DNA of 64,000 nt from positions 496,001-560,000 of the forward strand of contig JAUXTT010000017.1 of assembly GCA_030684395.1 (NCBI GenBank), in the 5' to 3' direction. Shown piece after piece: positions 1-64,000 of this stretch. A program made the position numbers and the translations under genes. How positions within the stretch are numbered: the first letter of the stretch is position 1; every line of letters begins with the position of its first letter. The DNA is from Bacteroidota bacterium (GTDB lineage: Bacteria > Bacteroidota > Bacteroidia > B-17B0 > Aurantibacillaceae). The notes beneath the pieces were generated by a model. The model made no database searches. It saw only the letters and a program-made list of their open reading frames with translations, and was not told where the DNA came from.

Positions 1-1
1 C

Positions 2-2338
2 GTATACGATGGTTCAACGTTCTCAAGGGTTGATCTGAAACTAGAACTCTACAAACAAACTGTGCTCGATATTTATTTCGACAACAGGGATAATGTTTGG
101 TTAGCAACACTAACAAGCGGTGTTATTCAATACAATACGATCGCAAAAACATTTACCCGATTGGGTGAGAATGAAGGACTAAGCAACAACCACGTAAGAA
201 GCATCATACAGGATAAAAACGGAAACTACTGGTTCGGAACTTCAGGCGGTGGTGTGTGCAATTACTTTGGAAAACAATTCACTAATTACGATAAGTCTTC
301 AGGACTTGGTGGGAATTTTATTTACAGCATTTTTCGTGATAGCAAAGAACGTCTTTGGATTGGCACGTCTGATAAGGGATTGAGTGTTTTTGATAGTGCG
401 CGATTTAGCAACTACAATTCATTAAACGGTTTTGCAGATGTAAAAGTAAAAGCCATTTGTGAAGACAACAATGGGATTGTTTATTTAGGAACCGACGGCC
501 AAGGTGTTTATACTTATGACGGCACTGAATTCAAATTGTATGAAGGCCTCGCTAAAAAACATGTTCGAGCCATTGTGAAAGACAAACATGGAAATATGTG
601 GATAGCAACAGCCGGAACAGGTTTGTATAAGTTGGATCCAAAAGAAAATAAACTCAAGAACATTACAACTAAAGATGGATTGCTTCACGATCGTTTGACT
701 TGTTTGTGGTATGATAAACAAGGCAGGCTGTGGTATGGAACTGAAAATAATGGAATTGGCTATTTGATCAATGAAGTCGTTCAGAAAAAAAACATAACGA
801 CTAAAGATGGATTAAAATCAAACACCATTCGCTCACTCACCGAAGATCAACATGGTTATTTGTGGCTTGGCAGTGCAGGAAATGGAGTTGCTTGTTTCCC
901 ATTGTATCAGGGAGATACACGTGTTACTTGTTTCGATCACACAAACGGATTGACCTCATCAAACATCTATTTATTAGTCGCAGATAATAATTCTAATATT
1001 TTTATCGGCTCAGAAACCGGATTAGATTATTTACAGTTTGATAAGGATAGAAAACTAAAAGAGATCAAACATTTTTCGAGAGGCGAAGGTTTTACAGGAA
1101 TTGAAACTTGTCAGAATTCGGTATTCAAAGACAAAGACGGAACGATTTGGTTTGGTACTATCAATGGCCTTTCCAAATATAATCCGGCAAACCTGGTTAA
1201 GAATGAGAGTGAGCCGATTACTTCCATCAGCGATGTGAAATTGTTTTACAATAGTATTTCTACAACAGCATTTAAAAACGCAGCAGGCGAATGGAATAGT
1301 ATCAAAGAGCTTGATCTTCCTTACGATCAAAACCATTTGACCTTTAATTTTTTAGGCATTAACTTCAGTAATCCCGAAGCGGTGAAGTACCAATGGAAAC
1401 TCGAAGGCTTCGATCCGAGGTGGTCGCCGGTGAGTAAAGAGAATAGCATTTTGTATTCCAATCTTAGTGCGGGCTCATATACCTTTATGGTAAAGGCCTG
1501 CAACGAAGATGGTGTTTGGAACAAAGAACCTGTGATTTTAAAAATTCGTGTTGGCGCTCCCTTCTGGAAAAGGTGGTGGTTCATTGTTTTCTCTTCTTTG
1601 CTTATCATTAGTGTTATCTTATTAGTATTTAAACGAAGAGTGAAAAGAATTACTGCCGTGGCTGCAGAACAGCAACAAAAACTTCAATTAGAAAAAGAAG
1701 TAATTGAGTTGGAGCAGAAAGCGCTTCGTTTACAAATGAATCCTCATTTTATTTTTAATGCTTTAAATTCTATCCAATCACAAATAGGAACAGACAACGA
1801 GCAGGCGGCACGGTATTATCTTGCAAAGTTCTCCAGACTGATGAGGCAGATCCTCGACAACTCAAGAAATACAGTTATTACACTGGAAGAAGAAGTGAAT
1901 ACATTAGAAAATTATTTACTGATAGAGAAATTCTGTAACGGTGATCGTTTTGATTACACAATCTCTGTTGATCCGAACATAGAAAAAGATTTTGTAAAAA
2001 TTCCACCGATGTTATTGCAACCCTTTGTAGAGAATGCTATCAAACATGGATTGAAGTATATCGATGGCAAAAGAGGAATGATAAATGTGGAGTTTAAAGA
2101 AGTAAACAATTTATTGGAATGTTCGGTAACTGATAATGGAATAGGAAGAAAAAAAGCAGAAGAGCTGAATAAAACAAGTAAAGAAACCTATCACAAATCA
2201 ACTGCCTTGTTGGTAACTCAGGAACGATTGGATATTTTACAAGCCGACAAAGAAGTTCAATCGTTGGAGATCGTTGATCTTTACGAAAACGATGAGGCGA
2301 CAGGAACAAAAGTGATAGTCAGAATCCCATTGACATAA
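2..2338 (+). CDS. Propeller-type sensor histidine kinase, LytS-like output (5' end outside window)
   Basis: Membrane sensor kinase of the two-component-regulator-propeller type. The frame is open to the left edge, so the N-terminus is missing. Visible parts in order: many Reg_prop repeats of about 40 residues (recurring GLSNN.V and W.GT..GG patterns), a Y_Y_Y domain around 1290-1550, one transmembrane helix near 1565-1630, a short coiled coil, then a His_kinase/HATPase module. The phospho-acceptor motif is QMNPHFIFNALNS, with the His codon at 1744. The N-box NAIKH and the G-box DNGIG follow. The response regulator starts 24 bases downstream, so the two are probably one operon and a cognate pair. 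The propeller presumably senses a periplasmic ligand; the ligand is unknown. No HTH domain is fused, unlike the hybrid systems of gut Bacteroides. Confidence 0.93.
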   Translation, partial: VYDGSTFSRVDLKLELYKQTVLDIYFDNRDNVWLATLTSGVIQYNTIAKTFTRLGENEGLSNNHVRSIIQDKNGNYWFGTSGGGVCNYFGKQFTNYDKSSGLGGNFIYSIFRDSKERLWIGTSDKGLSVFDSARFSNYNSLNGFADVKVKAICEDNNGIVYLGTDGQGVYTYDGTEFKLYEGLAKKHVRAIVKDKHGNMWIATAGTGLYKLDPKENKLKNITTKDGLLHDRLTCLWYDKQGRLWYGTENNGIGYLINEVVQKKNITTKDGLKSNTIRSLTEDQHGYLWLGSAGNGVACFPLYQGDTRVTCFDHTNGLTSSNIYLLVADNNSNIFIGSETGLDYLQFDKDRKLKEIKHFSRGEGFTGIETCQNSVFKDKDGTIWFGTINGLSKYNPANLVKNESEPITSISDVKLFYNSISTTAFKNAAGEWNSIKELDLPYDQNHLTFNFLGINFSNPEAVKYQWKLEGFDPRWSPVSKENSILYSNLSAGSYTFMVKACNEDGVWNKEPVILKIRVGAPFWKRWWFIVFSSLLIISVILLVFKRRVKRITAVAAEQQQKLQLEKEVIELEQKALRLQMNPHFIFNALNSIQSQIGTDNEQAARYYLAKFSRLMRQILDNSRNTVITLEEEVNTLENYLLIEKFCNGDRFDYTISVDPNIEKDFVKIPPMLLQPFVENAIKHGLKYIDGKRGMINVEFKEVNNLLECSVTDNGIGRKKAEELNKTSKETYHKSTALLVTQERLDILQADKEVQSLEIVDLYENDEATGTKVIVRIPLT

Positions 2339-2362
2339 TATTAAATAGTATTTTTACACAGC

Positions 2363-3106
2363 ATGATAAAAGCAATAATAATAGACGACATTGAACAGGC
2401 ACGAATCACTCTGAAAAAGGACCTGGAAACCTATGCAAAAGATGTACAGATCATTGGTGAAGCAAATGGTGTAGTTGCAGGCGCTAAGCTTTTAAAGTCA
2501 ATTCAACCTGATATTTTATTTCTCGATATTCAAATGCAGGACGGGAGCGGATTTGATCTGCTCGATATTTTAAAAGAAATTAATTTTAAGATCATTTTCA
2601 TTACTGCTTCGGATGCACACGCTATCAAAGCATTTCGTTATGCTGCAATTGACTATTTACTGAAGCCTGTTGATCCCGATGAGTTAACGAGTGCTTTGTC
2701 AAAATTCAAAGCAGATCAACTCAACGAAAATGAAAAATACAAATTACTCAATGAGTCGTTGAAAAGTAATAACAAACCACACGAGCGATTAGCTTTACAT
2801 ACACTGGACAAAATCCACATTGTAAACATCAATGATATTGTACGCTGCGAAAGTAGTGTGAACTATACCGAATTTTTTTTCAATGGTGGAAAAAAATTAT
2901 TAGTAACAAAAACCTTAAAAGACTTTGAAGACCTCTTAAGTGATCAGGGATTTTTCCGTGTACATCAATCACATTTGATAAATACCAAATTCATTAAAGA
3001 GTTTGTAAAAACTGACGGCGGTTATATCATCATGACCGATGGGAGTAATGTTCCCGTGTCTACAAGGAAAAGGCCTGAGGTAGTGAAGATGCTGGAGGAA
3101 TTATAG
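2363..3106 (+). CDS. LytTR-family response regulator
   Basis: DNA-binding response regulator of 247 residues. The receiver domain (about 1-120) has the acidic pair D8/D9, the phospho-acceptor D55 in FLDIQM, the conserved Thr in ITAS and the Lys in LKPVD. A LytTR DNA-binding domain fills about 140-247 (HTLDKIHIV, FFRVHQSHLIN). It lies directly behind the propeller kinase, whose LytS-type core is the usual partner of LytTR regulators, so phosphotransfer between them is a safe inference. Target genes cannot be read from the window. The palindromic repeat just after the stop separates it from the convergent alpha-2-macroglobulin gene. Confidence 0.95.
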   Translation: MIKAIIIDDIEQARITLKKDLETYAKDVQIIGEANGVVAGAKLLKSIQPDILFLDIQMQDGSGFDLLDILKEINFKIIFITASDAHAIKAFRYAAIDYLLKPVDPDELTSALSKFKADQLNENEKYKLLNESLKSNNKPHERLALHTLDKIHIVNINDIVRCESSVNYTEFFFNGGKKLLVTKTLKDFEDLLSDQGFFRVHQSHLINTKFIKEFVKTDGGYIIMTDGSNVPVSTRKRPEVVKMLEEL

Positions 3107-3227
3107 TTTCACTACTAAGACACACCTGCCCGTCCGTTCAGGCGGGGGGAACACAAAGATTCACTAAGCAAATTCTAATCTTAGTACCCTTTGTGTTCCT
3201 GAATGAACTTAGTGTCTTAGTGGTAAA
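3107..3227. repeat. Intergenic palindromic element, family I
   Basis: Imperfect inverted repeat filling the gap between two convergent genes. The left arm contains ACTAAGACAC and AACACAAAG; the right arm contains CTTTGTGTT and GTGTCTTAGTGG. A small GC-rich imperfect palindrome (CCTGCCCG/CAGGCGGG, about 3125-3147) is nested in the left arm. It may act as a terminator-like hairpin for both genes. Similar CACAGAG/CACAAAG sequence occurs near 15671 and 24585. Confidence 0.7.
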
Positions 3228-3229
3228 AA

Positions 3230-6200
3230 CTATTTAGCAGCCACAACTCCCAAATCCTTCACCACTTCCACCCACCTGCCCGGAACCCTTGCGTTGATCA
3301 TATTATCATACATTGCTTCACTGTAAACAGTTGGCAGATAAAATTTCCCAAGGTATGTTGCGTTTAGTTGGATTGTAAATATTTTGCTCGTGTTTGCCTG
3401 AAGATCATAATAACTGTAAATCCTGTCGTCTCTTATGTCCTCATAACGCGCAACACTGCTTGCGCCGGTTTCATCCATGCGTGAGTTATGAATTTCCCAA
3501 CCACTCGGAAAAATTTGATTCAATGCCATCTCTTTGAGGAATCCTTTTGTTCCCGGATTAGTAATAGTTACCACCGCCATAAAATCCATTCCCTGTTGCA
3601 GCTTGTCGGGTTGAATTTCTTTTCCCTTCATGTCAATATATTTCACCAACATGTTCAGATCTTTTGCACTTGCTGTTTTGTCCCCGATCAATGGAACACC
3701 TTCTACAATAACTTTCGCAAACAAAGTTGACTTACCATTATTCTTTACATAAAGGTTTGCCTTCTGTGCAAAATCCTGGTCGTTATATTTTAGCTGGCAC
3801 AGATTTTTTTTGCTGCTTTGATCTTTTGCACCTGCGCCATTCAAGGTATACGTGAATTTCATTTCTTTATCTAAGCCGTTTACGCCACTGTACTCGCACA
3901 TTGCTAATAATCCGTAAGCGGTTTCCTGCGTGCTCATCCAGGTATTGGAACTTAATTCTTTTGCCAGTTCTTTTGCCACAGGAGCAGCCTTCCCTTTTTC
4001 ATCCAACAGACTCAGTGTTTCTAAAATCATTGCTTTATCACGGAAATCAGAGCCGTAACTATAAGATAATTCTGTATAGGCTTTAACGCTTGTAGGCAAA
4101 CCTTCGATCAATTTTTTAGCTACTTCGTTTTGCCCAACCAGTTTATAAGCAGCAGCCAATCTCCATTTCGCAGTTACTGATAGATTTTTTTCCTCACGCA
4201 ACCTATTCATTGCTCCCATCTCTGCGTTATTACTCAATGCAAGAACAAATAAACGGTAAGCCTGAATCACTTGATTTGTTTCATTACCATGAGGATGTGT
4301 GTATGTCCCGTTATTTGAGAACCAGTTTTTTGCATGCTCCTGTTGATACTTGATCCATTTGTTTTTTAAATTCGGAGGTAAACTATAACCTTGTTTTTCC
4401 GCTTCCATAATAAAATGTCCGGCATAGTTTGTTCCCCACTCACTATCATATTCTTCTCCCGGCCAGTAAGAGAAACCTCCGTTCGCAGTTTGAAATAATT
4501 GCAAACGTTTAATCCCCGCTTTTATGTTTTTGCTAATCTTCTCTTTATCTTTTTCTTTCATCTCGATCAAATTATTTACATACAGTTGGGGAAACACAGA
4601 AGAGGTAGTTTGTTCTATACAACCATGAGGATATTGAATCAAATAATCCAAACGTTTCTCCAATCCCATACTTGGTATGTTTGACAGCTCAACTGTTGCT
4701 TTGTTCGTTCCTTCAATTCCTTTGAAAAGAATTTCGGTGTTCCATTCTTTACCGGGCTCAAGTACCATTTCAGATCCAGCAACTACTTTAGGGTTTGGTG
4801 TGCGAACATCCAGTTCAATTTCCTGTACTGCTTTCTCTTTCCCACAAGTCGCGGTGATCTTTACTTTTGCAATTCCCACTTTAGGAGCAACATTTAATTT
4901 AAAGTTGATCACTTCGTCTCCTGTTTGTTTAAAGTGCATGGTCTGTTGTTTAGTTCCATCTAATGAAAGCAACTCATTTACTTCCACCTCCACTTTTACA
5001 TCTTTCACATGCTCTTCCATTGCAAAAACATCTACAGGTAACTGAACTGTTTCACCCGGGCCAAGAACGCGGGGAAGTGTAGCCAACAACATCAATGGTT
5101 TTCTTACTGCAACTGCTTTCTCCGCATTTCCATAAGCGCCTTCTTCCTCTGCAATAACCATCACTCTAACTGATCCAACATAATTCGGAATAGCTACTAC
5201 ATGTGTTTTCTCCTGCCCCGCGTTTAGTTCAAACGGACCCATAAATTTTACCATTGGCTTAAAACGATTTGCTTTAATTCCTTTGCCTGCGTTACCGTCT
5301 CCGTCACCACCCACACTCAAGAGTTTATCAAGCTTTCCTGCGAATGCTCCAATAACCGCATCGTACATATCCCATGTTTTTACACCCAAGGCTTCTCTTG
5401 CATAAAAAGTATTCCATGGTTGTGGTGTTTTAAATCGTGTAAGGTCTAACAAACCTTCATCTACTATCGCAAGTGTGTAGGTCATTTTTCTACCGCTCTT
5501 TTCAGAAACTTTAATAGTAGTTTGCGATTCAGGTTTGATCACGTCCTGCATTTTTATTTCAGGATTCAGATGTGTTAAAGGGTCATCTACTGTTACAGGA
5601 ACCACGCCATACATACGAATCGGCAAATCGTTTTTAGTACTGGCGTGTGGTTGTATTAAAGTAACATGTATGTATGCGTTTGGCGACATATCAGCACTTG
5701 CAGCAAACTCATGAGTAGTTTCCCCCTTCTTGGTGTTGATCCAGAATTTCTTTACTACTTTGGTTCCTGTCTCCACGCTTACCAATGCCATACCGTCTGA
5801 TGGAGAAGGAAAGGATAACTTGATATTCTCATTTGTAGTATACTTTTCTTTATCGCATGAAAAGTTTAACATGTTTGCATTCTCAGTCCCACTTCTGTTT
5901 GCTCTGCTCCAATAAGGCCAATCCACATAAACTACTTTTCCAGTTTCATGTCCGCCCACAACATCCGTAACGGTAATTAAGTAACGACCATATTCCGGAT
6001 AGTTTACATTGAATTTAAAAATGCCTTTTCCTCCTTTTGTATTGATCAATGTATCTTTCATTACAATTGTGCCTGCACGAGAGATGTATTGACTCAAGTC
6101 TTCTGCATCTCTTTCATACCACCAACGCCATTGGATCTTGTAAACCTTAACCTGCAATTTATTTACGTTAGTTAATTTTCCTTTATCACTTAAAGTAACT

Positions 6201-8863
6201 ACATCAAAGTTGTAAGAGTTTCCGGTTTCTAAGGTGTTGTCGTAAGTTTTTGTGTCCGGAATTTGCAATCCAACATAGGTTTTATAAGGAGAGTAAGGTG
6301 TACTGTATCTATCAATACTAAAATCACCACCCTCTTCAAATACCTTGGTTACGTAAGTTGCACGCAACATTCCCGGAGCGGTGTGACCAACATTTAATTT
6401 TGTTTTTAATGCTGCTTCTCCTTTTTCATTCAGGTTACCATCAAACACCCCTTCAGCTTCCGAATAAAAATGGCGGATAGGAGAATCAAACTCATAGGAT
6501 TTGAATTTATCGAATGTGGTTTTAGTTTGATTAACAGAAACATTTACAACCGCATGCAGGTTTTTTGCAATTGCACCATGCAACCATTTTGCAGATAGTT
6601 TAGCTGTACTGTCATTTATTTTGTCCTTATCAAAATCCAAATAGATCTTTAAGCGATTTGGCTTTACTGTTTCAACTTTTAAATATTGGGTGAAGGTTCT
6701 GTTTCCTACACGTGCTATTGCCAGATAAGTTCCGGTTGAAGCTTCATCTCCTGTAGCAGTTCTGAAATCATACATTCCATTTACATTCTTTGATTTTGTT
6801 GTTTGATAGATCACTTGTCCATTTGGATCTTGTAATTCAAACTTAACCGGATGATTAGGAGGCAATCGTTTTTCTTTGTCTTCCATAATAAAAGTTAAGT
6901 ACAATGAATCTCCGGGACGCCAAACACCACGTTCTCCGTAAATAAATCCTTTCACTCCCTTTTGAACTAATTCCCCTTCCACATCAAACTTGCTTAGTGA
7001 GTTAGTATAACCATCCAGTAATTTTAAGTAACCTCTTTGTTTGCCGGATTTAGCTAACATTAAAAAGGGTTTCTTTTTTAATTGAATATCCAGCATTCCG
7101 TTTGCATCTGTCGTTCCAGAAGCAATAACCTGTTTCACGTAATCATAATATTCAACCCTTGCATTTGCGATCGGTTTTGCCGTGATCATATTACTTACAA
7201 ATGCATGAGACATTTTATTGTCATCCAGTTTATAAATCAATCCTATATCTGAAGCAAGAATATTTCTGCTTACTGCTTTCCCATAATAATAATCTGTATT
7301 ACAAGGCGAGTAATTGTCTTCATAATAATCCCACGATTCATAACCTCCATTAAAACCATATCTGTTCCAATCATTTTCGTTCCAGCCTTTTTCATTCATG
7401 TCATTTTCCACTTCTATGTTTTCTGTTACCGGATTTTCTTCTTCTTCACATTCACACAAAGCATATTTTTTGTTGAACTTGATGCTGATGCGATAGATAG
7501 CGCCAGGGTCAGGCGTGATCAATTTACCAAGATCAAGAACATGTTTGTTCCATTGTTTCAGATTCATCTTCTTATCGTAATCGAGAACGATCTTTTTTTC
7601 TACGACAACTTTTCCTACACGAGTTAAACCATCTTCTCCGTCCAGATTATTTGTTTGCAAAAACTGATGAACATTGTTTTCAAAGATCTTGATCACACGT
7701 ACATCAACCGCTTTTAAGCTGATTGCTTCGAAAGGAAAGATCAATCCATTTGAGTTGGGAAGAATACATCCATTCCCTTTCAATCTTACCATCGGTTTGG
7801 GCTCATTGAACGTAAGCGGTTCCGAATGTGCAACACTCATTTTATATCCTTTGAAGTTTTTGATGCCGGTTGTTACTGTGATCGTTTTATCTCCAACAAT
7901 ACGATTCGGTAAAAATACTTTCACCACATTCCCTTCAATAGCATAGGTTAAGTTTTCTACTCCCTGAATAGTAACAATCCCTTTTAGATTTTGTCCGTAT
8001 TTAATTGCATCGCTGAAATTTAATTCAACATACTGTTCTTCATTCTCAACGACTTTAGCGCTGGTAACCGAAAAATCACCCAAAGCCGGAATTATTACTT
8101 CCTGTACTCCTTTCCCAAATGCGCTTATTGGCTCACCGTCCCAACTTACGATCAGTTTTCCTGCCGTTTCTTTACGTTCAATACTATCCACATAAAAATA
8201 GGTTTCGTTATTATTATAAGTATAGTTTACTTTAACCGGAAGAGACTTTCCGTTTTGCATTACCCTTAAAGCCTTGCGAACTGCTGATGTATCTTCATAA
8301 TCTGAAGTAGTAAGTTTACCCGTAAGTTTTTGCCATTCTATTCCATAATCATCATAACTTCTTAAACCATCTATGCTCACAAAAATATTTTGCGGGTAGG
8401 TAGAGAATTGATAGTTGAATGTTTCCAAATCATTTGTCACCTCAGCAACCTTCTCCAGATTAAATTCCACATTATAAAACTGATTTACTGGTAACACTTC
8501 TTTCGGGATAAACTCAATTACACGGTTGCTCACCCAAACTGCTTTTCCCTCGATTTTAGGTTCAAAAGAAAAAATTCCGTCTAGTAAACTAGAATCGGGC
8601 AAAGCCGTTGATGCCAGAACAGTTAATGAATCAATTACTCTCGGATCAGTTGAAGCAATGTTAGGTTTTTGAATAACAGGATTAGCAAGTTCAATTCGAA
8701 GGTTCGCTCTTCTCGTAACCATACCTGAAGTATAAGCTGAAATATGTTTGCCAAAAGCAGGATTTATTTCCTTGATCTTTGGTTTGAATGAGTAACAGGA
8801 CAGTAATGCAAGAGAAGTAGTAATTGCTATTACCAATAAAATGAGAAAGCGTTGAGTTTTCAT
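3230..8863 (-). CDS. Alpha-2-macroglobulin family lipoprotein with thioester
   Basis: Large bacterial alpha-2-macroglobulin (about 1877 residues), a periplasmic protease trap expected at the cell envelope. I choose the ATG at 8863; the longer frame would need a TTG six codons upstream. A type II signal peptide ends in LALLSC (lipid-modified Cys23). N-terminal MG-type beta domains are followed by the A2M and thioester regions. The thioester motif GCIEQ is intact (Cys1415 to Gln1418, codon near 4620), preceded by the usual YPHG and followed by an alpha-toroid of helical repeats. A PBP1C gene, a frequent partner of bacterial A2M, is not seen in this window. It ends just before the 3107-3227 palindrome and is convergent with the response regulator. 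Confidence 0.93.
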   Translation of the reverse strand: MKTQRFLILLVIAITTSLALLSCYSFKPKIKEINPAFGKHISAYTSGMVTRRANLRIELANPVIQKPNIASTDPRVIDSLTVLASTALPDSSLLDGIFSFEPKIEGKAVWVSNRVIEFIPKEVLPVNQFYNVEFNLEKVAEVTNDLETFNYQFSTYPQNIFVSIDGLRSYDDYGIEWQKLTGKLTTSDYEDTSAVRKALRVMQNGKSLPVKVNYTYNNNETYFYVDSIERKETAGKLIVSWDGEPISAFGKGVQEVIIPALGDFSVTSAKVVENEEQYVELNFSDAIKYGQNLKGIVTIQGVENLTYAIEGNVVKVFLPNRIVGDKTITVTTGIKNFKGYKMSVAHSEPLTFNEPKPMVRLKGNGCILPNSNGLIFPFEAISLKAVDVRVIKIFENNVHQFLQTNNLDGEDGLTRVGKVVVEKKIVLDYDKKMNLKQWNKHVLDLGKLITPDPGAIYRISIKFNKKYALCECEEEENPVTENIEVENDMNEKGWNENDWNRYGFNGGYESWDYYEDNYSPCNTDYYYGKAVSRNILASDIGLIYKLDDNKMSHAFVSNMITAKPIANARVEYYDYVKQVIASGTTDANGMLDIQLKKKPFLMLAKSGKQRGYLKLLDGYTNSLSKFDVEGELVQKGVKGFIYGERGVWRPGDSLYLTFIMEDKEKRLPPNHPVKFELQDPNGQVIYQTTKSKNVNGMYDFRTATGDEASTGTYLAIARVGNRTFTQYLKVETVKPNRLKIYLDFDKDKINDSTAKLSAKWLHGAIAKNLHAVVNVSVNQTKTTFDKFKSYEFDSPIRHFYSEAEGVFDGNLNEKGEAALKTKLNVGHTAPGMLRATYVTKVFEEGGDFSIDRYSTPYSPYKTYVGLQIPDTKTYDNTLETGNSYNFDVVTLSDKGKLTNVNKLQVKVYKIQWRWWYERDAEDLSQYISRAGTIVMKDTLINTKGGKGIFKFNVNYPEYGRYLITVTDVVGGHETGKVVYVDWPYWSRANRSGTENANMLNFSCDKEKYTTNENIKLSFPSPSDGMALVSVETGTKVVKKFWINTKKGETTHEFAASADMSPNAYIHVTLIQPHASTKNDLPIRMYGVVPVTVDDPLTHLNPEIKMQDVIKPESQTTIKVSEKSGRKMTYTLAIVDEGLLDLTRFKTPQPWNTFYAREALGVKTWDMYDAVIGAFAGKLDKLLSVGGDGDGNAGKGIKANRFKPMVKFMGPFELNAGQEKTHVVAIPNYVGSVRVMVIAEEEGAYGNAEKAVAVRKPLMLLATLPRVLGPGETVQLPVDVFAMEEHVKDVKVEVEVNELLSLDGTKQQTMHFKQTGDEVINFKLNVAPKVGIAKVKITATCGKEKAVQEIELDVRTPNPKVVAGSEMVLEPGKEWNTEILFKGIEGTNKATVELSNIPSMGLEKRLDYLIQYPHGCIEQTTSSVFPQLYVNNLIEMKEKDKEKISKNIKAGIKRLQLFQTANGGFSYWPGEEYDSEWGTNYAGHFIMEAEKQGYSLPPNLKNKWIKYQQEHAKNWFSNNGTYTHPHGNETNQVIQAYRLFVLALSNNAEMGAMNRLREEKNLSVTAKWRLAAAYKLVGQNEVAKKLIEGLPTSVKAYTELSYSYGSDFRDKAMILETLSLLDEKGKAAPVAKELAKELSSNTWMSTQETAYGLLAMCEYSGVNGLDKEMKFTYTLNGAGAKDQSSKKNLCQLKYNDQDFAQKANLYVKNNGKSTLFAKVIVEGVPLIGDKTASAKDLNMLVKYIDMKGKEIQPDKLQQGMDFMAVVTITNPGTKGFLKEMALNQIFPSGWEIHNSRMDETGASSVARYEDIRDDRIYSYYDLQANTSKIFTIQLNATYLGKFYLPTVYSEAMYDNMINARVPGRWVEVVKDLGVVAAK

Positions 8864-8981
8864 TGTTTTAATTTTCTTCAAAGGTGAAGAGAATTAAACC
8901 CGGGCTCAGGCTGCTTTTATAAGATGCGTGAAATAGTTTATTATCTGCTGTGTTTTGATGATTATTTGAGAAAGTGTTGCT

Positions 8982-9998
8982 TCATTTTACAAAATCAAGC
9001 TCTAATGTTTCTTCCAATAGTTTTTGTTTTTCAATAGGAACAACCCCTACCTGCTCACACACAAGTCCTCCTGCGAGGTTAGATATAGCTGCCGTTAGTA
9101 CAGGATGTAATTCCATTGCCAAACATAGGGCCGCAACACTTATCACGGTATCTCCTGCTCCTGAAACATCGGCAATTTTGCGAATGTGTGCAGGAATAAG
9201 CTCTTTCACATTCCTCGAATCTGTATAAACTCCATGCTCCGAAAGAGTGATCAATGCAGTAGTGATCTTTTGTTTTACTCTGAAACTACTTACGGCTTTC
9301 TGCAGTTCTTTTATATTGTCCTGTTCAAAATCCAGTTTCAATCCTTCTCTCAATTCTTTTAAATTTGGTTTGAATAAAGTAACTCCTTTGTAATTCATGA
9401 AGTTCTTTTTCTTAGGGTCAACGGCGATTGGGATATTCCTTTTCTTCGCCATGTCCACCACACTCTTTATGAGTTTTGGTGTTATTAATCCTTTATTATA
9501 ATCTTCGAAAATGATCACATCAATTTTATCGTGTTGAAGAATAAAAAGAATCAACTGTAGTAATTGATCTGTTTCAGAAAGAGAAATATCTTCTTCTACT
9601 TCTTCATCTACTCGAAGGATTTGATGATTATTTCCAATCACCCGTGTTTTATTGGTAGTAATACGCGTACGTGATTTCAAAATTCCTTTCTGACTCAGTT
9701 TTTGTTTTTTTAATAAATCTAAAAAAATCTGCCCTTCATAATCAATTCCAATAACCGAACACAAAACTGGATTTGCCCCCATTGCCTGAATGTTTAAGGC
9801 AACGTTTGCAGCTCCACCTAAACGGCGCTCTTTGTTTTCGATTGCAACAATTGGAACCGGAGCCTCGGGAGATATGCGGTTTACTTTTCCCCACATATAA
9901 GAGTCTACCATCACATCTCCAATAATCAAAACGTTTAATTCATTAAACGCTTTAAACGTTTCTTTTATAAATTCTTTTTTTACTTTGAAATTCTTCAT
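8982..9998 (-). CDS. rfaE1: RfaE1-type sugar kinase (D-glycero-beta-D-manno-heptose-7-phosphate kinase-like)
   Basis: PfkB/ribokinase-fold kinase of 338 residues. It carries the GG substrate motif at 61-62 in RRLGGAANVA and the catalytic DVSGAGD motif (Asp283) near the C-terminus. The overall sequence resembles the kinase half of HldE/RfaE, which phosphorylates heptose-7-phosphate for ADP-heptose and LPS core synthesis. The nucleotidyltransferase half is absent, so it would need a separate RfaE2. It lies 16 bases downstream of the aminotransferase gene, probably in one operon. The fold is certain; the exact sugar is an inference from resemblance. Confidence 0.85.
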   Translation of the reverse strand: MKNFKVKKEFIKETFKAFNELNVLIIGDVMVDSYMWGKVNRISPEAPVPIVAIENKERRLGGAANVALNIQAMGANPVLCSVIGIDYEGQIFLDLLKKQKLSQKGILKSRTRITTNKTRVIGNNHQILRVDEEVEEDISLSETDQLLQLILFILQHDKIDVIIFEDYNKGLITPKLIKSVVDMAKKRNIPIAVDPKKKNFMNYKGVTLFKPNLKELREGLKLDFEQDNIKELQKAVSSFRVKQKITTALITLSEHGVYTDSRNVKELIPAHIRKIADVSGAGDTVISVAALCLAMELHPVLTAAISNLAGGLVCEQVGVVPIEKQKLLEETLELDFVK

Positions 9999-10014
9999 TG
10001 CTTCAAAACAGGTT

Positions 10015-11208
10015 TTACTTTAATTTTTCCAATGCGTTTTTTACACGTTTCATTGCCTCTGTTAATTTCTCGTCAGATGTTGCATACGAAAACCGTATAT
10101 AATTATCATCACCAAATGCTGCACCCGGAACCATTGATACGTGAGCTTCCTGTATCAAATACATACACAAATCGGTTCCGTTATTTATTGTTATTCCATT
10201 GTATGATTTTCCAAAATAATAGCTAATCTCGGGAAATACATAAAACGCTCCTTCAGGAACATTTGCTTTCATCCCGGGAATACCTTTTACTAAATTCAAT
10301 ACTAAATCTCTCCTGCGTTTAAATGCATCACGCATTTGGTAGGTTGTTTCAATTGGCATTTCCATTGCAGCGTGCATTGCTTTTTGTGTAATACTGCAAG
10401 TGGCAGATGTAAATTGACCCTGCATTTTATCGCAAGCCTGAGCAATCCATTTTGGGGCAGCTAATATTCCACCTCTCCAACCTGTCATCGCAAATCCTTT
10501 TGATACGCCGTTGATTGTAATTACTCTATCTCTTATAAAATCAAACTGCGCCATGCTTTCATGTCCGCCAATAAAATTAATGTGTTCGTAGATCTCGTCA
10601 CAAAGAATATATAACTCATCATGTTTAGCTACTACCTCAGCAAGTGCTTTCAACTCATCTTTTGAATACACCGAACCGGTAGGATTACAAGGTGTACTGA
10701 ACATAATCATTCTTGTTTTAGAAGTAATGTGCTTAGCAAGTTTCTCAGGAGTAATTTTAAAATCATCATCAATGGTTGCAGGGATTACTACCGCTTTAGC
10801 TTCCGCCAATTTTAGTATCTCCAAATAACTTACCCAATAAGGTGAAGGAACAATAACCTCATCGCCCGGATTGATCAAACACAAAACTGCATTTGCAATA
10901 CTTTGTTTAGCTCCTGTCGACACTACAATTTCGTCAGCAGTATAAGTAAGATTGTTATCGCGTTTAAATTTTTTACAGATCGCTTCACGTAATCCCAGAT
11001 AACCTGAAACGTGTGTGTAGTAAGTGTAATTATCATCAAGCGCCTTTTTTGCTGCCTGCTTAATTACTTCGGGCGTATTAAAATCAGGCTCACCTAAACT
11101 CAAACTGATGATATCAATTCCTTGTTCCTGCAATTCACGACTTTTGCGTGCCATTGCAATTGTTTGTGATTCTGATAATGCTTTTATTCTCTCCGACAAA
11201 TGCGCCAT
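10015..11208 (-). CDS. Class I pyridoxal-phosphate aminotransferase, aspartate aminotransferase-like
   Basis: Fold-type I aminotransferase of 397 residues, the normal size for the aspartate aminotransferase Ib group. Visible are SLGEPDF near the N-terminus (substrate carboxylate region), NPTG at 175-178, DEIYEH with the cofactor-binding Asp204, and the PLP Lys237 in NGVSKGFAMTGWR. It most likely moves amino groups between aspartate or similar amino acids and 2-oxoglutarate; other specificities (prephenate, methionine) cannot be excluded. A TAGTTTTG box lies on the minus strand 22 bases upstream of the start. The sugar kinase gene follows after 16 bases. Confidence 0.92.
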   Translation of the reverse strand: MAHLSERIKALSESQTIAMARKSRELQEQGIDIISLSLGEPDFNTPEVIKQAAKKALDDNYTYYTHVSGYLGLREAICKKFKRDNNLTYTADEIVVSTGAKQSIANAVLCLINPGDEVIVPSPYWVSYLEILKLAEAKAVVIPATIDDDFKITPEKLAKHITSKTRMIMFSTPCNPTGSVYSKDELKALAEVVAKHDELYILCDEIYEHINFIGGHESMAQFDFIRDRVITINGVSKGFAMTGWRGGILAAPKWIAQACDKMQGQFTSATCSITQKAMHAAMEMPIETTYQMRDAFKRRRDLVLNLVKGIPGMKANVPEGAFYVFPEISYYFGKSYNGITINNGTDLCMYLIQEAHVSMVPGAAFGDDNYIRFSYATSDEKLTEAMKRVKNALEKLK

Positions 11209-11230
11209 ACTTCGTTGATTTTATGAATCA

Positions 11231-11238
11231 CAAAACTA
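11231..11238 (-). promoter_or_regulatory. -7 box upstream of the aminotransferase gene
   Basis: TAGTTTTG on the minus strand matches the Bacteroidota -7 consensus TAnnTTTG. No good -33 element was found at the usual distance. Confidence 0.45.
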
Positions 11239-11278
11239 ACAATATTTGTGGTGTTTTCGCAGATTTTCCACAAAAAGA

Positions 11279-11302
11279 AACCCAGACGATTTTGTCTGGG
11301 TT
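11279..11302 (-). terminator. Intrinsic terminator of the TPR gene
   Basis: Perfect 9-bp stem AACCCAGAC/GTCTGGGTT with a 6-base loop. On the minus strand it is followed by TTCTTTTTG. It lies 21 bases beyond the stop of the minus-strand TPR gene and upstream of the aminotransferase promoter box, so it should end the TPR transcript. Confidence 0.8.
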
Positions 11303-11323
11303 ACCTTATGATTTTTGGTTTTT

Positions 11324-12967
11324 TTATTTCCCTTGGGGGCTTGCGAAAAAGTCTTTTGCTTTTTTATTATTGGGATCAATGTCTTTAATGATATTGAAGT
11401 ACTCTTTTGCCTTTACGTAATCTTTTTTTGTTACCCAGTAATAACCCAAATATTCACAAGCTTCAATTACATTTGCTTTATATGAAGCACCGCGTTCTTC
11501 CGGCTTAACTAATTCCATTGCCTTTTCATAAAAAGGTTTTGCCAGCCAGTTTTCGTTTTTCAAATCCTGTTGAACATTTGCTTTTGCTCTCCAAAAATAG
11601 CCTACAGGATATGTAGGGCTTGCCTGACATAATTTTGAGAAACTTGTATCTGCCTTTACAAAATCCTTAGGTCCATAAAAATATGCTCTACCCATATCGT
11701 AATAATCCTGTGAACTAAGTCCTTTAATGCACTTAGATTGATTTTGGTATGCGGCAATTGATTTATCATAACGTCTTGCTTTTATCCAAATCTTTCCAAT
11801 ATCTCCCCATAAGTCACAATTAGCAATCGAGTCTAACTTGATAGCTTTCTCCAATTCAATTACACCCAAAGAATCTTGCCCTGTTTTTGACAATAACAAT
11901 CCTTTGTATTTGTAATCATCCGGAATGTATTTGAATTCTTTTCCTGCAGTTTTCTCAAAGAAATTATTGATAGCGTTAATTCCTTTCTTGAAAGCCTCCT
12001 TATCTGTTTTATCGCCTACTTCGTAATAAGAATAACCTAAAACTCTGTTCAGATAAGAAGCAGAAGTTGAGTTTGGATCTGTCGAAAGAATCAACTCCAC
12101 TTCCGTAATAACATCCTGATATTGTTTTGCATTATATAATGCATAAGCCATTCTTACACGGGCAGAAGGACTGTTGTTTAATTCAAGATACTTTTTCCAG
12201 TTTTCAATTGACTCTTTATAACGAGAGGCTTTATTATAAATCTCCGCTTTCTCTCTGTATGCAGGTGCAAAATTAAGATCTATAGCTTCAGCGTCCTTAT
12301 AATATTTCAAAGCTTCTGTGTAGTTTCTCCCACGTTCGTACAATTTACCTTTGCGCAAGATTGCCTTTACAGATTTTTTATCCAACTCAAATGCTTTGTC
12401 ATACTCTTTAATTGGAGCACCGCCATCTGTTGGATTTTGTTCTAACAAAGCATCTCCTTTTAAAATATATACTTCCGGGTTTTGTTTATCTAACTTCGCC
12501 GCTTCATTCAACAACTTAATGGCTTCCGGCAAATTTTTATACATTGGGGCGGTTGTGTAAGCTTCGGCAATTTTCATTAGAGTAGTTGCCTTTACACTTT
12601 TGTTTGTTTTGTCGTCAGCAAGTGTTTTGGCTTTGAAAATATTGGTGTTAGCATCGCTTTCTTTGTTCTGAAACAAGAACACTTTTCCAATACCTACATA
12701 ATTCAAAGGATACATGGCGCTTGTTTCTGAACCCTTTTTATACATAATCATGGCAGAATCCAGATCATTATTTTTGAAATAATTCTCTCCGTAATAGAAA
12801 TAATAATCTCCTTTATTTGGTTCTTTTGCGATAAGTGTTTTGAAATCTGATGATGCCGCTTCGTAACGCTCATTCTCGGTTTTTTTGATCGCCTCTTGCA
12901 ATGTTTGCGCATTTATAGAGTAATTTACACTCAAAATTGCCGCACTTGCCAATACAAACTTGTTCAT
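11324..12967 (-). CDS. Secreted TPR-repeat protein
   Basis: Protein of 547 residues with a type I signal peptide (cleavage after SINA, mature start QTLQEA) and tetratricopeptide repeats over nearly its whole length, recognisable by repeated YY.GE.YF, A..YREKAEIYNKASRYKESI and similar helix pairs. It is therefore a periplasmic or outer-membrane-associated scaffold. No sorting domain or enzyme motif is present and the partner is unknown. It is transcribed alone: it has its own promoter with both boxes (12994-13024) and its own terminator (11279-11302). Confidence 0.88.
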   Translation of the reverse strand: MNKFVLASAAILSVNYSINAQTLQEAIKKTENERYEAASSDFKTLIAKEPNKGDYYFYYGENYFKNNDLDSAMIMYKKGSETSAMYPLNYVGIGKVFLFQNKESDANTNIFKAKTLADDKTNKSVKATTLMKIAEAYTTAPMYKNLPEAIKLLNEAAKLDKQNPEVYILKGDALLEQNPTDGGAPIKEYDKAFELDKKSVKAILRKGKLYERGRNYTEALKYYKDAEAIDLNFAPAYREKAEIYNKASRYKESIENWKKYLELNNSPSARVRMAYALYNAKQYQDVITEVELILSTDPNSTSASYLNRVLGYSYYEVGDKTDKEAFKKGINAINNFFEKTAGKEFKYIPDDYKYKGLLLSKTGQDSLGVIELEKAIKLDSIANCDLWGDIGKIWIKARRYDKSIAAYQNQSKCIKGLSSQDYYDMGRAYFYGPKDFVKADTSFSKLCQASPTYPVGYFWRAKANVQQDLKNENWLAKPFYEKAMELVKPEERGASYKANVIEACEYLGYYWVTKKDYVKAKEYFNIIKDIDPNNKKAKDFFASPQGK

Positions 12968-12993
12968 AATGTCCTATTTAATTTTTCAGTTTA

Positions 12994-13024
12994 CAAAAGT
13001 AGCATTTACCAAAGTCGTACCAAA
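12994..13024 (-). promoter_or_regulatory. Promoter of the TPR gene
   Basis: On the minus strand TTTG is followed after 19 bases by TACTTTTG, an exact fit to the Bacteroidota housekeeping promoter. It lies 27 bases upstream of the start codon. The rest of the 12968-13295 gap holds only the weak box of the sigma-factor gene. Confidence 0.7.
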
Positions 13025-13254
13025 TTTATTTTGCTTTGACCATCAGGGCTTTAAGCTTTTATAACATTTGAATAATTGTCTCACCAAATCTCTAAAAACA
13101 ACACATCTAACCACTTTAAGCCTTTGAAAATCAACTTGTACTGCTTGGTTGATAAACGCCTCTTTATTAAAAATATTGCCTTGTTTGCCCGGTTTTAGGA
13201 TTCATTTTTACCTTGTTTGAGCCAAAAAGCTGCATTTTTTCTACGAAATTGGGT

Positions 13255-13262
13255 TACTTTTG
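13255..13262 (+). promoter_or_regulatory. Probable -7 box of the sigma-factor gene
   Basis: TTACTTTG is one base off TAnnTTTG. It overlaps the TTG that would open a longer reading frame at 13260, which argues that translation starts at the downstream ATG 13296 instead. Confidence 0.4.
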
Positions 13263-13295
13263 CCCTCTATCAGTATTAACGAAAGAAATCCAGGT

Positions 13296-13871
13296 ATGGC
13301 TGCCAAAAGGCAATTCACCGATAAAGAGTTTTTGGAAGGCTTGAGAAGCAGCAATAATGAAGCGCTCTCTACCTTGTATAAGAAGTATTTTGGGGTGGTG
13401 TTAAAATATGTACTGAATAACAGCGGTACAGAAGATGAGGCGCAGGACATCTATCAGGAAACAGTAATCGTTCTTTATAATAATGCTCAAAAACCGGAAT
13501 TTGAATTAAATTGTGCTATTCAAACCTATATTTATTCGGTAGCTAAACGATTGTGGTTAAAACAGTTAAACAAACACAGTCATGTATACAAGCTTTCGGA
13601 TAATGCAGATGATGACGGAACATTGGCTGATGTTGGTTCGGATGTCACGGAACACGAAGAAAAAGAGAAAAACCTCCTGAAAATGGGAGAAAGTTTAGAC
13701 GGGTTAGGAGAACCCTGCAAAACTTTGATTGAAGATTTTTATATAAAGCATCTGAGCATGGAAGATATTGCGGAGAAATTCGGGTATACCAATGCTGATA
13801 ATGCCAAAAACCAAAAATACAAATGCCTTCAACGATTGAAGCGTTCGTTTTTTAACGGAGAAGAAAAATGA
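13296..13871 (+). CDS. ECF-like sigma-70 family RNA polymerase sigma factor
   Basis: Sigma factor of 191 residues. The ATG at 13296 is preferred over an in-frame TTG at 13260, which lies in the promoter box. Region 2 is seen in LYKKYFGVVLKYV and DEAQDIYQETVIVLY; region 4 is the C-terminal HTH with LSMEDIAEKFGY and the basic KYKCLQRLKRSF. The gene overlaps the next one by four bases (ATGA), so both products should be made together. The next product has an anti-sigma-like N-terminus and is the probable membrane regulator of this sigma factor. The regulon is not readable here. Confidence 0.9.
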   Translation: MAAKRQFTDKEFLEGLRSSNNEALSTLYKKYFGVVLKYVLNNSGTEDEAQDIYQETVIVLYNNAQKPEFELNCAIQTYIYSVAKRLWLKQLNKHSHVYKLSDNADDDGTLADVGSDVTEHEEKEKNLLKMGESLDGLGEPCKTLIEDFYIKHLSMEDIAEKFGYTNADNAKNQKYKCLQRLKRSFFNGEEK

Positions 13872-14953
13872 GAAATATAGATTTATTTGACGATTATTTG
13901 TTCGGAAGACTTAGTTCTGAAGACAAAAAACAGTTTGAAAACCGTTTACAGGGAGATGCTGAATTTAAGAACGAGTTCAATAAACACAAAAAATTTGTTG
14001 GCACATTAAATTACACGGCTTCTAAAAACGCATTAAAAACTACTTTAAAAAACATCCATCAATCTGCTTTCGGTTCTTCTAATATCAAACACATTAACGA
14101 AAACAGATCTTTCTTCCAAAAATATATTAAACCAACCGGAATGGCTGCTACCGTGGCTATTTTAGCCGTTGTTACTACAGTAGCTGTTTTAAGCGGAGGA
14201 GGTTATCTGATCAAAAAACAAAATACTGATTATACCGAATTGAAGCGTGAAGTAAATCAAATCAAAACTTCTCAGGATGCTATTATAGAGGGGATTTCTA
14301 ATGTAGCCAAGAAAAAGCCCGCTTACATTCCAGCTAATTTTATGGGAACCGGATTTGCTATCAACGCAAAAGGATACTTTATCACCAGCTTACATTTGGT
14401 TCGTGGATGCGATTCTATTTTTATTGGCAATAAATCTATTGAGCGTGCCGGTGCTCGTATTGTTCATACAGACACTAAACTTGATATTGCAATTTTAAAA
14501 ATCGATAGCGTTTCCTTTTTAAACTGGAAAGAGCTTCCTTATTCTTTTAAATCCAGTCCGAGTGACCTGGGAGAGAAGATCTTTACTTTAGGTTATCCTT
14601 CTCAGGATATTGTTTACGGTGAAGGCTCTATTTCTTCTTCCAGCAAAATGGGTGATACTGCCATGTATCAGATCTCTATTCCTGTGAATCCTGGTAATAG
14701 CGGTGGACCATTATTAGATGAGCAGGGAAATGTAATTGGTGTTGTTAGTGGTAAAAACAGCAATGCAGAAGGAACAGGATTTGCCGCAAAAGCTCAATAC
14801 ATTAGTGATGTTCTTAAAAATATTACTGATGAAGACCTGAAAAAAGAACTGGTATTGAGCAAGCGTAATAATATCAAAAACTTAAAACGCAGCGAACAGA
14901 TCAAACGTATTTCTCCGTTTGTGTTTAACGTTTATGTTTACAAAGGAAATTAA
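13868..14953 (+). CDS. Membrane-anchored trypsin-like serine protease with anti-sigma-like N-terminus
   Basis: Fusion-like protein of 361 residues. Residues 1-60 (DDYLFGRLSSEDKKQFENRL then DAEFKNEF) resemble the short helical N-terminus of Bacteroidota anti-sigma factors. One transmembrane helix spans about 91-113, a coiled coil 121-140, and an HtrA/Deg-like chymotrypsin fold 155-320. The catalytic triad looks complete: His176 in TSLHLV, Asp206 in KLDIAIL, Ser278 in GNSGGP. No PDZ domain follows. Orientation would put the N-terminus in the cytoplasm and the protease in the periplasm. The start overlaps the sigma-factor stop by four bases. I infer a sigma regulator with a built-in periplasmic protease; a plain stress protease is the alternative. 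Confidence 0.87.
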   Translation: MRNIDLFDDYLFGRLSSEDKKQFENRLQGDAEFKNEFNKHKKFVGTLNYTASKNALKTTLKNIHQSAFGSSNIKHINENRSFFQKYIKPTGMAATVAILAVVTTVAVLSGGGYLIKKQNTDYTELKREVNQIKTSQDAIIEGISNVAKKKPAYIPANFMGTGFAINAKGYFITSLHLVRGCDSIFIGNKSIERAGARIVHTDTKLDIAILKIDSVSFLNWKELPYSFKSSPSDLGEKIFTLGYPSQDIVYGEGSISSSSKMGDTAMYQISIPVNPGNSGGPLLDEQGNVIGVVSGKNSNAEGTGFAAKAQYISDVLKNITDEDLKKELVLSKRNNIKNLKRSEQIKRISPFVFNVYVYKGN

Positions 14954-14964
14954 TTCCTTTCGGC

Positions 14965-15663
14965 TTGTACTCTTCTATTCAACATATCTTTTTTGACCTC
15001 GACAATACGCTTTGGGATTTTGAAACCAATTCTCAAAAGGTGTTGAATGATCTCATTATAAAACACGGATTAGTTCAGAAATGTCAATGCAGTCAGCGTT
15101 CCTTTATTAAAACCTATGTTTTGGTAAACGAAGATCTGTGGGCCAGATACAGAAAGGATTTTATCACAAAAGAAGAGCTTAGAAGCAGTCGTTTTTACAA
15201 TACTATGCTGTACTTTGGGTACGACAATCATGCCTTGGGCTTGCAACTCGAAAAGGAATACATCGAACAGTCACCCTACCAAAAAGAACTCTTTCCTTAT
15301 ACTTTGGAAACTTTAGATTATCTGAGCTCCAAATATAAACTGCATATTATTACCAATGGTTTTGCTGAGATTCAGCACATCAAGTTGAAAAACTGTAGTA
15401 TTGATCATTATTTTGAAGAGATCATTATTTCAGAACAAATAGGTCATAACAAACCACATCGCCGGATCTTTGATGCTGCTTTGGAACTAACACAAAGTAA
15501 AACTGAACACGCCCTAATGATAGGTGATGACTGGGATGCAGACATTGTTGGTGCATCGGATGCAGGATTTAAGGCCATTTTTTTTAATCCACGAAATAAG
15601 AACTTCAACACCAACCAAACTAAAGAAATCCAGTCTTTGCAAGAGTTGATCGCACTTCTATAG
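14965..15663 (+). CDS. yjjG: HAD hydrolase, YjjG-family pyrimidine nucleotidase
   Basis: HAD-superfamily phosphatase of 232 residues. Motif I is FFDLDNTLWDFE (nucleophile Asp11, acid Asp13), which is the wording typical of YjjG nucleotidases that dephosphorylate (non-canonical) pyrimidine nucleotides. Motif II is in ITNGF and motif IV is MIGDDWDADIVGA. The start is the TTG at 14965; no ATG exists between the upstream stop and motif I. It follows the protease gene after 11 bases and may be read through with it. The exact substrate is an inference from family. Confidence 0.82.
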   Translation: MYSSIQHIFFDLDNTLWDFETNSQKVLNDLIIKHGLVQKCQCSQRSFIKTYVLVNEDLWARYRKDFITKEELRSSRFYNTMLYFGYDNHALGLQLEKEYIEQSPYQKELFPYTLETLDYLSSKYKLHIITNGFAEIQHIKLKNCSIDHYFEEIIISEQIGHNKPHRRIFDAALELTQSKTEHALMIGDDWDADIVGASDAGFKAIFFNPRNKNFNTNQTKEIQSLQELIALL

Positions 15664-15670
15664 GTTTAAT

Positions 15671-15754
15671 TTAACACAGAGAGCACAAAGTTAAGTGAGC
15701 TACACAGAGAAAAACCTCTGCGAAACTCTGCTATCTCTGTGAACTCCGTGTTAA
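15671..15754. repeat. Intergenic palindromic element, family I
   Basis: Imperfect inverted repeat: left arm TTAACACAGAGAGCAC, right arm GTGAACTCCGTGTTAA, with a further inner match around ACACAGAG/CTCTGCT. It sits just after the HAD gene stop and before the tatA promoter, so it may also work as a terminator hairpin. Related to the elements at 3107 and 24585. Confidence 0.65.
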
Positions 15755-15782
15755 AAGCAGGTGTTTTTCCAATAATTTACCT

Positions 15783-15790
15783 ATCTTTGT
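15783..15790 (+). promoter_or_regulatory. -7 box of tatA-gatA
   Basis: TATCTTTG fits TAnnTTTG and lies about 20 bases upstream of the tatA ATG. No clear -33 TTTG was seen. Confidence 0.5.
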
Positions 15791-15809
15791 AGTCTCAAAT
15801 TAATTAATC

Positions 15810-16001
15810 ATGAATTCGATTCTTTTAGGAATTTTAGGAATGGGTGCTACGGAGTTAACTATCGTGGTAATTGTTATCCTACTTATGTTCGGTGGAAAAA
15901 AAATCCCTGAGTTAATGCGCGGCCTTGGAAAAGGCATGAAGGAATTTAAAGACGCATCCAAAGGTGTTGATAGCAACACTACTGACGTAGAAAAGAAATA
16001 A
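15810..16001 (+). CDS. tatA: Sec-independent translocase subunit TatA/TatE
   Basis: 63-residue Tat component. It has the short N-terminal transmembrane helix ([13 protein letters not shown]), the hinge [16 protein letters not shown] and an amphipathic helix with KEFKDASKG, followed by a short acidic/basic tail. It forms the twin-arginine pore with TatC, which is not in this window. gatA begins 8 bases after its stop, so the two are co-transcribed. Confidence 0.95.
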
Positions 16002-16009
16002 TAACGTTT

Positions 16010-17437
16010 GTGTATTCGTTCAAAGACATCTCATCACTTCATACTGATTTGAAAAACGGTTCTATTACCTGCGTTCAGGTAGTTGACGAAATTTTGAAAT
16101 CTATAGAGGAAAAAAAGCACCTGAATATTTATCTGGAAACCTACGCCGATTCTGCAAAAGAACAGGCTTTGTTGGTTGACGAAAAGATAAAAAAAGGAAC
16201 AGCCGGAAGACTTGCCGGAGTAGTTATTGCTTTAAAAGACAATATTTGCTACAAAGGTCATAAGGTTTCTGCCTCATCAAAAATATTAGAAAACTTTACT
16301 TCGCTTTTCAGTGCAACCGTTGTAGAACGTTTGTTGGCTGAAGACGCTATATTAATCGGAAGAACCAACTGCGATGAGTTTGCAATGGGATCATCTAACG
16401 AAAATTCTGCTTTCGGAAAAGTGTTGAATCCGGTAAATGAAAAAACGGTTTCAGGAGGTTCGTCCGGCGGTTCTGCTGCTGCCGTAGCTGCTGACCTTTG
16501 CCATGTTGCATTGGGAAGTGATACAGGAGGTTCAATCAGACAGCCTGCCTCTTTTTGTGGAGTTGTTGGACTAAAACCTACTTATGGAAGAGTTTCTCGT
16601 TGGGGATTATTAGCTTATGCTTCTTCTTTTGATCAGATCGGCCCTCTTACAAAAAATGTAGATGATGCTGCTTTGATATTAGAAATTACAGCGGGCAAAG
16701 ATGAATATGACAGCACTGCTTCTCAAAAACCAATCAGCTCATACAGTAAAGAAACAAATGCTCCTCTTGCAGGAAAAAAAGTTGCTTACTTAAAAGACTG
16801 CATGGAAAGTTCAGGATTAAACCCTGAAGTAAAACAACGTTTAGAAGAAACCATTGATAAATTAAAAGCACAGGGAATTACAGTAGAAGGAGTTGATTTT
16901 CCTTACCTTGATTTTCTTGTTCCAACATACTACGTTTTAACTACAGCTGAAGCATCGTCTAATCTTTCAAGATACGACGGAGTTCATTATGGCTACAGAA
17001 GCCCCAACGCTACTGACTTAGAGAGTACTTACAAAAAATCACGTACAGAAGGTTTCGGAAAAGAAGTAAAACGTCGTATCATGTTAGGTACTTTTGTTTT
17101 GAGTGCGGGATATTATGATGCATATTATTCCAAAGCTCAAAAAGTAAGAAGATTACTTCGTGATAAAACATTAGAAATTCTATCGCAATACGATTTTATA
17201 TTAACTCCATCTACACCAAGTACAGCATTTGAATTTGGAAAGAATAGTACAGATCCGATCCAAATGTACCTGGAAGATATCTTTACTGTTCAGGCAAACA
17301 TTGTTGGAGTTCCTTCGATCTCTGTTCCGATTGGAAAGGATTCTACAAACATGCCAATTGGTGCGCAGCTAATGGCAAAACCATTTGCTGAAGGCGAAAT
17401 GCTGGCAATGGCAAAGGGGATTGCACAGTTGTTTTAG
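16010..17437 (+). CDS. gatA: Asp-tRNA(Asn)/Glu-tRNA(Gln) amidotransferase subunit A
   Basis: Amidase-signature protein of 475 residues that releases ammonia from glutamine for transamidation of mischarged tRNAs, working with GatB and GatC (not in the window). The Ser-cisSer-Lys triad is visible: Lys76 in ALKDNI, Ser151 in GGSSGGSAAA and Ser175 in DTGGSIRQP. The start is GTG at 16010, which puts MYSFKDI before the first helix and leaves eight bases after tatA. A strong bidirectional hairpin follows the stop. Confidence 0.96.
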   Translation: MYSFKDISSLHTDLKNGSITCVQVVDEILKSIEEKKHLNIYLETYADSAKEQALLVDEKIKKGTAGRLAGVVIALKDNICYKGHKVSASSKILENFTSLFSATVVERLLAEDAILIGRTNCDEFAMGSSNENSAFGKVLNPVNEKTVSGGSSGGSAAAVAADLCHVALGSDTGGSIRQPASFCGVVGLKPTYGRVSRWGLLAYASSFDQIGPLTKNVDDAALILEITAGKDEYDSTASQKPISSYSKETNAPLAGKKVAYLKDCMESSGLNPEVKQRLEETIDKLKAQGITVEGVDFPYLDFLVPTYYVLTTAEASSNLSRYDGVHYGYRSPNATDLESTYKKSRTEGFGKEVKRRIMLGTFVLSAGYYDAYYSKAQKVRRLLRDKTLEILSQYDFILTPSTPSTAFEFGKNSTDPIQMYLEDIFTVQANIVGVPSISVPIGKDSTNMPIGAQLMAKPFAEGEMLAMAKGIAQLF

Positions 17438-17467
17438 TAAAAGTCCATTTTCTTTCCGAATAAAACT

Positions 17468-17500
17468 AAAGAAGCCGCTGATTTGATCAGCGGCTTCTTT
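17468..17500. terminator. Bidirectional intrinsic terminator
   Basis: Perfect 15-bp stem (AAAGAAGCCGCTGAT and its complement) with a 3-base loop, A-rich before and T-rich after on both strands. It lies between the convergent gatA and aminotransferase genes and should stop both transcripts. Confidence 0.92.
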
Positions 17501-17525
17501 GCTATTTAAAAATTGGAAATGTTTC

Positions 17526-18812
17526 TTAACTCAATTTTTTCAGGGCTGCCCTTAAACTTTCGATAGCCGCAGAAACATCTTCCAAACTGCATGTTCCAAC
17601 TGAAAGGCGATACCATGTGCTATCTTTATCTGCTCCGAAAGCATAAAAAGGAACAACAGCTATTTTAGCTTCATCCAAAATATATCTCGTAACGTCGGCT
17701 GTATTTTCCAGTACATTTCCTTCAGCTGTTTTTTTACCATTCAAATTGAATTGAATGGTTAAATAAATTGCAGCTTGTGGAGTAATTGCATGCACTCCAA
17801 ACCCTTCGCTTTTAAGTGCCATGAAGCCTTTATAAAAGCCTTCCAAACGATCACTAATTTTCTTTTTCTGAGTCACTAAATAAGTGTCGTACAAATTCAG
17901 GTCGCTCAAATATTTTGCAGTGGCCATTTGTTCTGCTCTTGGTGCCCATGCTCCAACATGAGTAAGAACCGCTTTCATTTTATCAATGATCCTTTTCGGC
18001 CCCATACTCCAGCCAACACGAACGCCTGTGGCCGCAAGTGATTTAGAGATTCCGTCAACAAACACTGTATAGTTTCTCATCTCCGGACGTAAAGAAACCG
18101 GATTGTAATGTTTATTTTCACCTAAAACAAGTGCCCAATAGATTTGATCATACATTACATACAATGGCTTTTGTTCAGGTCCTCTACGAAGATTTTCCGC
18201 GATCACCATGTCGCAAATTTCTTCCAAAGCTTCTTTACTAAAAATAGTGCCCGTAGGATTTTGTGGTGAACATAGTGCCAACAAAGTTGCTTCCTTAATA
18301 AAAGGCTTGATGTCTTCTGCGCGCGGCATAAAGTTATTCTCAGGAGTGGCTTGTATCACAACAGGTTTAGCTCCGTTCAGATAAGTGTAATGGTTGTTGT
18401 TCCACGATGGAACCGCAAATATCACCGTGTCGTTTGCGTCTACTAATGTTCTGAAAATAGCGTAGATCACAGGGCGTGCACCACCGGCAATTAAGATCTC
18501 ATCGTTTTTGTAATCCAAACCACCACGTTGTTTCAATAAATTAGAAACAGCATTACGCAATTCCAGCATACCATCGGCAGCGGGATAATTGGTTTGATCG
18601 GCAAAATATTCGTCAACTATGTATTGTTTGAGCTCAGCCGGAATCGGGAATTGTTTTGGATTAAAATCGCCGATAGTAAGATTGTAGATCTTTTCTCCCT
18701 GCTTAATTTTTTCGTTTACTTCACCGGCAAGTTTAATAATCTCTGATCCAATAATGTTTTCTGCTAGTTTCGAGACTTTCAGGTCTTTTACGTTGGTAGC
18801 TGCTGCGCTCAT
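17526..18812 (-). CDS. Class I/II pyridoxal-phosphate aminotransferase
   Basis: Fold-type I aminotransferase of 428 residues, counted from the ATG at 18812; a TTG nine codons earlier is less likely. Motifs: TIGDFNPKQF near the N-terminus, NPTG, the MYDQIYW cofactor region, and the PLP lysine (Lys257) in DGISKSLAATGVRVGW. It is not closely similar to the other aminotransferase at 10015. The amino donor cannot be named from sequence; aspartate or a related amino acid is likely. It is convergent with gatA and lies 87 bases downstream of ftsE on the same strand. Confidence 0.9.
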   Translation of the reverse strand: MSAAATNVKDLKVSKLAENIIGSEIIKLAGEVNEKIKQGEKIYNLTIGDFNPKQFPIPAELKQYIVDEYFADQTNYPAADGMLELRNAVSNLLKQRGGLDYKNDEILIAGGARPVIYAIFRTLVDANDTVIFAVPSWNNNHYTYLNGAKPVVIQATPENNFMPRAEDIKPFIKEATLLALCSPQNPTGTIFSKEALEEICDMVIAENLRRGPEQKPLYVMYDQIYWALVLGENKHYNPVSLRPEMRNYTVFVDGISKSLAATGVRVGWSMGPKRIIDKMKAVLTHVGAWAPRAEQMATAKYLSDLNLYDTYLVTQKKKISDRLEGFYKGFMALKSEGFGVHAITPQAAIYLTIQFNLNGKKTAEGNVLENTADVTRYILDEAKIAVVPFYAFGADKDSTWYRLSVGTCSLEDVSAAIESLRAALKKLS

Positions 18813-18899
18813 ATTTTGAAATTTTCCGCAATTTAGCAATAAATTAGCGGAAAGAAAGGGAATTTTCGACTGATTGTGAAAATAATAAGACGCTTAAAT

Positions 18900-19574
18900 C
18901 TATCCCAGCTGCTCTACTTTCCCGTTTTCAAACTTCAGGGTGCGGGAAGGAAATTTATTGTACAGAATAAAATCGTGAGTAGCGAAAAGTATAGCCGTTC
19001 CGCTTTTTGCAATATCCAGTAATAAAGACATGATCTCAGAAGAAGTTTCGGGGTCTAAATTTCCTGTAGGCTCATCTGCTAAAATTATTTCCGGGGAGTT
19101 TACCAAAGCACGGGCAACGCTTACACGCTGTTGTTCTCCACCTGATAATTCGTAAGGCATTTTTTGCCCTTTGTTTTCCAGGCCTGTTTTTTTAAGAACT
19201 GAGTCTATTTGTTTTTTTATTGCTGCTTCATCTTTCCAGCCCGTAGCTTTCATTACAAAGCGTAAATTTTCATAAACACTTCTATCGCTCAATAATTGAA
19301 AATCCTGAAACACGATCCCCAACTTCCTTCTTAAAAATGGGATTTCCTTTCGCTTAACATTTTTTAGGTTAAAGCCTGCAACTGTTGCTTCACCTTGTTT
19401 TAGGGGTAATTCTCCGTAAAGGGTTTTCAGTAAACTGCTCTTTCCGCTCCCGGTTTTTCCGATCATGTAAACAAACTCCCCCTTTTTTACTTCAAGGTTA
19501 ATATTGTTCACAACAGCACTGTGCTCTTGAAATACAGACACATTATCTAATTTTATAACCGTTTCGTTACTCAT
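18900..19574 (-). CDS. ftsE: Cell-division ABC ATPase FtsE
   Basis: ATP-binding subunit of 224 residues. Walker A GKTGSGKS is at 39-46, signature LSGGEQQR at 143-150, and Walker B IILADEPTG starts at 163. FLRRKLGIVFQDFQLL is the Q-loop wording typical of FtsE, which with FtsX couples septal peptidoglycan hydrolase activity to division. FtsX is not adjacent. A LolD/MacB-type ATPase is the main alternative, but the Q-loop favours FtsE. Confidence 0.85.
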   Translation of the reverse strand: MSNETVIKLDNVSVFQEHSAVVNNINLEVKKGEFVYMIGKTGSGKSSLLKTLYGELPLKQGEATVAGFNLKNVKRKEIPFLRRKLGIVFQDFQLLSDRSVYENLRFVMKATGWKDEAAIKKQIDSVLKKTGLENKGQKMPYELSGGEQQRVSVARALVNSPEIILADEPTGNLDPETSSEIMSLLLDIAKSGTAILFATHDFILYNKFPSRTLKFENGKVEQLG

Positions 19575-19735
19575 GAAAGATGCGAAAATTTCGCGTTTAC
19601 TAAATTAGATGAAACAAAGGCACAGTAGAGTTTCATCTCGCAATAATTTGAACACGACAGCGTTAATAACTTCAAACCTCACTAAAAATACCACGTACCA
19701 ATCGAACGTACTTTTACTCAAATCTATTTTGCAGT

Positions 19736-22700
19736 ATGTTTAGGAAAAAAAGTGTACACCTTACACTGGTGCTTTTATTGTTTGTATGTACGCTTTTGCG
19801 CGCGCAAAGAACAAGTGTGTACATTGAACCGGAGAAAGAATACAAAACGGGGCTCGAGCTTTTTGATAAGAAAAAATACAATGCCGCTTTAACTGCATTC
19901 GATAATTACGTTTCCACCTCTAAAAATCCAAACTCACTTGTTGGTATTGATGCTAAATTTTATGCTGCAGCCTGCGCCATTGAGCTGTTTCATAAAGACG
20001 GTGAATGGAGAATGAAAGAATTCATCAAAAGCCATCCGGAAAGTAACAAGGTAAAAACCGGTTATTTCTATTTGGGGAAATCAAATTTCAGGAAAAAGAA
20101 GTATTATGAAACAATAGAGTTTTTAGAAAAAGTGGAGATCTTTGATCTGAGCAAAGAAGACCTCGCGGAACTATATTTCAAAAAGGGCTACAGCTATTTT
20201 GATGTTGGCAATATGGAAAAGGCAAAGGTTGATTTGTATGAGATTAAAGATGTAGACAACAAATATGCACATCCTGCAAACTACTACTACTCGCACATTG
20301 CTTACACCGAAAAAAATTACCAAACAGCATTAGATGGTTTTAACCGTTTGATAAACAACGAAACTTTTGGCTCCGTTGTGCCTTTTTACATCACACAGAT
20401 CTATTTTAATCAAGGCAAATATGATGAGGTAGTGAAAATGGCTCCACCTTTATTAAACGACAGCAATTTTGTCCAGAAAAAAGAAGAGATCAACCGTATC
20501 ATTGGTGAGTCTTATTTTAAACTGAAAGATTACAACAATGCGATTCCTTATTTATTAAAACACAACACCTCATCTGCGGAAGATAATTACCAATTGGGTT
20601 ATGCTTACTATTATGCAGGCAATTGCGACAAAGCTCTTCCTTACTTAGAACTTGCTTCAGCCAATCAGGATTCGCTTGCACAAAATGCGTTTTATCATGC
20701 AGCGGGTTGCTATTTAAAGGTCAACGACAAAACGAAAGCAAGAAGTGCTTTTTATAATGCTTACAATTTAAACTTCGATAAAAACATAAAAGAGGAATCG
20801 CTTTTCAATTTTGCAGTGTTGAGCTATGAGCAAGGATTCAGTCCGTTCAGCGAAGCTATTCAGGCTTTTCAAAAATACATTACGGAGTATCCTAATTCAA
20901 CCCGAAAAGATGAAGCATATACCTATTTGGTGAACTGTGCTTATTTCACTAAAAACTATACAACTGCAATTAACATCATTGATAAGATAAAAAATCCGGA
21001 TATCAAACTAAAGACTGCTTATCAAAAGATGCATTATTTCAAGGGTGTAGAATTTTACAACAATATTGATCTGGATTCTGCCCGCAAATGTTTTTTGAAG
21101 GCAATTCTGTTAAATACCGACCTTGTTGTTTCGGCACAAGCCGCTTATTGGAATTCTGAGATTCATTATCAAAAACGTGAGTACACAAAAGCTATGGAAG
21201 GTTTTAAAGCTTTTCAGTTAATGCCGGGAGCTTTTGGTTTAAAGGAATATGATATTTCCAATTACAACATTGCTTATTGTTACTTTAATGCAAAGAATTA
21301 TGACGAAGCTGGTATATCTTTCAGGAAATTCCTAACCTCCAAAAACACGGATAATGCAATGAAGGTAGCTGATGCAAATGTACGTACAGGGGATTGTTAT
21401 TTCGTGAATGCCGGAAAAAGCGAAAACACCAAAGCTGCGCTATATGGCAGTGCAAGTGACCATTATGAAACAGCAATCGCCCTCAACAAAATAGATGTTG
21501 ATTATTCAACTTATCAAAAAGCAATGTGCGATGGCTTATTGAAGAATTATAATGAAAAGATAAGCGGATTAAAATCACTCGAAAAAAACTATCCTAACTC
21601 TACATACATGCCCGCTGCAATATACGAAATTGCAGAAAGTTATAATGCTTTAAAAGATAATACAAATGCTATTGTTTATTACAAAAAAACAATGGATTCT
21701 TTTCCAAATTCCAGCAAGGTAAACGATTGTATCATTTCTATAGGTTTGTTGTATTACAATCAAAAGCAGGATGATAAAGCTTTCGAATACTTTGATATGA
21801 TAGTGAAAAAAGATCCCAAGTCGGATGCGGCACAAAGTATTTTACCTAATATTAAAGAAATATTCAAAGTCAAAAATGACCCGGAAGGTTTAGAGGCATA
21901 TTTTGCAGCAATCGGAAGTTCGGTTAATACAAACGAATTAGATGCGCAATACTATGAAAAAGCGCGCAAGTATTATTATGAAGACAAGAGCTGCGACCTT
22001 GCCTTTCCTGAAATGCAAAAATACATCAGCAAATTTCCTACAGGTAAGTTTATCAGCGAAGCTAACTTCTGTATGGCTGAATGTGCTTATAGCAAAGAGA
22101 ATTATACAGATGCTACAAAAGGGTACGAATTTATCATTGCCAAACCACGTAGCATCTTTTCGGAAACCTCACTTCAAAAAGCATCATACATATATTACAA
22201 GGATAAGAATTTTGAGAAGTCTCTTCCGCTTTATATCAAATTACAGGAATTTGCCGAGTCACCACAAAACAAGCTGGCTGGTAAATTGGGGGCAATGCGC
22301 TCGGCATATTATGCCAAAAAGTATGATGTTGCAGTTGAAGAGGCAAACAAAGTATTGAACACCGAAAAAATTTCACTTCAACAAACCGTTGAAGGAAAAA
22401 GTGTTCGTGCAAAATCGTTGTTTGAAACAAACCGTAAAGATGAAGCTGTTGCCGACCTGAAATACCTGACCAAAAATGCAAAAAGCGAATTGGGGGCAGA
22501 AGCATACTATATGCTAGCGCAAATTCAATTTGAGAAGAAAGATTACAAAGAAGTAGAGAAAACAGTTAACTCGCTTTTCAATTATCCATACTCTACTCAA
22601 GACTGGAATACCAAAGCCATGTTGATGATGGCAGATGTATATATTGATAAAGGAGAAGAACAAAACGCTGAGGCAGTACTGCAAACCATTATTGATAACA

Positions 22701-22888
22701 CTACTAACGAAGAATATATCAACATGGCCAAACAAAAACTACAGGTTTTAAAAGACAAACAAAACATGCGCTTGGCAAATCCTGTAGAAGAAGATATGAA
22801 GGTAGAGTTCAACAATAGTGGAAGCACTAATTTATTTGAAACAACACCGGCGATAAAAGATACCTTAAACAATGCTCAACCAAAATAA
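19736..22888 (+). CDS. Large secreted TPR protein
   Basis: Protein of 1050 residues with an N-terminal signal peptide (cleavage after LLRA, mature start QRTSVYIE) and TPR or Sel1-like helical repeats to about residue 1000, ending in a polar tail. Repeats such as YFYLGKSNFRKKKYYETIEFLE and Y.LGYAYYYAGNCDKALPYLE alternate with diverged units. It is expected in the periplasm as a binding scaffold. The gene for an outer-membrane barrel starts one base after its stop, so the two are probably coupled and may act together at the outer membrane. No enzyme motif is present. Confidence 0.88.
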   Translation: MFRKKSVHLTLVLLLFVCTLLRAQRTSVYIEPEKEYKTGLELFDKKKYNAALTAFDNYVSTSKNPNSLVGIDAKFYAAACAIELFHKDGEWRMKEFIKSHPESNKVKTGYFYLGKSNFRKKKYYETIEFLEKVEIFDLSKEDLAELYFKKGYSYFDVGNMEKAKVDLYEIKDVDNKYAHPANYYYSHIAYTEKNYQTALDGFNRLINNETFGSVVPFYITQIYFNQGKYDEVVKMAPPLLNDSNFVQKKEEINRIIGESYFKLKDYNNAIPYLLKHNTSSAEDNYQLGYAYYYAGNCDKALPYLELASANQDSLAQNAFYHAAGCYLKVNDKTKARSAFYNAYNLNFDKNIKEESLFNFAVLSYEQGFSPFSEAIQAFQKYITEYPNSTRKDEAYTYLVNCAYFTKNYTTAINIIDKIKNPDIKLKTAYQKMHYFKGVEFYNNIDLDSARKCFLKAILLNTDLVVSAQAAYWNSEIHYQKREYTKAMEGFKAFQLMPGAFGLKEYDISNYNIAYCYFNAKNYDEAGISFRKFLTSKNTDNAMKVADANVRTGDCYFVNAGKSENTKAALYGSASDHYETAIALNKIDVDYSTYQKAMCDGLLKNYNEKISGLKSLEKNYPNSTYMPAAIYEIAESYNALKDNTNAIVYYKKTMDSFPNSSKVNDCIISIGLLYYNQKQDDKAFEYFDMIVKKDPKSDAAQSILPNIKEIFKVKNDPEGLEAYFAAIGSSVNTNELDAQYYEKARKYYYEDKSCDLAFPEMQKYISKFPTGKFISEANFCMAECAYSKENYTDATKGYEFIIAKPRSIFSETSLQKASYIYYKDKNFEKSLPLYIKLQEFAESPQNKLAGKLGAMRSAYYAKKYDVAVEEANKVLNTEKISLQQTVEGKSVRAKSLFETNRKDEAVADLKYLTKNAKSELGAEAYYMLAQIQFEKKDYKEVEKTVNSLFNYPYSTQDWNTKAMLMMADVYIDKGEEQNAEAVLQTIIDNTTNEEYINMAKQKLQVLKDKQNMRLANPVEEDMKVEFNNSGSTNLFETTPAIKDTLNNAQPK

Positions 22889-22889
22889 G

Positions 22890-24581
22890 ATGAAACATTT
22901 AAAAAACATCCGGTTACTTTTTGCGCTGTGCTTGTTTATTTCAAGTGTAGTTGCAAACGGGCAAACGCCCGGTGGCGTGGAAGATTTTACTGTACATGGT
23001 CAAAGTACTTTCGATGCTACTATTAAAGACGCTGTAAAACAAAGTGACTTACCGGATATTGTTGATACGGTGAAACGATTAAAAGATCTTCCACTTGCTA
23101 TTCAGCAAAAAGTATTTGAGACCAATTACAAAGCTATTCCTATTCAAGCAGCTAAAATGGTGAACGAACCTTTGTCGAAGTTATATTACTCACAAATTAA
23201 AGCCGGGTTTGGAAATTATACCATGCCTTATGGTGAAATTTGGTTAAATAATTTAAGATCGAAAGAGTACGCTTACGGTTTTCATTACAAACATTTATCG
23301 GCACACTATACTGCAGAGGACAGAGGTTTTGCCGGCTTCAGTGATAATGATGTAAACATATACGGAAAGAAGTTTTATAAAAAACACACCTTAAGCGGCG
23401 ATCTTAATTATTACCGAAATGTAAATCAGTTTTATGGCTTTCCTGATTCGTTGATAGAAAAGAACGATCTCACAAACAACTTCATCAAACAACGGTTCCA
23501 GGCATTTGAAGGTAAATTAAACTTAAAGAGTTTTTTCAACGACTCTGCCAAAGTGAATCACGATATTCATTTAAATTATTACAACTACAGCGATAAGTTT
23601 GCTACTGCCGAAAACAACGTGTTTGCAGACGCCTTACTTAAAACATATGTGAATAAAGAAAGACTAAATATTCACGTCTCTACCGACTATTATAATACAA
23701 AGAGCAAAACAGATACTGTGAATGATTTTATCTTCAGATTAAACCCATACTTTGAAGCGGGAGGAGAAAAATGGAATGTGAACCTGGGTGTAAATGTAGT
23801 GGTCGATAAATTCTCTGACACCAGTGCTAAATTTTATTTCTATCCTAAACTGAGTGTTGATTATAATATCTACAACAACTTTGTGATTCCTTATGCAGGA
23901 ATAGACGGGGGTTTGCTAAAAAACTCTTTCAGAAGTTTATCTACAGCCAATCCATTTATTGTTTCGAGTCCCGGTTATGCTAATACAAACAATGTGTTCA
24001 ATGCCTTTGGCGGTTTGCGCGGTGTACTAAGTTCCAAAACTTCTTACGATGCAAAAGTAACTTACAGCAGATATAAGAATCAGGTTTTCTACCTCATCAA
24101 TTATGATAATTTCTTAAGTAACAAGTTTAATGTAGTATACAATGATGCTTCACTATTAAACGTAAATGGGCAAATCAAATATCAGTTAAAGGAAAAAGTC
24201 AACATCATTGCAAAAGGAAATTATTACGGTTGGCAAGTAGACAGCAATGCCAAAGCATGGCACCGTCCTGATTTCGATATTACACTTTCCGGAATTTATA
24301 ATCTGAAAAGTAAAATCCTTATTAAAGCTGATCTTTTCTACATTGGTAAACAATGGGCCCTACAACAAACTACAGATGCAGCAACAGGCATTACTACACC
24401 AAAACAAATTCAGTTAAAAGGTTTTGCTGATATTAATTTAGGTGCTGAATACCGTTACAGTAAAATGTTGTCGTTCTTCGTGAACTTTAACAACCTTGGG
24501 AATGTTCGTTATTATCGTTGGGACAGGTATCCTACTCAAAGATTCAATGCGATGGTGGGCGTGACTTTTGTGCCATTTTAG
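22890..24581 (+). CDS. Outer-membrane beta-barrel protein (TonB-dependent-receptor-like barrel)
   Basis: Protein of 563 residues with a signal peptide (MKHLKNIRLLFALCLF... cleavage near NGQ) and long stretches of alternating aromatic/polar beta strands ending in a terminal aromatic strand (FNAMVGVTFVPF), as in outer-membrane barrels. The C-terminal part (GLADINLGAEYRYSKMLSF-like wording, NNLGNVRYYRW) resembles TonB-dependent receptor barrels, but no plug domain is seen. I use the ATG at 22890 because it begins the signal peptide; a longer frame would overlap the TPR gene by 17 bases. It forms a tight pair with the TPR protein. Transport substrate unknown. Confidence 0.8.
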   Translation: MKHLKNIRLLFALCLFISSVVANGQTPGGVEDFTVHGQSTFDATIKDAVKQSDLPDIVDTVKRLKDLPLAIQQKVFETNYKAIPIQAAKMVNEPLSKLYYSQIKAGFGNYTMPYGEIWLNNLRSKEYAYGFHYKHLSAHYTAEDRGFAGFSDNDVNIYGKKFYKKHTLSGDLNYYRNVNQFYGFPDSLIEKNDLTNNFIKQRFQAFEGKLNLKSFFNDSAKVNHDIHLNYYNYSDKFATAENNVFADALLKTYVNKERLNIHVSTDYYNTKSKTDTVNDFIFRLNPYFEAGGEKWNVNLGVNVVVDKFSDTSAKFYFYPKLSVDYNIYNNFVIPYAGIDGGLLKNSFRSLSTANPFIVSSPGYANTNNVFNAFGGLRGVLSSKTSYDAKVTYSRYKNQVFYLINYDNFLSNKFNVVYNDASLLNVNGQIKYQLKEKVNIIAKGNYYGWQVDSNAKAWHRPDFDITLSGIYNLKSKILIKADLFYIGKQWALQQTTDAATGITTPKQIQLKGFADINLGAEYRYSKMLSFFVNFNNLGNVRYYRWDRYPTQRFNAMVGVTFVPF

Positions 24582-24584
24582 TTT

Positions 24585-24655
24585 TTAACCACAAAGGACA
24601 CAAAGCGTTTAACACAGAGGGCACAAAGAGAAAAGAGTTGCACAGAGTTTAAAAT
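24585..24655. repeat. Partial intergenic repeat, family I (one arm)
   Basis: Contains CCACAAAGGACACAAAG, AACACAGAGGGCACAAAG and CACAGAGTTTAAAA in direct orientation, the same words as the elements at 3107 and 15671, but the complementary arm is missing. It lies between the convergent barrel and tyrS genes. Confidence 0.6.
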
Positions 24656-24676
24656 AGTTTCCCCTGAGCAAGCCAA

Positions 24677-25960
24677 TTATACTTTCACCAAATAATAATT
24701 CTTCTTTCCTTTTTGAATCAAAAGGTATTTATTATTAATAAGATCTTTTGTTGATACTACTTGTTCCGGATCTTCTACTTTTTGCTTGTTGAGCTGAACT
24801 CCTCCTCCAACAATCATTTTACGTGCTTCTCCGTTACTAGGGAATATTTGTGTCGCACTTGCGGTTAAAGCAGTCATTATAATACCACTTTCCAAAATTC
24901 CTTTTTCAATTGAAAATTGCGGAACCCCGTCAAACACATCTAAAAAAGTTTGCTCATCCAGTTTGCCTAAATCTTCCGGTGTTCCTTTAAATAAAATGTT
25001 AGATGCTTCAACTGCTGCTTCCCAATCCTGTTCACTATGCACACGAATGGTTACATCTTTCGCTAATGCCTTTTGAAGAGTAAATTTACCTTTATCTTTA
25101 TTGTGTTCGTCTTCAATCGTTTCTATTTCTTCTTTTGTAAGAAGCGTAAAGTAACGGATATATTTTGCCGCGTCTTCATCGCTTGTATTCCGCCAAAACT
25201 GATAAAATTTATATGGAGAGGTTTTTTTTGCATCCAGCCATACGTTTCCACTTTCCGATTTTCCGAATTTACTTCCGTCTGCTTTGGTAATTAATTTTGT
25301 TGTTAGTGCAAATGCGTGCCCGCCACCTTTGCGACGGATGAATTCCGTTCCGGTGGTAATGTTTCCCCACTGATCACTTCCTCCCATTTGAAGCAAACAA
25401 TTTTTCTCTTTATATAAATGATAAAAATCGTAACCCTGAATTAACTGGTAACTGAATTCTGTGAAAGACATCCCCGCTCCTGTTCCATCGATACGATTCT
25501 TCACAGAGTCTTTCGCCATCATGTAATTTACAGTAATATGTTTTCCTGCATCACGAATAAAATCCAAAAAGGAAAATTCTTTGAACCAATCATAATTGTT
25601 TACCATCTCTGCGCTGTTGGCACCGCATTTAAAATCCAAAAACTTCGCTAGTTGCATATGAATACAATTCACATTATGGTTTAATGTAGCTTCATCCAAC
25701 AAATTTCTTTCCTGCGATTTTCCGCTTGGATCTCCTACCATTCCGGTTGCCCCACCCACCAATGCAAATGGCTTGTGCCCCGCTTTTTGAAAACGTACTA
25801 ATGTCATTATTTGAGAAAGACTTCCAACGTGTAATGAATCCGCTGTTGGATCAAAGCCAATATATGCAGATGTCATTTCTTTGTTTAGTTGCTCTTGTGT
25901 GCCCGGCATAGTGTCGTGCAATAATCCTCTCCAGGTAAGTTCTTCAATAAAATCTGTCAT
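24677..25960 (-). CDS. tyrS: Tyrosyl-tRNA synthetase
   Basis: Class I aminoacyl-tRNA synthetase of 427 residues. The HIGH motif appears as HVGS (44-47) after GFDPTADSL, the tyrosine pocket is in [20 protein letters not shown] is intact, and the KMSKS loop is KFGKS (231-235). A C-terminal S4-like RNA-binding domain ends in [13 protein letters not shown]. It charges tRNA-Tyr. A TACTTTTG box lies 18 bases before the start, so it has its own promoter although the unknown gene upstream is on the same strand. Confidence 0.97.
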
Positions 25961-25978
25961 ATCTCAAAATGTATTTGG

Positions 25979-25986
25979 CAAAAGTA
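25979..25986 (-). promoter_or_regulatory. -7 box of tyrS
   Basis: TACTTTTG on the minus strand fits TAnnTTTG, 18 bases upstream of the ATG; a TTTG lies 15 bases further up, slightly closer than usual. Confidence 0.5.
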
Positions 25987-26007
25987 CTAAAATGCCCTGT
26001 GCAAAAC

Positions 26008-27486
26008 TTAGGCAAGTCCAATTCTTTTTTTCAGCCACACATCCAGGTAAGCATCCTGAATTATCCGTAAACTACTTTTATCTTGCTTTAAGCCCTCCCA
26101 TTCCTCAGTTAATAAGTCCGGTGCATTATTCTTACGTTTGGTGTTTTTTCTGTTCCACTTATTTTCTACCACTCGTGAAAGAAAGTTTAAGATTTTTACA
26201 TCTTCGGACGCGTAACTTCTAATCAGGTATTTTATTAGTTCTTCATTTTTTAATTCGAAATGCACCAACAGGTTTAATGATTTGGCTATCGTTATTACCG
26301 CTTTGTTTCTGCTTTCATTAAAATTATTCAATATTTTATTAATGTAAATCAGGCCTTGTTTGTAGCTTCCCGCATAAACTAAAGAAATGGCGGCATTAAC
26401 ATAAAGTGCATGAAAAGATTCGATCGGTAAATGGTTTTCATGAAACAACAATTGTTTTTCAAATTCTTTTATGATCTGCAGGTTTTTTTCAGGATGCTCT
26501 ATTGAAAAGTTTTTGTTCATTCGCAAATTTTCTATAATCAGGAAATTACGTGCACTGAGATTGTTGTTTAGATTTCCTCTGCTATCCTCCAGTTTTTGCA
26601 AATATTCATCAAAATCATCGAACGTTTTTGTAGAAAAGCATGCATTGAGATACTGGTTAATTGCGGTACGGTATTTAACGGCATAATATTTCATTTTTTC
26701 GGGCCGTGACTCCAGGTGATGAAGCAATTCTCTGGAGTTTCTCCGTCTTTTAACCGAATCCTTTTGTGCATTGTAATAATAAGCTTTACATACATGGTAG
26801 ATACATTTGGCCTCAAACGAAAGTGCCTGCTCGTTGTTTTGTAAAAGCTCCGATTGATTGAGTTCGTTTGCTTCCTTTAAAGATTCTGAACTCAAATAAT
26901 CAACATTACTTACTTTGGATTCTATCAATTTATAGCGTTCCATTAACGAACGGTATTGCAAAATATTTTCTGTTTTTCTCAAACAATCCAATTGTTGTTG
27001 TTCGAGTTTTTTATATAAATCAAAGACCTCTTGATTTAAAAGCACATGTGAGTCACTGTCCTTAACTACGGATAATGCAGTATAAGCCAAATCATACCGC
27101 TCAGCTAACAAGGCTTCTTTTACAGCACGTTCAGCCGTTCTTTTTGCCGAGAGATATAATGCTCTTCCTATTAAAACTTTCGCTTTGGCTAATTCATTTG
27201 ACACAAAATTCTCTATTGTGTTTTCCTTCCCGTAGTCTACTAAACAAGAAACAATTCTGTTAAACAAATGATGTTTTATTATCCGCCAATCGTTGGGAGA
27301 GTTGGGAAAAAAAAATTGTTGTATTTTTTTTTCATCATACTCCTTTTGTTTACATAACCAATTAAACACTATTAACTGATTCTTATCTCTTGAACCCGAA
27401 TTTTTAAATCCATATTTAACAAAATAACCCCTTTCATTAGAACTTAGGCTTTGTATTAAATTAAATAAGGCTGATTTTGGGTTCAT
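26008..27486 (-). CDS. Hypothetical helical protein
   Basis: 492 residues, not recognised. There is no signal peptide or transmembrane helix, so it should be cytoplasmic. The composition is rich in Lys, Glu, Asn, Leu and Tyr, and the sequence reads as helical pairs over its whole length, possibly degenerate TPR-like repeats (AKCIYHVCKAYYYNAQKDS, ALYVNAAISLVYAGSYKQGL). The N-terminus SLSSNERGYFVKYG is distinctive. It has its own divergent promoter shared in space with the adhesin promoter. tyrS follows after 47 bases but has its own box. No function is proposed. Confidence 0.8.
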   Translation of the reverse strand: MNPKSALFNLIQSLSSNERGYFVKYGFKNSGSRDKNQLIVFNWLCKQKEYDEKKIQQFFFPNSPNDWRIIKHHLFNRIVSCLVDYGKENTIENFVSNELAKAKVLIGRALYLSAKRTAERAVKEALLAERYDLAYTALSVVKDSDSHVLLNQEVFDLYKKLEQQQLDCLRKTENILQYRSLMERYKLIESKVSNVDYLSSESLKEANELNQSELLQNNEQALSFEAKCIYHVCKAYYYNAQKDSVKRRRNSRELLHHLESRPEKMKYYAVKYRTAINQYLNACFSTKTFDDFDEYLQKLEDSRGNLNNNLSARNFLIIENLRMNKNFSIEHPEKNLQIIKEFEKQLLFHENHLPIESFHALYVNAAISLVYAGSYKQGLIYINKILNNFNESRNKAVITIAKSLNLLVHFELKNEELIKYLIRSYASEDVKILNFLSRVVENKWNRKNTKRKNNAPDLLTEEWEGLKQDKSSLRIIQDAYLDVWLKKRIGLA

Positions 27487-27500
27487 CGATTAAAAGTTAA

Positions 27501-27531
27501 CAAATTTATTGTTTATTTATTTATTATTCAA
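27501..27531 (-). promoter_or_regulatory. Promoter of the 26008-27486 gene
   Basis: On the minus strand TTG, 20 bases, then TAAATTTG. It ends 15 bases before the ATG and lies back to back with the adhesin promoter. Confidence 0.6.
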
Positions 27532-27586
27532 TCAACTACGTCAAAATTTTGTTCCTTTGAATATTAATAATCGATCTTTTTTATCG

Positions 27587-27617
27587 TTTGCGATCCCATA
27601 TTAATAAACTAAATTTG
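27587..27617 (+). promoter_or_regulatory. Promoter of the PKD/SprB adhesin gene
   Basis: TTTG, 19 bases, TAAATTTG: an exact consensus promoter ending 19 bases before the start codon. Confidence 0.7.
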
Positions 27618-27636
27618 GGTACTTAATTTATTTAAA

Positions 27637-30600
27637 ATGAAAAAACTCCTACTTTCTATGTTTATAGTGCTTACGTCTCTGACTATTAAAGCACAAATCA
27701 ATTTAAACCCATCGAGTGGTTGTGTACCATTAAGTGTTAATGCAAGTTCAGCTACATATGCAGGAGCAACATTATATGAGTGGTGGTTAGATGGTAATAT
27801 TGTTGCAACGGGACAAAGCACCAGTTTCAATATTACAACTCCGGGTTGGCACAATGTACAAGTGATTGCATACAACGGTGCGACTCAAATAGGTGCTGAT
27901 AACACTAATATTACTACTTCCGGATTTACAGGAATTGGTTCTCCTTTAGCGGCCAACACTTCTTGCCCCGGAGACCGCGCAGGTTTTTACCTTGAAGGAT
28001 TTACTCCTTCGGGCGGTTATACTATTACCTGGGATTTTGGTGATGGAAGCCCAACGGTTTCAGGAAGCAATACCGGAAGCGAACATGTGTTTTCGAGCAT
28101 TGGCAATTATACAATTACTGCAACCACTAACAGCTCATGTGGTGTTCAGTCGTATACCTATCCTTTAACTGTTGCTACGGGTGCCGCTGTTGGGAACGTT
28201 TATGTACAGGCTGAGCTGGACACGGTTTGTCCCGGAGATAATGCTGCCTTTTATCATCCAATAGGTTATTCCGATTATATTATGGATTATGGTGATGGTG
28301 CTGTAGAATTTGGAACGCGTGAACATGTTTACTATGTTCCCGGAACATATGTTATTCGTTGTACTTTTTTCAATGGTTGTGGAAACTCCTCTACTGTTTT
28401 CGACACAATACACGTAGTTAATAATGTTGCAATTAGTTCTAATGTTAATTACTTTTCAATTAGCGACACAACCATTTGCCCAACTACTAAAATTAATTTT
28501 TATCCGCCAAGTGGATTTTCAAATTATGACTGGAATTTTGGCGATGGAAATGTTTCGCAAGTGTCTACGCCAACCAATATTTATTCGAGCGTAGGTAATT
28601 ATACTGTAACATTGACTGTTACAAACGGCTGTGGATATACCAAATCAATCGGCAGAGTTGTTTATGTACAAAACGGCATTCCGGTTGATCCGTTTTCAAT
28701 AAGTGTTCCTGATTCGGTTTGTCCTAGTACTTCTGCTATTGTTGGTATTCCGTACCCTATAAACGATCATGATTACGGCCCTCAAATTTATTTTAACTGG
28801 GGCGACGGTTCAACTTCCATTGCAGAAAAACAAAGTGAAATTACTCACGCATATTCCTCATCCGGAACTTTTACAATTAATGCTACATTAGTAAATGGCT
28901 GCGGTCAATCTTATACCGATTCAAAAACTGTTGTTGTGGATGCTGCGGCAACATTAGATCCGAGTAGTTTTTTGGCTGGCTCTCCCTTATCACATTCGTG
29001 CCCCGGAGACAGTGTTTTCTTTATTGTTTCTCCACCCGATGTTGGAACTTTTTTATTCGACTATGGAGATGGTAATACCGCGACTCAGCCTACTAATTAT
29101 TTAACCGGGCCCGATGGAATTACCTATGCCATCTTTAAACATGCTTATGCGATAAATGGTTCTTACGCAGCAAATGTTACTATTACTTCTCCATGCGGAT
29201 CTGTTCTTACACAGGGAGCAGGCAATATTGACATTTCAAACAATAATAATATTGATGACGAGGCCGGTTTCTTTTTTGACCAGTCAAAATATTATTGCTT
29301 AAATGAGCCTGTAGGATTTGCAGCTTATGGTGCATCTACTTATGAATGGGACTTTGGCGACGGAAGCGGAACACTTATAACTAATTATTCTTTGCTGCCT
29401 GTTTACCATGCTTATACGAGCCCAGGAGAATACACTATCAAAATGAAAATGAGGAACTCTTGTGGTGTAGAAGACACTATGACAGGAACTATTATCATTC
29501 CTGACTCACACATCGATATCAGTACGAGTACCGTTTCTTCTCATTGTAACCAAACTGATGGAAAGGCAATAGCTATAGTAAGTGGAGCAAATCCGCCTTT
29601 TACTTATAACTGGACAAATGCCGATCACAGCTTTATTGCTGATACTTTAAGTGCCGGTATTTATTATGTTTCTATTACCGACGCTAAGGGTTGTTCTAAC
29701 TTTGCAGTGGCAACGGTTAGTGATCAGCAAGCTCCAACAATCTCTTTAAACAACTCCATAGCTGCAAACTGCCACGGAGAAGCTTCAGGGGCTATTGATA
29801 TTACTTTGATCGGAAGTTCTTCGCCGTATACATATGTGTGGTCAAACGGAAAAACAACCGAAGATATTAATCAATTGGTTGCCGGGCCTTATGAGGTAAT
29901 CGTTACGGATGCTAATGGCTGTCATGCTACAAAAAGTGTATTGGTTGGTGAACCAAATGATTTTACCATCTCTTATGTTTCATTCCCGAGTGTTTGTGGT
30001 TTTAATACCGGAGTAATTCAAACCTCTGTTCAGGGAAGTACAGGGCCATATAATTACTTGTGGAGTAATGGATTTACCGGAGCTTCATTAAGCGGTTTAT
30101 CTGTTGGCATATACTCTCTTACTGTTGTTGACTCAAAAGGTTGTTTAAAAGAAAAGGTGACCACAGTAAATGAACAAACCGCGCCTATTGTAGTTCTTGA
30201 TTCTATTTCCACTTTAAGTTGTGATCAGTTAGGTGGTGGCGCAAATGTGTATGTAAGTACTTATTTAGGATCTTCACCGTATTCTTATAACTGGAATAAC
30301 GGAGCCTCAAGTGAAGACCTAACTGGTGTTCAACCCGGTCTTTATTCTTTATTAATTACCGGCGCTAATGGTTGTAAATCTATTCTTACTGCCGATATTA
30401 CAGAACAAACACCTCTTGGTTTATCTGTTTGTGCGGTTACAGTTGATAGTATTACACAAACTAACAAGGTGATTTGGGAAATGTATAGCAGAACCGATAT
30501 CGAATCATTTAACATATACAGAGAGAGTTCACAGGCAGGTTTATACTACCTAGTAGGAAATGTGGATGCAGATAGTTTACATGAGTTCACTGACCCGTCT

Positions 30601-31263
30601 GCCGACCCGTCTATTCGCGGTTGGAGATATAAATTGGCTACTGTTGGTTTTTGCGGGGAAGAATCTTCACAAAGCGATCTTCATAAAACCATTCATTTAA
30701 CATTAAATCAGGGCTTAGGAAATACAGTGAATTTGATTTGGGATAATTACGAAGGCTTAAGTTTTAATGAGTTTTATATCTGGAGACACACTAATGCAAC
30801 AGGATGGGTAAAAATAGATAGTTTACCTTCTAATTTATTTAGTTATACCGATCTTACTGCTCCTAATCCTTCAGCAACACCTGACCTTTTTTATTATGTT
30901 GAGGGCGGGCCAATAACCTTGTGTGATCCTACGCGTGGGGCAATTAACACCTCACGTTCAAATATTAAATCTCCAAGTTCCGTTGGTTTTGTTTCTTTAA
31001 AATCGGAGGCAAGCTCGTTGAGTGCATTGGTTTATCCTAATCCGGCACAAAACACCATTACCTTACGTTTCGAAAAAACACTTTCCGAAAACACTCCTGT
31101 AGAAGTGTATAACTCTTTGGGTAGTTTAGTGTTAAAAACAATAGCAAAATCAGGCGATTCCGAACTAATGTTAAATACAACTGAGCTTAACAATGGTGTT
31201 TATTTTCTTAAAGCCAAACAACAAAATTCGCAGCTTGTGCAGCGTGTAATAATTAATAAATAA
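27637..31263 (+). CDS. Large PKD/SprB-repeat surface protein with T9SS sorting domain
   Basis: Secreted protein of 1208 residues. A signal peptide (cleavage after IKA) is followed by PKD domains to about residue 620 (DFGDGS, NFGDGNVS, DYGDGNT, DFGDGSG with following YTSPGEYTI-type strands). Four SprB-like repeats lie at about 624-926, each with NG.SSEDL...GIYSL.V.DA.GC wording. A fibronectin-like region precedes the type A T9SS sorting domain (VYPNPAQNTITLRF to the terminal RVIINK). It should be exported through the outer membrane and attached to the surface. SprB repeats are known from gliding adhesins of Flavobacterium; whether this cell glides is not shown. A terminator follows. Confidence 0.93.
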   Translation: MKKLLLSMFIVLTSLTIKAQINLNPSSGCVPLSVNASSATYAGATLYEWWLDGNIVATGQSTSFNITTPGWHNVQVIAYNGATQIGADNTNITTSGFTGIGSPLAANTSCPGDRAGFYLEGFTPSGGYTITWDFGDGSPTVSGSNTGSEHVFSSIGNYTITATTNSSCGVQSYTYPLTVATGAAVGNVYVQAELDTVCPGDNAAFYHPIGYSDYIMDYGDGAVEFGTREHVYYVPGTYVIRCTFFNGCGNSSTVFDTIHVVNNVAISSNVNYFSISDTTICPTTKINFYPPSGFSNYDWNFGDGNVSQVSTPTNIYSSVGNYTVTLTVTNGCGYTKSIGRVVYVQNGIPVDPFSISVPDSVCPSTSAIVGIPYPINDHDYGPQIYFNWGDGSTSIAEKQSEITHAYSSSGTFTINATLVNGCGQSYTDSKTVVVDAAATLDPSSFLAGSPLSHSCPGDSVFFIVSPPDVGTFLFDYGDGNTATQPTNYLTGPDGITYAIFKHAYAINGSYAANVTITSPCGSVLTQGAGNIDISNNNNIDDEAGFFFDQSKYYCLNEPVGFAAYGASTYEWDFGDGSGTLITNYSLLPVYHAYTSPGEYTIKMKMRNSCGVEDTMTGTIIIPDSHIDISTSTVSSHCNQTDGKAIAIVSGANPPFTYNWTNADHSFIADTLSAGIYYVSITDAKGCSNFAVATVSDQQAPTISLNNSIAANCHGEASGAIDITLIGSSSPYTYVWSNGKTTEDINQLVAGPYEVIVTDANGCHATKSVLVGEPNDFTISYVSFPSVCGFNTGVIQTSVQGSTGPYNYLWSNGFTGASLSGLSVGIYSLTVVDSKGCLKEKVTTVNEQTAPIVVLDSISTLSCDQLGGGANVYVSTYLGSSPYSYNWNNGASSEDLTGVQPGLYSLLITGANGCKSILTADITEQTPLGLSVCAVTVDSITQTNKVIWEMYSRTDIESFNIYRESSQAGLYYLVGNVDADSLHEFTDPSADPSIRGWRYKLATVGFCGEESSQSDLHKTIHLTLNQGLGNTVNLIWDNYEGLSFNEFYIWRHTNATGWVKIDSLPSNLFSYTDLTAPNPSATPDLFYYVEGGPITLCDPTRGAINTSRSNIKSPSSVGFVSLKSEASSLSALVYPNPAQNTITLRFEKTLSENTPVEVYNSLGSLVLKTIAKSGDSELMLNTTELNNGVYFLKAKQQNSQLVQRVIINK

Positions 31264-31282
31264 ACCGGATATATTCGGTGTT

Positions 31283-31314
31283 AAAAAGAGAAGTCTTAAT
31301 GGCTTCTCTTTTTT
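31283..31314 (+). terminator. Intrinsic terminator of the adhesin gene
   Basis: 11-bp stem AAAAAGAGAAG/CTTCTCTTTTT with a 9-base loop, 20 bases after the stop, followed by T and A. Confidence 0.85.
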
Positions 31315-31432
31315 ATTGCAAAAAAGTTTAATGTATTTTCTCATTAAAGATTTTTTTTGTAGCTTTATCGAAGGTTTTGGGAAGGTTGTAGGCACATATA
31401 CTCCCTTTGCCCTATTACATTAATACATATAC

Positions 31433-32290
31433 ATGAAAAAAATAGTTTATACATTAAGTGCACTTGTTATTGCAAGCGCAGTTTTCTTTGCCTGTAAAAA
31501 GGACAAAAAAGAAGTAGACAACGAAACTCAAACGGTTTCCGATAACGCACTTGCTGAACAGGAGTTTATGCGTATCGGGCCTTCTATAAGTGAAAGAGCA
31601 GTATCCACTCCGGGAGTAAAAAAAGGGATCGTTAAGGACCTTTTTTCAGTGTTTTCAACCTGTGCCAGTGATTCTTTGACAGGTGACACTGCTGGCTACG
31701 CGGCCGGAGCGTTTACAAACCTAGCTAACTTACCTACGCTAACTCTTGATTGGGGAACTGGTTGCAGCGATGTTGACAATGTTAACCGCACCGGTAAAAT
31801 TTCTGCAACTTTTACTAAACCATATGATATTGTTGGTAGTGTTATTACTATTACACCAAATAATTATACTGTAAACGGTGTAGCTTATACAGGAACTATT
31901 CGAATCACAAAGTTGGCAGGAGGTAATAATCCTTCTTTCAGAACTGAAGTAATAAATGGAAATTGTACAAACGGAACTTTTAGTATAGATTGGGCTTGTG
32001 ATAAAACAATAACTTATACTGCAGGCTTTACTACGCAAAGTGATCCTAATGATGATATTATTTCAATTACCGGAAATTCAAGCGGTAAAAACCGTGATGG
32101 AAGAACCTTTAGTGTGGTTATCAAAAGTGCTTTGGAAAAAATGGCAAACTGTAAATATATCTCAAAAGGAACATTGGAAATTACTCCCGACGGATTAAAA
32201 ACAAGAACTGTTGATTTTGGAAACGGTACTTGTGATGCAACCGGAACCTTTACTGTGGGCGGAAATACATTTACGTTTACAATGCAATAA
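31433..32290 (+). CDS. Hypothetical lipoprotein
   Basis: 285 residues with a type II signal peptide (lipobox FFAC, Cys21, followed by KKDKKE). The mature part is rich in Thr, Asn and Gly and reads as beta strands (TLTLDWGTGC, GKISATFTKPY, TLEITPDGLKTRTVDFGNG). No known domain is recognised. It resembles small Bacteroidota lipoproteins of unknown role. It sits alone between the adhesin and the siaB-siaC pair, with promoters on either side. Confidence 0.82.
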   Translation: MKKIVYTLSALVIASAVFFACKKDKKEVDNETQTVSDNALAEQEFMRIGPSISERAVSTPGVKKGIVKDLFSVFSTCASDSLTGDTAGYAAGAFTNLANLPTLTLDWGTGCSDVDNVNRTGKISATFTKPYDIVGSVITITPNNYTVNGVAYTGTIRITKLAGGNNPSFRTEVINGNCTNGTFSIDWACDKTITYTAGFTTQSDPNDDIISITGNSSGKNRDGRTFSVVIKSALEKMANCKYISKGTLEITPDGLKTRTVDFGNGTCDATGTFTVGGNTFTFTMQ

Positions 32291-32295
32291 AAAAA

Positions 32296-32325
32296 TTTGC
32301 AGGTTAAAACATTTTACTATATTTG
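32296..32325 (+). promoter_or_regulatory. Promoter of siaB-siaC
   Basis: TTTG, 18 bases, TATATTTG, ending 25 bases before the siaB ATG and beginning just after the lipoprotein stop. Confidence 0.65.
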
Positions 32326-32350
32326 CTCATAAGAAAAAGGACACCGGGGT

Positions 32351-32902
32351 ATGGCACTTGATATCTTCGATTTTTACGATAAAATGGAACGCAACAATAT
32401 CTTGCTTTCCTTTAAGGGAGATATTACGTCGGAGCTGCTCACTTCTATTCTTCAAATCATGGAATCTAAAATGGATAACATGCAGGAAGAACCAAAGATG
32501 AAAAAGAAGGTGTACAATGTTCTGGTTGAGTGTTTACAAAATCTATATCACCACATGGATGATACGGCAGCCGAAACAGGAGACAGAGGTAAAAGTTCGG
32601 CTATTTTTACTATTGGTAAAACAGACAACGAATACGATATCATTACCGGAAACTACATTGCTAATGAAAATGTAACCGGAATGAAACAAAGATTGGATGA
32701 AGTTAATGCTCTTACAAAAGAAGAATTAAAAGACTATTACAAGCAGATTTTGAATAACGGAGAAATGTCGTTGAAAGGTGGCGGTGGATTAGGGATGATA
32801 GATATTGCCCGTAAAACAGGTCAAAAACTAGGATATGAATTTCAAAAGATTGACGATAAAGTGTCTTTCTTTAGTTTAAGAATAAAAATTTCACAACTAT
32901 AA
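32351..32902 (+). CDS. siaB: SiaB-family protein kinase (GHKL-like)
   Basis: 183-residue serine/threonine kinase-like protein of the SiaB (DUF6272) family. In Pseudomonas, SiaB phosphorylates SiaC and thereby switches off c-di-GMP synthesis by SiaD. The ATP site is visible as an N-box-like helix VLVECLQNLYHHMDD (Glu60, Asn64, His68) and a glycine box GGGGLGMIDIARKTG (143-157). It is cytoplasmic. The SiaC partner starts 18 bases downstream, so the pair is an operon. No SiaA phosphatase or SiaD diguanylate cyclase is in the window, so the output is unknown. Confidence 0.88.
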   Translation: MALDIFDFYDKMERNNILLSFKGDITSELLTSILQIMESKMDNMQEEPKMKKKVYNVLVECLQNLYHHMDDTAAETGDRGKSSAIFTIGKTDNEYDIITGNYIANENVTGMKQRLDEVNALTKEELKDYYKQILNNGEMSLKGGGGLGMIDIARKTGQKLGYEFQKIDDKVSFFSLRIKISQL

Positions 32903-32920
32903 TTAAATAACAAGGTAAAT

Positions 32921-33301
32921 ATGGAAAAGTTCTCAATCGACGGTACACCTAAAACTCCTTCAATTAGCTTCGATCTGGCTTCTGGAGTGCTTGAAATTAA
33001 AGGTCGTTCTATTCCTGAAAATTCAATCGAATTCTACAAACCATTGGTAGATTCTTTAGAAAAATATGCAGGAAGCCCTAAATCGGCTACAAACGTTAAT
33101 ATTCAATTAGAGTATTTTAATACGAGTTCATCTAAGTGTATTTTAGATGTATTCAAAAAATTAGAGTCGATTCATAAAGGTGGAAGTGCAGTTACCATCA
33201 ACTGGCATTATGAAGAAGATGATGAGGATATGCTTGAAGCGGGTGAAGATTACCAGGCTATCATTAGCGTACCTTTCAAAATGGTACAAATAGAAGAGTA
33301 A
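32921..33301 (+). CDS. siaC: SiaC-family regulatory phosphoprotein (DUF1987)
   Basis: 126-residue STAS-like partner protein. The motif YFNTSSSKCILD places a threonine at residue 68, the same number and context as the phosphorylated Thr68 of Pseudomonas SiaC. SiaB just upstream is the expected kinase. In the described system unphosphorylated SiaC activates a diguanylate cyclase; none is encoded here. The operon ends at the hairpin at 33321-33359. Confidence 0.9.
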   Translation: MEKFSIDGTPKTPSISFDLASGVLEIKGRSIPENSIEFYKPLVDSLEKYAGSPKSATNVNIQLEYFNTSSSKCILDVFKKLESIHKGGSAVTINWHYEEDDEDMLEAGEDYQAIISVPFKMVQIEE

Positions 33302-33320
33302 TATTATTCTTTATCATACT

Positions 33321-33359
33321 AAAGGCATGCGCATTGAAATACATGTGCATGCTTTTTTG
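33321..33359 (+). terminator. Intrinsic terminator of siaB-siaC
   Basis: 10-bp stem GCATGCGCAT/ATGTGCATGC (one G-U pair) with an 8-base loop followed by TTTTTT, 24 bases after the siaC stop. Confidence 0.88.
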
Positions 33360-33467
33360 TTTCCTATATTGAAGCCTGCAAAACTCTAAACACGAAAACA
33401 TTTTCATGTGTTTTCCTGCATGGAATTTTCTCCCCATTGTTTCTGTATTAACTCCTTGTACAGACAC

Positions 33468-33497
33468 TTGTAATACAAACAAAAAAGTTTACCTTCG
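33468..33497 (+). promoter_or_regulatory. Promoter of the YqaE-like lipoprotein gene
   Basis: TTG, 19 bases, TACCTTCG (one mismatch to TAnnTTTG), ending 22 bases before the ATG. The rest of the 33302-33519 gap holds only the terminator. Confidence 0.5.
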
Positions 33498-33519
33498 CCT
33501 TTCACTTTAAAAAAAACCT

Positions 33520-34104
33520 ATGAAAAAACTAAAATCTCTAGTGATCATTTTATCTGCAACAGCATTTATGGTCTCATGTTCCGTTGAAAGAAGGCATTAT
33601 ATGGCCGGATACAACATTGACTGGAAAAACGGCAAATCAGATGCAGTCGCTAAAAACTCTGCTACCAAAGTAAAAAGCAAAGTCACATCAACCGTTTCAG
33701 CACAGGGCATCATCGAGAATTCAAGTTCTCAAGCTGCTGATGCAGTAGTTGCTACACAAAATGCTGCAACAATTATTGCGCAGGGTAATCAAGCGGCGAA
33801 CAACACCTTTACAGCTAAAAGATCAGCTGCTAAAGTTAATTCTACTGCAGAAACAAACACTTTGGGCTTCAAAGAAAAAATTACAATTGTAAAAGCTGCT
33901 AAAGAAATGAAAAAATCAGCCGCAGGGGAAGACATCAGTAAAGGGCTTTATATTGTTTTAGCTATCCTTATTCCTTTTGTGGCAGTTGGCTTAGCAACTG
34001 ATTGGGGTATCGAAACACTTTGGAATGTACTTTGGTGTTTATTGTGTGGAATCCCGGGAATTATCCACGCCTTCATCATTTTAAAGAGAAAAGGAATCCT
34101 TTAA
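33520..34104 (+). CDS. Lipoprotein with C-terminal YqaE/Pmp3 membrane domain
   Basis: 194 residues. A type II signal peptide ends in FMVSC (Cys20). A polar Ala/Ser/Thr-rich linker, about residues 40-110, carries many AT.K.KS and QAA words. The C-terminus (about 146-194) is a YqaE/Pmp3-like two-helix domain with LAILIPFVAVGL and CLLCGIPGIIHAFIILK. Pmp3-family proteins are small membrane proteins linked to salt stress and membrane potential; their exact role in bacteria is unclear. If the lipobox is used, the protein would be anchored at both ends. DUF2752 follows after 3 bases. Confidence 0.82.
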   Translation: MKKLKSLVIILSATAFMVSCSVERRHYMAGYNIDWKNGKSDAVAKNSATKVKSKVTSTVSAQGIIENSSSQAADAVVATQNAATIIAQGNQAANNTFTAKRSAAKVNSTAETNTLGFKEKITIVKAAKEMKKSAAGEDISKGLYIVLAILIPFVAVGLATDWGIETLWNVLWCLLCGIPGIIHAFIILKRKGIL

Positions 34105-34107
34105 TCA

Positions 34108-34404
34108 TTGAGTAAAAAAAACATTAACTATTTATTAATCGGCGGACATATTGCGGCAGCCATATTCTTGCTGCTTATGCCCGCCGATTTGTTTGATAAT
34201 GGTCAAAGCATTTGTTTATCCCGCCTGCTTTTTGATCAGGAATGCCCGGGCTGCGGCATTACAAGGGCAATACAACACCTCATTCATTTCGATTTTAGCG
34301 CGGCGTGGCATTTCAATAAACTGAGTTTTATTGTGTTTCCTATACTGGCTTTCCTTTTTGCAAGAAATGTTTACCGCCTTTACATGAAAAGCAAAATCGT
34401 TTGA
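34108..34404 (+). CDS. DUF2752 membrane protein
   Basis: 98-residue protein of the DUF2752 family, marked by CPGCGITRA (Cys46, Cys49) between two hydrophobic helices (INYLLIGGHIAAAIFLLLM and KLSFIVFPILAFLFA). The start is a TTG three bases after the upstream stop, implying translational coupling with the YqaE-like gene. The family function is unknown; the CPxCG pair suggests metal binding or a redox role, which is inference. Confidence 0.82.
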   Translation: MSKKNINYLLIGGHIAAAIFLLLMPADLFDNGQSICLSRLLFDQECPGCGITRAIQHLIHFDFSAAWHFNKLSFIVFPILAFLFARNVYRLYMKSKIV

Positions 34405-34432
34405 TCCGGCTTTTTTAATTATATACTCAAGA

Positions 34433-34536
34433 GGTTATTGTACAACGGCACACGGATGGCTGTGATTTTTAATGTTTCTATGATTAAAAACCCTGCTTTA
34501 ATCTTAAAAGATCAGCGTCATCTGCGTTCTATAACC
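34433..34536. repeat. Intergenic palindromic element, family II
   Basis: Imperfect inverted repeat with GGTTAT at the left end, ATAACC at the right end, and inner words ACGGATGGCTGTGAT and ATCAGCGTCATCTGCGTT that are near-complementary. The right arm closely matches that of the element at 48760-48863. Confidence 0.65.
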
Positions 34537-34597
34537 CATAAATCCTTCTGTTAAAAACTCGGTAAACTTTAATTTCCCTTTATTCACAAGCTCTTCG

Positions 34598-34605
34598 TAC
34601 TTTTA
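34598..34605 (+). promoter_or_regulatory. -7 box of mutS, only 6 bases before the ATG
   Basis: TACTTTTA (one mismatch to TAnnTTTG) ends 6 bases before the start codon, so the message would have almost no 5' leader. Confidence 0.4.
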
Positions 34606-34611
34606 CCCTCT

Positions 34612-37248
34612 ATGTCGGCAGGTACCAAAAATAAGGCGGATAAACAGGAAACTCCATTGATGAAACAATTCAATGAGATCAAATCCAAATACCCGGATGC
34701 GATTTTGTTATTCAGAGTGGGCGACTTTTACGAAACCTTTGGTTCAGATGCCGTAAAAACGGCAGCAACCCTCGGCATTGTTTTAACACGCAGAGCAAAT
34801 GGCGCAGCAGCCTACATGGAGCTTGCAGGTTTTCCCTATCATTCATTGGACTCTTATTTACCACGTTTAGTTCGTGCCGGATATCGCGTTGCCGTTTGTG
34901 ATCAGTTGGAAGATCCAAAAATGACCAAAACCATTGTAAAACGTGGGGTTACCGAATTGGTTACTCCCGGTTTATCATTCAACGATAAAGTTTTAGAGAA
35001 CCGATCAAATAATTTTCTTGCCTCTCTTTATTTTAATAAAGACCAGGCAGGGGTTTCTTTTTTGGATATTTCAACCGGTGAGTTTTTAGTAGCAGAAGGA
35101 AGTTTTTCTTATGTCGAAAAATTAATCCAGAATTTTAAACCCAATGAAGTACTCTTTCAAAAAGCAAACAAAGCACAACTGAATGAACTGATAGGAGAAA
35201 AGTTTTATTCGTTCGGATTAGATGATTGGGCTTTTACTTACGATTATGGTTACGAATCATTAAACAAACATTTCGTTACCAATTCCCTGAAAGGCTTTGG
35301 TATTGAAGGAATGGAGAACGCTATTGCATCATGTGGTGCAATTTTACATTACCTCAACGAAACTAAACACGATCGTGTAAAACACATTACAACTGTTTCG
35401 CGCATTGAAGAAGAAAAGTATGTTTGGCTCGATCGTTTCACTATTCGTAACTTAGAGATCTTCGGTTCCAATCATGAAAATGGAAAATGTTTAGTGGATG
35501 TTGTTGATCATACCGTTTCCCCGATGGGGGCACGACTCCTGAAACGATGGATGGCATTGCCTTTGAAAGATATAGATCAGATCAACGAACGTTTAAGCAT
35601 TGTAGAATATTTTGTTTACGATTACGAATTGTGTGACACACTTCGTACAAAATTTGAAATGCTTGGTGACCTTGAAAGATTAATTTCAAAAGCTGCTGCG
35701 GGTAGAATAAATCCACGTGAAGTAGTTCAGTTAAAACGTTCATTGTATCTTACCGAAGAAATAATGCAAGAAGCGGGTAAGTCCGAAAACCCTGCTCTAA
35801 GAGCAACTGCAGCCAAATTAAACACCTGTGTTCCATTACGCGATCGTTTGGAAAAAGAGATCAAAGAAGATGCTCCCGTTGTTGTTGCAAAAGGAAATGT
35901 TATTTGTGATGGCGTACACGAAGAATTGGATGAACTAAGAGCCATCTCCGGTTCGGGCAAAGGATTTTTACTACAAATTCAAAACCGTGAAAGCGAGCGA
36001 ACTGGCATACCTTCTCTGAAAGTGGCGTTTAACAATGTGTTTGGCTATTATTTAGAAGTAACGAATTCACATAAAGATAAAGTTCCAAACGATTGGATCC
36101 GCAAACAAACGCTTACCAATGCGGAGCGTTACATTACACCTGAATTAAAAACCTACGAAGAAAAAATATTAGGAGCTGAAGAAAAGATCTCGGCAATTGA
36201 AATCCGTTTGTACGAAGAGCTGGTGCGTGATATGGCAGATTATATTTTGCCGATTCAACAAAATGCTGCATTAATAGCGCGTATGGATTGTTTACTTTCT
36301 TTTGCTGCATTGGCAAGAAACAACAATTATGTAAAGCCACAGTTGAACGATGGTTTTGCTTTGAATATTACGGATGGCCGCCATCCTGTTATTGAAAAAC
36401 AATTGCCTTTAGGTGAAGAGTACGTTTCCAATTCGGTTTACTTAGATAACGACACACAACAGATTATCATGATCACCGGACCTAACATGTCGGGTAAATC
36501 GGCTTTGTTGAGACAAACAGCTTTAATAGTTTTGTTAGCACAAATAGGATGTTACGTTCCTGCACAAGCTGCGGAGATTGGTATCATTGATAAGATTTTT
36601 ACACGTGTGGGCGCGAGTGATAATATCTCTTCGGGCGAATCAACCTTTATGGTGGAGATGAACGAAACAGCGAGTATTGTAAACAACCTCAGCAATCGCA
36701 GTTTGGTTTTACTGGATGAGATCGGAAGAGGAACTTCTACTTACGATGGTATTTCTATTGCCTGGGCCATTGCCGAATACATTCACGAACATCCCAAGTC
36801 GAAAGCAAAAACATTATTTGCTACACACTATCATGAGTTGAATGAAATGAGCCATTATTTTACACGCGTTAAAAATTTTAATGTAAGTGTAAAAGAGTTG
36901 AACAACAAAATCATTTTCTTACGTAAACTTGCCGAAGGTGGCAGTGAACACAGCTTTGGTATTCATGTGGCACGTATGGCGGGCATGCCCAAACAAGTGA
37001 TTGATCGTGCCAACCAAATCTTAAAAAAACTGGAACGCGAACACGAAGCAGAATTAGCCGACGGCAATACCAGTGTTGTAAAATCAAAAGACGGTGAATC
37101 GGACCTGCAATTAAGTTTCTTCCAATTAGACGATCCTATTCTGCAAAATATCCGTGAGCAAATTTTATCTACCGATATCAACACGCTCACTCCCGTAGAA
37201 GCTTTAATGAAGCTGAATGAGATTAAGAAGATGATTGGGGGGAAGTAA
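34612..37248 (+). CDS. mutS: DNA mismatch repair protein MutS
   Basis: Full-length MutS of 878 residues. The mismatch-binding motif is in [13 protein letters not shown] (Phe-x-Glu: F39, E41 region), the connector, lever and clamp domains follow, and the ATPase has Walker A GPNMSGKS (623-630), Walker [17 protein letters not shown] and ATHYHEL. The C-terminal tail ends [18 protein letters not shown]. The final 22 codons occur a second time 670 bases downstream with only synonymous changes, on the far side of a toxin-antitoxin pair (see findings). The protein itself looks intact. Confidence 0.97.
37180..37248 (+). repeat. Direct repeat, left copy (functional 3' end of mutS)
   Basis: Last 22 codons and stop of the intact mutS. 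62 of 69 bases match the right copy at 37850-37918; all seven differences are third-position or stop-codon changes. Confidence 0.9.
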
Positions 37249-37283
37249 TTTTATTTTATAGGTTTCAACAACAACTTAAAGCA

Positions 37284-37541
37284 TTACTCATATACATCCT
37301 TTCGGTGTCCTACTTTTTGTACATCTATTACACTTATTACATCATCAATCGAATAAACAACCCGGTAATCGCCTATCCTTATACGCCACAGTGGTAAATA
37401 ACTTCCTTTTAATTTTTTACAACCTTGAGGTCTTGGACTCATTGCTAACTGCAAAATAGCAGCAGTAATTGTTATTACTTGCTTTTTAGGAAGCGCCTCC
37501 AACTCTTTGGCAGCCGACTTCTTAATGGTTATCGTGTACAT
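37284..37541 (-). CDS. RelE/ParE-family toxin
   Basis: 85-residue type II toxin of the RelE/ParE fold. Features are ITIKKSAAKELEALPKK, the central KKLKGSYLPLWRIRIGDYRVVYSIDD core and the terminal VQKVGHRKDVYE; the Lys/Arg/Tyr/His set is the sort used by RelE mRNA endonucleases. It starts 1 base after the antitoxin stop, the normal antitoxin-toxin order. It lies convergent to mutS, between two copies of the mutS end. Confidence 0.92.
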   Translation of the reverse strand: MYTITIKKSAAKELEALPKKQVITITAAILQLAMSPRPQGCKKLKGSYLPLWRIRIGDYRVVYSIDDVISVIDVQKVGHRKDVYE

Positions 37542-37542
37542 T

Positions 37543-37737
37543 TTAAAGTTTACCCTTTTTCTTTAAATGAGCCATTACCTTTTCAAAAGGAAGGCTCTGC
37601 TCCTCGGAGCGTACTTCGGCAACAATAATATCCAGCATATCATCCAATTGTTCCGAATGTTTTTTAAATAGATTATAGTCAATAACAACCGCCTTCTTTT
37701 TGTTATGTTCATCCATTATATAGCTTATTCCTTTCAT
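37543..37737 (-). CDS. Antitoxin of the RelE/ParE pair
   Basis: 64-residue protein directly upstream of the toxin, one base apart. The N-terminus KKAVVIDYNLFKKH resembles Phd/YefM- or DUF-type antitoxins, with an acidic/helical C-terminus for toxin binding. The start could also be the internal Met8 (MDEHNKK). A TAAATTTG box at 37764-37771 lies upstream on the same strand. Confidence 0.85.
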   Translation of the reverse strand: MKGISYIMDEHNKKKAVVIDYNLFKKHSEQLDDMLDIIVAEVRSEEQSLPFEKVMAHLKKKGKL

Positions 37738-37763
37738 GCTCCCTTTTTAGTAGTCCTTATAAG

Positions 37764-37771
37764 CAAATTTA
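37764..37771 (-). promoter_or_regulatory. -7 box of the toxin-antitoxin operon
   Basis: TAAATTTG on the minus strand fits TAnnTTTG, 26 bases upstream of the antitoxin ATG. No TTTG at the right distance. Confidence 0.45.
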
Positions 37772-37849
37772 GTGATTTAAATTAAATTCCACTATAAGTA
37801 TTTACACTACCCTTTTTGGGCTAAAGATGATTTGCCTTCCTCTCACCTC

Positions 37850-37918
37850 AATACACTTACTCCCGTAGAAGCTTTAATGAAGCTGAACGAGATCAAGAAA
37901 ATGATTGGGGGGAAGTAG
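37850..37918 (+). pseudogene. mutS: Displaced 3' fragment of mutS (right direct repeat)
   Basis: Reads as the same 22 C-terminal MutS residues in frame, with stop TAG instead of TAA. Upstream of 37848 the similarity to mutS stops abruptly. Only synonymous differences to the functional end imply that it diverged while still coding, so it is a former mutS end left behind by an insertion or allele exchange. Confidence 0.85.
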
Positions 37919-37932
37919 TATAAAGCTCTTTA

Positions 37933-38289
37933 TCAGGATTTACTTTTCACTTTTTTTAAAAGTTCATTGTGCTCCTTCAGCAACTTATTATACTCCTCCA
38001 ATAAAGCTATATACTTCTTCTCCAAACTTTCGTAACCGGGCGAGGGCTCTTTTACACTGTGGCTTTCTGTCCCAATAGTACTATACTTCCTGAGCTCTTT
38101 TATTTCATCCGCGAAATTGTAGTTGATTATCTTCCCGATTTCTTCCATCAGCATCAAATCAATTTTAGCCTGCTGAAAAAGATTATAGATGTGCTGACGC
38201 GTATAATTTATTCGTTTGGCAAGTTTGGTAATAGGATATTCGCTCTTGCGTACCGCTGTTTCCAGTATAGAACCCATGTGTTTACTCAT
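37933..38289 (-). CDS. HTH protein with C-terminal coiled coil, paralog 1
   Basis: 118 residues. N-terminal helix-turn-helix region (LAKRINYTRQHIYNLFQQAK, about 22-45), then a polar linker, then a coiled coil (EKKYIALLEEYNKLLKEHNELLKKV) at the C-terminus. It is clearly paralogous to the protein at 38403-38750: the N-terminal 60 residues are largely shared (VRKSEYPI.KLA...YTRQH.YNLFQQ). The pair looks like DNA-binding proteins that dimerise by the coiled coil. A 16-base motif lies 24 bases upstream of the start, as for the paralog. Targets unknown. Confidence 0.85.
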   Translation of the reverse strand: MSKHMGSILETAVRKSEYPITKLAKRINYTRQHIYNLFQQAKIDLMLMEEIGKIINYNFADEIKELRKYSTIGTESHSVKEPSPGYESLEKKYIALLEEYNKLLKEHNELLKKVKSKS

Positions 38290-38312
38290 GAGTGCAAGTA
38301 ATAAACACTTTC

Positions 38313-38328
38313 GTATAATATATTTTAC
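38313..38328. promoter_or_regulatory. Shared 16-base upstream motif, copy 1
   Basis: GTATAATATATTTTAC, 14 of 16 bases identical to the motif at 38774, and at the same distance (24 bases) from its gene's start. Candidate operator or inherited promoter part. Confidence 0.5.
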
Positions 38329-38402
38329 GTTATTTTTTACAAATAAGTAAAGAAGCGCTTACGGTTGTGGAGATGGAAATTCGGGTAACAGAAATCCCGG
38401 TT

Positions 38403-38750
38403 CTATTTCCCGGTATTTTTGAGTAGTTCGGCGTATTCAGTCTGGAGCTTGCTATACTTCTCCAGCAGATCAATGTACTTTTTTTCCAGCGTTCCGTATT
38501 CGACCGAAAACTCTCCAACAGGTTCACCACTTGCATGTTTCCCATATTTCTTTAACACCTTAACCTCGTCCGAAAAATCATGCCTGATTATCTTCCCGAT
38601 TTCTTCCAGCAAAGCTATATCCACATTGGGCTGCTGAAACAGGTTATACATGTGTTGGCGTGTGTAACCTATTTGCCTCGCCAGTTTGCTAATGGGATAC
38701 TCGCTTTTCCGCACGGCATTTTCGAGAATATTGCCCAAGTGTTTTTGCAT
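38403..38750 (-). CDS. HTH protein with C-terminal coiled coil, paralog 2
   Basis: 115 residues with the same layout as its downstream neighbour: HTH-like LARQIGYTRQHMYNLFQQPN, middle helix GKIIRHDFSDEVKVLKKYG, and a C-terminal coiled coil EKKYIDLLEKYSKLQTEYAELL. The tandem arrangement with matching upstream DNA points to a local duplication. Divergence is considerable, so the duplication is not recent. The inverted repeat TTTGACA..TGTCAAA lies 46 bases upstream. Function beyond DNA binding is not inferred. Confidence 0.85.
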   Translation of the reverse strand: MQKHLGNILENAVRKSEYPISKLARQIGYTRQHMYNLFQQPNVDIALLEEIGKIIRHDFSDEVKVLKKYGKHASGEPVGEFSVEYGTLEKKYIDLLEKYSKLQTEYAELLKNTGK

Positions 38751-38773
38751 GTATGCAAGAAAAGAACTAGTTA

Positions 38774-38789
38774 GTAAAAAATATTTTAC
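38774..38789. promoter_or_regulatory. Shared 16-base upstream motif, copy 2
   Basis: GTAAAAAATATTTTAC, with arms GTAAAA/TTTTAC forming a perfect palindrome around AATA; 24 bases upstream of the paralog 2 start. Confidence 0.5.
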
Positions 38790-38795
38790 TCATTA

Positions 38796-38813
38796 TTTGA
38801 CAATTGTGTCAAA
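38796..38813. promoter_or_regulatory. Inverted repeat TTTGACA-ATTG-TGTCAAA
   Basis: Perfect 7-bp arms around 4 bases, 46 bases upstream of paralog 2. Operator-like; no equivalent was found upstream of paralog 1. The remainder of the 38751-38950 gap shows no gene. Confidence 0.45.
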
Positions 38814-38950
38814 TTATTATACATTAGCTGCTGTTTTCAGGATCCCTTAATTCTAAAATACACGGTCAAATGGACGTAAACTCATACCAATCGATGCTTG
38901 TAGCTGTTTTAAGGGCTGCTTTTAACTCACATAAAATTAGTGCCGACAGT

Positions 38951-39199
38951 TCATAGTTCTTCAAAACCCCGGGAGAAAAATTCTTTCAGGGACTTTTTGT
39001 GAAGCTTAAGGATCTTTAACAGGGAACGAAGTGTTATGTTAGAACCATTTTCTATCCGCCAGTATTGTTTGCGGTCGAGGTTATGGTCAAGTGCAAATGT
39101 TTCGTAGCTTGTATAGCCCGCTTTCACCCGTAGTTCCTTTATTTTTTCTCCCAGTTTACGGATATGTAAATCCGATATGTCGTGCTGCTTTTTAGCCAT
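38951..39199 (-). CDS. XRE-family HTH transcriptional regulator
   Basis: 82-residue regulator counted from the ATG at 39199 (MAKKQHDISDLH). A Cro/C1-type HTH covers about 15-70: LGEKIKELRVKAGYTSYETFALDHNLDRKQYWRIENG. A longer frame runs into the divergent gene's leader and codes for an unlikely Cys-rich start, so I reject it. It is divergent from the S74/T9SS fibre gene with 94 bases between, which hold a two-part inverted repeat (39201-39253). It may control itself and the surface cluster. Confidence 0.87.
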   Translation of the reverse strand: MAKKQHDISDLHIRKLGEKIKELRVKAGYTSYETFALDHNLDRKQYWRIENGSNITLRSLLKILKLHKKSLKEFFSRGFEEL

Positions 39200-39200
39200 T

Positions 39201-39253
39201 TGCAATCGTAAATGTTCAATAAAAGCCCGGCAATATTTACGGCATATATTGCA
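39201..39253. promoter_or_regulatory. Two-part inverted repeat in a divergent intergenic region
   Basis: TGCAAT and CGTAAAT on the left are matched by ATTTACG and ATTGCA on the right. It lies between the XRE gene and the fibre gene, where an autoregulatory operator would be expected. Confidence 0.4.
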
Positions 39254-39293
39254 CAATTCATTTTTTTTAATTACATTTATAATAGAACAGGTA

Positions 39294-41468
39294 ATGATCT
39301 CATCTAAAAAACTGATGGTTCTTTTAACAGCCATAACAACAATTAATTCCATTAACGCTCAGATAAAAGTATTTACGGGAGGCAACACTATTGTTGGCTC
39401 CACCAGCAGCCCTGTTTCGGGAGCAAAACTACAGGTTGCCGGAACAAGCATTTTTACAACAGCTACCGGAACAGTAACACCCACTTCGGCGGCTTATATT
39501 CCTTCTGTAAACGCTTACTCCTCGGCTTCAACTCCTGACTATACATGGAGCGGCAATATTACTACCGGATTATTTCATCCTGCCAGTAATGTGTTGGGAT
39601 TTACCACTAACGGCACAGAGAGAATGCGTGTCCACTCCAATGGTTGTGTTGGAATTGGAACTACAAGTCCGCAAGAGTTTTTTCAATTAGGCGACCGCTT
39701 TACATTTCACAACGGCGCCACAAAATACTTAGGTTACAATTCTTATTATGATGCGGGGGCATCAACCAATAAACGGTTGGTTGCTGATTATGCATCTTCC
39801 ATTGCTTTTGGAAGTGGCGATATTTATTTTAACATTGCAGCAAGCAGCACTGCCGGCAGCTCAATTACCTTTACTGATGCGTTGCATATAAAGAACGATG
39901 GGAAAATAGGAATTGACAATGCTTATCCTGGTTATAAATTAGATGTTGCCAACGGAGATGTTAACATTCCTTCTTCTACCAGTTATGGTTATCGTGTTGG
40001 GGGTAATATAATATTGACTCAGAGAAACATTACATCAAGCCTGTTTGTTGGTAACGGGTCAGGTAACTCTACCACAGCTTCTAATAATACTGCTGTTGGT
40101 TACAAGGCTCTTTATACTGCTACTTCTGCTACACCAAACAATGCTTTTGGGGCCTATGCTTTGTATAATAACACTACAGGTTATTTTAATTTGGCTATGG
40201 GTGACAGTGCAATGTACTCTACAACAACCGGATTAGGAAATGTGGCTATTGGCTCTTATTCTATGCGGAAAAACACAACCGCTTCCAATAATACAGCTGT
40301 GGGAGGAAAAACAATGTATGCTAATACAACTGGCGTTGGTAATGCTGCTTTTGGCTGGGCAACTCTTACATCAAATACTACAGGGGCCAACTCTTCAGCA
40401 TACGGCTATCAATCTCTTTTTTACAATACTACCGGTAATAATAACTCTGCAATTGGATTTAAGTCACTATTTAACAATACCACTGGCTCTGATAACACTG
40501 CCCTGGGAGTTAACACTGGATTGACCTGTGTTACCGGTTCTTACAATACATTTGTTGGCGAATATGCAGACGCAGGGGGCAACAATTACCAAAACGCTAC
40601 CGCTGTAGGTTATGGTGCAGTAGTTTCTGCAAGCAATAAAATCAGAATAGGGAATGCCTCTGTTACTGAAATTGCAGGACAGGTTGGCTGGACTACTCTT
40701 TCTGATTCACGTTTTAAAACCGATGTGCAGGAAAATGTAAAAGGCTTGGAGTTCATTAAAAAACTAAGGCCCGTTACATATAAAGTGAATACTGCTCAGC
40801 TAGACGATTACCTGATTCAAAACATGCCCGATAGTGTTAAGCTAATGCACAAAGCAGGGATGAGTTTTACAGTCTCTTCGGCTACTATTCACTCCGGCTT
40901 TCTTGCCCAGGAAGTGGAACTAGCCGCACAACAGGTGGGATATACAAACACAATTGTAAGTGCGCCGGCTAACGAAAATGATGTATACGGAATTGCCTAT
41001 GGTGAATTAGTAGTTCCACTGGTAAAAGCAATGCAGGAACAAAATGCGCAGGTTGACAGCCTTATAAAAACCACGCACAAACTGGATTCAGTAAACAGTG
41101 TATTGCAAAATCAATTAAACGATGTGGTAAACAACTGCTGTCAGACCAAAGCCGGTGCAGGAACCCTTAATCGATCAGGCATCCAACCAGAAACCTCTAA
41201 CCAGGAACAGGTTAACTGGCTTGCCCAAAATAAACCCAACCCGTTCAATAAAGAAACAACGATTGAATACAATGTAATACAAGAAGGAAAAGGTAGTATT
41301 ATGATTTTTGATATGAATGGGAAATTATTAAAAACAATTCCTGTGAAAATTCCCGGAAAAGGAAGCATAATCATTAATGGCAACGATTTTATTGCAGGCA
41401 TATATTACTACAGTTTGGTGGTAAATGATGTGGAGGTGGATACCAAGAAAATGATTTTAACGGAGTAG
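39294..41468 (+). CDS. Trimeric fibre-like protein with S74 self-cleaving chaperone domain and T9SS tail
   Basis: 724 residues from the ATG at 39294, which begins a proper signal peptide (cleavage after INA). Order of parts: a beta-rich region; YadA-head-like repeats, about residues 255-425 (N.A.G..A...NTTG..N.A.G); a Peptidase_S74 domain from about 465 with S470-D-S-R-F-K475, the spacing of the Ser/Lys pair of phage endosialidase chaperones; a coiled coil near 580-610; and a type A T9SS sorting domain (NKPNPFNKETTIEY to MILTE). The S74 domain normally trimerises a fibre and cuts itself off. First gene of a same-strand cluster to 47551. Confidence 0.9.
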   Translation: MISSKKLMVLLTAITTINSINAQIKVFTGGNTIVGSTSSPVSGAKLQVAGTSIFTTATGTVTPTSAAYIPSVNAYSSASTPDYTWSGNITTGLFHPASNVLGFTTNGTERMRVHSNGCVGIGTTSPQEFFQLGDRFTFHNGATKYLGYNSYYDAGASTNKRLVADYASSIAFGSGDIYFNIAASSTAGSSITFTDALHIKNDGKIGIDNAYPGYKLDVANGDVNIPSSTSYGYRVGGNIILTQRNITSSLFVGNGSGNSTTASNNTAVGYKALYTATSATPNNAFGAYALYNNTTGYFNLAMGDSAMYSTTTGLGNVAIGSYSMRKNTTASNNTAVGGKTMYANTTGVGNAAFGWATLTSNTTGANSSAYGYQSLFYNTTGNNNSAIGFKSLFNNTTGSDNTALGVNTGLTCVTGSYNTFVGEYADAGGNNYQNATAVGYGAVVSASNKIRIGNASVTEIAGQVGWTTLSDSRFKTDVQENVKGLEFIKKLRPVTYKVNTAQLDDYLIQNMPDSVKLMHKAGMSFTVSSATIHSGFLAQEVELAAQQVGYTNTIVSAPANENDVYGIAYGELVVPLVKAMQEQNAQVDSLIKTTHKLDSVNSVLQNQLNDVVNNCCQTKAGAGTLNRSGIQPETSNQEQVNWLAQNKPNPFNKETTIEYNVIQEGKGSIMIFDMNGKLLKTIPVKIPGKGSIIINGNDFIAGIYYYSLVVNDVEVDTKKMILTE

Positions 41469-41471
41469 GCC

Positions 41472-42749
41472 ATGAAAGAACTTATAAAATATAAAAAATG
41501 CGCATTGGTTGCTCTGATCATGATTATTACAACCGTACAAGTGAAAGCGCAATTACCTAAATATAACCCATTGTACGATTCTGTTTTTATAGAGAATTTT
41601 AATGGTAGTGTTTTAGATACCGCCAAATGGAAAACAAGTTATGATTGGGGAAATTTTTTTAACAGTGACACTATTGGCTGTATGGTTTCCGGTAGTAGGG
41701 TAATACATGATTTAGCCTGCCTGGATTATGATGCATTTGATACTACCAACAGAGTTATTAGTAATGGTACGTGTAAAATGATCTTGCGTAAAGAAAATGT
41801 TCAGGGTATAATTCCTTTGTTTTACAATTGTGATTCCACTGAATGTAACGGAAGAACCTGTTACTATAATTCAGATAGCACCGTTCACTTCTGCATGAGC
41901 TCTGACACCCTTAACTTCAAATATACTAACACCATGCTGCAAAGTAAGGCAGAATTTAAATACGGTTATTTTGAAATTCGTTTCCGTTTTCCCGGATGGA
42001 CTTCATCGGCATACAATGGCTACTCCCCAACTTTTTGGTTGTGGAATGCCACTACTCCAAACCCATGGAGCGAAATAGATATTTATGAAATATATGGGAC
42101 CAACGGTAAATTCACTAATTGTATTCATGTTGATGCAACAGTAGACGGAATAAAAGAAGGCACTGTTGATCCGATACCAACCCCTCCTGGGGAACCATTT
42201 ATATCATTAAACCAATGGCACACTGCTTCTGTGAACTGGACACCGGATTCAATTGGGTTTTATCTCGATGATACTTTCATACGCGCCAGTGTAAACGATA
42301 CCAATCAATATTTACAGCCTATGGCCATGTTTATTGAAAACACCATCCCTTTGTTTTTTAGCTGCTCCGGTGTTGATTCAACAAACACTACTTTTCCTAT
42401 TACTTACGAAATAGATTATGTGAAAGCATGGCAACCTAAATTGGTCTGCGATTCAAATAAAGTTTATTGCAACACAACTCAAAGCACGTTTAATAGCAAA
42501 CATTATCAAAGCCTTACTTTGGGCGGGAGCGGATGCTCGGCTACATTTAATAACGGAATAAACACCGCCAAAGGTGTAGATTACGTACTCTTACAGGAAG
42601 GTTTTGAAGTTGGAAGCAATATGTCAATGTTGATAAGCACTGAACCTTGTTGGAACGGGCAGGTGATGCAACAAAGCACTATTAATACGCCTATACCTTC
42701 GCCCACCAATTTAAAGCAAGTTGTTTCATCTAAATACCCAACGAACTAA
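41472..42749 (+). CDS. Secreted glycoside hydrolase family 16
   Basis: 425 residues with a signal peptide (cleavage after VKA). The GH16 jelly roll covers about 30-320 with the active-site signature EIDIYE (nucleophile Glu201, Asp203, acid/base Glu206), preceded by KYGYFEIRFRFPGW. It cuts beta-1,3/1,4 glucans, agar-like galactans or similar; the substrate is not readable. The C-terminal 100 residues form a small beta domain (GVDYVLLQEGFEVGSNM) like those that precede sorting signals, but no T9SS tail follows. It begins 3 bases after the fibre gene. Confidence 0.92.
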   Translation: MKELIKYKKCALVALIMIITTVQVKAQLPKYNPLYDSVFIENFNGSVLDTAKWKTSYDWGNFFNSDTIGCMVSGSRVIHDLACLDYDAFDTTNRVISNGTCKMILRKENVQGIIPLFYNCDSTECNGRTCYYNSDSTVHFCMSSDTLNFKYTNTMLQSKAEFKYGYFEIRFRFPGWTSSAYNGYSPTFWLWNATTPNPWSEIDIYEIYGTNGKFTNCIHVDATVDGIKEGTVDPIPTPPGEPFISLNQWHTASVNWTPDSIGFYLDDTFIRASVNDTNQYLQPMAMFIENTIPLFFSCSGVDSTNTTFPITYEIDYVKAWQPKLVCDSNKVYCNTTQSTFNSKHYQSLTLGGSGCSATFNNGINTAKGVDYVLLQEGFEVGSNMSMLISTEPCWNGQVMQQSTINTPIPSPTNLKQVVSSKYPTN

Positions 42750-42752
42750 ACC

Positions 42753-43448
42753 ATGAGAAGAATACTTATCATAGTGCTATTTCTTTTGATTGGGCGGAAC
42801 GTGAAGAGTCAAACATTCGTACATGATGTTATTGGCCGATATTTGTGCGAAAGAAAACTTCTTGACGTGAACAACAACCCTGTCATTCCAAATTGTATTT
42901 GCTATTTTGAACTATGGCCCAATACCATGTTTTCGAATTGCGTCGAATATCAGGATTCCTGTTTTGGAGGAGGCTTGTGGGAACATATTTATATGGAAGT
43001 TGAGGTATTATCCGATAGTACTTTTCAGGGCTTCGATCCCTGGACCCAACCAGAATTAGCAACAGGTAAACTATATGCCAACGACAGCATTTACTATCGA
43101 ATATTTTATCCTTCTCCACCAACATATAATAGATGGAAAGAATTTCGCGGTTTTAAATTATACAGTTTTGTTGGTATAGAAGAGTTAAATAAACCCGAAA
43201 ACGAACTAATGATTAGCCCGCAGCCTGCAAGTGATGTAATGCACATACAAAGTACTCAGGTTCTTTTTACCCAAAAAGAACCGCCCAAGCTGTATGATAT
43301 GAGTGGGAAAGAAATAAAATTACCAGTACAGTTTATCAATGCTAACACTTATAAAGTGGATGTACGCGGGTTAAGCCCGGGAGTATTTATCTTAGCAATA
43401 AAAACTGAAAAAGGTGTTTTAAAGAAAAAATTTATTGTGCAACATTAA
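42753..43448 (+). CDS. Small T9SS cargo protein of unknown function
   Basis: 231 residues: a signal peptide (cleavage after VKS), a Cys-rich beta domain of about 120 residues (CERKLL, CICYFELW, CVEYQDSCFGGG) not recognised, and a type A sorting domain from about 150 (ISPQPASDVMHIQ to KKKFIVQH). It follows the GH16 gene after 3 bases, so it should be co-expressed and exported with the other surface proteins. Confidence 0.85.
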   Translation: MRRILIIVLFLLIGRNVKSQTFVHDVIGRYLCERKLLDVNNNPVIPNCICYFELWPNTMFSNCVEYQDSCFGGGLWEHIYMEVEVLSDSTFQGFDPWTQPELATGKLYANDSIYYRIFYPSPPTYNRWKEFRGFKLYSFVGIEELNKPENELMISPQPASDVMHIQSTQVLFTQKEPPKLYDMSGKEIKLPVQFINANTYKVDVRGLSPGVFILAIKTEKGVLKKKFIVQH

Positions 43449-43503
43449 ATGGCTATTGTAAGTAAGTATATTGTGCAAGCATTAAAAAACAGAATAGATT
43501 TAT

Positions 43504-44934
43504 ATGGTATTTAGTAGTGGGGTATTTCTGGTTTATTTTCTGCCTTTTTTTCTTCTGATTTATTTTGCAGTGGGGAAGAAATTTAAAAACGCTGTTTTAC
43601 TGCTGTCCAGCATTCTGTTTTATATGTGGGGGGCTCCCCTGTTTATTTTTGCAATACTCGCCACCACCACACTCGATTTTTACCTGGTGAAAATAATGAA
43701 CGATGCCACAAGCGAACGGAAACGTAAAATGTTCCTGGTTCTGTCCTTGTGTCTTAATCTCGGAATGCTTTTTTATTTTAAGTATTGTAATTTTTTTGTT
43801 GAGAACTTTAACATGGCTCTTAGTGGTCTTGGCATGAAACAGGTTCAGTGGACACAGGTTGTTTTACCAATAGGAATTTCTTTTTACACCTTTGAAAGCC
43901 TTACCTATGTGGTTGATGTATACAGAAGGTTACACAAGCCTCTGAAAAATTTCTGGCAGTATCAAACCTATATTCTTCTTTTCCCAAAACTTATAGCCGG
44001 ACCTATCATACGCTATCATGAGATAGGCGACCAGCTTACCGATCGTAGCGAAAACGAAACACTAAATAATAAAATAAGTGGTATGTGCCGCTTTATTATA
44101 GGGTTATCAAAAAAGGTGCTCATCGCTAATATCATGGCCGAGAAGGCGGATATTCTATTCGCTATTCCTGAAAATGAGTTGATACCCAGCGGGGTTGCCT
44201 GGCTTGGAATGCTCGCATATACTTTCCAAATCTATTTCGATTTTTCGGGCTATTCAGATATGGCTATTGGGATAGGGCGTATGCTTGGGTTTAAATTCCC
44301 GGAGAATTTCAACAATCCTTATCTCGCAGGCAGTATAACCGAGTTTTGGCGAAGATGGCACATGACGTTGGGCAACTGGATGAGAAACTACCTTTATATA
44401 CCTCTCGGTGGAAATAAGGTAAACTCAAGGATGAGGCTATACTTCAATCTGTGGATTGTTTTTCTGGCATCCGGTTTTTGGCATGGCGCAGCCTGGACTT
44501 TTATTTTTTGGGGAGCGTATCATGGTTTGTTTTTGGTGCTGGAGCGGATATTCTTGTTAAAAGTATATGAAAAAATCGGGCGTTTTGTTTCCACCATTAT
44601 CACATTCTTTTTAGTTGCTGTTGGTTGGATTTTTTTCAGGAGTGATACTGTTACACAGGGATTTGCAGTTATACAAAGCATGTTTAGCTTTACAGGAGAA
44701 TGTCCTCCGCTTTTTATAGAGCCCCAATTTATTGCGCTTTTAGGTCTTGCATTCTTCTTTTCGTTTTTTGCCTTGTCTGAAAAAACCAGATCTTTACAAA
44801 ACATCATTTATTTTTCGGATTATACAACAAAGCAAACACTCGTTTTTACCGGAGTGGCCGCTTGTCTGTATATATTATCTCTGGCATCTATATTGTCTAC
44901 CGATTTTAATCCGTTCATTTATTTCCGGTTTTAA
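43504..44934 (+). CDS. MBOAT-family O-acyltransferase (AlgI-like)
   Basis: 476-residue polytopic membrane protein of the AlgI/DltB branch of the MBOAT family. The catalytic His327 is in SGFWHGAAWTF; the conserved EFWRRWHMTLGNWMRNYLYIPLGG lies before it and QIYFDFSGYSDMAIG further upstream. It moves acyl groups (usually acetyl) across the membrane for transfer to an exported polysaccharide. The AlgJ/AlgX-like partner follows after 65 bases. The polymer is unknown; GH16 in the same cluster hints at a beta-glucan or galactan. Confidence 0.94.
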   Translation: MVFSSGVFLVYFLPFFLLIYFAVGKKFKNAVLLLSSILFYMWGAPLFIFAILATTTLDFYLVKIMNDATSERKRKMFLVLSLCLNLGMLFYFKYCNFFVENFNMALSGLGMKQVQWTQVVLPIGISFYTFESLTYVVDVYRRLHKPLKNFWQYQTYILLFPKLIAGPIIRYHEIGDQLTDRSENETLNNKISGMCRFIIGLSKKVLIANIMAEKADILFAIPENELIPSGVAWLGMLAYTFQIYFDFSGYSDMAIGIGRMLGFKFPENFNNPYLAGSITEFWRRWHMTLGNWMRNYLYIPLGGNKVNSRMRLYFNLWIVFLASGFWHGAAWTFIFWGAYHGLFLVLERIFLLKVYEKIGRFVSTIITFFLVAVGWIFFRSDTVTQGFAVIQSMFSFTGECPPLFIEPQFIALLGLAFFFSFFALSEKTRSLQNIIYFSDYTTKQTLVFTGVAACLYILSLASILSTDFNPFIYFRF

Positions 44935-44999
44935 CTAATGTTGAATAATATAAAAGCTAAAAATAGTATAACAACAAATTTATCTTCACACAGCTTAAA

Positions 45000-46652
45000 A
45001 TGAATCGTTCGCACAAAATAAAAATAGTTGTTTTCAGTGGTATGATGTTAATGCTTGTAGCTCCGTTGATACAAAAGCTGGGTGTTTTTACATTTGAAGA
45101 ACTTAAGGGACAAAAAGAGCTTGCGAAAAAACCCGTGTTCAGTGATACGGCATGGTTTTCCGGAAACTTCCAGAAAACAGAGAATAAATATATTGATGCT
45201 AATCTGGGTTTTAGAGAGCCTTTGATCCGCTTAATTAATCAGATCAAGTGGGCGGTATATGGAGTTTCTGAACGCTCGTGGGTTATAAAAGGAAGAGACA
45301 ATGAGTTGTATAGCTATTCAAGTATTGAAAATTATAATGGAGGAAATTATGTTGGTGATGATATCATTAATCAAAATGTATCAAACATTAAACTGATCAC
45401 CGAAGCATTGAAAAACAGATACAACATAGATCTGATCGTTGTGTTTGCTCCCGGAAAGGCCAGTTTTTATCCGGAAAAGATCCCCTGGTATCTTGATGGT
45501 TATCATAAACCTGAGAATAATTATGAAAAATATTTCGCCGCGTTCGCCAAAGAAAAAATCAACTTTCTCGATCTCAACTCCTGGTTTAAAAAAATAAAAA
45601 CAAGTACTCCTTATCCATTGTATCCAATTAACGGTACACACTGGAGTTCATACGGAGCATATTTGACAATAGATACACTGACAAAATATATAGAAAACAA
45701 AACGAACATTGATTTGCCCGAAATAAAAAAAGATCAGGTGATTATTTCGGAACAAATGCAGGGCGCTGATTATGACCTGGGAGAACTGCTAAATGTAATC
45801 AAAGAACCGAAAAACAAGCCCATGCCATATGTTACAGTAAGCTACACAAGTGCAGGAAAACAAAAGATAAATACTCTGGTTATAGCAGATTCGTATTGGT
45901 TCGGAATCCAGGAACACAAAATGGCACAATCCGTTTTTGAAAACGATGAGTTTTGGTTCTATAATAAGGATGTTTATAAAAATGGTGCCAACACTGGTGT
46001 AAATCCCAATAGCCTCAATATAATGGATGAGGTCAAAAAGCATCGCTGCATTATTCTGATCGCGTCAGAATCCACATATGGTTTATTTCCATTTGGATTT
46101 ATAGAAAAAATAAGTAAAGAAGGCGACCTGCTTACCGATGACCAATGGATGGATAACTGCAAAAACGAAATAAAGCGAAATAAAGAATGGATGCTGCAAA
46201 TTGTGAAAAAGGCGAAAGAAAACAAGGTAAGTGTAGAAGAAATGATAACGCGCGATGCTCAGTATATGCTTAGTGTAAAGAAAGAAAAATACGGAGAAGT
46301 TGACCTTAGTGACGAGCAATGGATTGCAAACTGCAAAAATGAAATCCGCAACAACAAAGATTGGATGCTGCAAATTGTGAAAAAGGCGAAAGAAAACAAG
46401 GTAAGTGTAGAAGAAATGATAGGGCTTGATGCGAAATTTATGCTCGACGAAAAGAAAAAGAAAGGCAAGGACAATGGCCTGAGTGATGAACAGTGGCTGA
46501 AGAACTGTAAGAACGAAATCCGCAACAACAAAGACTGGATGCTGCAAATTGAGAAAAAAGCAAAGCAAAATAAAGTAAGTGTTGAAGAGATGATAGAACT
46601 TGATGCGAAATTTATGCTTAGTGAAAAGAAGAAAAAAGAAGGACAACACTAA
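45000..46652 (+). CDS. AlgJ/AlgX-like acetyltransferase with three C-terminal 58-residue repeats
   Basis: 550 residues. An N-terminal membrane anchor (IVVFSGMMLMLVAPLI) is followed by an SGNH-like acetyltransferase domain to about 370, with LNLGFREPLIR-like start wording, His214 in NGTHWSSYG and the candidate nucleophile Ser298 in VIADSYWFG. The Asp normally two residues before the His (DTHW in AlgX/AlgJ) is Gly here. The tail holds three tandem 58-residue repeats starting at 378, 436 and 494 (DEQW..NCKNEIRNNKDWM, then KVSVEEMI). It is expected in the periplasm, taking acyl groups from the MBOAT protein. The repeats are not part of the known family. Confidence 0.87.
   Translation: MNRSHKIKIVVFSGMMLMLVAPLIQKLGVFTFEELKGQKELAKKPVFSDTAWFSGNFQKTENKYIDANLGFREPLIRLINQIKWAVYGVSERSWVIKGRDNELYSYSSIENYNGGNYVGDDIINQNVSNIKLITEALKNRYNIDLIVVFAPGKASFYPEKIPWYLDGYHKPENNYEKYFAAFAKEKINFLDLNSWFKKIKTSTPYPLYPINGTHWSSYGAYLTIDTLTKYIENKTNIDLPEIKKDQVIISEQMQGADYDLGELLNVIKEPKNKPMPYVTVSYTSAGKQKINTLVIADSYWFGIQEHKMAQSVFENDEFWFYNKDVYKNGANTGVNPNSLNIMDEVKKHRCIILIASESTYGLFPFGFIEKISKEGDLLTDDQWMDNCKNEIKRNKEWMLQIVKKAKENKVSVEEMITRDAQYMLSVKKEKYGEVDLSDEQWIANCKNEIRNNKDWMLQIVKKAKENKVSVEEMIGLDAKFMLDEKKKKGKDNGLSDEQWLKNCKNEIRNNKDWMLQIEKKAKQNKVSVEEMIELDAKFMLSEKKKKEGQH
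46131..46649 (+). repeat. Three tandem 174-base coding repeats
   Basis: Units start at 46131, 46305 and 46479. Units 1 and 2 share a run of more than 40 identical bases around the KKAKENKVSVEEMI segment; unit 3 is more diverged. Confidence 0.9.
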
Positions 46653-46693
46653 CTCAACTCTCTTGGAAAAAATTCACTCCTTTTATCTGTACT

Positions 46694-47551
46694 ATGAAAG
46701 CAAAGATCTTTTTGTTGACTTTACTTTTCCTTTTTTCATTAAAAGGAAATTCACAATATATAATTGCTGGTGAACCATCTGCTACATTTTTTGATATTAA
46801 CCCTGATACACTTCTCAATCCATGGTTATTTGGGGGAGACGAATACTATATTGTTGACATTGACCAAGACCTGGTTAATGATTTTAATTTTCATGCCCTC
46901 ACTAGCGTAGGGCTGGGACAAGGGGTAAACTATGTCTCTGTTACTGCACTTTACCCCTCAATTCAGCTTGCACTTGGGCGTTCTGACTCTGTATGGGGAT
47001 CTGGTAATTGGATAACTGCTGACATTTTAAAAATATATTCACTTGGTGACACCATATCTGCCTCGGGGTTTATTCCTATAAACACTGCGTATCTTGGGTA
47101 CACGAACAGTTCTGCTAATTGGCCAGGCTGGTATCTTAATGCCAGCGATTGGATAAATATCGGAGACAAATACATTGGATTTAGTATCACAGATCTTAGT
47201 GGCGAGATTGCATACGGATGGATCAAGGTTAATTGCACAAGTTCATATGTAGCTACTGTTAAAGAGTTTAGTATCGGGCCCTTTGCTCCCGTTGGTATTG
47301 AGAAGAAAGACATAGATAAGGCGTTTGTCATATATCCAAACCCAGCTTCTGAGAAAATCCATGTTGAACAAACGAATAAGATCACGAAACTACAGGAAAT
47401 AAGTCTGATAGCGCCATGTAGCACTGAGCCTATTAAAACATTCACAGATAAAAACGAAATAGATGTAAGCCAATTGACAGAAGGTATTTATTTTCTAAGG
47501 ATCAAAACAAACAGCGGAGTCCTAACAAAGAAAATTGTAGTTCAACACTAA
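46694..47551 (+). CDS. T9SS cargo protein of unknown function
   Basis: 285 residues: a signal peptide (cleavage after GNS), a beta-rich domain (YYIVDIDQDLVNDFNFHAL, then GYIGFSITDLSGEIAYGWIKV-like strands, a wording common in surface proteins described only by homology), and a type A sorting domain from about 205 (VIYPNPASEKIHVE to KKIVVQH). It begins 41 bases after the acetyltransferase gene and ends the cluster; the convergent PepSY-like gene starts its stop one base away. Confidence 0.86.
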   Translation: MKAKIFLLTLLFLFSLKGNSQYIIAGEPSATFFDINPDTLLNPWLFGGDEYYIVDIDQDLVNDFNFHALTSVGLGQGVNYVSVTALYPSIQLALGRSDSVWGSGNWITADILKIYSLGDTISASGFIPINTAYLGYTNSSANWPGWYLNASDWINIGDKYIGFSITDLSGEIAYGWIKVNCTSSYVATVKEFSIGPFAPVGIEKKDIDKAFVIYPNPASEKIHVEQTNKITKLQEISLIAPCSTEPIKTFTDKNEIDVSQLTEGIYFLRIKTNSGVLTKKIVVQH

Positions 47552-47552
47552 A

Positions 47553-48008
47553 CTACTCCTTCTTAGCCTTCAAAAAATTCCCATCCGCATCGTAGTACAG
47601 CATAGTATCATCGTCGCCTTTCTCTACCTCAACAATTATTTCTTTTGGGATTTCGGCTGTTTCTACTGAACGAGCCTGGTTAAACTTCCAGTCTTTGTAT
47701 TCGCCGCTTAAAGCATGATCCATTATTTTTTTTGGAACATCTTTCTTTTTCAATTCGGTTCCCGTAATCAGCCATTTCCCCTCAGGGCTGAATACTGCAA
47801 TGTATTTGGCTTTCCCGTTTTTAAAATCTACCTCGTATTTTCCGTTGTCCAGTTCCCATTTAAGCGCTTTCATTCCGGGGTGTTTTTCATTAAAAGCTTT
47901 TTTTACTCCTTCCGGAACAGCCGATTCATTTATTTTGTTTTCTGCTTTTTGAGCATTAACACTCAAAGCAAACACCGCTAAAATTATACTCAAAAAAATT
48001 GTTTTCAT
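47553..48008 (-). CDS. PepSY-like periplasmic protein
   Basis: 151 residues with a signal peptide (cleavage after VNA) and two PepSY-like (BLIP-type) units: VPEGVKKAFNEKHPGMKALKWELDNGKYEVDF and KYIAVFSPEGKWLITGTELKK onward, each an alpha/beta hairpin with the typical W...GKYEV.F pattern. Such proteins are common in Bacteroidota; their role (possibly protease or ligand binding) is not established. It stands alone on the minus strand. Confidence 0.85.
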   Translation of the reverse strand: MKTIFLSIILAVFALSVNAQKAENKINESAVPEGVKKAFNEKHPGMKALKWELDNGKYEVDFKNGKAKYIAVFSPEGKWLITGTELKKKDVPKKIMDHALSGEYKDWKFNQARSVETAEIPKEIIVEVEKGDDDTMLYYDADGNFLKAKKE

Positions 48009-48080
48009 AAAACAAGGGTTTTAAATTGTTATGATTAATACCAGTAAATCTAATCATTATTTGGAATATTCCTTAACTCT

Positions 48081-48188
48081 TTTTAGCCGCAGATTCACAC
48101 AGATTGCGCAGATGAATTCATTTGAATTAATAGATAAAGATTCTTATATCATAAAAAATCCTTGAAATCCGCGTTAATCCGCGGCGAA
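48081..48188. repeat. Intergenic palindromic element, family II
   Basis: Left arm AGCCGCAGATTCACACAGAT, right arm GATTTCAAGG-type complement ending AATCCGCGGCGAA. Imperfect inverted repeat of about 108 bases inside the 48009-48340 gap, which otherwise holds only the promoter box of the next gene. Confidence 0.65.
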
Positions 48189-48310
48189 CTATGAACGGCT
48201 AATTGTCTACCATTATGTTGTTCCCAGTTCCCACCTTTCCCAAACCAAATTTTACAATCCCTTTATCTTTTAATAACTCTTTTTGGGCGCACACAAAGTT
48301 TTTCATTTTG

Positions 48311-48318
48311 TACTTTTG
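48311..48318 (+). promoter_or_regulatory. -7 box of the small HAD gene
   Basis: TACTTTTG, 22 bases upstream of the ATG at 48341. Confidence 0.5.
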
Positions 48319-48340
48319 CAGAAAATTAAAATTACCTTTT

Positions 48341-48760
48341 ATGCAAGCTCAACTTCATTTGAAAGAAGAAAACGGACAGCAGGTATCACCTGTTCTTCCG
48401 GCACATGTAAAAAATTACCTGATCGATATCGACGGAACTATTTGCGACGATATCCCCAACGAACAACCGGAACGTATGATAACTGCCGCAGTTTATCCGG
48501 ATGCACTGGAAACACTTAATAATTGGTATAAAGAAGGTCATATCATAACTTTTTTTACTTCACGCACCGAAGAACATCGTAAAGTAACCGAAGAATGGCT
48601 GGCAAAACATGATTTTAGCTATCATGGGCTTTTGATGGGAAAACCCCGCGGAGGTAATTACCATTGGATAGATAATCACATGGTGCGCGCCACCCGTTTT
48701 GAAGGTAAATTCACCAATTTGGTACAAAAAGAGGCTACCATTCAGGTTTTCGAAAGTTGA
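48341..48760 (+). CDS. Small HAD-superfamily phosphatase-like protein
   Basis: 139 residues from the ATG at 48341, chosen because the longer frame runs through the promoter box. Motif I is LIDIDGTICDD (Asp29, Asp31), motif II is in ITFFTSRTEEHR, and a GKPRGGNYHWIDNH segment stands in for the later motifs. Short proteins of this type occur widely in Bacteroidota. The substrate is unknown; the compact size without a cap suggests a phosphatase acting on a large or open substrate. Confidence 0.82.
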   Translation: MQAQLHLKEENGQQVSPVLPAHVKNYLIDIDGTICDDIPNEQPERMITAAVYPDALETLNNWYKEGHIITFFTSRTEEHRKVTEEWLAKHDFSYHGLLMGKPRGGNYHWIDNHMVRATRFEGKFTNLVQKEATIQVFES

Positions 48761-48863
48761 TCCTATAGAACACAGATGAAGCTGATTAGGCAGATTTTTT
48801 ATGGTTTTTATTGGTTTTTACCGCGTAAATCATAAAAATCAGCGTTATTGGCGTTCTATCCTC
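48760..48863. repeat. Intergenic palindromic element, family II
   Basis: Left arm ATAGAACACAGATGAAGCTGAT, right arm ATCAGCGTTATTGGCGTTCTAT, near-complementary over more than 25 bases. It starts at the stop of the HAD gene and ends 59 bases before glmS. Confidence 0.75.
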
Positions 48864-48908
48864 CCCCGTACTACTTATCGCTTTTTTTCTTACTTTTATC
48901 CTTATTTT

Positions 48909-48914
48909 AAGGAG
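48909..48914 (+). promoter_or_regulatory. Strong Shine-Dalgarno sequence of glmS
   Basis: AAGGAG with 8 bases to the ATG. Bacteroidota genes rarely show such a site and no comparable one was found for the other genes here. Confidence 0.7.
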
Positions 48915-48922
48915 ATATAACT

Positions 48923-50767
48923 ATGTGTGGAATTGTAGGATACATTGGAAATAGAGAAGCTTACCCGGTTTTGGTAAAAGGCTTACACCGTTTAGAATAC
49001 AGAGGGTATGACAGCGCTGGTGTTGCCATGATAAACAAAGGCGGCACTATGAATGTGTACAAGAAAAAAGGAAAGGTTTCTGACCTCGAAGCTTTTGCAA
49101 AAGGGAAAGATATTTCCGGAACCATTGGTATCGGACATACTCGTTGGGCAACCCATGGTGAACCAAATGATATCAACTCACACCCTCATTATTCTCAAAG
49201 TGGTGATCTGGTAATGATCCACAATGGTATTATTGAAAACTACGCTTCTTTAAAAGAAGGCTTAATAAAACGCGGACATACATTTAAATCACAAACAGAT
49301 ACAGAAGTACTTGTTCATTTGATAGAAGACATCAAAAAGAGCGAGAATATGAAAACCGGGCACGCTGTACTAGCTGCGTTGAATCAGGTAATTGGAGCTT
49401 ATGCAATAGTTGTTTTAGATAAAAACGATCCCAACACATTAATTGCCGCAAAAAAGGGTAGCCCTATGGTTATTGGGATTGGTGAAAATGAATTTTTTAT
49501 AGCTTCCGATGCTTCTCCTATTGTTGAATACACCAAAAACGTTGTTTATCTGGAAGATGAACAGGTAGCTATAGTTAGAAGAGGAGAAGAAATAAAATTA
49601 CGTACTATCAAAGATAAAGAGATTCCTTTATATGTACACGAACTGGAAATGGAGCTTGAAGCTATTGAAAAAGGCGGATACGAACATTTTATGTTAAAGG
49701 AGATCTACGAACAACCCCGCTCTGTAAAAGACAGTATGCGCGGGCGATTAAATGCAGAACAAGGATTGGTTCAGTTAGGCGGCATTGTTGATCACTTAGG
49801 TAAATTTAAAAACGCGAAACGTATCATCATCATTGCCTGCGGTACATCGTGGCATGCTGGCCTGGTAGCAGAATATTTGTTTGAAGAATATGCGCGCATA
49901 CCTGTCGAAGTAGAATACGCATCGGAGTTCCGTTACCGAAATCCGATTATTTATGCTGATGATGTGGTAATCGCTATTTCTCAGTCAGGAGAAACTGCCG
50001 ATACTCTTGCTGCTATTGAATTAGCAAAAAGCAAAGGTGCCACCATTATTGGTGTTTGTAATGTGGTTGGTTCTTCTATTCCGCGCGCTACACACGCCGG
50101 ATCGTATACACACGCCGGACCCGAAATTGGTGTTGCATCAACCAAAGCATTTACTGCTCAGGTAACCGTGCTCACTTTAATGGCTTTAAACGTAGCTCAC
50201 GAAAAAGGAACTTTACCTGAAAACCGCTACCGTCAGTTATTATACGAACTGGATGCGATCCCTTCAAAAATTGAAGAAGTATTAAAACAAAACGATCTCA
50301 TTAAACACATTTCTGATATCTATAAAGACGCACGCAATGCTTTGTATTTGGGAAGAGGTTATACTTTTCCGGTTGCATTGGAAGGCGCATTAAAACTAAA
50401 AGAAATTTCCTACATTCATGCAGAAGGTTATCCTGCTGCTGAAATGAAACATGGGCCAATTGCCTTAATAGATGAGGAAATGCCGGTATTTGTAATTGCA
50501 ACCAAAGGATTAAACTACGAAAAAGTAGTGAGCAATATTCAGGAAGTAAAAGCTCGTAAAGGAAAAATAATTGCCGTTGTAACACATGGTGATAAAGATG
50601 TGAAAGGTATGGCTGATCACGTGATCGAAATTCCTGAAACGGATGAGTCGCTTGTTCCTTTAATTGCGGTGGTGCCTTGGCAATTACTTTCATATCATAT
50701 AGCTGTAATGAGGGGCTGTAATGTGGATCAGCCAAGGAATTTAGCTAAATCAGTTACTGTTGAGTAA
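48923..50767 (+). CDS. glmS: Glutamine--fructose-6-phosphate aminotransferase (isomerizing)
   Basis: Full-length GlmS of 614 residues. The glutaminase domain begins with the nucleophile Cys2 (MCGIVGYIG) after Met removal and has RLEYRGYDSAG, TRWATHG and HNGIIENY. Two SIS domains follow (ACGTSWHAGLV, SQSGETADTLAAIELAKSKG, ending in VDQPRNLAKSVTVE). It makes glucosamine-6-phosphate, the entry to peptidoglycan and LPS amino sugars. No glmS ribozyme is seen upstream; instead there is a palindrome, a TACTTTTA box and a strong ribosome site. Confidence 0.98.
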   Translation: MCGIVGYIGNREAYPVLVKGLHRLEYRGYDSAGVAMINKGGTMNVYKKKGKVSDLEAFAKGKDISGTIGIGHTRWATHGEPNDINSHPHYSQSGDLVMIHNGIIENYASLKEGLIKRGHTFKSQTDTEVLVHLIEDIKKSENMKTGHAVLAALNQVIGAYAIVVLDKNDPNTLIAAKKGSPMVIGIGENEFFIASDASPIVEYTKNVVYLEDEQVAIVRRGEEIKLRTIKDKEIPLYVHELEMELEAIEKGGYEHFMLKEIYEQPRSVKDSMRGRLNAEQGLVQLGGIVDHLGKFKNAKRIIIIACGTSWHAGLVAEYLFEEYARIPVEVEYASEFRYRNPIIYADDVVIAISQSGETADTLAAIELAKSKGATIIGVCNVVGSSIPRATHAGSYTHAGPEIGVASTKAFTAQVTVLTLMALNVAHEKGTLPENRYRQLLYELDAIPSKIEEVLKQNDLIKHISDIYKDARNALYLGRGYTFPVALEGALKLKEISYIHAEGYPAAEMKHGPIALIDEEMPVFVIATKGLNYEKVVSNIQEVKARKGKIIAVVTHGDKDVKGMADHVIEIPETDESLVPLIAVVPWQLLSYHIAVMRGCNVDQPRNLAKSVTVE

Positions 50768-51233
50768 TTTTCAGGTTCATATTCCAAAGCCCTGCCCTGA
50801 AAACTGGGAAAACATGGGTCCATCTGAAAATGGTCGTTTTTGTTCGGTTTGCAGCAAAGTGGTGGTTGACTTCACAAAGATGAGCAACGAGGAAATGAAA
50901 AATTATTTCATTAGCTACTCTGAACAAAATGCCTGCGGGAGTTTTTACACCCAACAGTTAAAGAACAACTCTTCTGGGAAAGTCGAAAAAGTTGTACTGA
51001 ATTGGTATCAGCTATCTGAAAATCGGATCAAATTAAAACTCGTTCGCGTTACTGCTGTTTTTGTTGTTGGAGCCCTTTTAACTATGATGGGTTGTCGTCC
51101 AAAAAGGCTTGGAGGAGCTTATGCATATAACAATTCCTCTATTCGTTATATAGATATGGACACCGTGCAAAAACGAGGTTCACAACCGTCCTATGAAACT
51201 CCAACTGTTGATCCGTTAAAATCTCCCCGTTAG
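50760..51233 (+). CDS. Small membrane protein with N-terminal cysteine cluster
   Basis: 157 residues starting at a TTG that overlaps the glmS end by 8 bases, so translation is probably coupled. The N-terminal part has Cys12, Cys28, Cys31 and Cys59 in wording that recurs at the N-termini of various Bacteroidota proteins (PKPCPENW, GRFCSVCSKVVVDFT). A single hydrophobic stretch (VRVTAVFVVGALLTMMGC, about 94-112) looks like a transmembrane helix, and a short polar tail follows. It could bind a metal on the cytoplasmic side. No function is proposed. Confidence 0.75.
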   Translation: MSNFQVHIPKPCPENWENMGPSENGRFCSVCSKVVVDFTKMSNEEMKNYFISYSEQNACGSFYTQQLKNNSSGKVEKVVLNWYQLSENRIKLKLVRVTAVFVVGALLTMMGCRPKRLGGAYAYNNSSIRYIDMDTVQKRGSQPSYETPTVDPLKSPR

Positions 51234-51248
51234 TTTTGATCTTAATAC

Positions 51249-51280
51249 TTTGCGCAAAAGGCAATAATCCTTTACTTTTA
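51249..51280 (+). promoter_or_regulatory. Promoter of porZ
   Basis: TTTG, 20 bases, TACTTTTA, ending 23 bases before the GTG start. Confidence 0.5.
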
Positions 51281-51303
51281 ACGTTCCATACATATACATT
51301 TTA

Positions 51304-53697
51304 GTGAAAGGATCCTGCTTCATATTATTATTGTTTATTTCATTTGTTGGGTTTGCTCAAAACCCGCTAAAGATGTTTCAATGGAGAAGCCACTTATCCT
51401 ATAACAAAGCTTATTCCATTGCAGAGTACAACAATCGTATTTATTGCGCAGTAACCATTCCTGATCCGGGGAATAATCCTTATTACAAACAAACTCATCA
51501 GGGAATTTTTTATTACGATAAAAACGATAATTCTTATGGGCATTTATCAAAAGTAGAAGGGTTGTCGGATATCAACCCTTTATTGATAAAAACAAATCCA
51601 TACAACAATACTTTATTTATAGGATATGAAAACGCGAATATTGATCTGGTAAAGGGCGAAACCATCATTAACATTTCCGATATTAAACGCAAACAGATTG
51701 TCGGCAGTAAAAAGATCAACAGCGTTACCTTCAGCAATAAATATGCTTATGTTTCAACAAGCCTGGGAATTATTGTTGTTGACACCGATAATGGGGAAAT
51801 AAAAGACAGCTATATAATTGGAGCAAGTGGCAATTACCTGAACGTGTATGAATGCGCCCTTAATTCAACAAAAATATTTGCTGCAGCCGAAGACGGGTTG
51901 TATTATGCCCCTCTTAACTCACCCAACCTAAGTAATTTTCAGGAGTGGACAAAGGAAACAAACCTTCCTTCGGGGCCATATAACACTATTGTTAATTTTA
52001 AAGGAAACATTATTGCAAATTACTCTAAGTACATTCAAAGCAATCAGGTTACAACCATTCAGGATTCACTCTATACCTATAATGGTGTTTCCTGGAGTCA
52101 TTACTCTTACAAGCCGCACGATATATATAGTTACACCATTCGTAAAATAGTAGCGGACGATGCTAAAAACAGAATCGCGTTTATGGATATTTCCAATATT
52201 GATGTGAGAGATGATGTTGGAACGCTAATCAGTAAAATATGGAGTTACGCTAATGGAGTTTACCTTAATGAGAATGATCTGATTTTTGATCTGAATAATT
52301 ACTATTGGGTTGCTGATAAATATCTTGGCTTAATTCGTTGTAACGCCAACAACATAAGTTCGCAGCCTGTTTCATACGAGCGTTTTATTCCTAACAGTCC
52401 TAACACTTTTATGATAAACGATATCAAAATAAAAAACAATAAGCTCGTTTGTGCACCTGTTTATTTGGGAGATAAAACCGGTAACTCTTATTTTCAGGTA
52501 GGTTTATATGTAATGCAGGACGAGCAATGGAAAGAAATCAAAAAAGTATCGGGTGGGCCCTATTTCGATATCAGTTCTGTTGTGATAGATCCGAATAATG
52601 AGAGTCATTATTTTGCAGGAAGCTACGGCAATGGTGTTTTTGAATTTAAAGACGACAGTGTGGTAGCTATATATAACAGCGGTAATTCTCCACTCCCTAT
52701 GGCTGATGGCAGTAGTGGTACCGACACCCGCGTTACTGATGTTGCTACTGACGAAGACGGGAATTTATGGGTGGCCACTTCTTATACCAGCAAGTATTTT
52801 ACTGCAAGGGATGTAAACGGCACATGGCATTCTTTAAGTTTCCCCGCCAGTTATGAAGTAGAACAAATTTTAGTTGACAAGAGTAATCAAATTTGGACCA
52901 ATACTATTAACCCTTCTGTTGGATTAGTGGTTTATAAAAACGACGGAAATTTTTCGGCACCCTCAACCGCAAATTCATACACTCTTGCAACCGGTGATGG
53001 CGACGGGCAAATAAGTGCTTCACTTATATTATGTATGGCCGAAGACAAAGAGGGTGATATTTGGGTTGGCACCAATAAAGGTGTATTTGTAATTTATGAT
53101 CCCGAAAACATCATTGGTAACGGTGCAAGTGCGCAACGCATTTATGTGGAAGAAGAGGGTGTTACCAAAATCCTGTTTGAAACAGAAGACATTACCTGCA
53201 TTACCATTGATGGTGCAAACAATAAGTGGGTAGGTACTAAAAAAAGTGGTGTGTTTTGCGTATCACCGGATGGGCAAAAGGAATTATTTCATTTTACTTC
53301 TTCCAATAGTCCGCTTTTTTCCGACAACATTATAGAAATTGCCATTAATCCTGACAATGGTGAGGTGTTTATGAGCACCGACAAAGGAATGCTATCGTTT
53401 CAAAATACGGTGATTGAAGGGTTTGAAGAATTTACGGATGTATATGCATATCCTAACCCGGTGAAACCTGAATATACCGGACCTGTTATGATCAAAGGCC
53501 TGATAAGTGGTTCAACAATGAAAATAATGGACGTGTCAGGAAATTTTGTATACGAGGCTGTAGTTGAAGGCGGGCAAGCCGTTTGGTATGGAAAGGGGTT
53601 TAATGGAAAACGTGTTGCAAGTGGTGTTTACCTCGTAATGTCGGCAACTAATGATGGTTCTCAAAAAGCGGTTTGCAAAATTCTTGTTGTGAATTAA
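51304..53697 (+). CDS. porZ: T9SS component PorZ (A-LPS delivery protein)
   Basis: 797 residues with a GTG start and signal peptide (cleavage after GFA). Two beta-propellers of ligand-binding type are visible in NNRIYCAV, NKYAYVSTSLGIIVV, DGNLWVATSYT, GDIWVGTNKGVFVI and NNKWVGTKKSGVF. The protein ends in a CTD-like domain AYPNPVKPEYTGPVMIKGL, the form kept by PorZ proteins. PorZ is part of the PorU-PorV-PorQ-PorZ attachment complex that removes cargo CTDs and adds A-LPS at the outer membrane. It serves the cargo proteins in this window. The stop shares TTAA with the convergent GH3 gene. Confidence 0.88.
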   Translation: MKGSCFILLLFISFVGFAQNPLKMFQWRSHLSYNKAYSIAEYNNRIYCAVTIPDPGNNPYYKQTHQGIFYYDKNDNSYGHLSKVEGLSDINPLLIKTNPYNNTLFIGYENANIDLVKGETIINISDIKRKQIVGSKKINSVTFSNKYAYVSTSLGIIVVDTDNGEIKDSYIIGASGNYLNVYECALNSTKIFAAAEDGLYYAPLNSPNLSNFQEWTKETNLPSGPYNTIVNFKGNIIANYSKYIQSNQVTTIQDSLYTYNGVSWSHYSYKPHDIYSYTIRKIVADDAKNRIAFMDISNIDVRDDVGTLISKIWSYANGVYLNENDLIFDLNNYYWVADKYLGLIRCNANNISSQPVSYERFIPNSPNTFMINDIKIKNNKLVCAPVYLGDKTGNSYFQVGLYVMQDEQWKEIKKVSGGPYFDISSVVIDPNNESHYFAGSYGNGVFEFKDDSVVAIYNSGNSPLPMADGSSGTDTRVTDVATDEDGNLWVATSYTSKYFTARDVNGTWHSLSFPASYEVEQILVDKSNQIWTNTINPSVGLVVYKNDGNFSAPSTANSYTLATGDGDGQISASLILCMAEDKEGDIWVGTNKGVFVIYDPENIIGNGASAQRIYVEEEGVTKILFETEDITCITIDGANNKWVGTKKSGVFCVSPDGQKELFHFTSSNSPLFSDNIIEIAINPDNGEVFMSTDKGMLSFQNTVIEGFEEFTDVYAYPNPVKPEYTGPVMIKGLISGSTMKIMDVSGNFVYEAVVEGGQAVWYGKGFNGKRVASGVYLVMSATNDGSQKAVCKILVVN

Positions 53698-55208
53698 CAA
53701 TCAATCAAAGCCTTTATCTCTTCCACATAAAGGCGTTCGTTGCTTAAGCGCGGAACCTTGTTTTGTGCTCCCAGTTTATTCTTCGATTTCATCCAGGCAA
53801 TAAAAGTTCCTTTAGGAAGTGATCTTACAATTGGCATTTTTAAAATATAATTATTAAAACGTTTTGCTTCGTAATCGGAGTTAAGTTGTTTGAGGGATTT
53901 ATCTAAAACATCAATAAAATATTCCAGGTTGTTTGGTTCTTTATCAAACTCTATCAACCATTCGTGTGCTCCGTTTTCTTCACCCATAAAAACAGGGGCC
54001 GCCGTATAATCTACAATATGTGCGTGTGTTTTTTCGCAAGCCATGTGAAGTGCTTTTTCGGCATTATGAATCATGAGTTCTTCACCAAAAACATTTATGT
54101 TATGTTTTGTTCTTCCGGCAATAACAAAGCGGTACGGACTTGTTTCGGTAAATGTGATCGTGTCTCCTAATTGATATCTCCACAATCCCGCTGTGGTGCT
54201 TATTACCATAGAGTATACTGTTTCTGTGTTTACCTCAGCAAGATTATACACTCTTGGGTTTTCTTTATCTACATCTTCAACAGGAATAAACTCATAGTAG
54301 ATCCCATAATCCAGCATCAACAAAAGTTCTTTTACATTGCGTTGATCCTGAATTCCGAAAAAACCTTCCGATGCATTATATAATTCCAGATAGGAAATAG
54401 ATTCGTTATCCAACAAACGTTTGAATTGTTCTGAGTAAGGTGTAAAACTTACACCTCCATGAAAATAAACTTCCAGGTTTGGCCACACTTCTTTCATTGT
54501 GCTCACTTTTTTTTCTTTCAGGATCTCTTTTAGCAAAACCAACATCCAGCTTGGAACACCAGCCATACTTGTTACATTGGCATTCATGGTGGTGTTCACC
54601 ATTTGCTTTAGTTTATCTTCCCAATTACTCATCAAAGCAATGTTAAGGTCGGGAGCTCTAAAGTACTCCGCCCACATTGGCAGGTTCTGAATTACAATTG
54701 CACTTACATCTCCATGATACGATTCATAATCTCCGAAATAATCGGTTTGATGGCTTCCACCAAGTGCAAGGTTTTTTCCGGTAAACAAATTTGTTTCTGG
54801 CGTATTCACACAATGAATAGCAACCATATCACGACCGCCGTTGTAGTGGCACCCGTTCAGGCTTTCGGGGCTAACCGGGATAAATTTACTTTTGTCGGAG
54901 GTTGTTCCGCTTGATTTTGCAAACCATTTTACTTCTTCGTTCCATAACAAATATTGTTCGCCTCTTCTTATCCTTTCAATGTATGGCTTCAGCGATTCAT
55001 AATCCTGAAGAGGAACCTGTTTTTTAAACTGCTCGTAATTGGTTATTGACGCAAACCCGTGTTTTTTGCCAAACTCCGTTGATGCACCATTCTTAAGTAG
55101 TTTACTCAGCCACTCTTCCTGAACATCATTCGGATACTTCATAAAAAGCTCGATCTGATGTATACGCTTCTTCATTAACCAGGCAGCTATGGAGTTTAAA
55201 ATTGGCAT
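53694..55208 (-). CDS. GH3-family acyl-acid-amido-synthetase-like protein
   Basis: 504-residue ANL-type adenylating enzyme of the GH3 family. Plant members join amino acids to jasmonate or auxin; bacterial members have unknown substrates. The ATP site is AKSSGTTSDKSKFIPVS, with the later motif YNASEGFFGIQ and TTAGLWRYQLGDTI. It begins at the ATG immediately following the tadA stop (no gap), so the two are translated from one message. Its stop overlaps the porZ stop by 4 bases. Confidence 0.9.
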   Translation of the reverse strand: MPILNSIAAWLMKKRIHQIELFMKYPNDVQEEWLSKLLKNGASTEFGKKHGFASITNYEQFKKQVPLQDYESLKPYIERIRRGEQYLLWNEEVKWFAKSSGTTSDKSKFIPVSPESLNGCHYNGGRDMVAIHCVNTPETNLFTGKNLALGGSHQTDYFGDYESYHGDVSAIVIQNLPMWAEYFRAPDLNIALMSNWEDKLKQMVNTTMNANVTSMAGVPSWMLVLLKEILKEKKVSTMKEVWPNLEVYFHGGVSFTPYSEQFKRLLDNESISYLELYNASEGFFGIQDQRNVKELLLMLDYGIYYEFIPVEDVDKENPRVYNLAEVNTETVYSMVISTTAGLWRYQLGDTITFTETSPYRFVIAGRTKHNINVFGEELMIHNAEKALHMACEKTHAHIVDYTAAPVFMGEENGAHEWLIEFDKEPNNLEYFIDVLDKSLKQLNSDYEAKRFNNYILKMPIVRSLPKGTFIAWMKSKNKLGAQNKVPRLSNERLYVEEIKALIDC

Positions 55209-55652
55209 TTACTTTCGTTTATTTTTAAAAAATAATTTCATCAACTCTGCACAGGGTTCTTCCATAACACCCGAAACAATTTGTGTTTTTGGGTGCAACA
55301 TACGTGTTTCGATTTTAGAAAACCCACGTTTTTCATCGCTTGCTCCATACACTATTTTTGTGATCTGGCTCCAATATAAAGCTCCGGCACACATCTGACA
55401 AGGCTCTAAAGTTACGTATAAGGTACAATCAATAAGGTATTTGCCGCCGATGTGATTTGCCGCCGATGTGATTGCCTGCATTTCTGCATGAGCTGTAACA
55501 TCGTTCAATAGTTCGGTTAAATTATGCGCCCTTGCAATAATTTTGTTTTCGCACACTATTACCGCACCAACAGGGATCTCCTCCGCATCAAATGCTTTGC
55601 GGGCTTCCTTCAGCGCTTCATTCATAAAATATTCGTCAGAAAACATCTCCAT
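55209..55652 (-). CDS. tadA: tRNA-specific adenosine-34 deaminase
   Basis: 147 residues. The zinc and proton-shuttle residues are His55-Ala-Glu57 in TAHAEMQAI and Cys85/Cys88 in EPCQMCAGAL. It makes inosine-34 in tRNA-Arg(ACG). An alternative start is the Met two codons later. A 16-base exact tandem repeat (55439-55470) codes for SAANHIGG in two frames without disturbing length. The GH3 gene follows without a gap. Confidence 0.95.
   Translation of the reverse strand: MEMFSDEYFMNEALKEARKAFDAEEIPVGAVIVCENKIIARAHNLTELLNDVTAHAEMQAITSAANHIGGKYLIDCTLYVTLEPCQMCAGALYWSQITKIVYGASDEKRGFSKIETRMLHPKTQIVSGVMEEPCAELMKLFFKNKRK
55439..55470. repeat. 16-base tandem repeat inside tadA
   Basis: ATTTGCCGCCGATGTG twice in a row, followed by ATTGCC. 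Sixteen is not a multiple of three, so the two copies are read in different frames. Confidence 0.9.
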
Positions 55653-55657
55653 CCCTA

Positions 55658-55665
55658 CAAAATTA
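55658..55665 (-). promoter_or_regulatory. -7 box of tadA, 5 bases from the ATG
   Basis: TAATTTTG on the minus strand fits TAnnTTTG; the distance to the first ATG leaves almost no leader. Confidence 0.4.
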
Positions 55666-55763
55666 ACATAAGGAATGTATTAATCCAGCATTCCTCAATA
55701 TAAATTTGATATTAAGAAATAACCAAACTATTTGCAAAGGTAAAGGCTGCTTAATTAATCATT

Positions 55764-55794
55764 TTTGGCTTACTGCTTTTTTCTCTTAAATTTG
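55764..55794 (+). promoter_or_regulatory. Promoter of the AsmA-like gene
   Basis: TTTG, 19 bases, TAAATTTG: exact consensus. It ends 6 bases before the GTG at 55801 and overlaps a TTG at 55765, which rules that TTG out as start. Confidence 0.7.
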
Positions 55795-55800
55795 TTTACT

Positions 55801-58800
55801 GTGTCTAAGCCAAAAAAACCCATATGGAAGCGTATACTTAAATTCCTGCTTTGGCTTACACTTTTGCCGGTTCTGCTTATTATTATTCTTATAACCATAC
55901 TTTATTTTAATCAGGATGCGCTTGTACAAAAAGGGCTGGCAACGGTGAATGAAAATTTTGTTGGTGAACTAAAACTAAAAGACAGTCACATTTCACCTTT
56001 TCATGATTTTCCTAATGTTTCTATTGATTTGGAAGACATTGAATTATATGAATCAAAAACCGGGGACAAAAAACCCATTGCTCATATTAAGGACATGTAT
56101 GTTGATTTTGACGTTCGTAAACTTATTCAGGGGAAGTACAGAATTAATACCATTGAATTAATTGGTGGTGAGATAAAGGTGATACAGGATACTCTGGGAA
56201 ATTTAAACATTACAAAAGCCTTTGATTCAACCGGACCGGTAGACACCGTTAAAACAAATGAGGTTTTTAAACTCGGGCTGAAAAAAATCAAAATCAAAAA
56301 TGTTGATGTAAAATACATTGATGAAACCCAGAAAAAAACATTTGACACCAAACTAGAGGACATTAATGCTTCCTTCAGAACAGGAACCAAAAGGTTGAGG
56401 GCTTCGGTTGATGGAAAGTTTCAAATGACTTTTATTAAGGATAAAGACACTTCGTTTATCAAAAACAAAGCCTTTGATATTGACGCGGCAATTGTTTTTG
56501 ATAAGAAAAAAGAGATCTTAACCATAAAGCCATCTAAATTGCTTTTAGAAGGTGTTTCTTTTGCAATGAAGGGTTTTATGATCTTCAAAGGAAATCCATA
56601 TATGAATTTGCAATTCAATGGTGAAAAATCCGACTTCAATATTCTTTTCGCTTTTCTTCCTCAGGATCTTGCTACTTATATGCAGAAATACAAAAACGCA
56701 GGTAATATCTATTTCGACGCAACGGTAAAAGGCATTGTTGGCAACGACCGGCAACCTGAAATAACAGCTGATTTTGGATGTAAAAATGGATTTTTCACTA
56801 ATGTAGGCTCTAAAAAAACAGTGGACAAACTTGAGTTCAGAGGTTATTTTACCAATGGAGCCAAACGTAATCCAAGTACATTTGAAATTGGTTTGGTAGA
56901 TGTTTTTGCTTATCCCGAACAAGGCGATGTTAAAGGAAATATTATTGTGCGCAATTTTGATGATCCCAATGTGAACATGGATGTTTCTACCGATTTTGAC
57001 CTGCAGTTTCTGGCAAAATTCCTACAACTGCAACAACTACAAAACTTAAGCGGAAAAATTAGTTTAAAAGTTCACTACGATGAGTTAGTTGATATCAATG
57101 CTCCTAAAACCACTTTTGCTAAACTCAAAGATGGAGTTGACAGCGAATTGCATATAAAAGATCTCACTTTTAAAATGCCTAAATATCCTTACCCGATTAA
57201 GAATGTAAACCTGGATGCGGTAATGAAAAACAAAAGCTTGTATGTTGAGCATTGTTCTGCTACCGTTGGAAGCTCCGACATCAATCTTGTTTTGGGTGTA
57301 AATAATCTTCCTGCCGTTTTTCATAAAAAAGGGACGCCACTAGATGTACACATGATCCTTTCTTCCAAAAGACTCGATATAAAACAACTAACCACTTTTG
57401 ACACCATAAAAATGATGCCGATTGATGAGGTAATCACAGGATTTCAAATGGCTTTTACGTTTAAAACAAAGGCGAGTAATTTTACTGATACAAATATGGT
57501 GTTGCCACATGGCGAATTTTATATTGATAAACTCTGTGGGAAACTTAAACATTATGCCAGGAATCTCGAAAATTTAAAAGCGGATATTATTATTGATAAC
57601 AACACCCTAAAATTAGTAGGTTCACAGGGCAAATTAGGTGGTAAGTATGGAAAAAGTGATTTTAATATAAGCGGAGCGCTAAAAAATTATCCTATGTGGT
57701 TTAAGAAGAATATAACCGGAGCTTCAGATATAGATTTTAATATTGCATGTGATACCCTTCGCTTTGGTAAAACATTTATTTATAAAAATGTCAATTATAT
57801 TCCCGAGAACTACAGAAGAGAACGGCTCAGTGATTTTAAACTAAAAGGCACCGCAAAAATACTTTATGATACTGCATTTAAATCAGCAATAGTGGTTATT
57901 GAAAGCGGATCTGTGAAATCAAAAATACACCCATTAAAGTTAGAAAATTTATCGGGGACAATAAAATATAGCGATAACCGAATAAGGCTACGAAAATTCA
58001 CGGGTAAAATGGGTAAGAATGAATTTACCGTGAGTCTTGGCTATTTTCTTGGAGAGAATTTGGAAGAAGCAAAAAAGGATAACCGTTTTACACTAAGGGC
58101 AAAATACCTTAATTTGGATGAGTTGCTAAATTATGACATGACGAAAGTAGCACGAAAGAAAAAGAAGGATGATACCACTAAAGTTGTTATAAATTCACAT
58201 GATACCATTTTCAATGTGTTTAGCTTGCCGTTTAGTAATATGAAAATAAAACTGGACGTAAAGGAATTATTGTATCATAAAATTCATTTGAGTAATGTGA
58301 AAGCCAGGATGCGTATGCAAAAAAATCATTACTTCTATATTGATACGCTCGCAATGGACGCAGCTGATGGGCATATTGAAATTGATGGTTATTTTAATGG
58401 TTCCGATAAATCAAAAATTTACTTTGCTCCCAATATTAAATTACAGGATGTGGATCTGGCAAAGCTGATGATTAAGTTCGATAACTTTGGGCAAGATTAT
58501 ATTTTAAGCAATAATATTTCGGGACACCTTACCGGAAAATTAAATGGTAAGATCAGAATGCACACCGACTTAATACCAATTATGGATGAATCAGAGATCA
58601 CTATGAAAACAAGCCTGACTAATGGGGCATTAAATAATTATGCGCCGATGCTAATGCTGGCAGATTATTTTAAAGATAAAAATCTTAACACTATTTTATT
58701 TGACACGCTTCAAAACACTTTCGAAATAAAAAAAGGTGTTATGTACATTCCAACCATGAACATTAATTCCTCTCTTGGGTTTATTGAAGTTTCAGGCAAA

Positions 58801-59016
58801 CAGGCTTTTACTTCCGACATGGATTACCTGGTAAAAGTGCCGATGAAAATGGTTACTGATGTTGGTTTTAAATTTTTGTTTGGAAAAAAACGTGATGAGG
58901 CTGACAGTACCCAACTCGATGGAATTGTTTACCGTGATAAAGACAAAAAAGTGAAATTTGTCAATATTAAGATCAAAGGAAACTCTGAAGACTTTAAGAT
59001 CAGTTTGGGGAAATAA
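55801..59016 (+). CDS. AsmA-like envelope protein
   Basis: 1071 residues from the GTG at 55801, chosen because an exact promoter lies just before it. A basic N-terminus (SKPKKPIWKR) and one transmembrane helix (FLLWLTLLPVLLIIILITILYF) are followed by a long beta-rich periplasmic part of AsmA type: NENFVGELKLKDSHISPFHDFP, FPNVSIDLEDIELYES, and a C-terminal GTLTNGALNNYAPM-like repeat region. AsmA-like proteins are thought to bridge the membranes and move or sense phospholipids. No partner gene is adjacent. Confidence 0.88.
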   Translation: MSKPKKPIWKRILKFLLWLTLLPVLLIIILITILYFNQDALVQKGLATVNENFVGELKLKDSHISPFHDFPNVSIDLEDIELYESKTGDKKPIAHIKDMYVDFDVRKLIQGKYRINTIELIGGEIKVIQDTLGNLNITKAFDSTGPVDTVKTNEVFKLGLKKIKIKNVDVKYIDETQKKTFDTKLEDINASFRTGTKRLRASVDGKFQMTFIKDKDTSFIKNKAFDIDAAIVFDKKKEILTIKPSKLLLEGVSFAMKGFMIFKGNPYMNLQFNGEKSDFNILFAFLPQDLATYMQKYKNAGNIYFDATVKGIVGNDRQPEITADFGCKNGFFTNVGSKKTVDKLEFRGYFTNGAKRNPSTFEIGLVDVFAYPEQGDVKGNIIVRNFDDPNVNMDVSTDFDLQFLAKFLQLQQLQNLSGKISLKVHYDELVDINAPKTTFAKLKDGVDSELHIKDLTFKMPKYPYPIKNVNLDAVMKNKSLYVEHCSATVGSSDINLVLGVNNLPAVFHKKGTPLDVHMILSSKRLDIKQLTTFDTIKMMPIDEVITGFQMAFTFKTKASNFTDTNMVLPHGEFYIDKLCGKLKHYARNLENLKADIIIDNNTLKLVGSQGKLGGKYGKSDFNISGALKNYPMWFKKNITGASDIDFNIACDTLRFGKTFIYKNVNYIPENYRRERLSDFKLKGTAKILYDTAFKSAIVVIESGSVKSKIHPLKLENLSGTIKYSDNRIRLRKFTGKMGKNEFTVSLGYFLGENLEEAKKDNRFTLRAKYLNLDELLNYDMTKVARKKKKDDTTKVVINSHDTIFNVFSLPFSNMKIKLDVKELLYHKIHLSNVKARMRMQKNHYFYIDTLAMDAADGHIEIDGYFNGSDKSKIYFAPNIKLQDVDLAKLMIKFDNFGQDYILSNNISGHLTGKLNGKIRMHTDLIPIMDESEITMKTSLTNGALNNYAPMLMLADYFKDKNLNTILFDTLQNTFEIKKGVMYIPTMNINSSLGFIEVSGKQAFTSDMDYLVKVPMKMVTDVGFKFLFGKKRDEADSTQLDGIVYRDKDKKVKFVNIKIKGNSEDFKISLGK

Positions 59017-59031
59017 TAATAACCCCTTTTT

Positions 59032-59147
59032 CCCGCAGATTCATGCAGATTTCACAAATGAGTTTTGTGTGGATTAAGTAAACTTATATTGGCCAATATT
59101 GCATCATAATTTTTTTTGTAATGGTGCAATCTATGTGAATCTGCGGC
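59032..59147. repeat. Intergenic palindromic element, family II
   Basis: Left arm CCGCAGATTCATGCAGATTT, right arm AATCTATGTGAATCTGCGG, near-perfect complements 100 bases apart. It fills the gap before the aspS promoter and is the clearest member of the family. Confidence 0.8.
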
Positions 59148-59178
59148 TAATATTTCCGTACAAATTCCCTAATTCTTT

Positions 59179-59186
59179 TAACTTTG
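59179..59186 (+). promoter_or_regulatory. -7 box of aspS
   Basis: TAACTTTG fits TAnnTTTG. It covers the TTG at 59184, so the ATG at 59205 is the start. Confidence 0.5.
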
Positions 59187-59204
59187 CGTAAAAATTTTCA
59201 AAAA

Positions 59205-60995
59205 ATGCTTAGAACGGTTAATTGCGGAGAGCTTAATTTATCAAACAAAGGAAAAGAAGTAACACTATGTGGTTGGGTACAACGGAGCCGCGACAAAGGA
59301 ACATTGTTATGGATCGATCTTAGAGATCGTTATGGAATTACTCAATTGTTTTTTGATGAAACATCTAACGTTGATCTGATCAAAAAAGCCCGTTCGTTGG
59401 GCCGTGAGTTTGTGATACAAGCAAAAGGAACCGTTATTGAACGTGAATCTAAGAACCCTAACATGCCTACCGGTGAGGTAGAGCTCAAGGTTTCAGAATT
59501 AAACATATTGAATGAAGCAATCACCCCACCTTTCACCATAGAGGATGAAACCGATGGCGGTGACGAACTTCGTATGAAATACCGTTACCTCGATCTTCGC
59601 AGAAATGCAGTAAGAAAGAATTTAGAATTACGCCATCGTTTGGCAATTGAAACACGTAATTATCTAGATTCACAACAGTTTTTAGAAGTAGAAACTCCTG
59701 TTCTTATTAAGTCTACACCCGAAGGCGCACGCGACTTTGTGGTACCAAGCCGTATGAACGAAGGGCAATTTTATGCTTTACCTCAATCGCCCCAAACCTT
59801 CAAACAATTACTGATGGTGAGTGGATTCGACAGGTATTATCAAATCGTTAAATGTTTCAGAGACGAAGACTTGAGAGCCGATCGTCAGCCGGAGTTTACC
59901 CAAATCGACTGTGAAATGAGTTTTGTGGAGCAGGAAGATATTTTACAAACCTTTGAAGGTCTCACCCGCCATTTATTTAAAAAAGTAAAAGATATTGATA
60001 TTCCTGCCTTGCCACGGATGACTTATGCAGATGCTATGCGCAACTATGGTAACGACAAGCCTGATACACGTTTTGAAATGACATTTGTTTACCTCAACGA
60101 AGCAAATAATAATGTTGTTGGAGGTAAAGAATTTAAAGTGTTTGATGATGCTGAATTGGTAGTGGGGATTTGTGCAAAAGGCGCAGCTAACTACACTCGC
60201 AAACAATTAGATGAATTAACCGAATTTGTAAAACGTCCGCAAGTGGGTGCTACCGGCTTAGTTTATGCACGATATAATGATGATGGAACAATCAAATCAT
60301 CGGTAGATAAATTTTATTCGGAAGAGGATCTTAAGAAGTGGGCAACTGCATTTGGGGCCGAAAAAGGTGATTTGATGCTAATATTGGCCGGAGGAAAAGA
60401 CAAAACCGTAAAAGCACTATCAGAACTGCGACTGGAGATGGGTACACGTTTAGGATTAAGATACAAAAATGCCTTTTCTTGTTTGTGGGTAGTTGATTTT
60501 CCTTTGTTGGAATGGAACGAAGGAGATCCAAACTTATTAGCTTCCCTTGCCGGGCGATGGCATGCAAAACATCATCCATTTACTTCGCCAAAACCGGAAG
60601 ACATTGAATTGTTAAAAACTGATCCGGGCGCGGTTCGTGCCAATGCTTATGATATGGTAATCAATGGTGTAGAGGTGGGTGGTGGAAGCATTCGGATCCA
60701 CAACCGTAATCTGCAGGCTCAAATGTTTGAAGTACTGGGTTTTAGTAAAGAAGAGGCTCAAAAACAATTTGGGTTCCTAATGAATGCTTTTGAATTTGGA
60801 GCACCTCCGCACGGTGGTATTGCCTTTGGTTTCGACCGTTTGTGCTCTTTATTTGGTGGTGCCGACAGTATCCGCGATTTTATTGCCTTTCCTAAAAACA
60901 ACTCAGGCCGAGATGTCATGATCGATTCTCCTTCGGAGATCAGTGATGAACAATTGATTGAATTGAGTATTGGGGTTGTAAAAGCCGAAAAATAA
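59205..60995 (+). CDS. aspS: Aspartyl-tRNA synthetase
   Basis: Class II synthetase of 596 residues from the ATG at 59205. An N-terminal OB-fold anticodon domain ([14 protein letters not shown]) is followed by motif 2 [19 protein letters not shown], a GAD insertion domain and motif 3 [10 protein letters not shown]. The size fits the bacterial type. It charges tRNA-Asp. The downstream lipoprotein promoter begins inside its last codons. Confidence 0.97.
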
Positions 60996-61004
60996 TTATA
61001 TTTG
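60976..61004 (+). promoter_or_regulatory. Promoter of the 61038 lipoprotein gene
   Basis: TTG, 18 bases, TATATTTG, overlapping the aspS 3' end and ending 33 bases before the ATG. Confidence 0.55.
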
Positions 61005-61037
61005 CCGTCTATTTTAAAATTTAACATTATTAGTACC

Positions 61038-61607
61038 ATGAAAAAAGTTATTGTTTTAACTATTAAGTCTATTGCATTTTCATTAAGTTTATTTTTCGTC
61101 TCATGTGGGTCTGAACCAAAAGAAATTGAAAAAACCACTTTTCTTGAAAAAAGGGTATATACCGCCGAAGACTCTGTTGTTGATGTGTACATAAGAACAA
61201 AAGGAGAAGCTCACGGCGGATCTTATTTTTCAAGAACAGATAGTTCTTGTCAATATGGAATTGGAACTTTCTATACCATTAACGACACTACTTTAAACAA
61301 AGATTTAAGAGTTAAAGTTAACTTCTGGGCAAGATCCAATCAGGCTGCTCCTGCTTGTGTTTATGCAGTTGCATTGCATGATGGCGATAATATTGTTTTA
61401 TGGAATGAGATTAAAATGGATAAATACATTGTTGAGCCAAACAAATGGGTTAATATTGTTGACAGTGTTACAATTCCGGGTAACTTAATTAACAAACCGG
61501 GTTTAGTTGTAAAAACATTCTCTTATAACACATTGAAAAACCTTGTTTTTGATGGTGATGATTTAGAGCTTAATTTCCTGAATGTGAGGAAAGAAACTGT
61601 TGAATAA
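61038..61607 (+). CDS. Hypothetical lipoprotein
   Basis: 189 residues from the ATG at 61038. A type II signal peptide ends in LFFVSC (Cys23, then GSEPKE). The mature part looks like a single beta-sandwich (VDVYIRTKGEAHGGSYFS, DLRVKVNFWARSN, KWVNIVDSVTIPG, LELNFLNVR), the pattern of carbohydrate-binding-like or jelly-roll modules. No enzyme residues are recognised. It is a single gene with its own promoter. Confidence 0.83.
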   Translation: MKKVIVLTIKSIAFSLSLFFVSCGSEPKEIEKTTFLEKRVYTAEDSVVDVYIRTKGEAHGGSYFSRTDSSCQYGIGTFYTINDTTLNKDLRVKVNFWARSNQAAPACVYAVALHDGDNIVLWNEIKMDKYIVEPNKWVNIVDSVTIPGNLINKPGLVVKTFSYNTLKNLVFDGDDLELNFLNVRKETVE

Positions 61608-61664
61608 ATTGAAACAGTGCGTTTTTTGAAAGATTATTAAACTAGAACAGTTCACTCCTTAAAA

Positions 61665-63083
61665 ATGAAAGTAGCTATAATAGGCGCAGGACCGGCTGGC
61701 ATGACCGCGGGCTACGAATTGTCCAAGAAAATTAAGGAGGTGGATGTTTTTGAAGCATCTGTTTCTGTGGGCGGAATGGCCAAAACCATTGATCTGTGGA
61801 ACCAAAAAATAGACATCGGTCCTCACCGTTTTTTTAGCAACGATACTCGTATCAATGAATTGTGGCTGGAAGTTGCAGGGAAAGATTACGAAATGGTAGA
61901 TCGTTTAACACGGATCTATTACAATAAAAAATTCTTTCATTATCCTATTAAAGCATTTGATGCCTTAAAAAACCTGGGTGTATTTACTGCGATTGGTTGT
62001 GTAATGAGTTATGGCATAGAGAAACTTTCTCCAACTAAAGACACCAGTACGTTTGAAGGTTGGGTAACCAATCGTTTTGGTAAAAAACTATACAGCATTT
62101 TCTTTAAAACCTATACCGAAAAACTATGGGGAATTCCATGTAATGTACTAGATGCCGATTTTGCTGCTCAGCGTATTAAAAAATTTAGTTTAGGCGAAGC
62201 GATGAAGTCTGCTTTGTTTGGTAATAGCGGTAAACACAAAACACTTGTTGATCAGTTTGCATATCCACATGAAGGAACCGGAATGGTATACGAACGCATG
62301 GCTTCTTTTGTAAAAAAACAAGGCGGCAATGTGTTTTTAAATACTCCTATAAAACGTGTGCTAACAAAAAACAATAAGGCATACGCAATTGAGTTAGAAG
62401 ACGGAACAATAAAAGAATACGATCACATCATTTCTTCCATGCCTTTGAGCTTAATGGTTACTCGATTACCGGAAGTTCCTGAAAATATTAAAACTGCTGC
62501 GAGCAGTTTAAAATTCAGAAACACCATTATTGTTTATTTAAATGTTCAGGCAAAAGATTTGTTTCCAGATAACTGGCTTTATGTTCACTCCGCCGATTTA
62601 AGAATGGGACGCCTGACCAATTTCCGTAACTGGGTACCTCAGGTAAACGGAACAGAACAAAGTACTATCTGTGCATTAGAATATTGGTGTTATGATGAAG
62701 ATGATTTTTGGGCCTGGAGCGATGAAAAGTTAATTGAATTAGGTAAAGAAGAATTGCGGAAAACAGGTTTAATTGGAAATGCGGAAATCAGTGCGGGACA
62801 CGTATATAAAATTCCCCGTTGTTACCCCGTTTACGGATCAGGATATAAAGACACGTTGGTTCCTGTAGAAAACTATTTAAAGACAATTGAAAATCTTCAT
62901 GTTATTGGTCGTTATGGTTCGTTCAAATACAATAATCAGGATCATAGTATTTTGATGGGAATGTTAGCTGCCGAAAATATTCTGGAAAACAAAAACCACA
63001 ATCTTTGGAATATCAATACCGATTATGAAGATTATCAAGAGGCCAGTGTAATTACTAAGACCGGCTTGCAGAAAAAAAATTAA
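61665..63083 (+). CDS. FAD-dependent oxidoreductase (amine oxidase/UDP-galactopyranose mutase-like)
   Basis: 472-residue flavoprotein with an N-terminal dinucleotide fold IIGAGPAGMTAGYEL (GxGxxG at 7-12) and the following EASVSVGGMAKTI, then GPHRFFSND, a recurring pattern in protoporphyrinogen-oxidase- and UDP-galactopyranose-mutase-like proteins. The C-terminus closes the FAD site (GRYGSFKYNNQDHSILMG). Followed after 11 bases by a glycosyltransferase of the lipid-linked type, so a role in surface glycan synthesis is likely. Substrate not determined. Confidence 0.87.
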   Translation: MKVAIIGAGPAGMTAGYELSKKIKEVDVFEASVSVGGMAKTIDLWNQKIDIGPHRFFSNDTRINELWLEVAGKDYEMVDRLTRIYYNKKFFHYPIKAFDALKNLGVFTAIGCVMSYGIEKLSPTKDTSTFEGWVTNRFGKKLYSIFFKTYTEKLWGIPCNVLDADFAAQRIKKFSLGEAMKSALFGNSGKHKTLVDQFAYPHEGTGMVYERMASFVKKQGGNVFLNTPIKRVLTKNNKAYAIELEDGTIKEYDHIISSMPLSLMVTRLPEVPENIKTAASSLKFRNTIIVYLNVQAKDLFPDNWLYVHSADLRMGRLTNFRNWVPQVNGTEQSTICALEYWCYDEDDFWAWSDEKLIELGKEELRKTGLIGNAEISAGHVYKIPRCYPVYGSGYKDTLVPVENYLKTIENLHVIGRYGSFKYNNQDHSILMGMLAAENILENKNHNLWNINTDYEDYQEASVITKTGLQKKN

Positions 63084-63094
63084 GCTCTTAATTA

Positions 63095-64000
63095 ATGAAC
63101 TCTTATTTTGAAGATAGGCCATTTTATTTTCTAGTATCTTCAATGGTTCTTTATCTTTTAGCTTTAATTTTTTTTCAATTTTCAAAAAAAGCCGGTCTAT
63201 CTGTTATCCTTCTTATCGTAGCAGTTCTGTTTCTAAAGCTGTTCGATGTTTTTTTAGACCCTTTCCTGAATTTCTGGGATGAGCAAATGCATGCATTGGT
63301 TGCTAAAAATTTATCGAAAAACTTCCTGAAACCGCATCTTTATCCAAAAGAAGTTTTGCCTTATGATTTCAGGGGCTGGACCCAAAATTATATATGGGTA
63401 CACAAACAACCTTTCTTCTTGTGGCAAATGGCCTTGTCGATAAAAGTTTTTGGAGCCAACATTTTTGCAGTACGGCTCCCTTCCGCATTGTGTTTTACTT
63501 TTGCAACTTATTGTGTATATAAAATTGGTAAAAACATCGTAAATGCCCCTATAGGTTTTTATGCGGCCGTATTATTCAGCATGAGTTTTTATTTCGGTGA
63601 ATTGTGTACCGGCTCCTTGTCTACCGACCATAACGACATTGTTTTCATAAGTTATGTAACAGCATCAGTGTGGGCATTCTCAGAATATATTGTTAATCCC
63701 GGCAAACGGCGATGGGTAATTATGATTGGTATATTTTCCGGAATTGCAATTCTTAATAAATGGCTGGTTGGTTTGCTTATATTTTCCGGATGGTTTACTC
63801 ATATTCTGTTAACTACCGAAAAGGGGAAATTATTTAATATCAGAACCTATAAAGATATTTTTCTTGGGCTTATCGTTGCTATTATTGTTTTTGCCCCCTG
63901 GCAAATATTCTGCTTACTAAATTTTCCGGAAGAAACTAAGTACGAAATGACTTTCAATAGTAAGCATTTATTTGAACCAATTGAAGGTCATGGTGGTGAT
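63095..64000 (+). CDS. GT39/ArnT-like membrane glycosyltransferase (3' end outside window)
   Basis: Reading frame from the ATG at 63095 to the right edge, at least 302 residues. Translated by eye: several transmembrane helices, an acidic site FWDEQMHALVAKNL in the first loop, HKQPFFLWQMALSIKVFG and VRLPSALCFTF, which match polyprenyl-phosphate-dependent glycosyltransferases of the PMT/ArnT type (GT39/GT83). It would move a sugar from a lipid carrier to lipid A or protein on the outer face of the inner membrane. It follows the FAD oxidoreductase after 11 bases, probably in one operon. Confidence 0.88.
   Translation, partial: MNSYFEDRPFYFLVSSMVLYLLALIFFQFSKKAGLSVILLIVAVLFLKLFDVFLDPFLNFWDEQMHALVAKNLSKNFLKPHLYPKEVLPYDFRGWTQNYIWVHKQPFFLWQMALSIKVFGANIFAVRLPSALCFTFATYCVYKIGKNIVNAPIGFYAAVLFSMSFYFGELCTGSLSTDHNDIVFISYVTASVWAFSEYIVNPGKRRWVIMIGIFSGIAILNKWLVGLLIFSGWFTHILLTTEKGKLFNIRTYKDIFLGLIVAIIVFAPWQIFCLLNFPEETKYEMTFNSKHLFEPIEGHGGD

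Follow-up and report, generated by a model that had tools for sequence, protein, structure and literature searches.

To our knowledge, it is an open question by what means solitary chromosomal toxin-antitoxin pairs, lacking mobility genes, come to occupy new sites. The e14 element in icd restores the 3' end of the gene it enters; the replacement end differs from the native one mostly at synonymous positions, and the native end is displaced. As outlined in excerpts of the citing papers, insertion with long target duplication has been proposed for restriction-modification genes (Nobusato et al. 2000, Gene 259:99, cited in PMC1643837, PMC2654758, PMC3874152). Homology-facilitated illegitimate recombination has likewise been proposed, in an excerpted account, for the displaced effector 3' ends and immunity-gene arrays of Vibrio T6SS and for Rhs loci (PMC5361080), while the minimal mobile elements of Neisseria (Saunders and Snyder 2002, as described in part of PMC3082526) are small cassettes beside conserved genes that move by homologous recombination. 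Our searches of open-licence papers turned up none that describes toxin-antitoxin pairs lodged between displaced ends of a host gene, which is the arrangement described here.

The window (the whole 64,000-nucleotide stretch analysed) contains no N, and the locus sits inside a 666-kb contig. An intact mutS gene (34612..37248, + strand, 878 aa; NCBIfam mutS1, E 1e-271) is followed by a second copy of its own 3' end. Sequence comparison defined a left copy that is the functional mutS end with its TAA stop (37178..37248, + strand) and a right copy that is a displaced mutS end of 22 codons and TAG (37848..37918, + strand). The repeat (37178-37247 versus 37848-37917; 70 nt, 91% identity, offset 670) is beyond chance (E 2.5e-19, blastn of the contig against itself). 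A preliminary description of this DNA had read 22 mutS codons and a stop as recurring at 37850-37918, with an abrupt loss of mutS similarity upstream of 37848 and mutS itself kept whole, and these readings held: the 69-base copies differ at 7 positions (six synonymous third positions plus TAA/TAG), and similarity extends from near 37848 on the left side to the stop codon on the right. Only 2 bases immediately 5' of the 69-base copy are common to both, at the joint where an illegitimate route might leave short microhomology. Beyond the right copy, on the - strand, lie genes for a 118-aa protein (37933..38289; no Pfam family above cut-off), its 60% identical paralogue of 115 aa (38403..38750; weak HTH_26 match, E 0.03, below cut-off) and a 133-aa HTH-type regulator (38951..39352; HTH_3, E 1.5e-4, just below cut-off). 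ARAGORN found no tRNA in the window, no Rfam family reached its gathering threshold in 34400-39500, and a sigma-70 scan returned 3 sites versus 2.9 expected in shuffles.

The inserted segment (37249..37847, 599 bp) has a GC content of 0.346, compared with 0.373 for the window, and its only ORFs of at least 60 aa are a toxin and an antitoxin, both antisense to mutS. The 85-aa toxin (37284..37541, - strand) is a predicted member of the ParE/RelE family (PF05016, E 6e-11, 43.2 bits against a cut-off of 23; TIGR02385, E 2e-7), and its closest solved chain is 2khe (E 5e-7). The 64-aa RelB-like antitoxin (37543..37737, - strand) matches PF18506 below the family cut-off (E 7e-5), while a relative in genome G455 passes it; the antitoxin gene lies 1 nt upstream of the toxin gene on the same strand, the adjacency predicted for a type II module. 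Both the RelE/ParE-type pair and the lack of an integrase among these ORFs agree with what was first described. Similar pairs recur in G455, G016 and other genomes. Every match to the toxin among 12 plasmid and 75 phage records was below 60% identity.

The divergence between the two mutS ends bears on their origin. Neutral duplication in place predicts amino-acid changes, and the mutS ends, which differ at six synonymous and no non-synonymous codons, have none; such duplication is thus disfavoured, as had been argued before, both under a strict null that places all changes in an unconstrained copy (20000 draws, P 5e-5) and under a second, milder null (P 0.0035). The milder null gave similar results for the ends of a CaiB-like gene (7 synonymous and 0 non-synonymous codons, P 0.002), an aldehyde dehydrogenase gene (9 and 2, P 0.004), mutS of G171 (5 and 0, P 0.01), an acs-like gene (17 and 5, P 0.0015) and hemH (11 and 6, P 0.015). 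There was no evidence against neutral duplication for the ends of atpG, the helicase-like gene, ftsY, the C18 gene, the thiL-like gene or the G102 gene. Judging from their sequences, the two ends of mutS were most probably separate alleles, each functional, before becoming neighbours.

The idea that one end came in from a related strain, and that the mutS 3' flank of relatives would tell which, stood in part. Two congeners, G001 and G002 (separate species; G002 only 66% complete), each carry one mutS end, and neither has a toxin of this kind at E 1e-12. Compared with either congener, the left and the right end show 12 differences apiece, which favours neither the right copy nor the left as the native one. 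Flanks and gene order around mutS differ among this genome (G000), G001 and G002, so the congeners offer no clean empty site; in G001 a relative of the 37933..38289 gene lies just upstream of mutS and a relative of the 38951..39352 regulator lies near it. The atpG gene of G001 was dropped as an empty site, having a single end but another flank.

The arrangement was at first regarded as unusual; the scar instead occurs more than once in this genome and is also present in several other families. A survey of the kind initially suggested covered 395 genomes of the class, 369 of which gave a match at E 0.01. It found a second mutS end within 1.5 kb of mutS in four, once around another RelE-type toxin, and the longest remnant among the four was 45 codons (G110). 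A second end far from mutS was seen in none of the 395 apart from one contig-edge case and four weak matches, and large integrated elements at mutS were rejected on this basis. The contig-edge case is G204, one of nine two-hit genomes, whose near-identical 321-bp edge was set aside, as were the weak second matches of G046, G063, G290 and G320 (E 0.002-0.008); G426 was rejected as a case because of an N gap inside mutS.

Similar displaced ends lie behind other genes of this genome: dnaE-, atpG-, ftsY-, aldehyde-dehydrogenase-, CaiB- and helicase-like genes and one further gene, with inserts that include Fic-like, DUF4143, BRO-N, HigB/HigA and decayed ParE genes. Only 1 of the 13 DUF4143 genes of this genome was seen between displaced ends. 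Several rows were dropped from the list, namely C31:240415 (a tandem small-protein family), C19:1063 (tandem repeats), C7:177 (74.6%, weak), G171 C12:129295 (68%, weak), C37:152547 (42.5%, protein level) and the G001 row at 105095 (304 bp, 68%). No accepted case was found in 507 kb of G001, so this may not be a general background process. Under a looser rule applied to G000 and 107 kb of G001, 10 rows were 3' ends copied downstream and 10 were 5' starts copied upstream; counted by locus in G000, these become 9 3'-end and 4 5'-start loci, because a single repeat on the margin of contig C5 accounts for five of the 5' rows. At the protein level in G000, C-termini were copied downstream at 8 loci and N-termini upstream at 4 (8 rows each), and a further count in G000 gave 8 3'-end versus 3 5'-start rows. 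From their ORFs or hit lists we judged the 5' loci C31:299542, C14:14226, C20:4881 and C19 to be truncated paralogues or repeats; since they may still be cases, the bias toward 3' ends is a lead rather than an established result.

The toxin's relatives provided a further view of this recurrence. Long direct repeats bracketed 9 of 33 loci of this toxin (leaving 24 without), compared with 43 of 1000 control windows drawn from three genomes rather than from each toxin's own (p 1.6e-5); in a control sample drawn earlier the figure was 34 of 900. Five of the nine bracketed loci (L292, L293, L319, L320 and L321, by manual judgement) are gene 3' ends, those of mutS, hemH, a thiL-like gene, an acs-like gene and one other, two of them stacked. 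An automatic 3'-end rule, which counts L299 (judged a non-coding repeat) and misses L293 (hemH; the repeat ends 21 bases before the stop), also returned 5 of 33 toxin loci versus 1 of 1000 control windows (p 1.4e-7), or 4 of 31 versus 1 of 600 when the genome studied here was left out. In the G455 stack, hemH is followed by the pair, a hemH end, a PIN gene with a small partner and a third hemH end, while in G080 the thiL-like gene has two displaced ends.

We considered whether the insertion itself could have copied about 70 bp of mutS, the copies then diverging, as in long target duplication. The architecture is the same as in the excerpted account of that process (PMC3874152), namely direct repeats of the order of 100 bp and of variable length, addiction-type genes and no mobility gene; here too the target is repeated directly on both sides. 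Recent duplication also fits atpG, whose copies show 1 difference over 17 codons, and the helicase-like gene (97.7% over 43 bp). The setting, gene 3' ends of Bacteroidia, and the cargo of toxin-antitoxin, Fic-like and DUF4143 genes differ from those in the excerpts. More directly, the purely or mostly synonymous divergence in mutS, the CaiB-like, aldehyde dehydrogenase and acs-like genes and G171 mutS indicates that these copies are not simple duplicates of one target, unlike in long target duplication, which makes this explanation unlikely. An assembly artefact joining strain haplotypes is less probable still: synonymous differences do resemble strain variants, and one of the nine two-hit genomes (G204) was a contig-edge case of this sort, but the window and the loci of the cases checked contain no N, the dnaE-like, ftsY and C18 copies have decayed (stops or lost frame), and cases occur in the separate genomes G110, G171, G186 and G455.

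A site-specific element targeting gene 3' ends with a replacement end, its integrase acting in trans or now a remnant, would share with e14 the mostly synonymous replacement end and displaced native end that are the known signature of such elements. A putative recombinase-like ORF in G426 (2259-3749 of L160, named by eye) also faces the mutS end, with a candidate tRNA-like stretch between. In contrast to e14, no integrase was recognised in the inserts read (a subset of ORFs searched), the targets are many and unrelated, the remnants range from about 10 to 59 codons, and a comparison of 12 repeat segments by exact k-mers revealed none in common beyond what composition shuffles gave. The variable repeat lengths, together with the lack of a shared core and of a recognised integrase, make site-specific use of mutS unlikely, and the survey, its contig-edge case and weak matches aside, found no large element with a distant second end; the earlier suggestion of a site-specific element was not supported, since the second ends vary in length, lie near mutS and have counterparts elsewhere, and a mutS-specific attachment site was rejected for the same scar behind other genes and the lack of a common core. 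We thus regard this explanation as improbable. About equally improbable is that tandem duplication, or a merodiploid state, first placed a complete but diverged donor mutS beside the native gene and that deletion then trimmed this copy to its last 22 codons. This would reach the same end state, and transformation can produce merodiploids (an excerpt of PMC3784515), but it requires that separate deletion events at many loci each spared no more than about 10-59 codons, and the longest remnant found among the four mutS cases has 45 codons.

Our preferred reading, to which we assign a probability of roughly 60%, is that the toxin-antitoxin genes came in together with the mutS end of a close relative, anchored by homology on one side and joined without homology on the other. 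Incoming DNA would carry the mutS 3' end and the toxin-antitoxin genes, and homologous recombination in the mutS end would anchor it while MutS stays whole; because the far side would be joined without homology, the last 22 codons of the second mutS allele would be left 600 bp away as a scar. In one route, the fragment would be ligated into a circle and enter by one crossover in the mutS end (i.e., insertion-duplication, with no loss of host DNA). In the other, a linear fragment would enter by homology-facilitated illegitimate recombination, and its illegitimate joint would fall just within the gene that supplies the homology. According to excerpts of one study, linear DNA in E. coli is degraded, or ligated and integrated by a single crossover, and homology-facilitated illegitimate products generally come with the loss of about 1 kb of host DNA (PMC3240628). 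Counting against our reading, no such deletion is visible at the mutS locus, seen here in one strain, and the retained mutS remnant points to little or no loss in mutS. We slightly favour the circular route. As in the excerpted account of Vibrio T6SS and Rhs loci (PMC5361080), a homologous anchor would lie in the gene, the old 3' end would be shifted downstream and stacking occurs; the differences here are a housekeeping gene unrelated to its cargo, a stand-alone toxin-antitoxin pair and no visible host deletion. Small cassettes beside conserved genes and, on our reading, entry by homologous recombination are shared with the minimal mobile elements of Neisseria, which are defined by conserved genes on both sides and whose description, in the part available, does not include a displaced gene end (PMC3082526).

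This process would not be special to mutS. Insertions may survive best behind 3' ends, where the gene stays intact and its promoter is kept (the survival argument that predicts the 3' bias), and toxin-antitoxin-like cargo may be retained because it resists loss. A bolder and doubtful extension is that the stand-alone toxin-antitoxin pairs of Bacteroidia, along with similar cargo of one gene, make up a class of mobile cassette that needs no integrase, with the host-gene 3' end as sole homology tag, which would loop out between the two ends, re-enter the same end in relatives by one crossover and stack by repeated entry. Displaced gene ends would offer a readable scar of one cassette entry, countable in any genome, and the type of divergence between two ends helps to tell whether a relative's DNA was captured or the end was duplicated in place. 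Stacking behind hemH and behind the thiL-like gene suggests that a single address was entered more than once. Together, these data suggest that such toxin-antitoxin pairs settle behind genes by recombination with the DNA of relatives rather than by mobility enzymes of their own.

In the window, mutS (34612-37248, plus strand) is intact and is followed by genes for an 85-aa ParE/RelE-type toxin (37284-37541) and a 64-aa antitoxin (37543-37737), both antisense to mutS, and then by a displaced end, that is, a second, partial copy of the mutS 3' end. The two ends form a 70-nt direct repeat (37848-37917 versus 37178-37247, 91% match) with 29 identical bases in its middle, which bears out the preliminary description of a second mutS end with a RelE/ParE toxin and its antitoxin between the copies. 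The window contains no N bases and lies within a 666-kb contig of a 4.87-Mb genome (G000). Six of the 22 codons before the stop differ between the ends, every change being synonymous, and the stop codons are TAA and TAG.

That the second end is not a simple duplication, as had also been claimed, was supported by this pattern. Free drift of one copy following duplication in place would give zero amino-acid change with a probability of 5e-5 (1 of 20,000 draws); under a milder null, in which synonymous change is also allowed on the constrained copy, the probability would be 0.0035. The two ends differ from each other at 6 of 66 bases, whereas either differs from the congeners G001 and G002 at 12 each. 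Because divergence is synonymous only and the ends are closer to each other than to those of the congeners, they most likely represent two functional mutS alleles, diverged to about sister-lineage level, that were brought together.

The analysis covered two congeners, G001 and G002 (the latter 66% complete); each has a single mutS end and no toxin of the window's kind at E 1e-12. In G001, relatives of the flanking genes at 37933-39352 lie upstream of mutS on the mutS strand, and beyond them are a GH16-type gene and glmS; proximity to such genes is therefore common to the window and G001, and orientation differs. In G002, a PepSY-like gene follows mutS. The suggested comparison of mutS flanks yielded relatives with one mutS end, but neither is a clean empty site and their flanks differ. 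Two tandem paralogues at 37933-38750 (60%) have no others in G000, and G001 has a relative upstream of mutS. At the score used, 117 of 118 loci from other genomes (80 + 29 + 9 from three retrievals, some genomes counted twice) had a single mutS end, one had none, and none had two.

A MutS C-terminus profile search across the class matched 369 of 395 genomes, nine of them twice. Two ends were true neighbours in four genomes (G000, G110, G171 and G214); a contig-edge duplicate in G204 and weak second matches in four further genomes were not counted. Only G000 has two ends in its order (1/87; match in 75), as does only G171 in its family (1/16; match in 15). G110, from another family, provides a case similar to the one that the preliminary description proposed to look for: mutS is separated from a second end, ~0.8 kb on, by a RelE-type toxin (PF06296, E 1e-7) and a small gene that matched no Pfam family. 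At L167 3474-5271, behind this displaced end, are a 256-aa gene that likewise hit no Pfam family and a nucleotidyltransferase of AbiEii type (PF08843). In G171 an AAA_14/DUF4143 ATPase separates the ends, and in G214 a short spacer precedes an older displaced end that carries amino-acid changes. At L160 2259-3813 of G426, a putative large serine recombinase gene (named from reading the sequence) is convergent to mutS, with a putative tRNA-like stretch between them.

Scanning 1.19 Mb of G000 (738 ORFs of at least 150 aa), we accepted seven displaced ends besides that of mutS; genes without a Pfam hit are named from our own reading of the sequence. The inserts were a Fic-like gene (named by motif; first 130 aa without a Pfam hit) behind a dnaE-like gene, a BRO-N gene (PF02498) behind atpG, a DUF4143 ATPase behind an aldehyde dehydrogenase gene (displaced end seen at the protein level only), a ParE toxin remnant of the window toxin's family (residues 32-85) behind ftsY, a 187-aa lipoprotein-like gene behind a CaiB-like gene, a gene for a 671-aa protein behind a helicase-like gene, and HigB, HigA and a 134-aa gene behind the gene for a 697-aa protein. 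The CaiB-like repeat continues for 17 bases beyond the stop codon and reaches the next gene's start, so homology there is not bound to the stop codon. G001 yielded no accepted displaced end in 507 kb (325 ORFs). In G171, the 410 kb scanned (281 ORFs), which took in the 10 kb fetched for mutS, yielded only the mutS case once a single weak row had been dropped.

At C31:164946-172857 of G000, the convergent aldehyde dehydrogenase and dnaE-like genes, each with its displaced end and insert (DUF4143 ATPase and Fic-like gene), surround one 296-aa gene, possibly as one captured fragment with two gene ends. At least 5 of 13 AAA_14/DUF4143 ATPase genes in G000 (L239, L243, L244, L245, L246) are bracketed, just 5' of the start and just 3' of the stop, by sequences of 34-45 bp that we judged by eye to be imperfect palindromes. 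The copies match one another at 82-90%, with arm differences between copies matched in L244; gene and palindromes look like a palindrome-ended single-gene unit.

Searches for relatives of the window's toxin found them in 14 of the order's 87 genomes at E 1e-12 and in 16 of the class's 395 at E 1e-20, G000 being included in both counts. Direct repeats (at least 45 bp, within 1.5 kb, E 1e-8 or better) bracketed 9 of 33 toxin loci versus 43 of 1000 random windows from three genomes (p 1.6e-5; first control sample, 34/900). By our reading, five brackets are gene 3' ends. Besides mutS in G000, they belong to hemH (ferrochelatase, PF00762) in G455, where the repeat ends 21 bases short of the stop codon and the frame of the toxin contains one stop; to a gene for a 219-aa protein in G102; to a thiL-like gene (AIRS_C) in G080 that has two inserts and two displaced ends; and to an acs-like gene with an AMP-binding match in G186, where the repeat is 182 bp at 87%. 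Insertions are also stacked in G455, where a PIN-domain (VapC-like) gene and small partner are followed by a third hemH end (L293, 3223-3255). Three loci (L299, L315, L316) lie between non-coding repeats and one (L295) has a repeat of unclear kind. No such bracket was seen at the other 24 loci, which makes the scar a frequent feature but not a universal one. The acs-like ends differ synonymously at 17 codons and otherwise at 5 (P 0.0015), and the hemH ends at 11 and 6 (P 0.015); divergence of the thiL-like and G102 ends was uninformative.

The preliminary description had likened the insertion to the way in which site-specific or homologous elements use gene 3' ends. The site-specific reading was not supported: displaced ends vary from ~10 to 59 codons, target genes are unrelated, 12 repeat segments share no exact core beyond that of shuffles, and no integrase was recognised in the inserts, all of which speak against site-specific integration. 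Homology-anchored capture is probably the better account, because the cases are anchored alike in the gene but joined arbitrarily on the far side, the gene stays intact, and inserts are stacked. Passages of PMC3240628 describe products of homology-facilitated illegitimate recombination as generally losing ~1 kb of host DNA, and linear DNA in E. coli as degraded, or ligated and then integrated via a single crossover. A gene end and cassette ligated into a circle could enter by one crossover in the gene end, which would keep the gene whole and place the cassette, followed by part of a second end, behind it without host loss. We slightly favour this ligated-circle route since its product matches exactly, with nothing lost; in mutS, the crossover may have fallen within the 29 identical bases mid-repeat. 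We infer the direction of exchange, the route and the retention of the cassette.

Nobusato et al. 2000 (as cited in PMC3874152, PMC1643837 and PMC2654758) reported insertions of restriction-modification genes that are accompanied by long target duplications of variable length, and minimal mobile elements are described in PMC3082526 as whole-gene cassettes with conserved genes on either side that enter by homologous recombination. As these passages portray the two systems, the mutS case unites features of both, and the constrained divergence of its two ends is what it adds to them.
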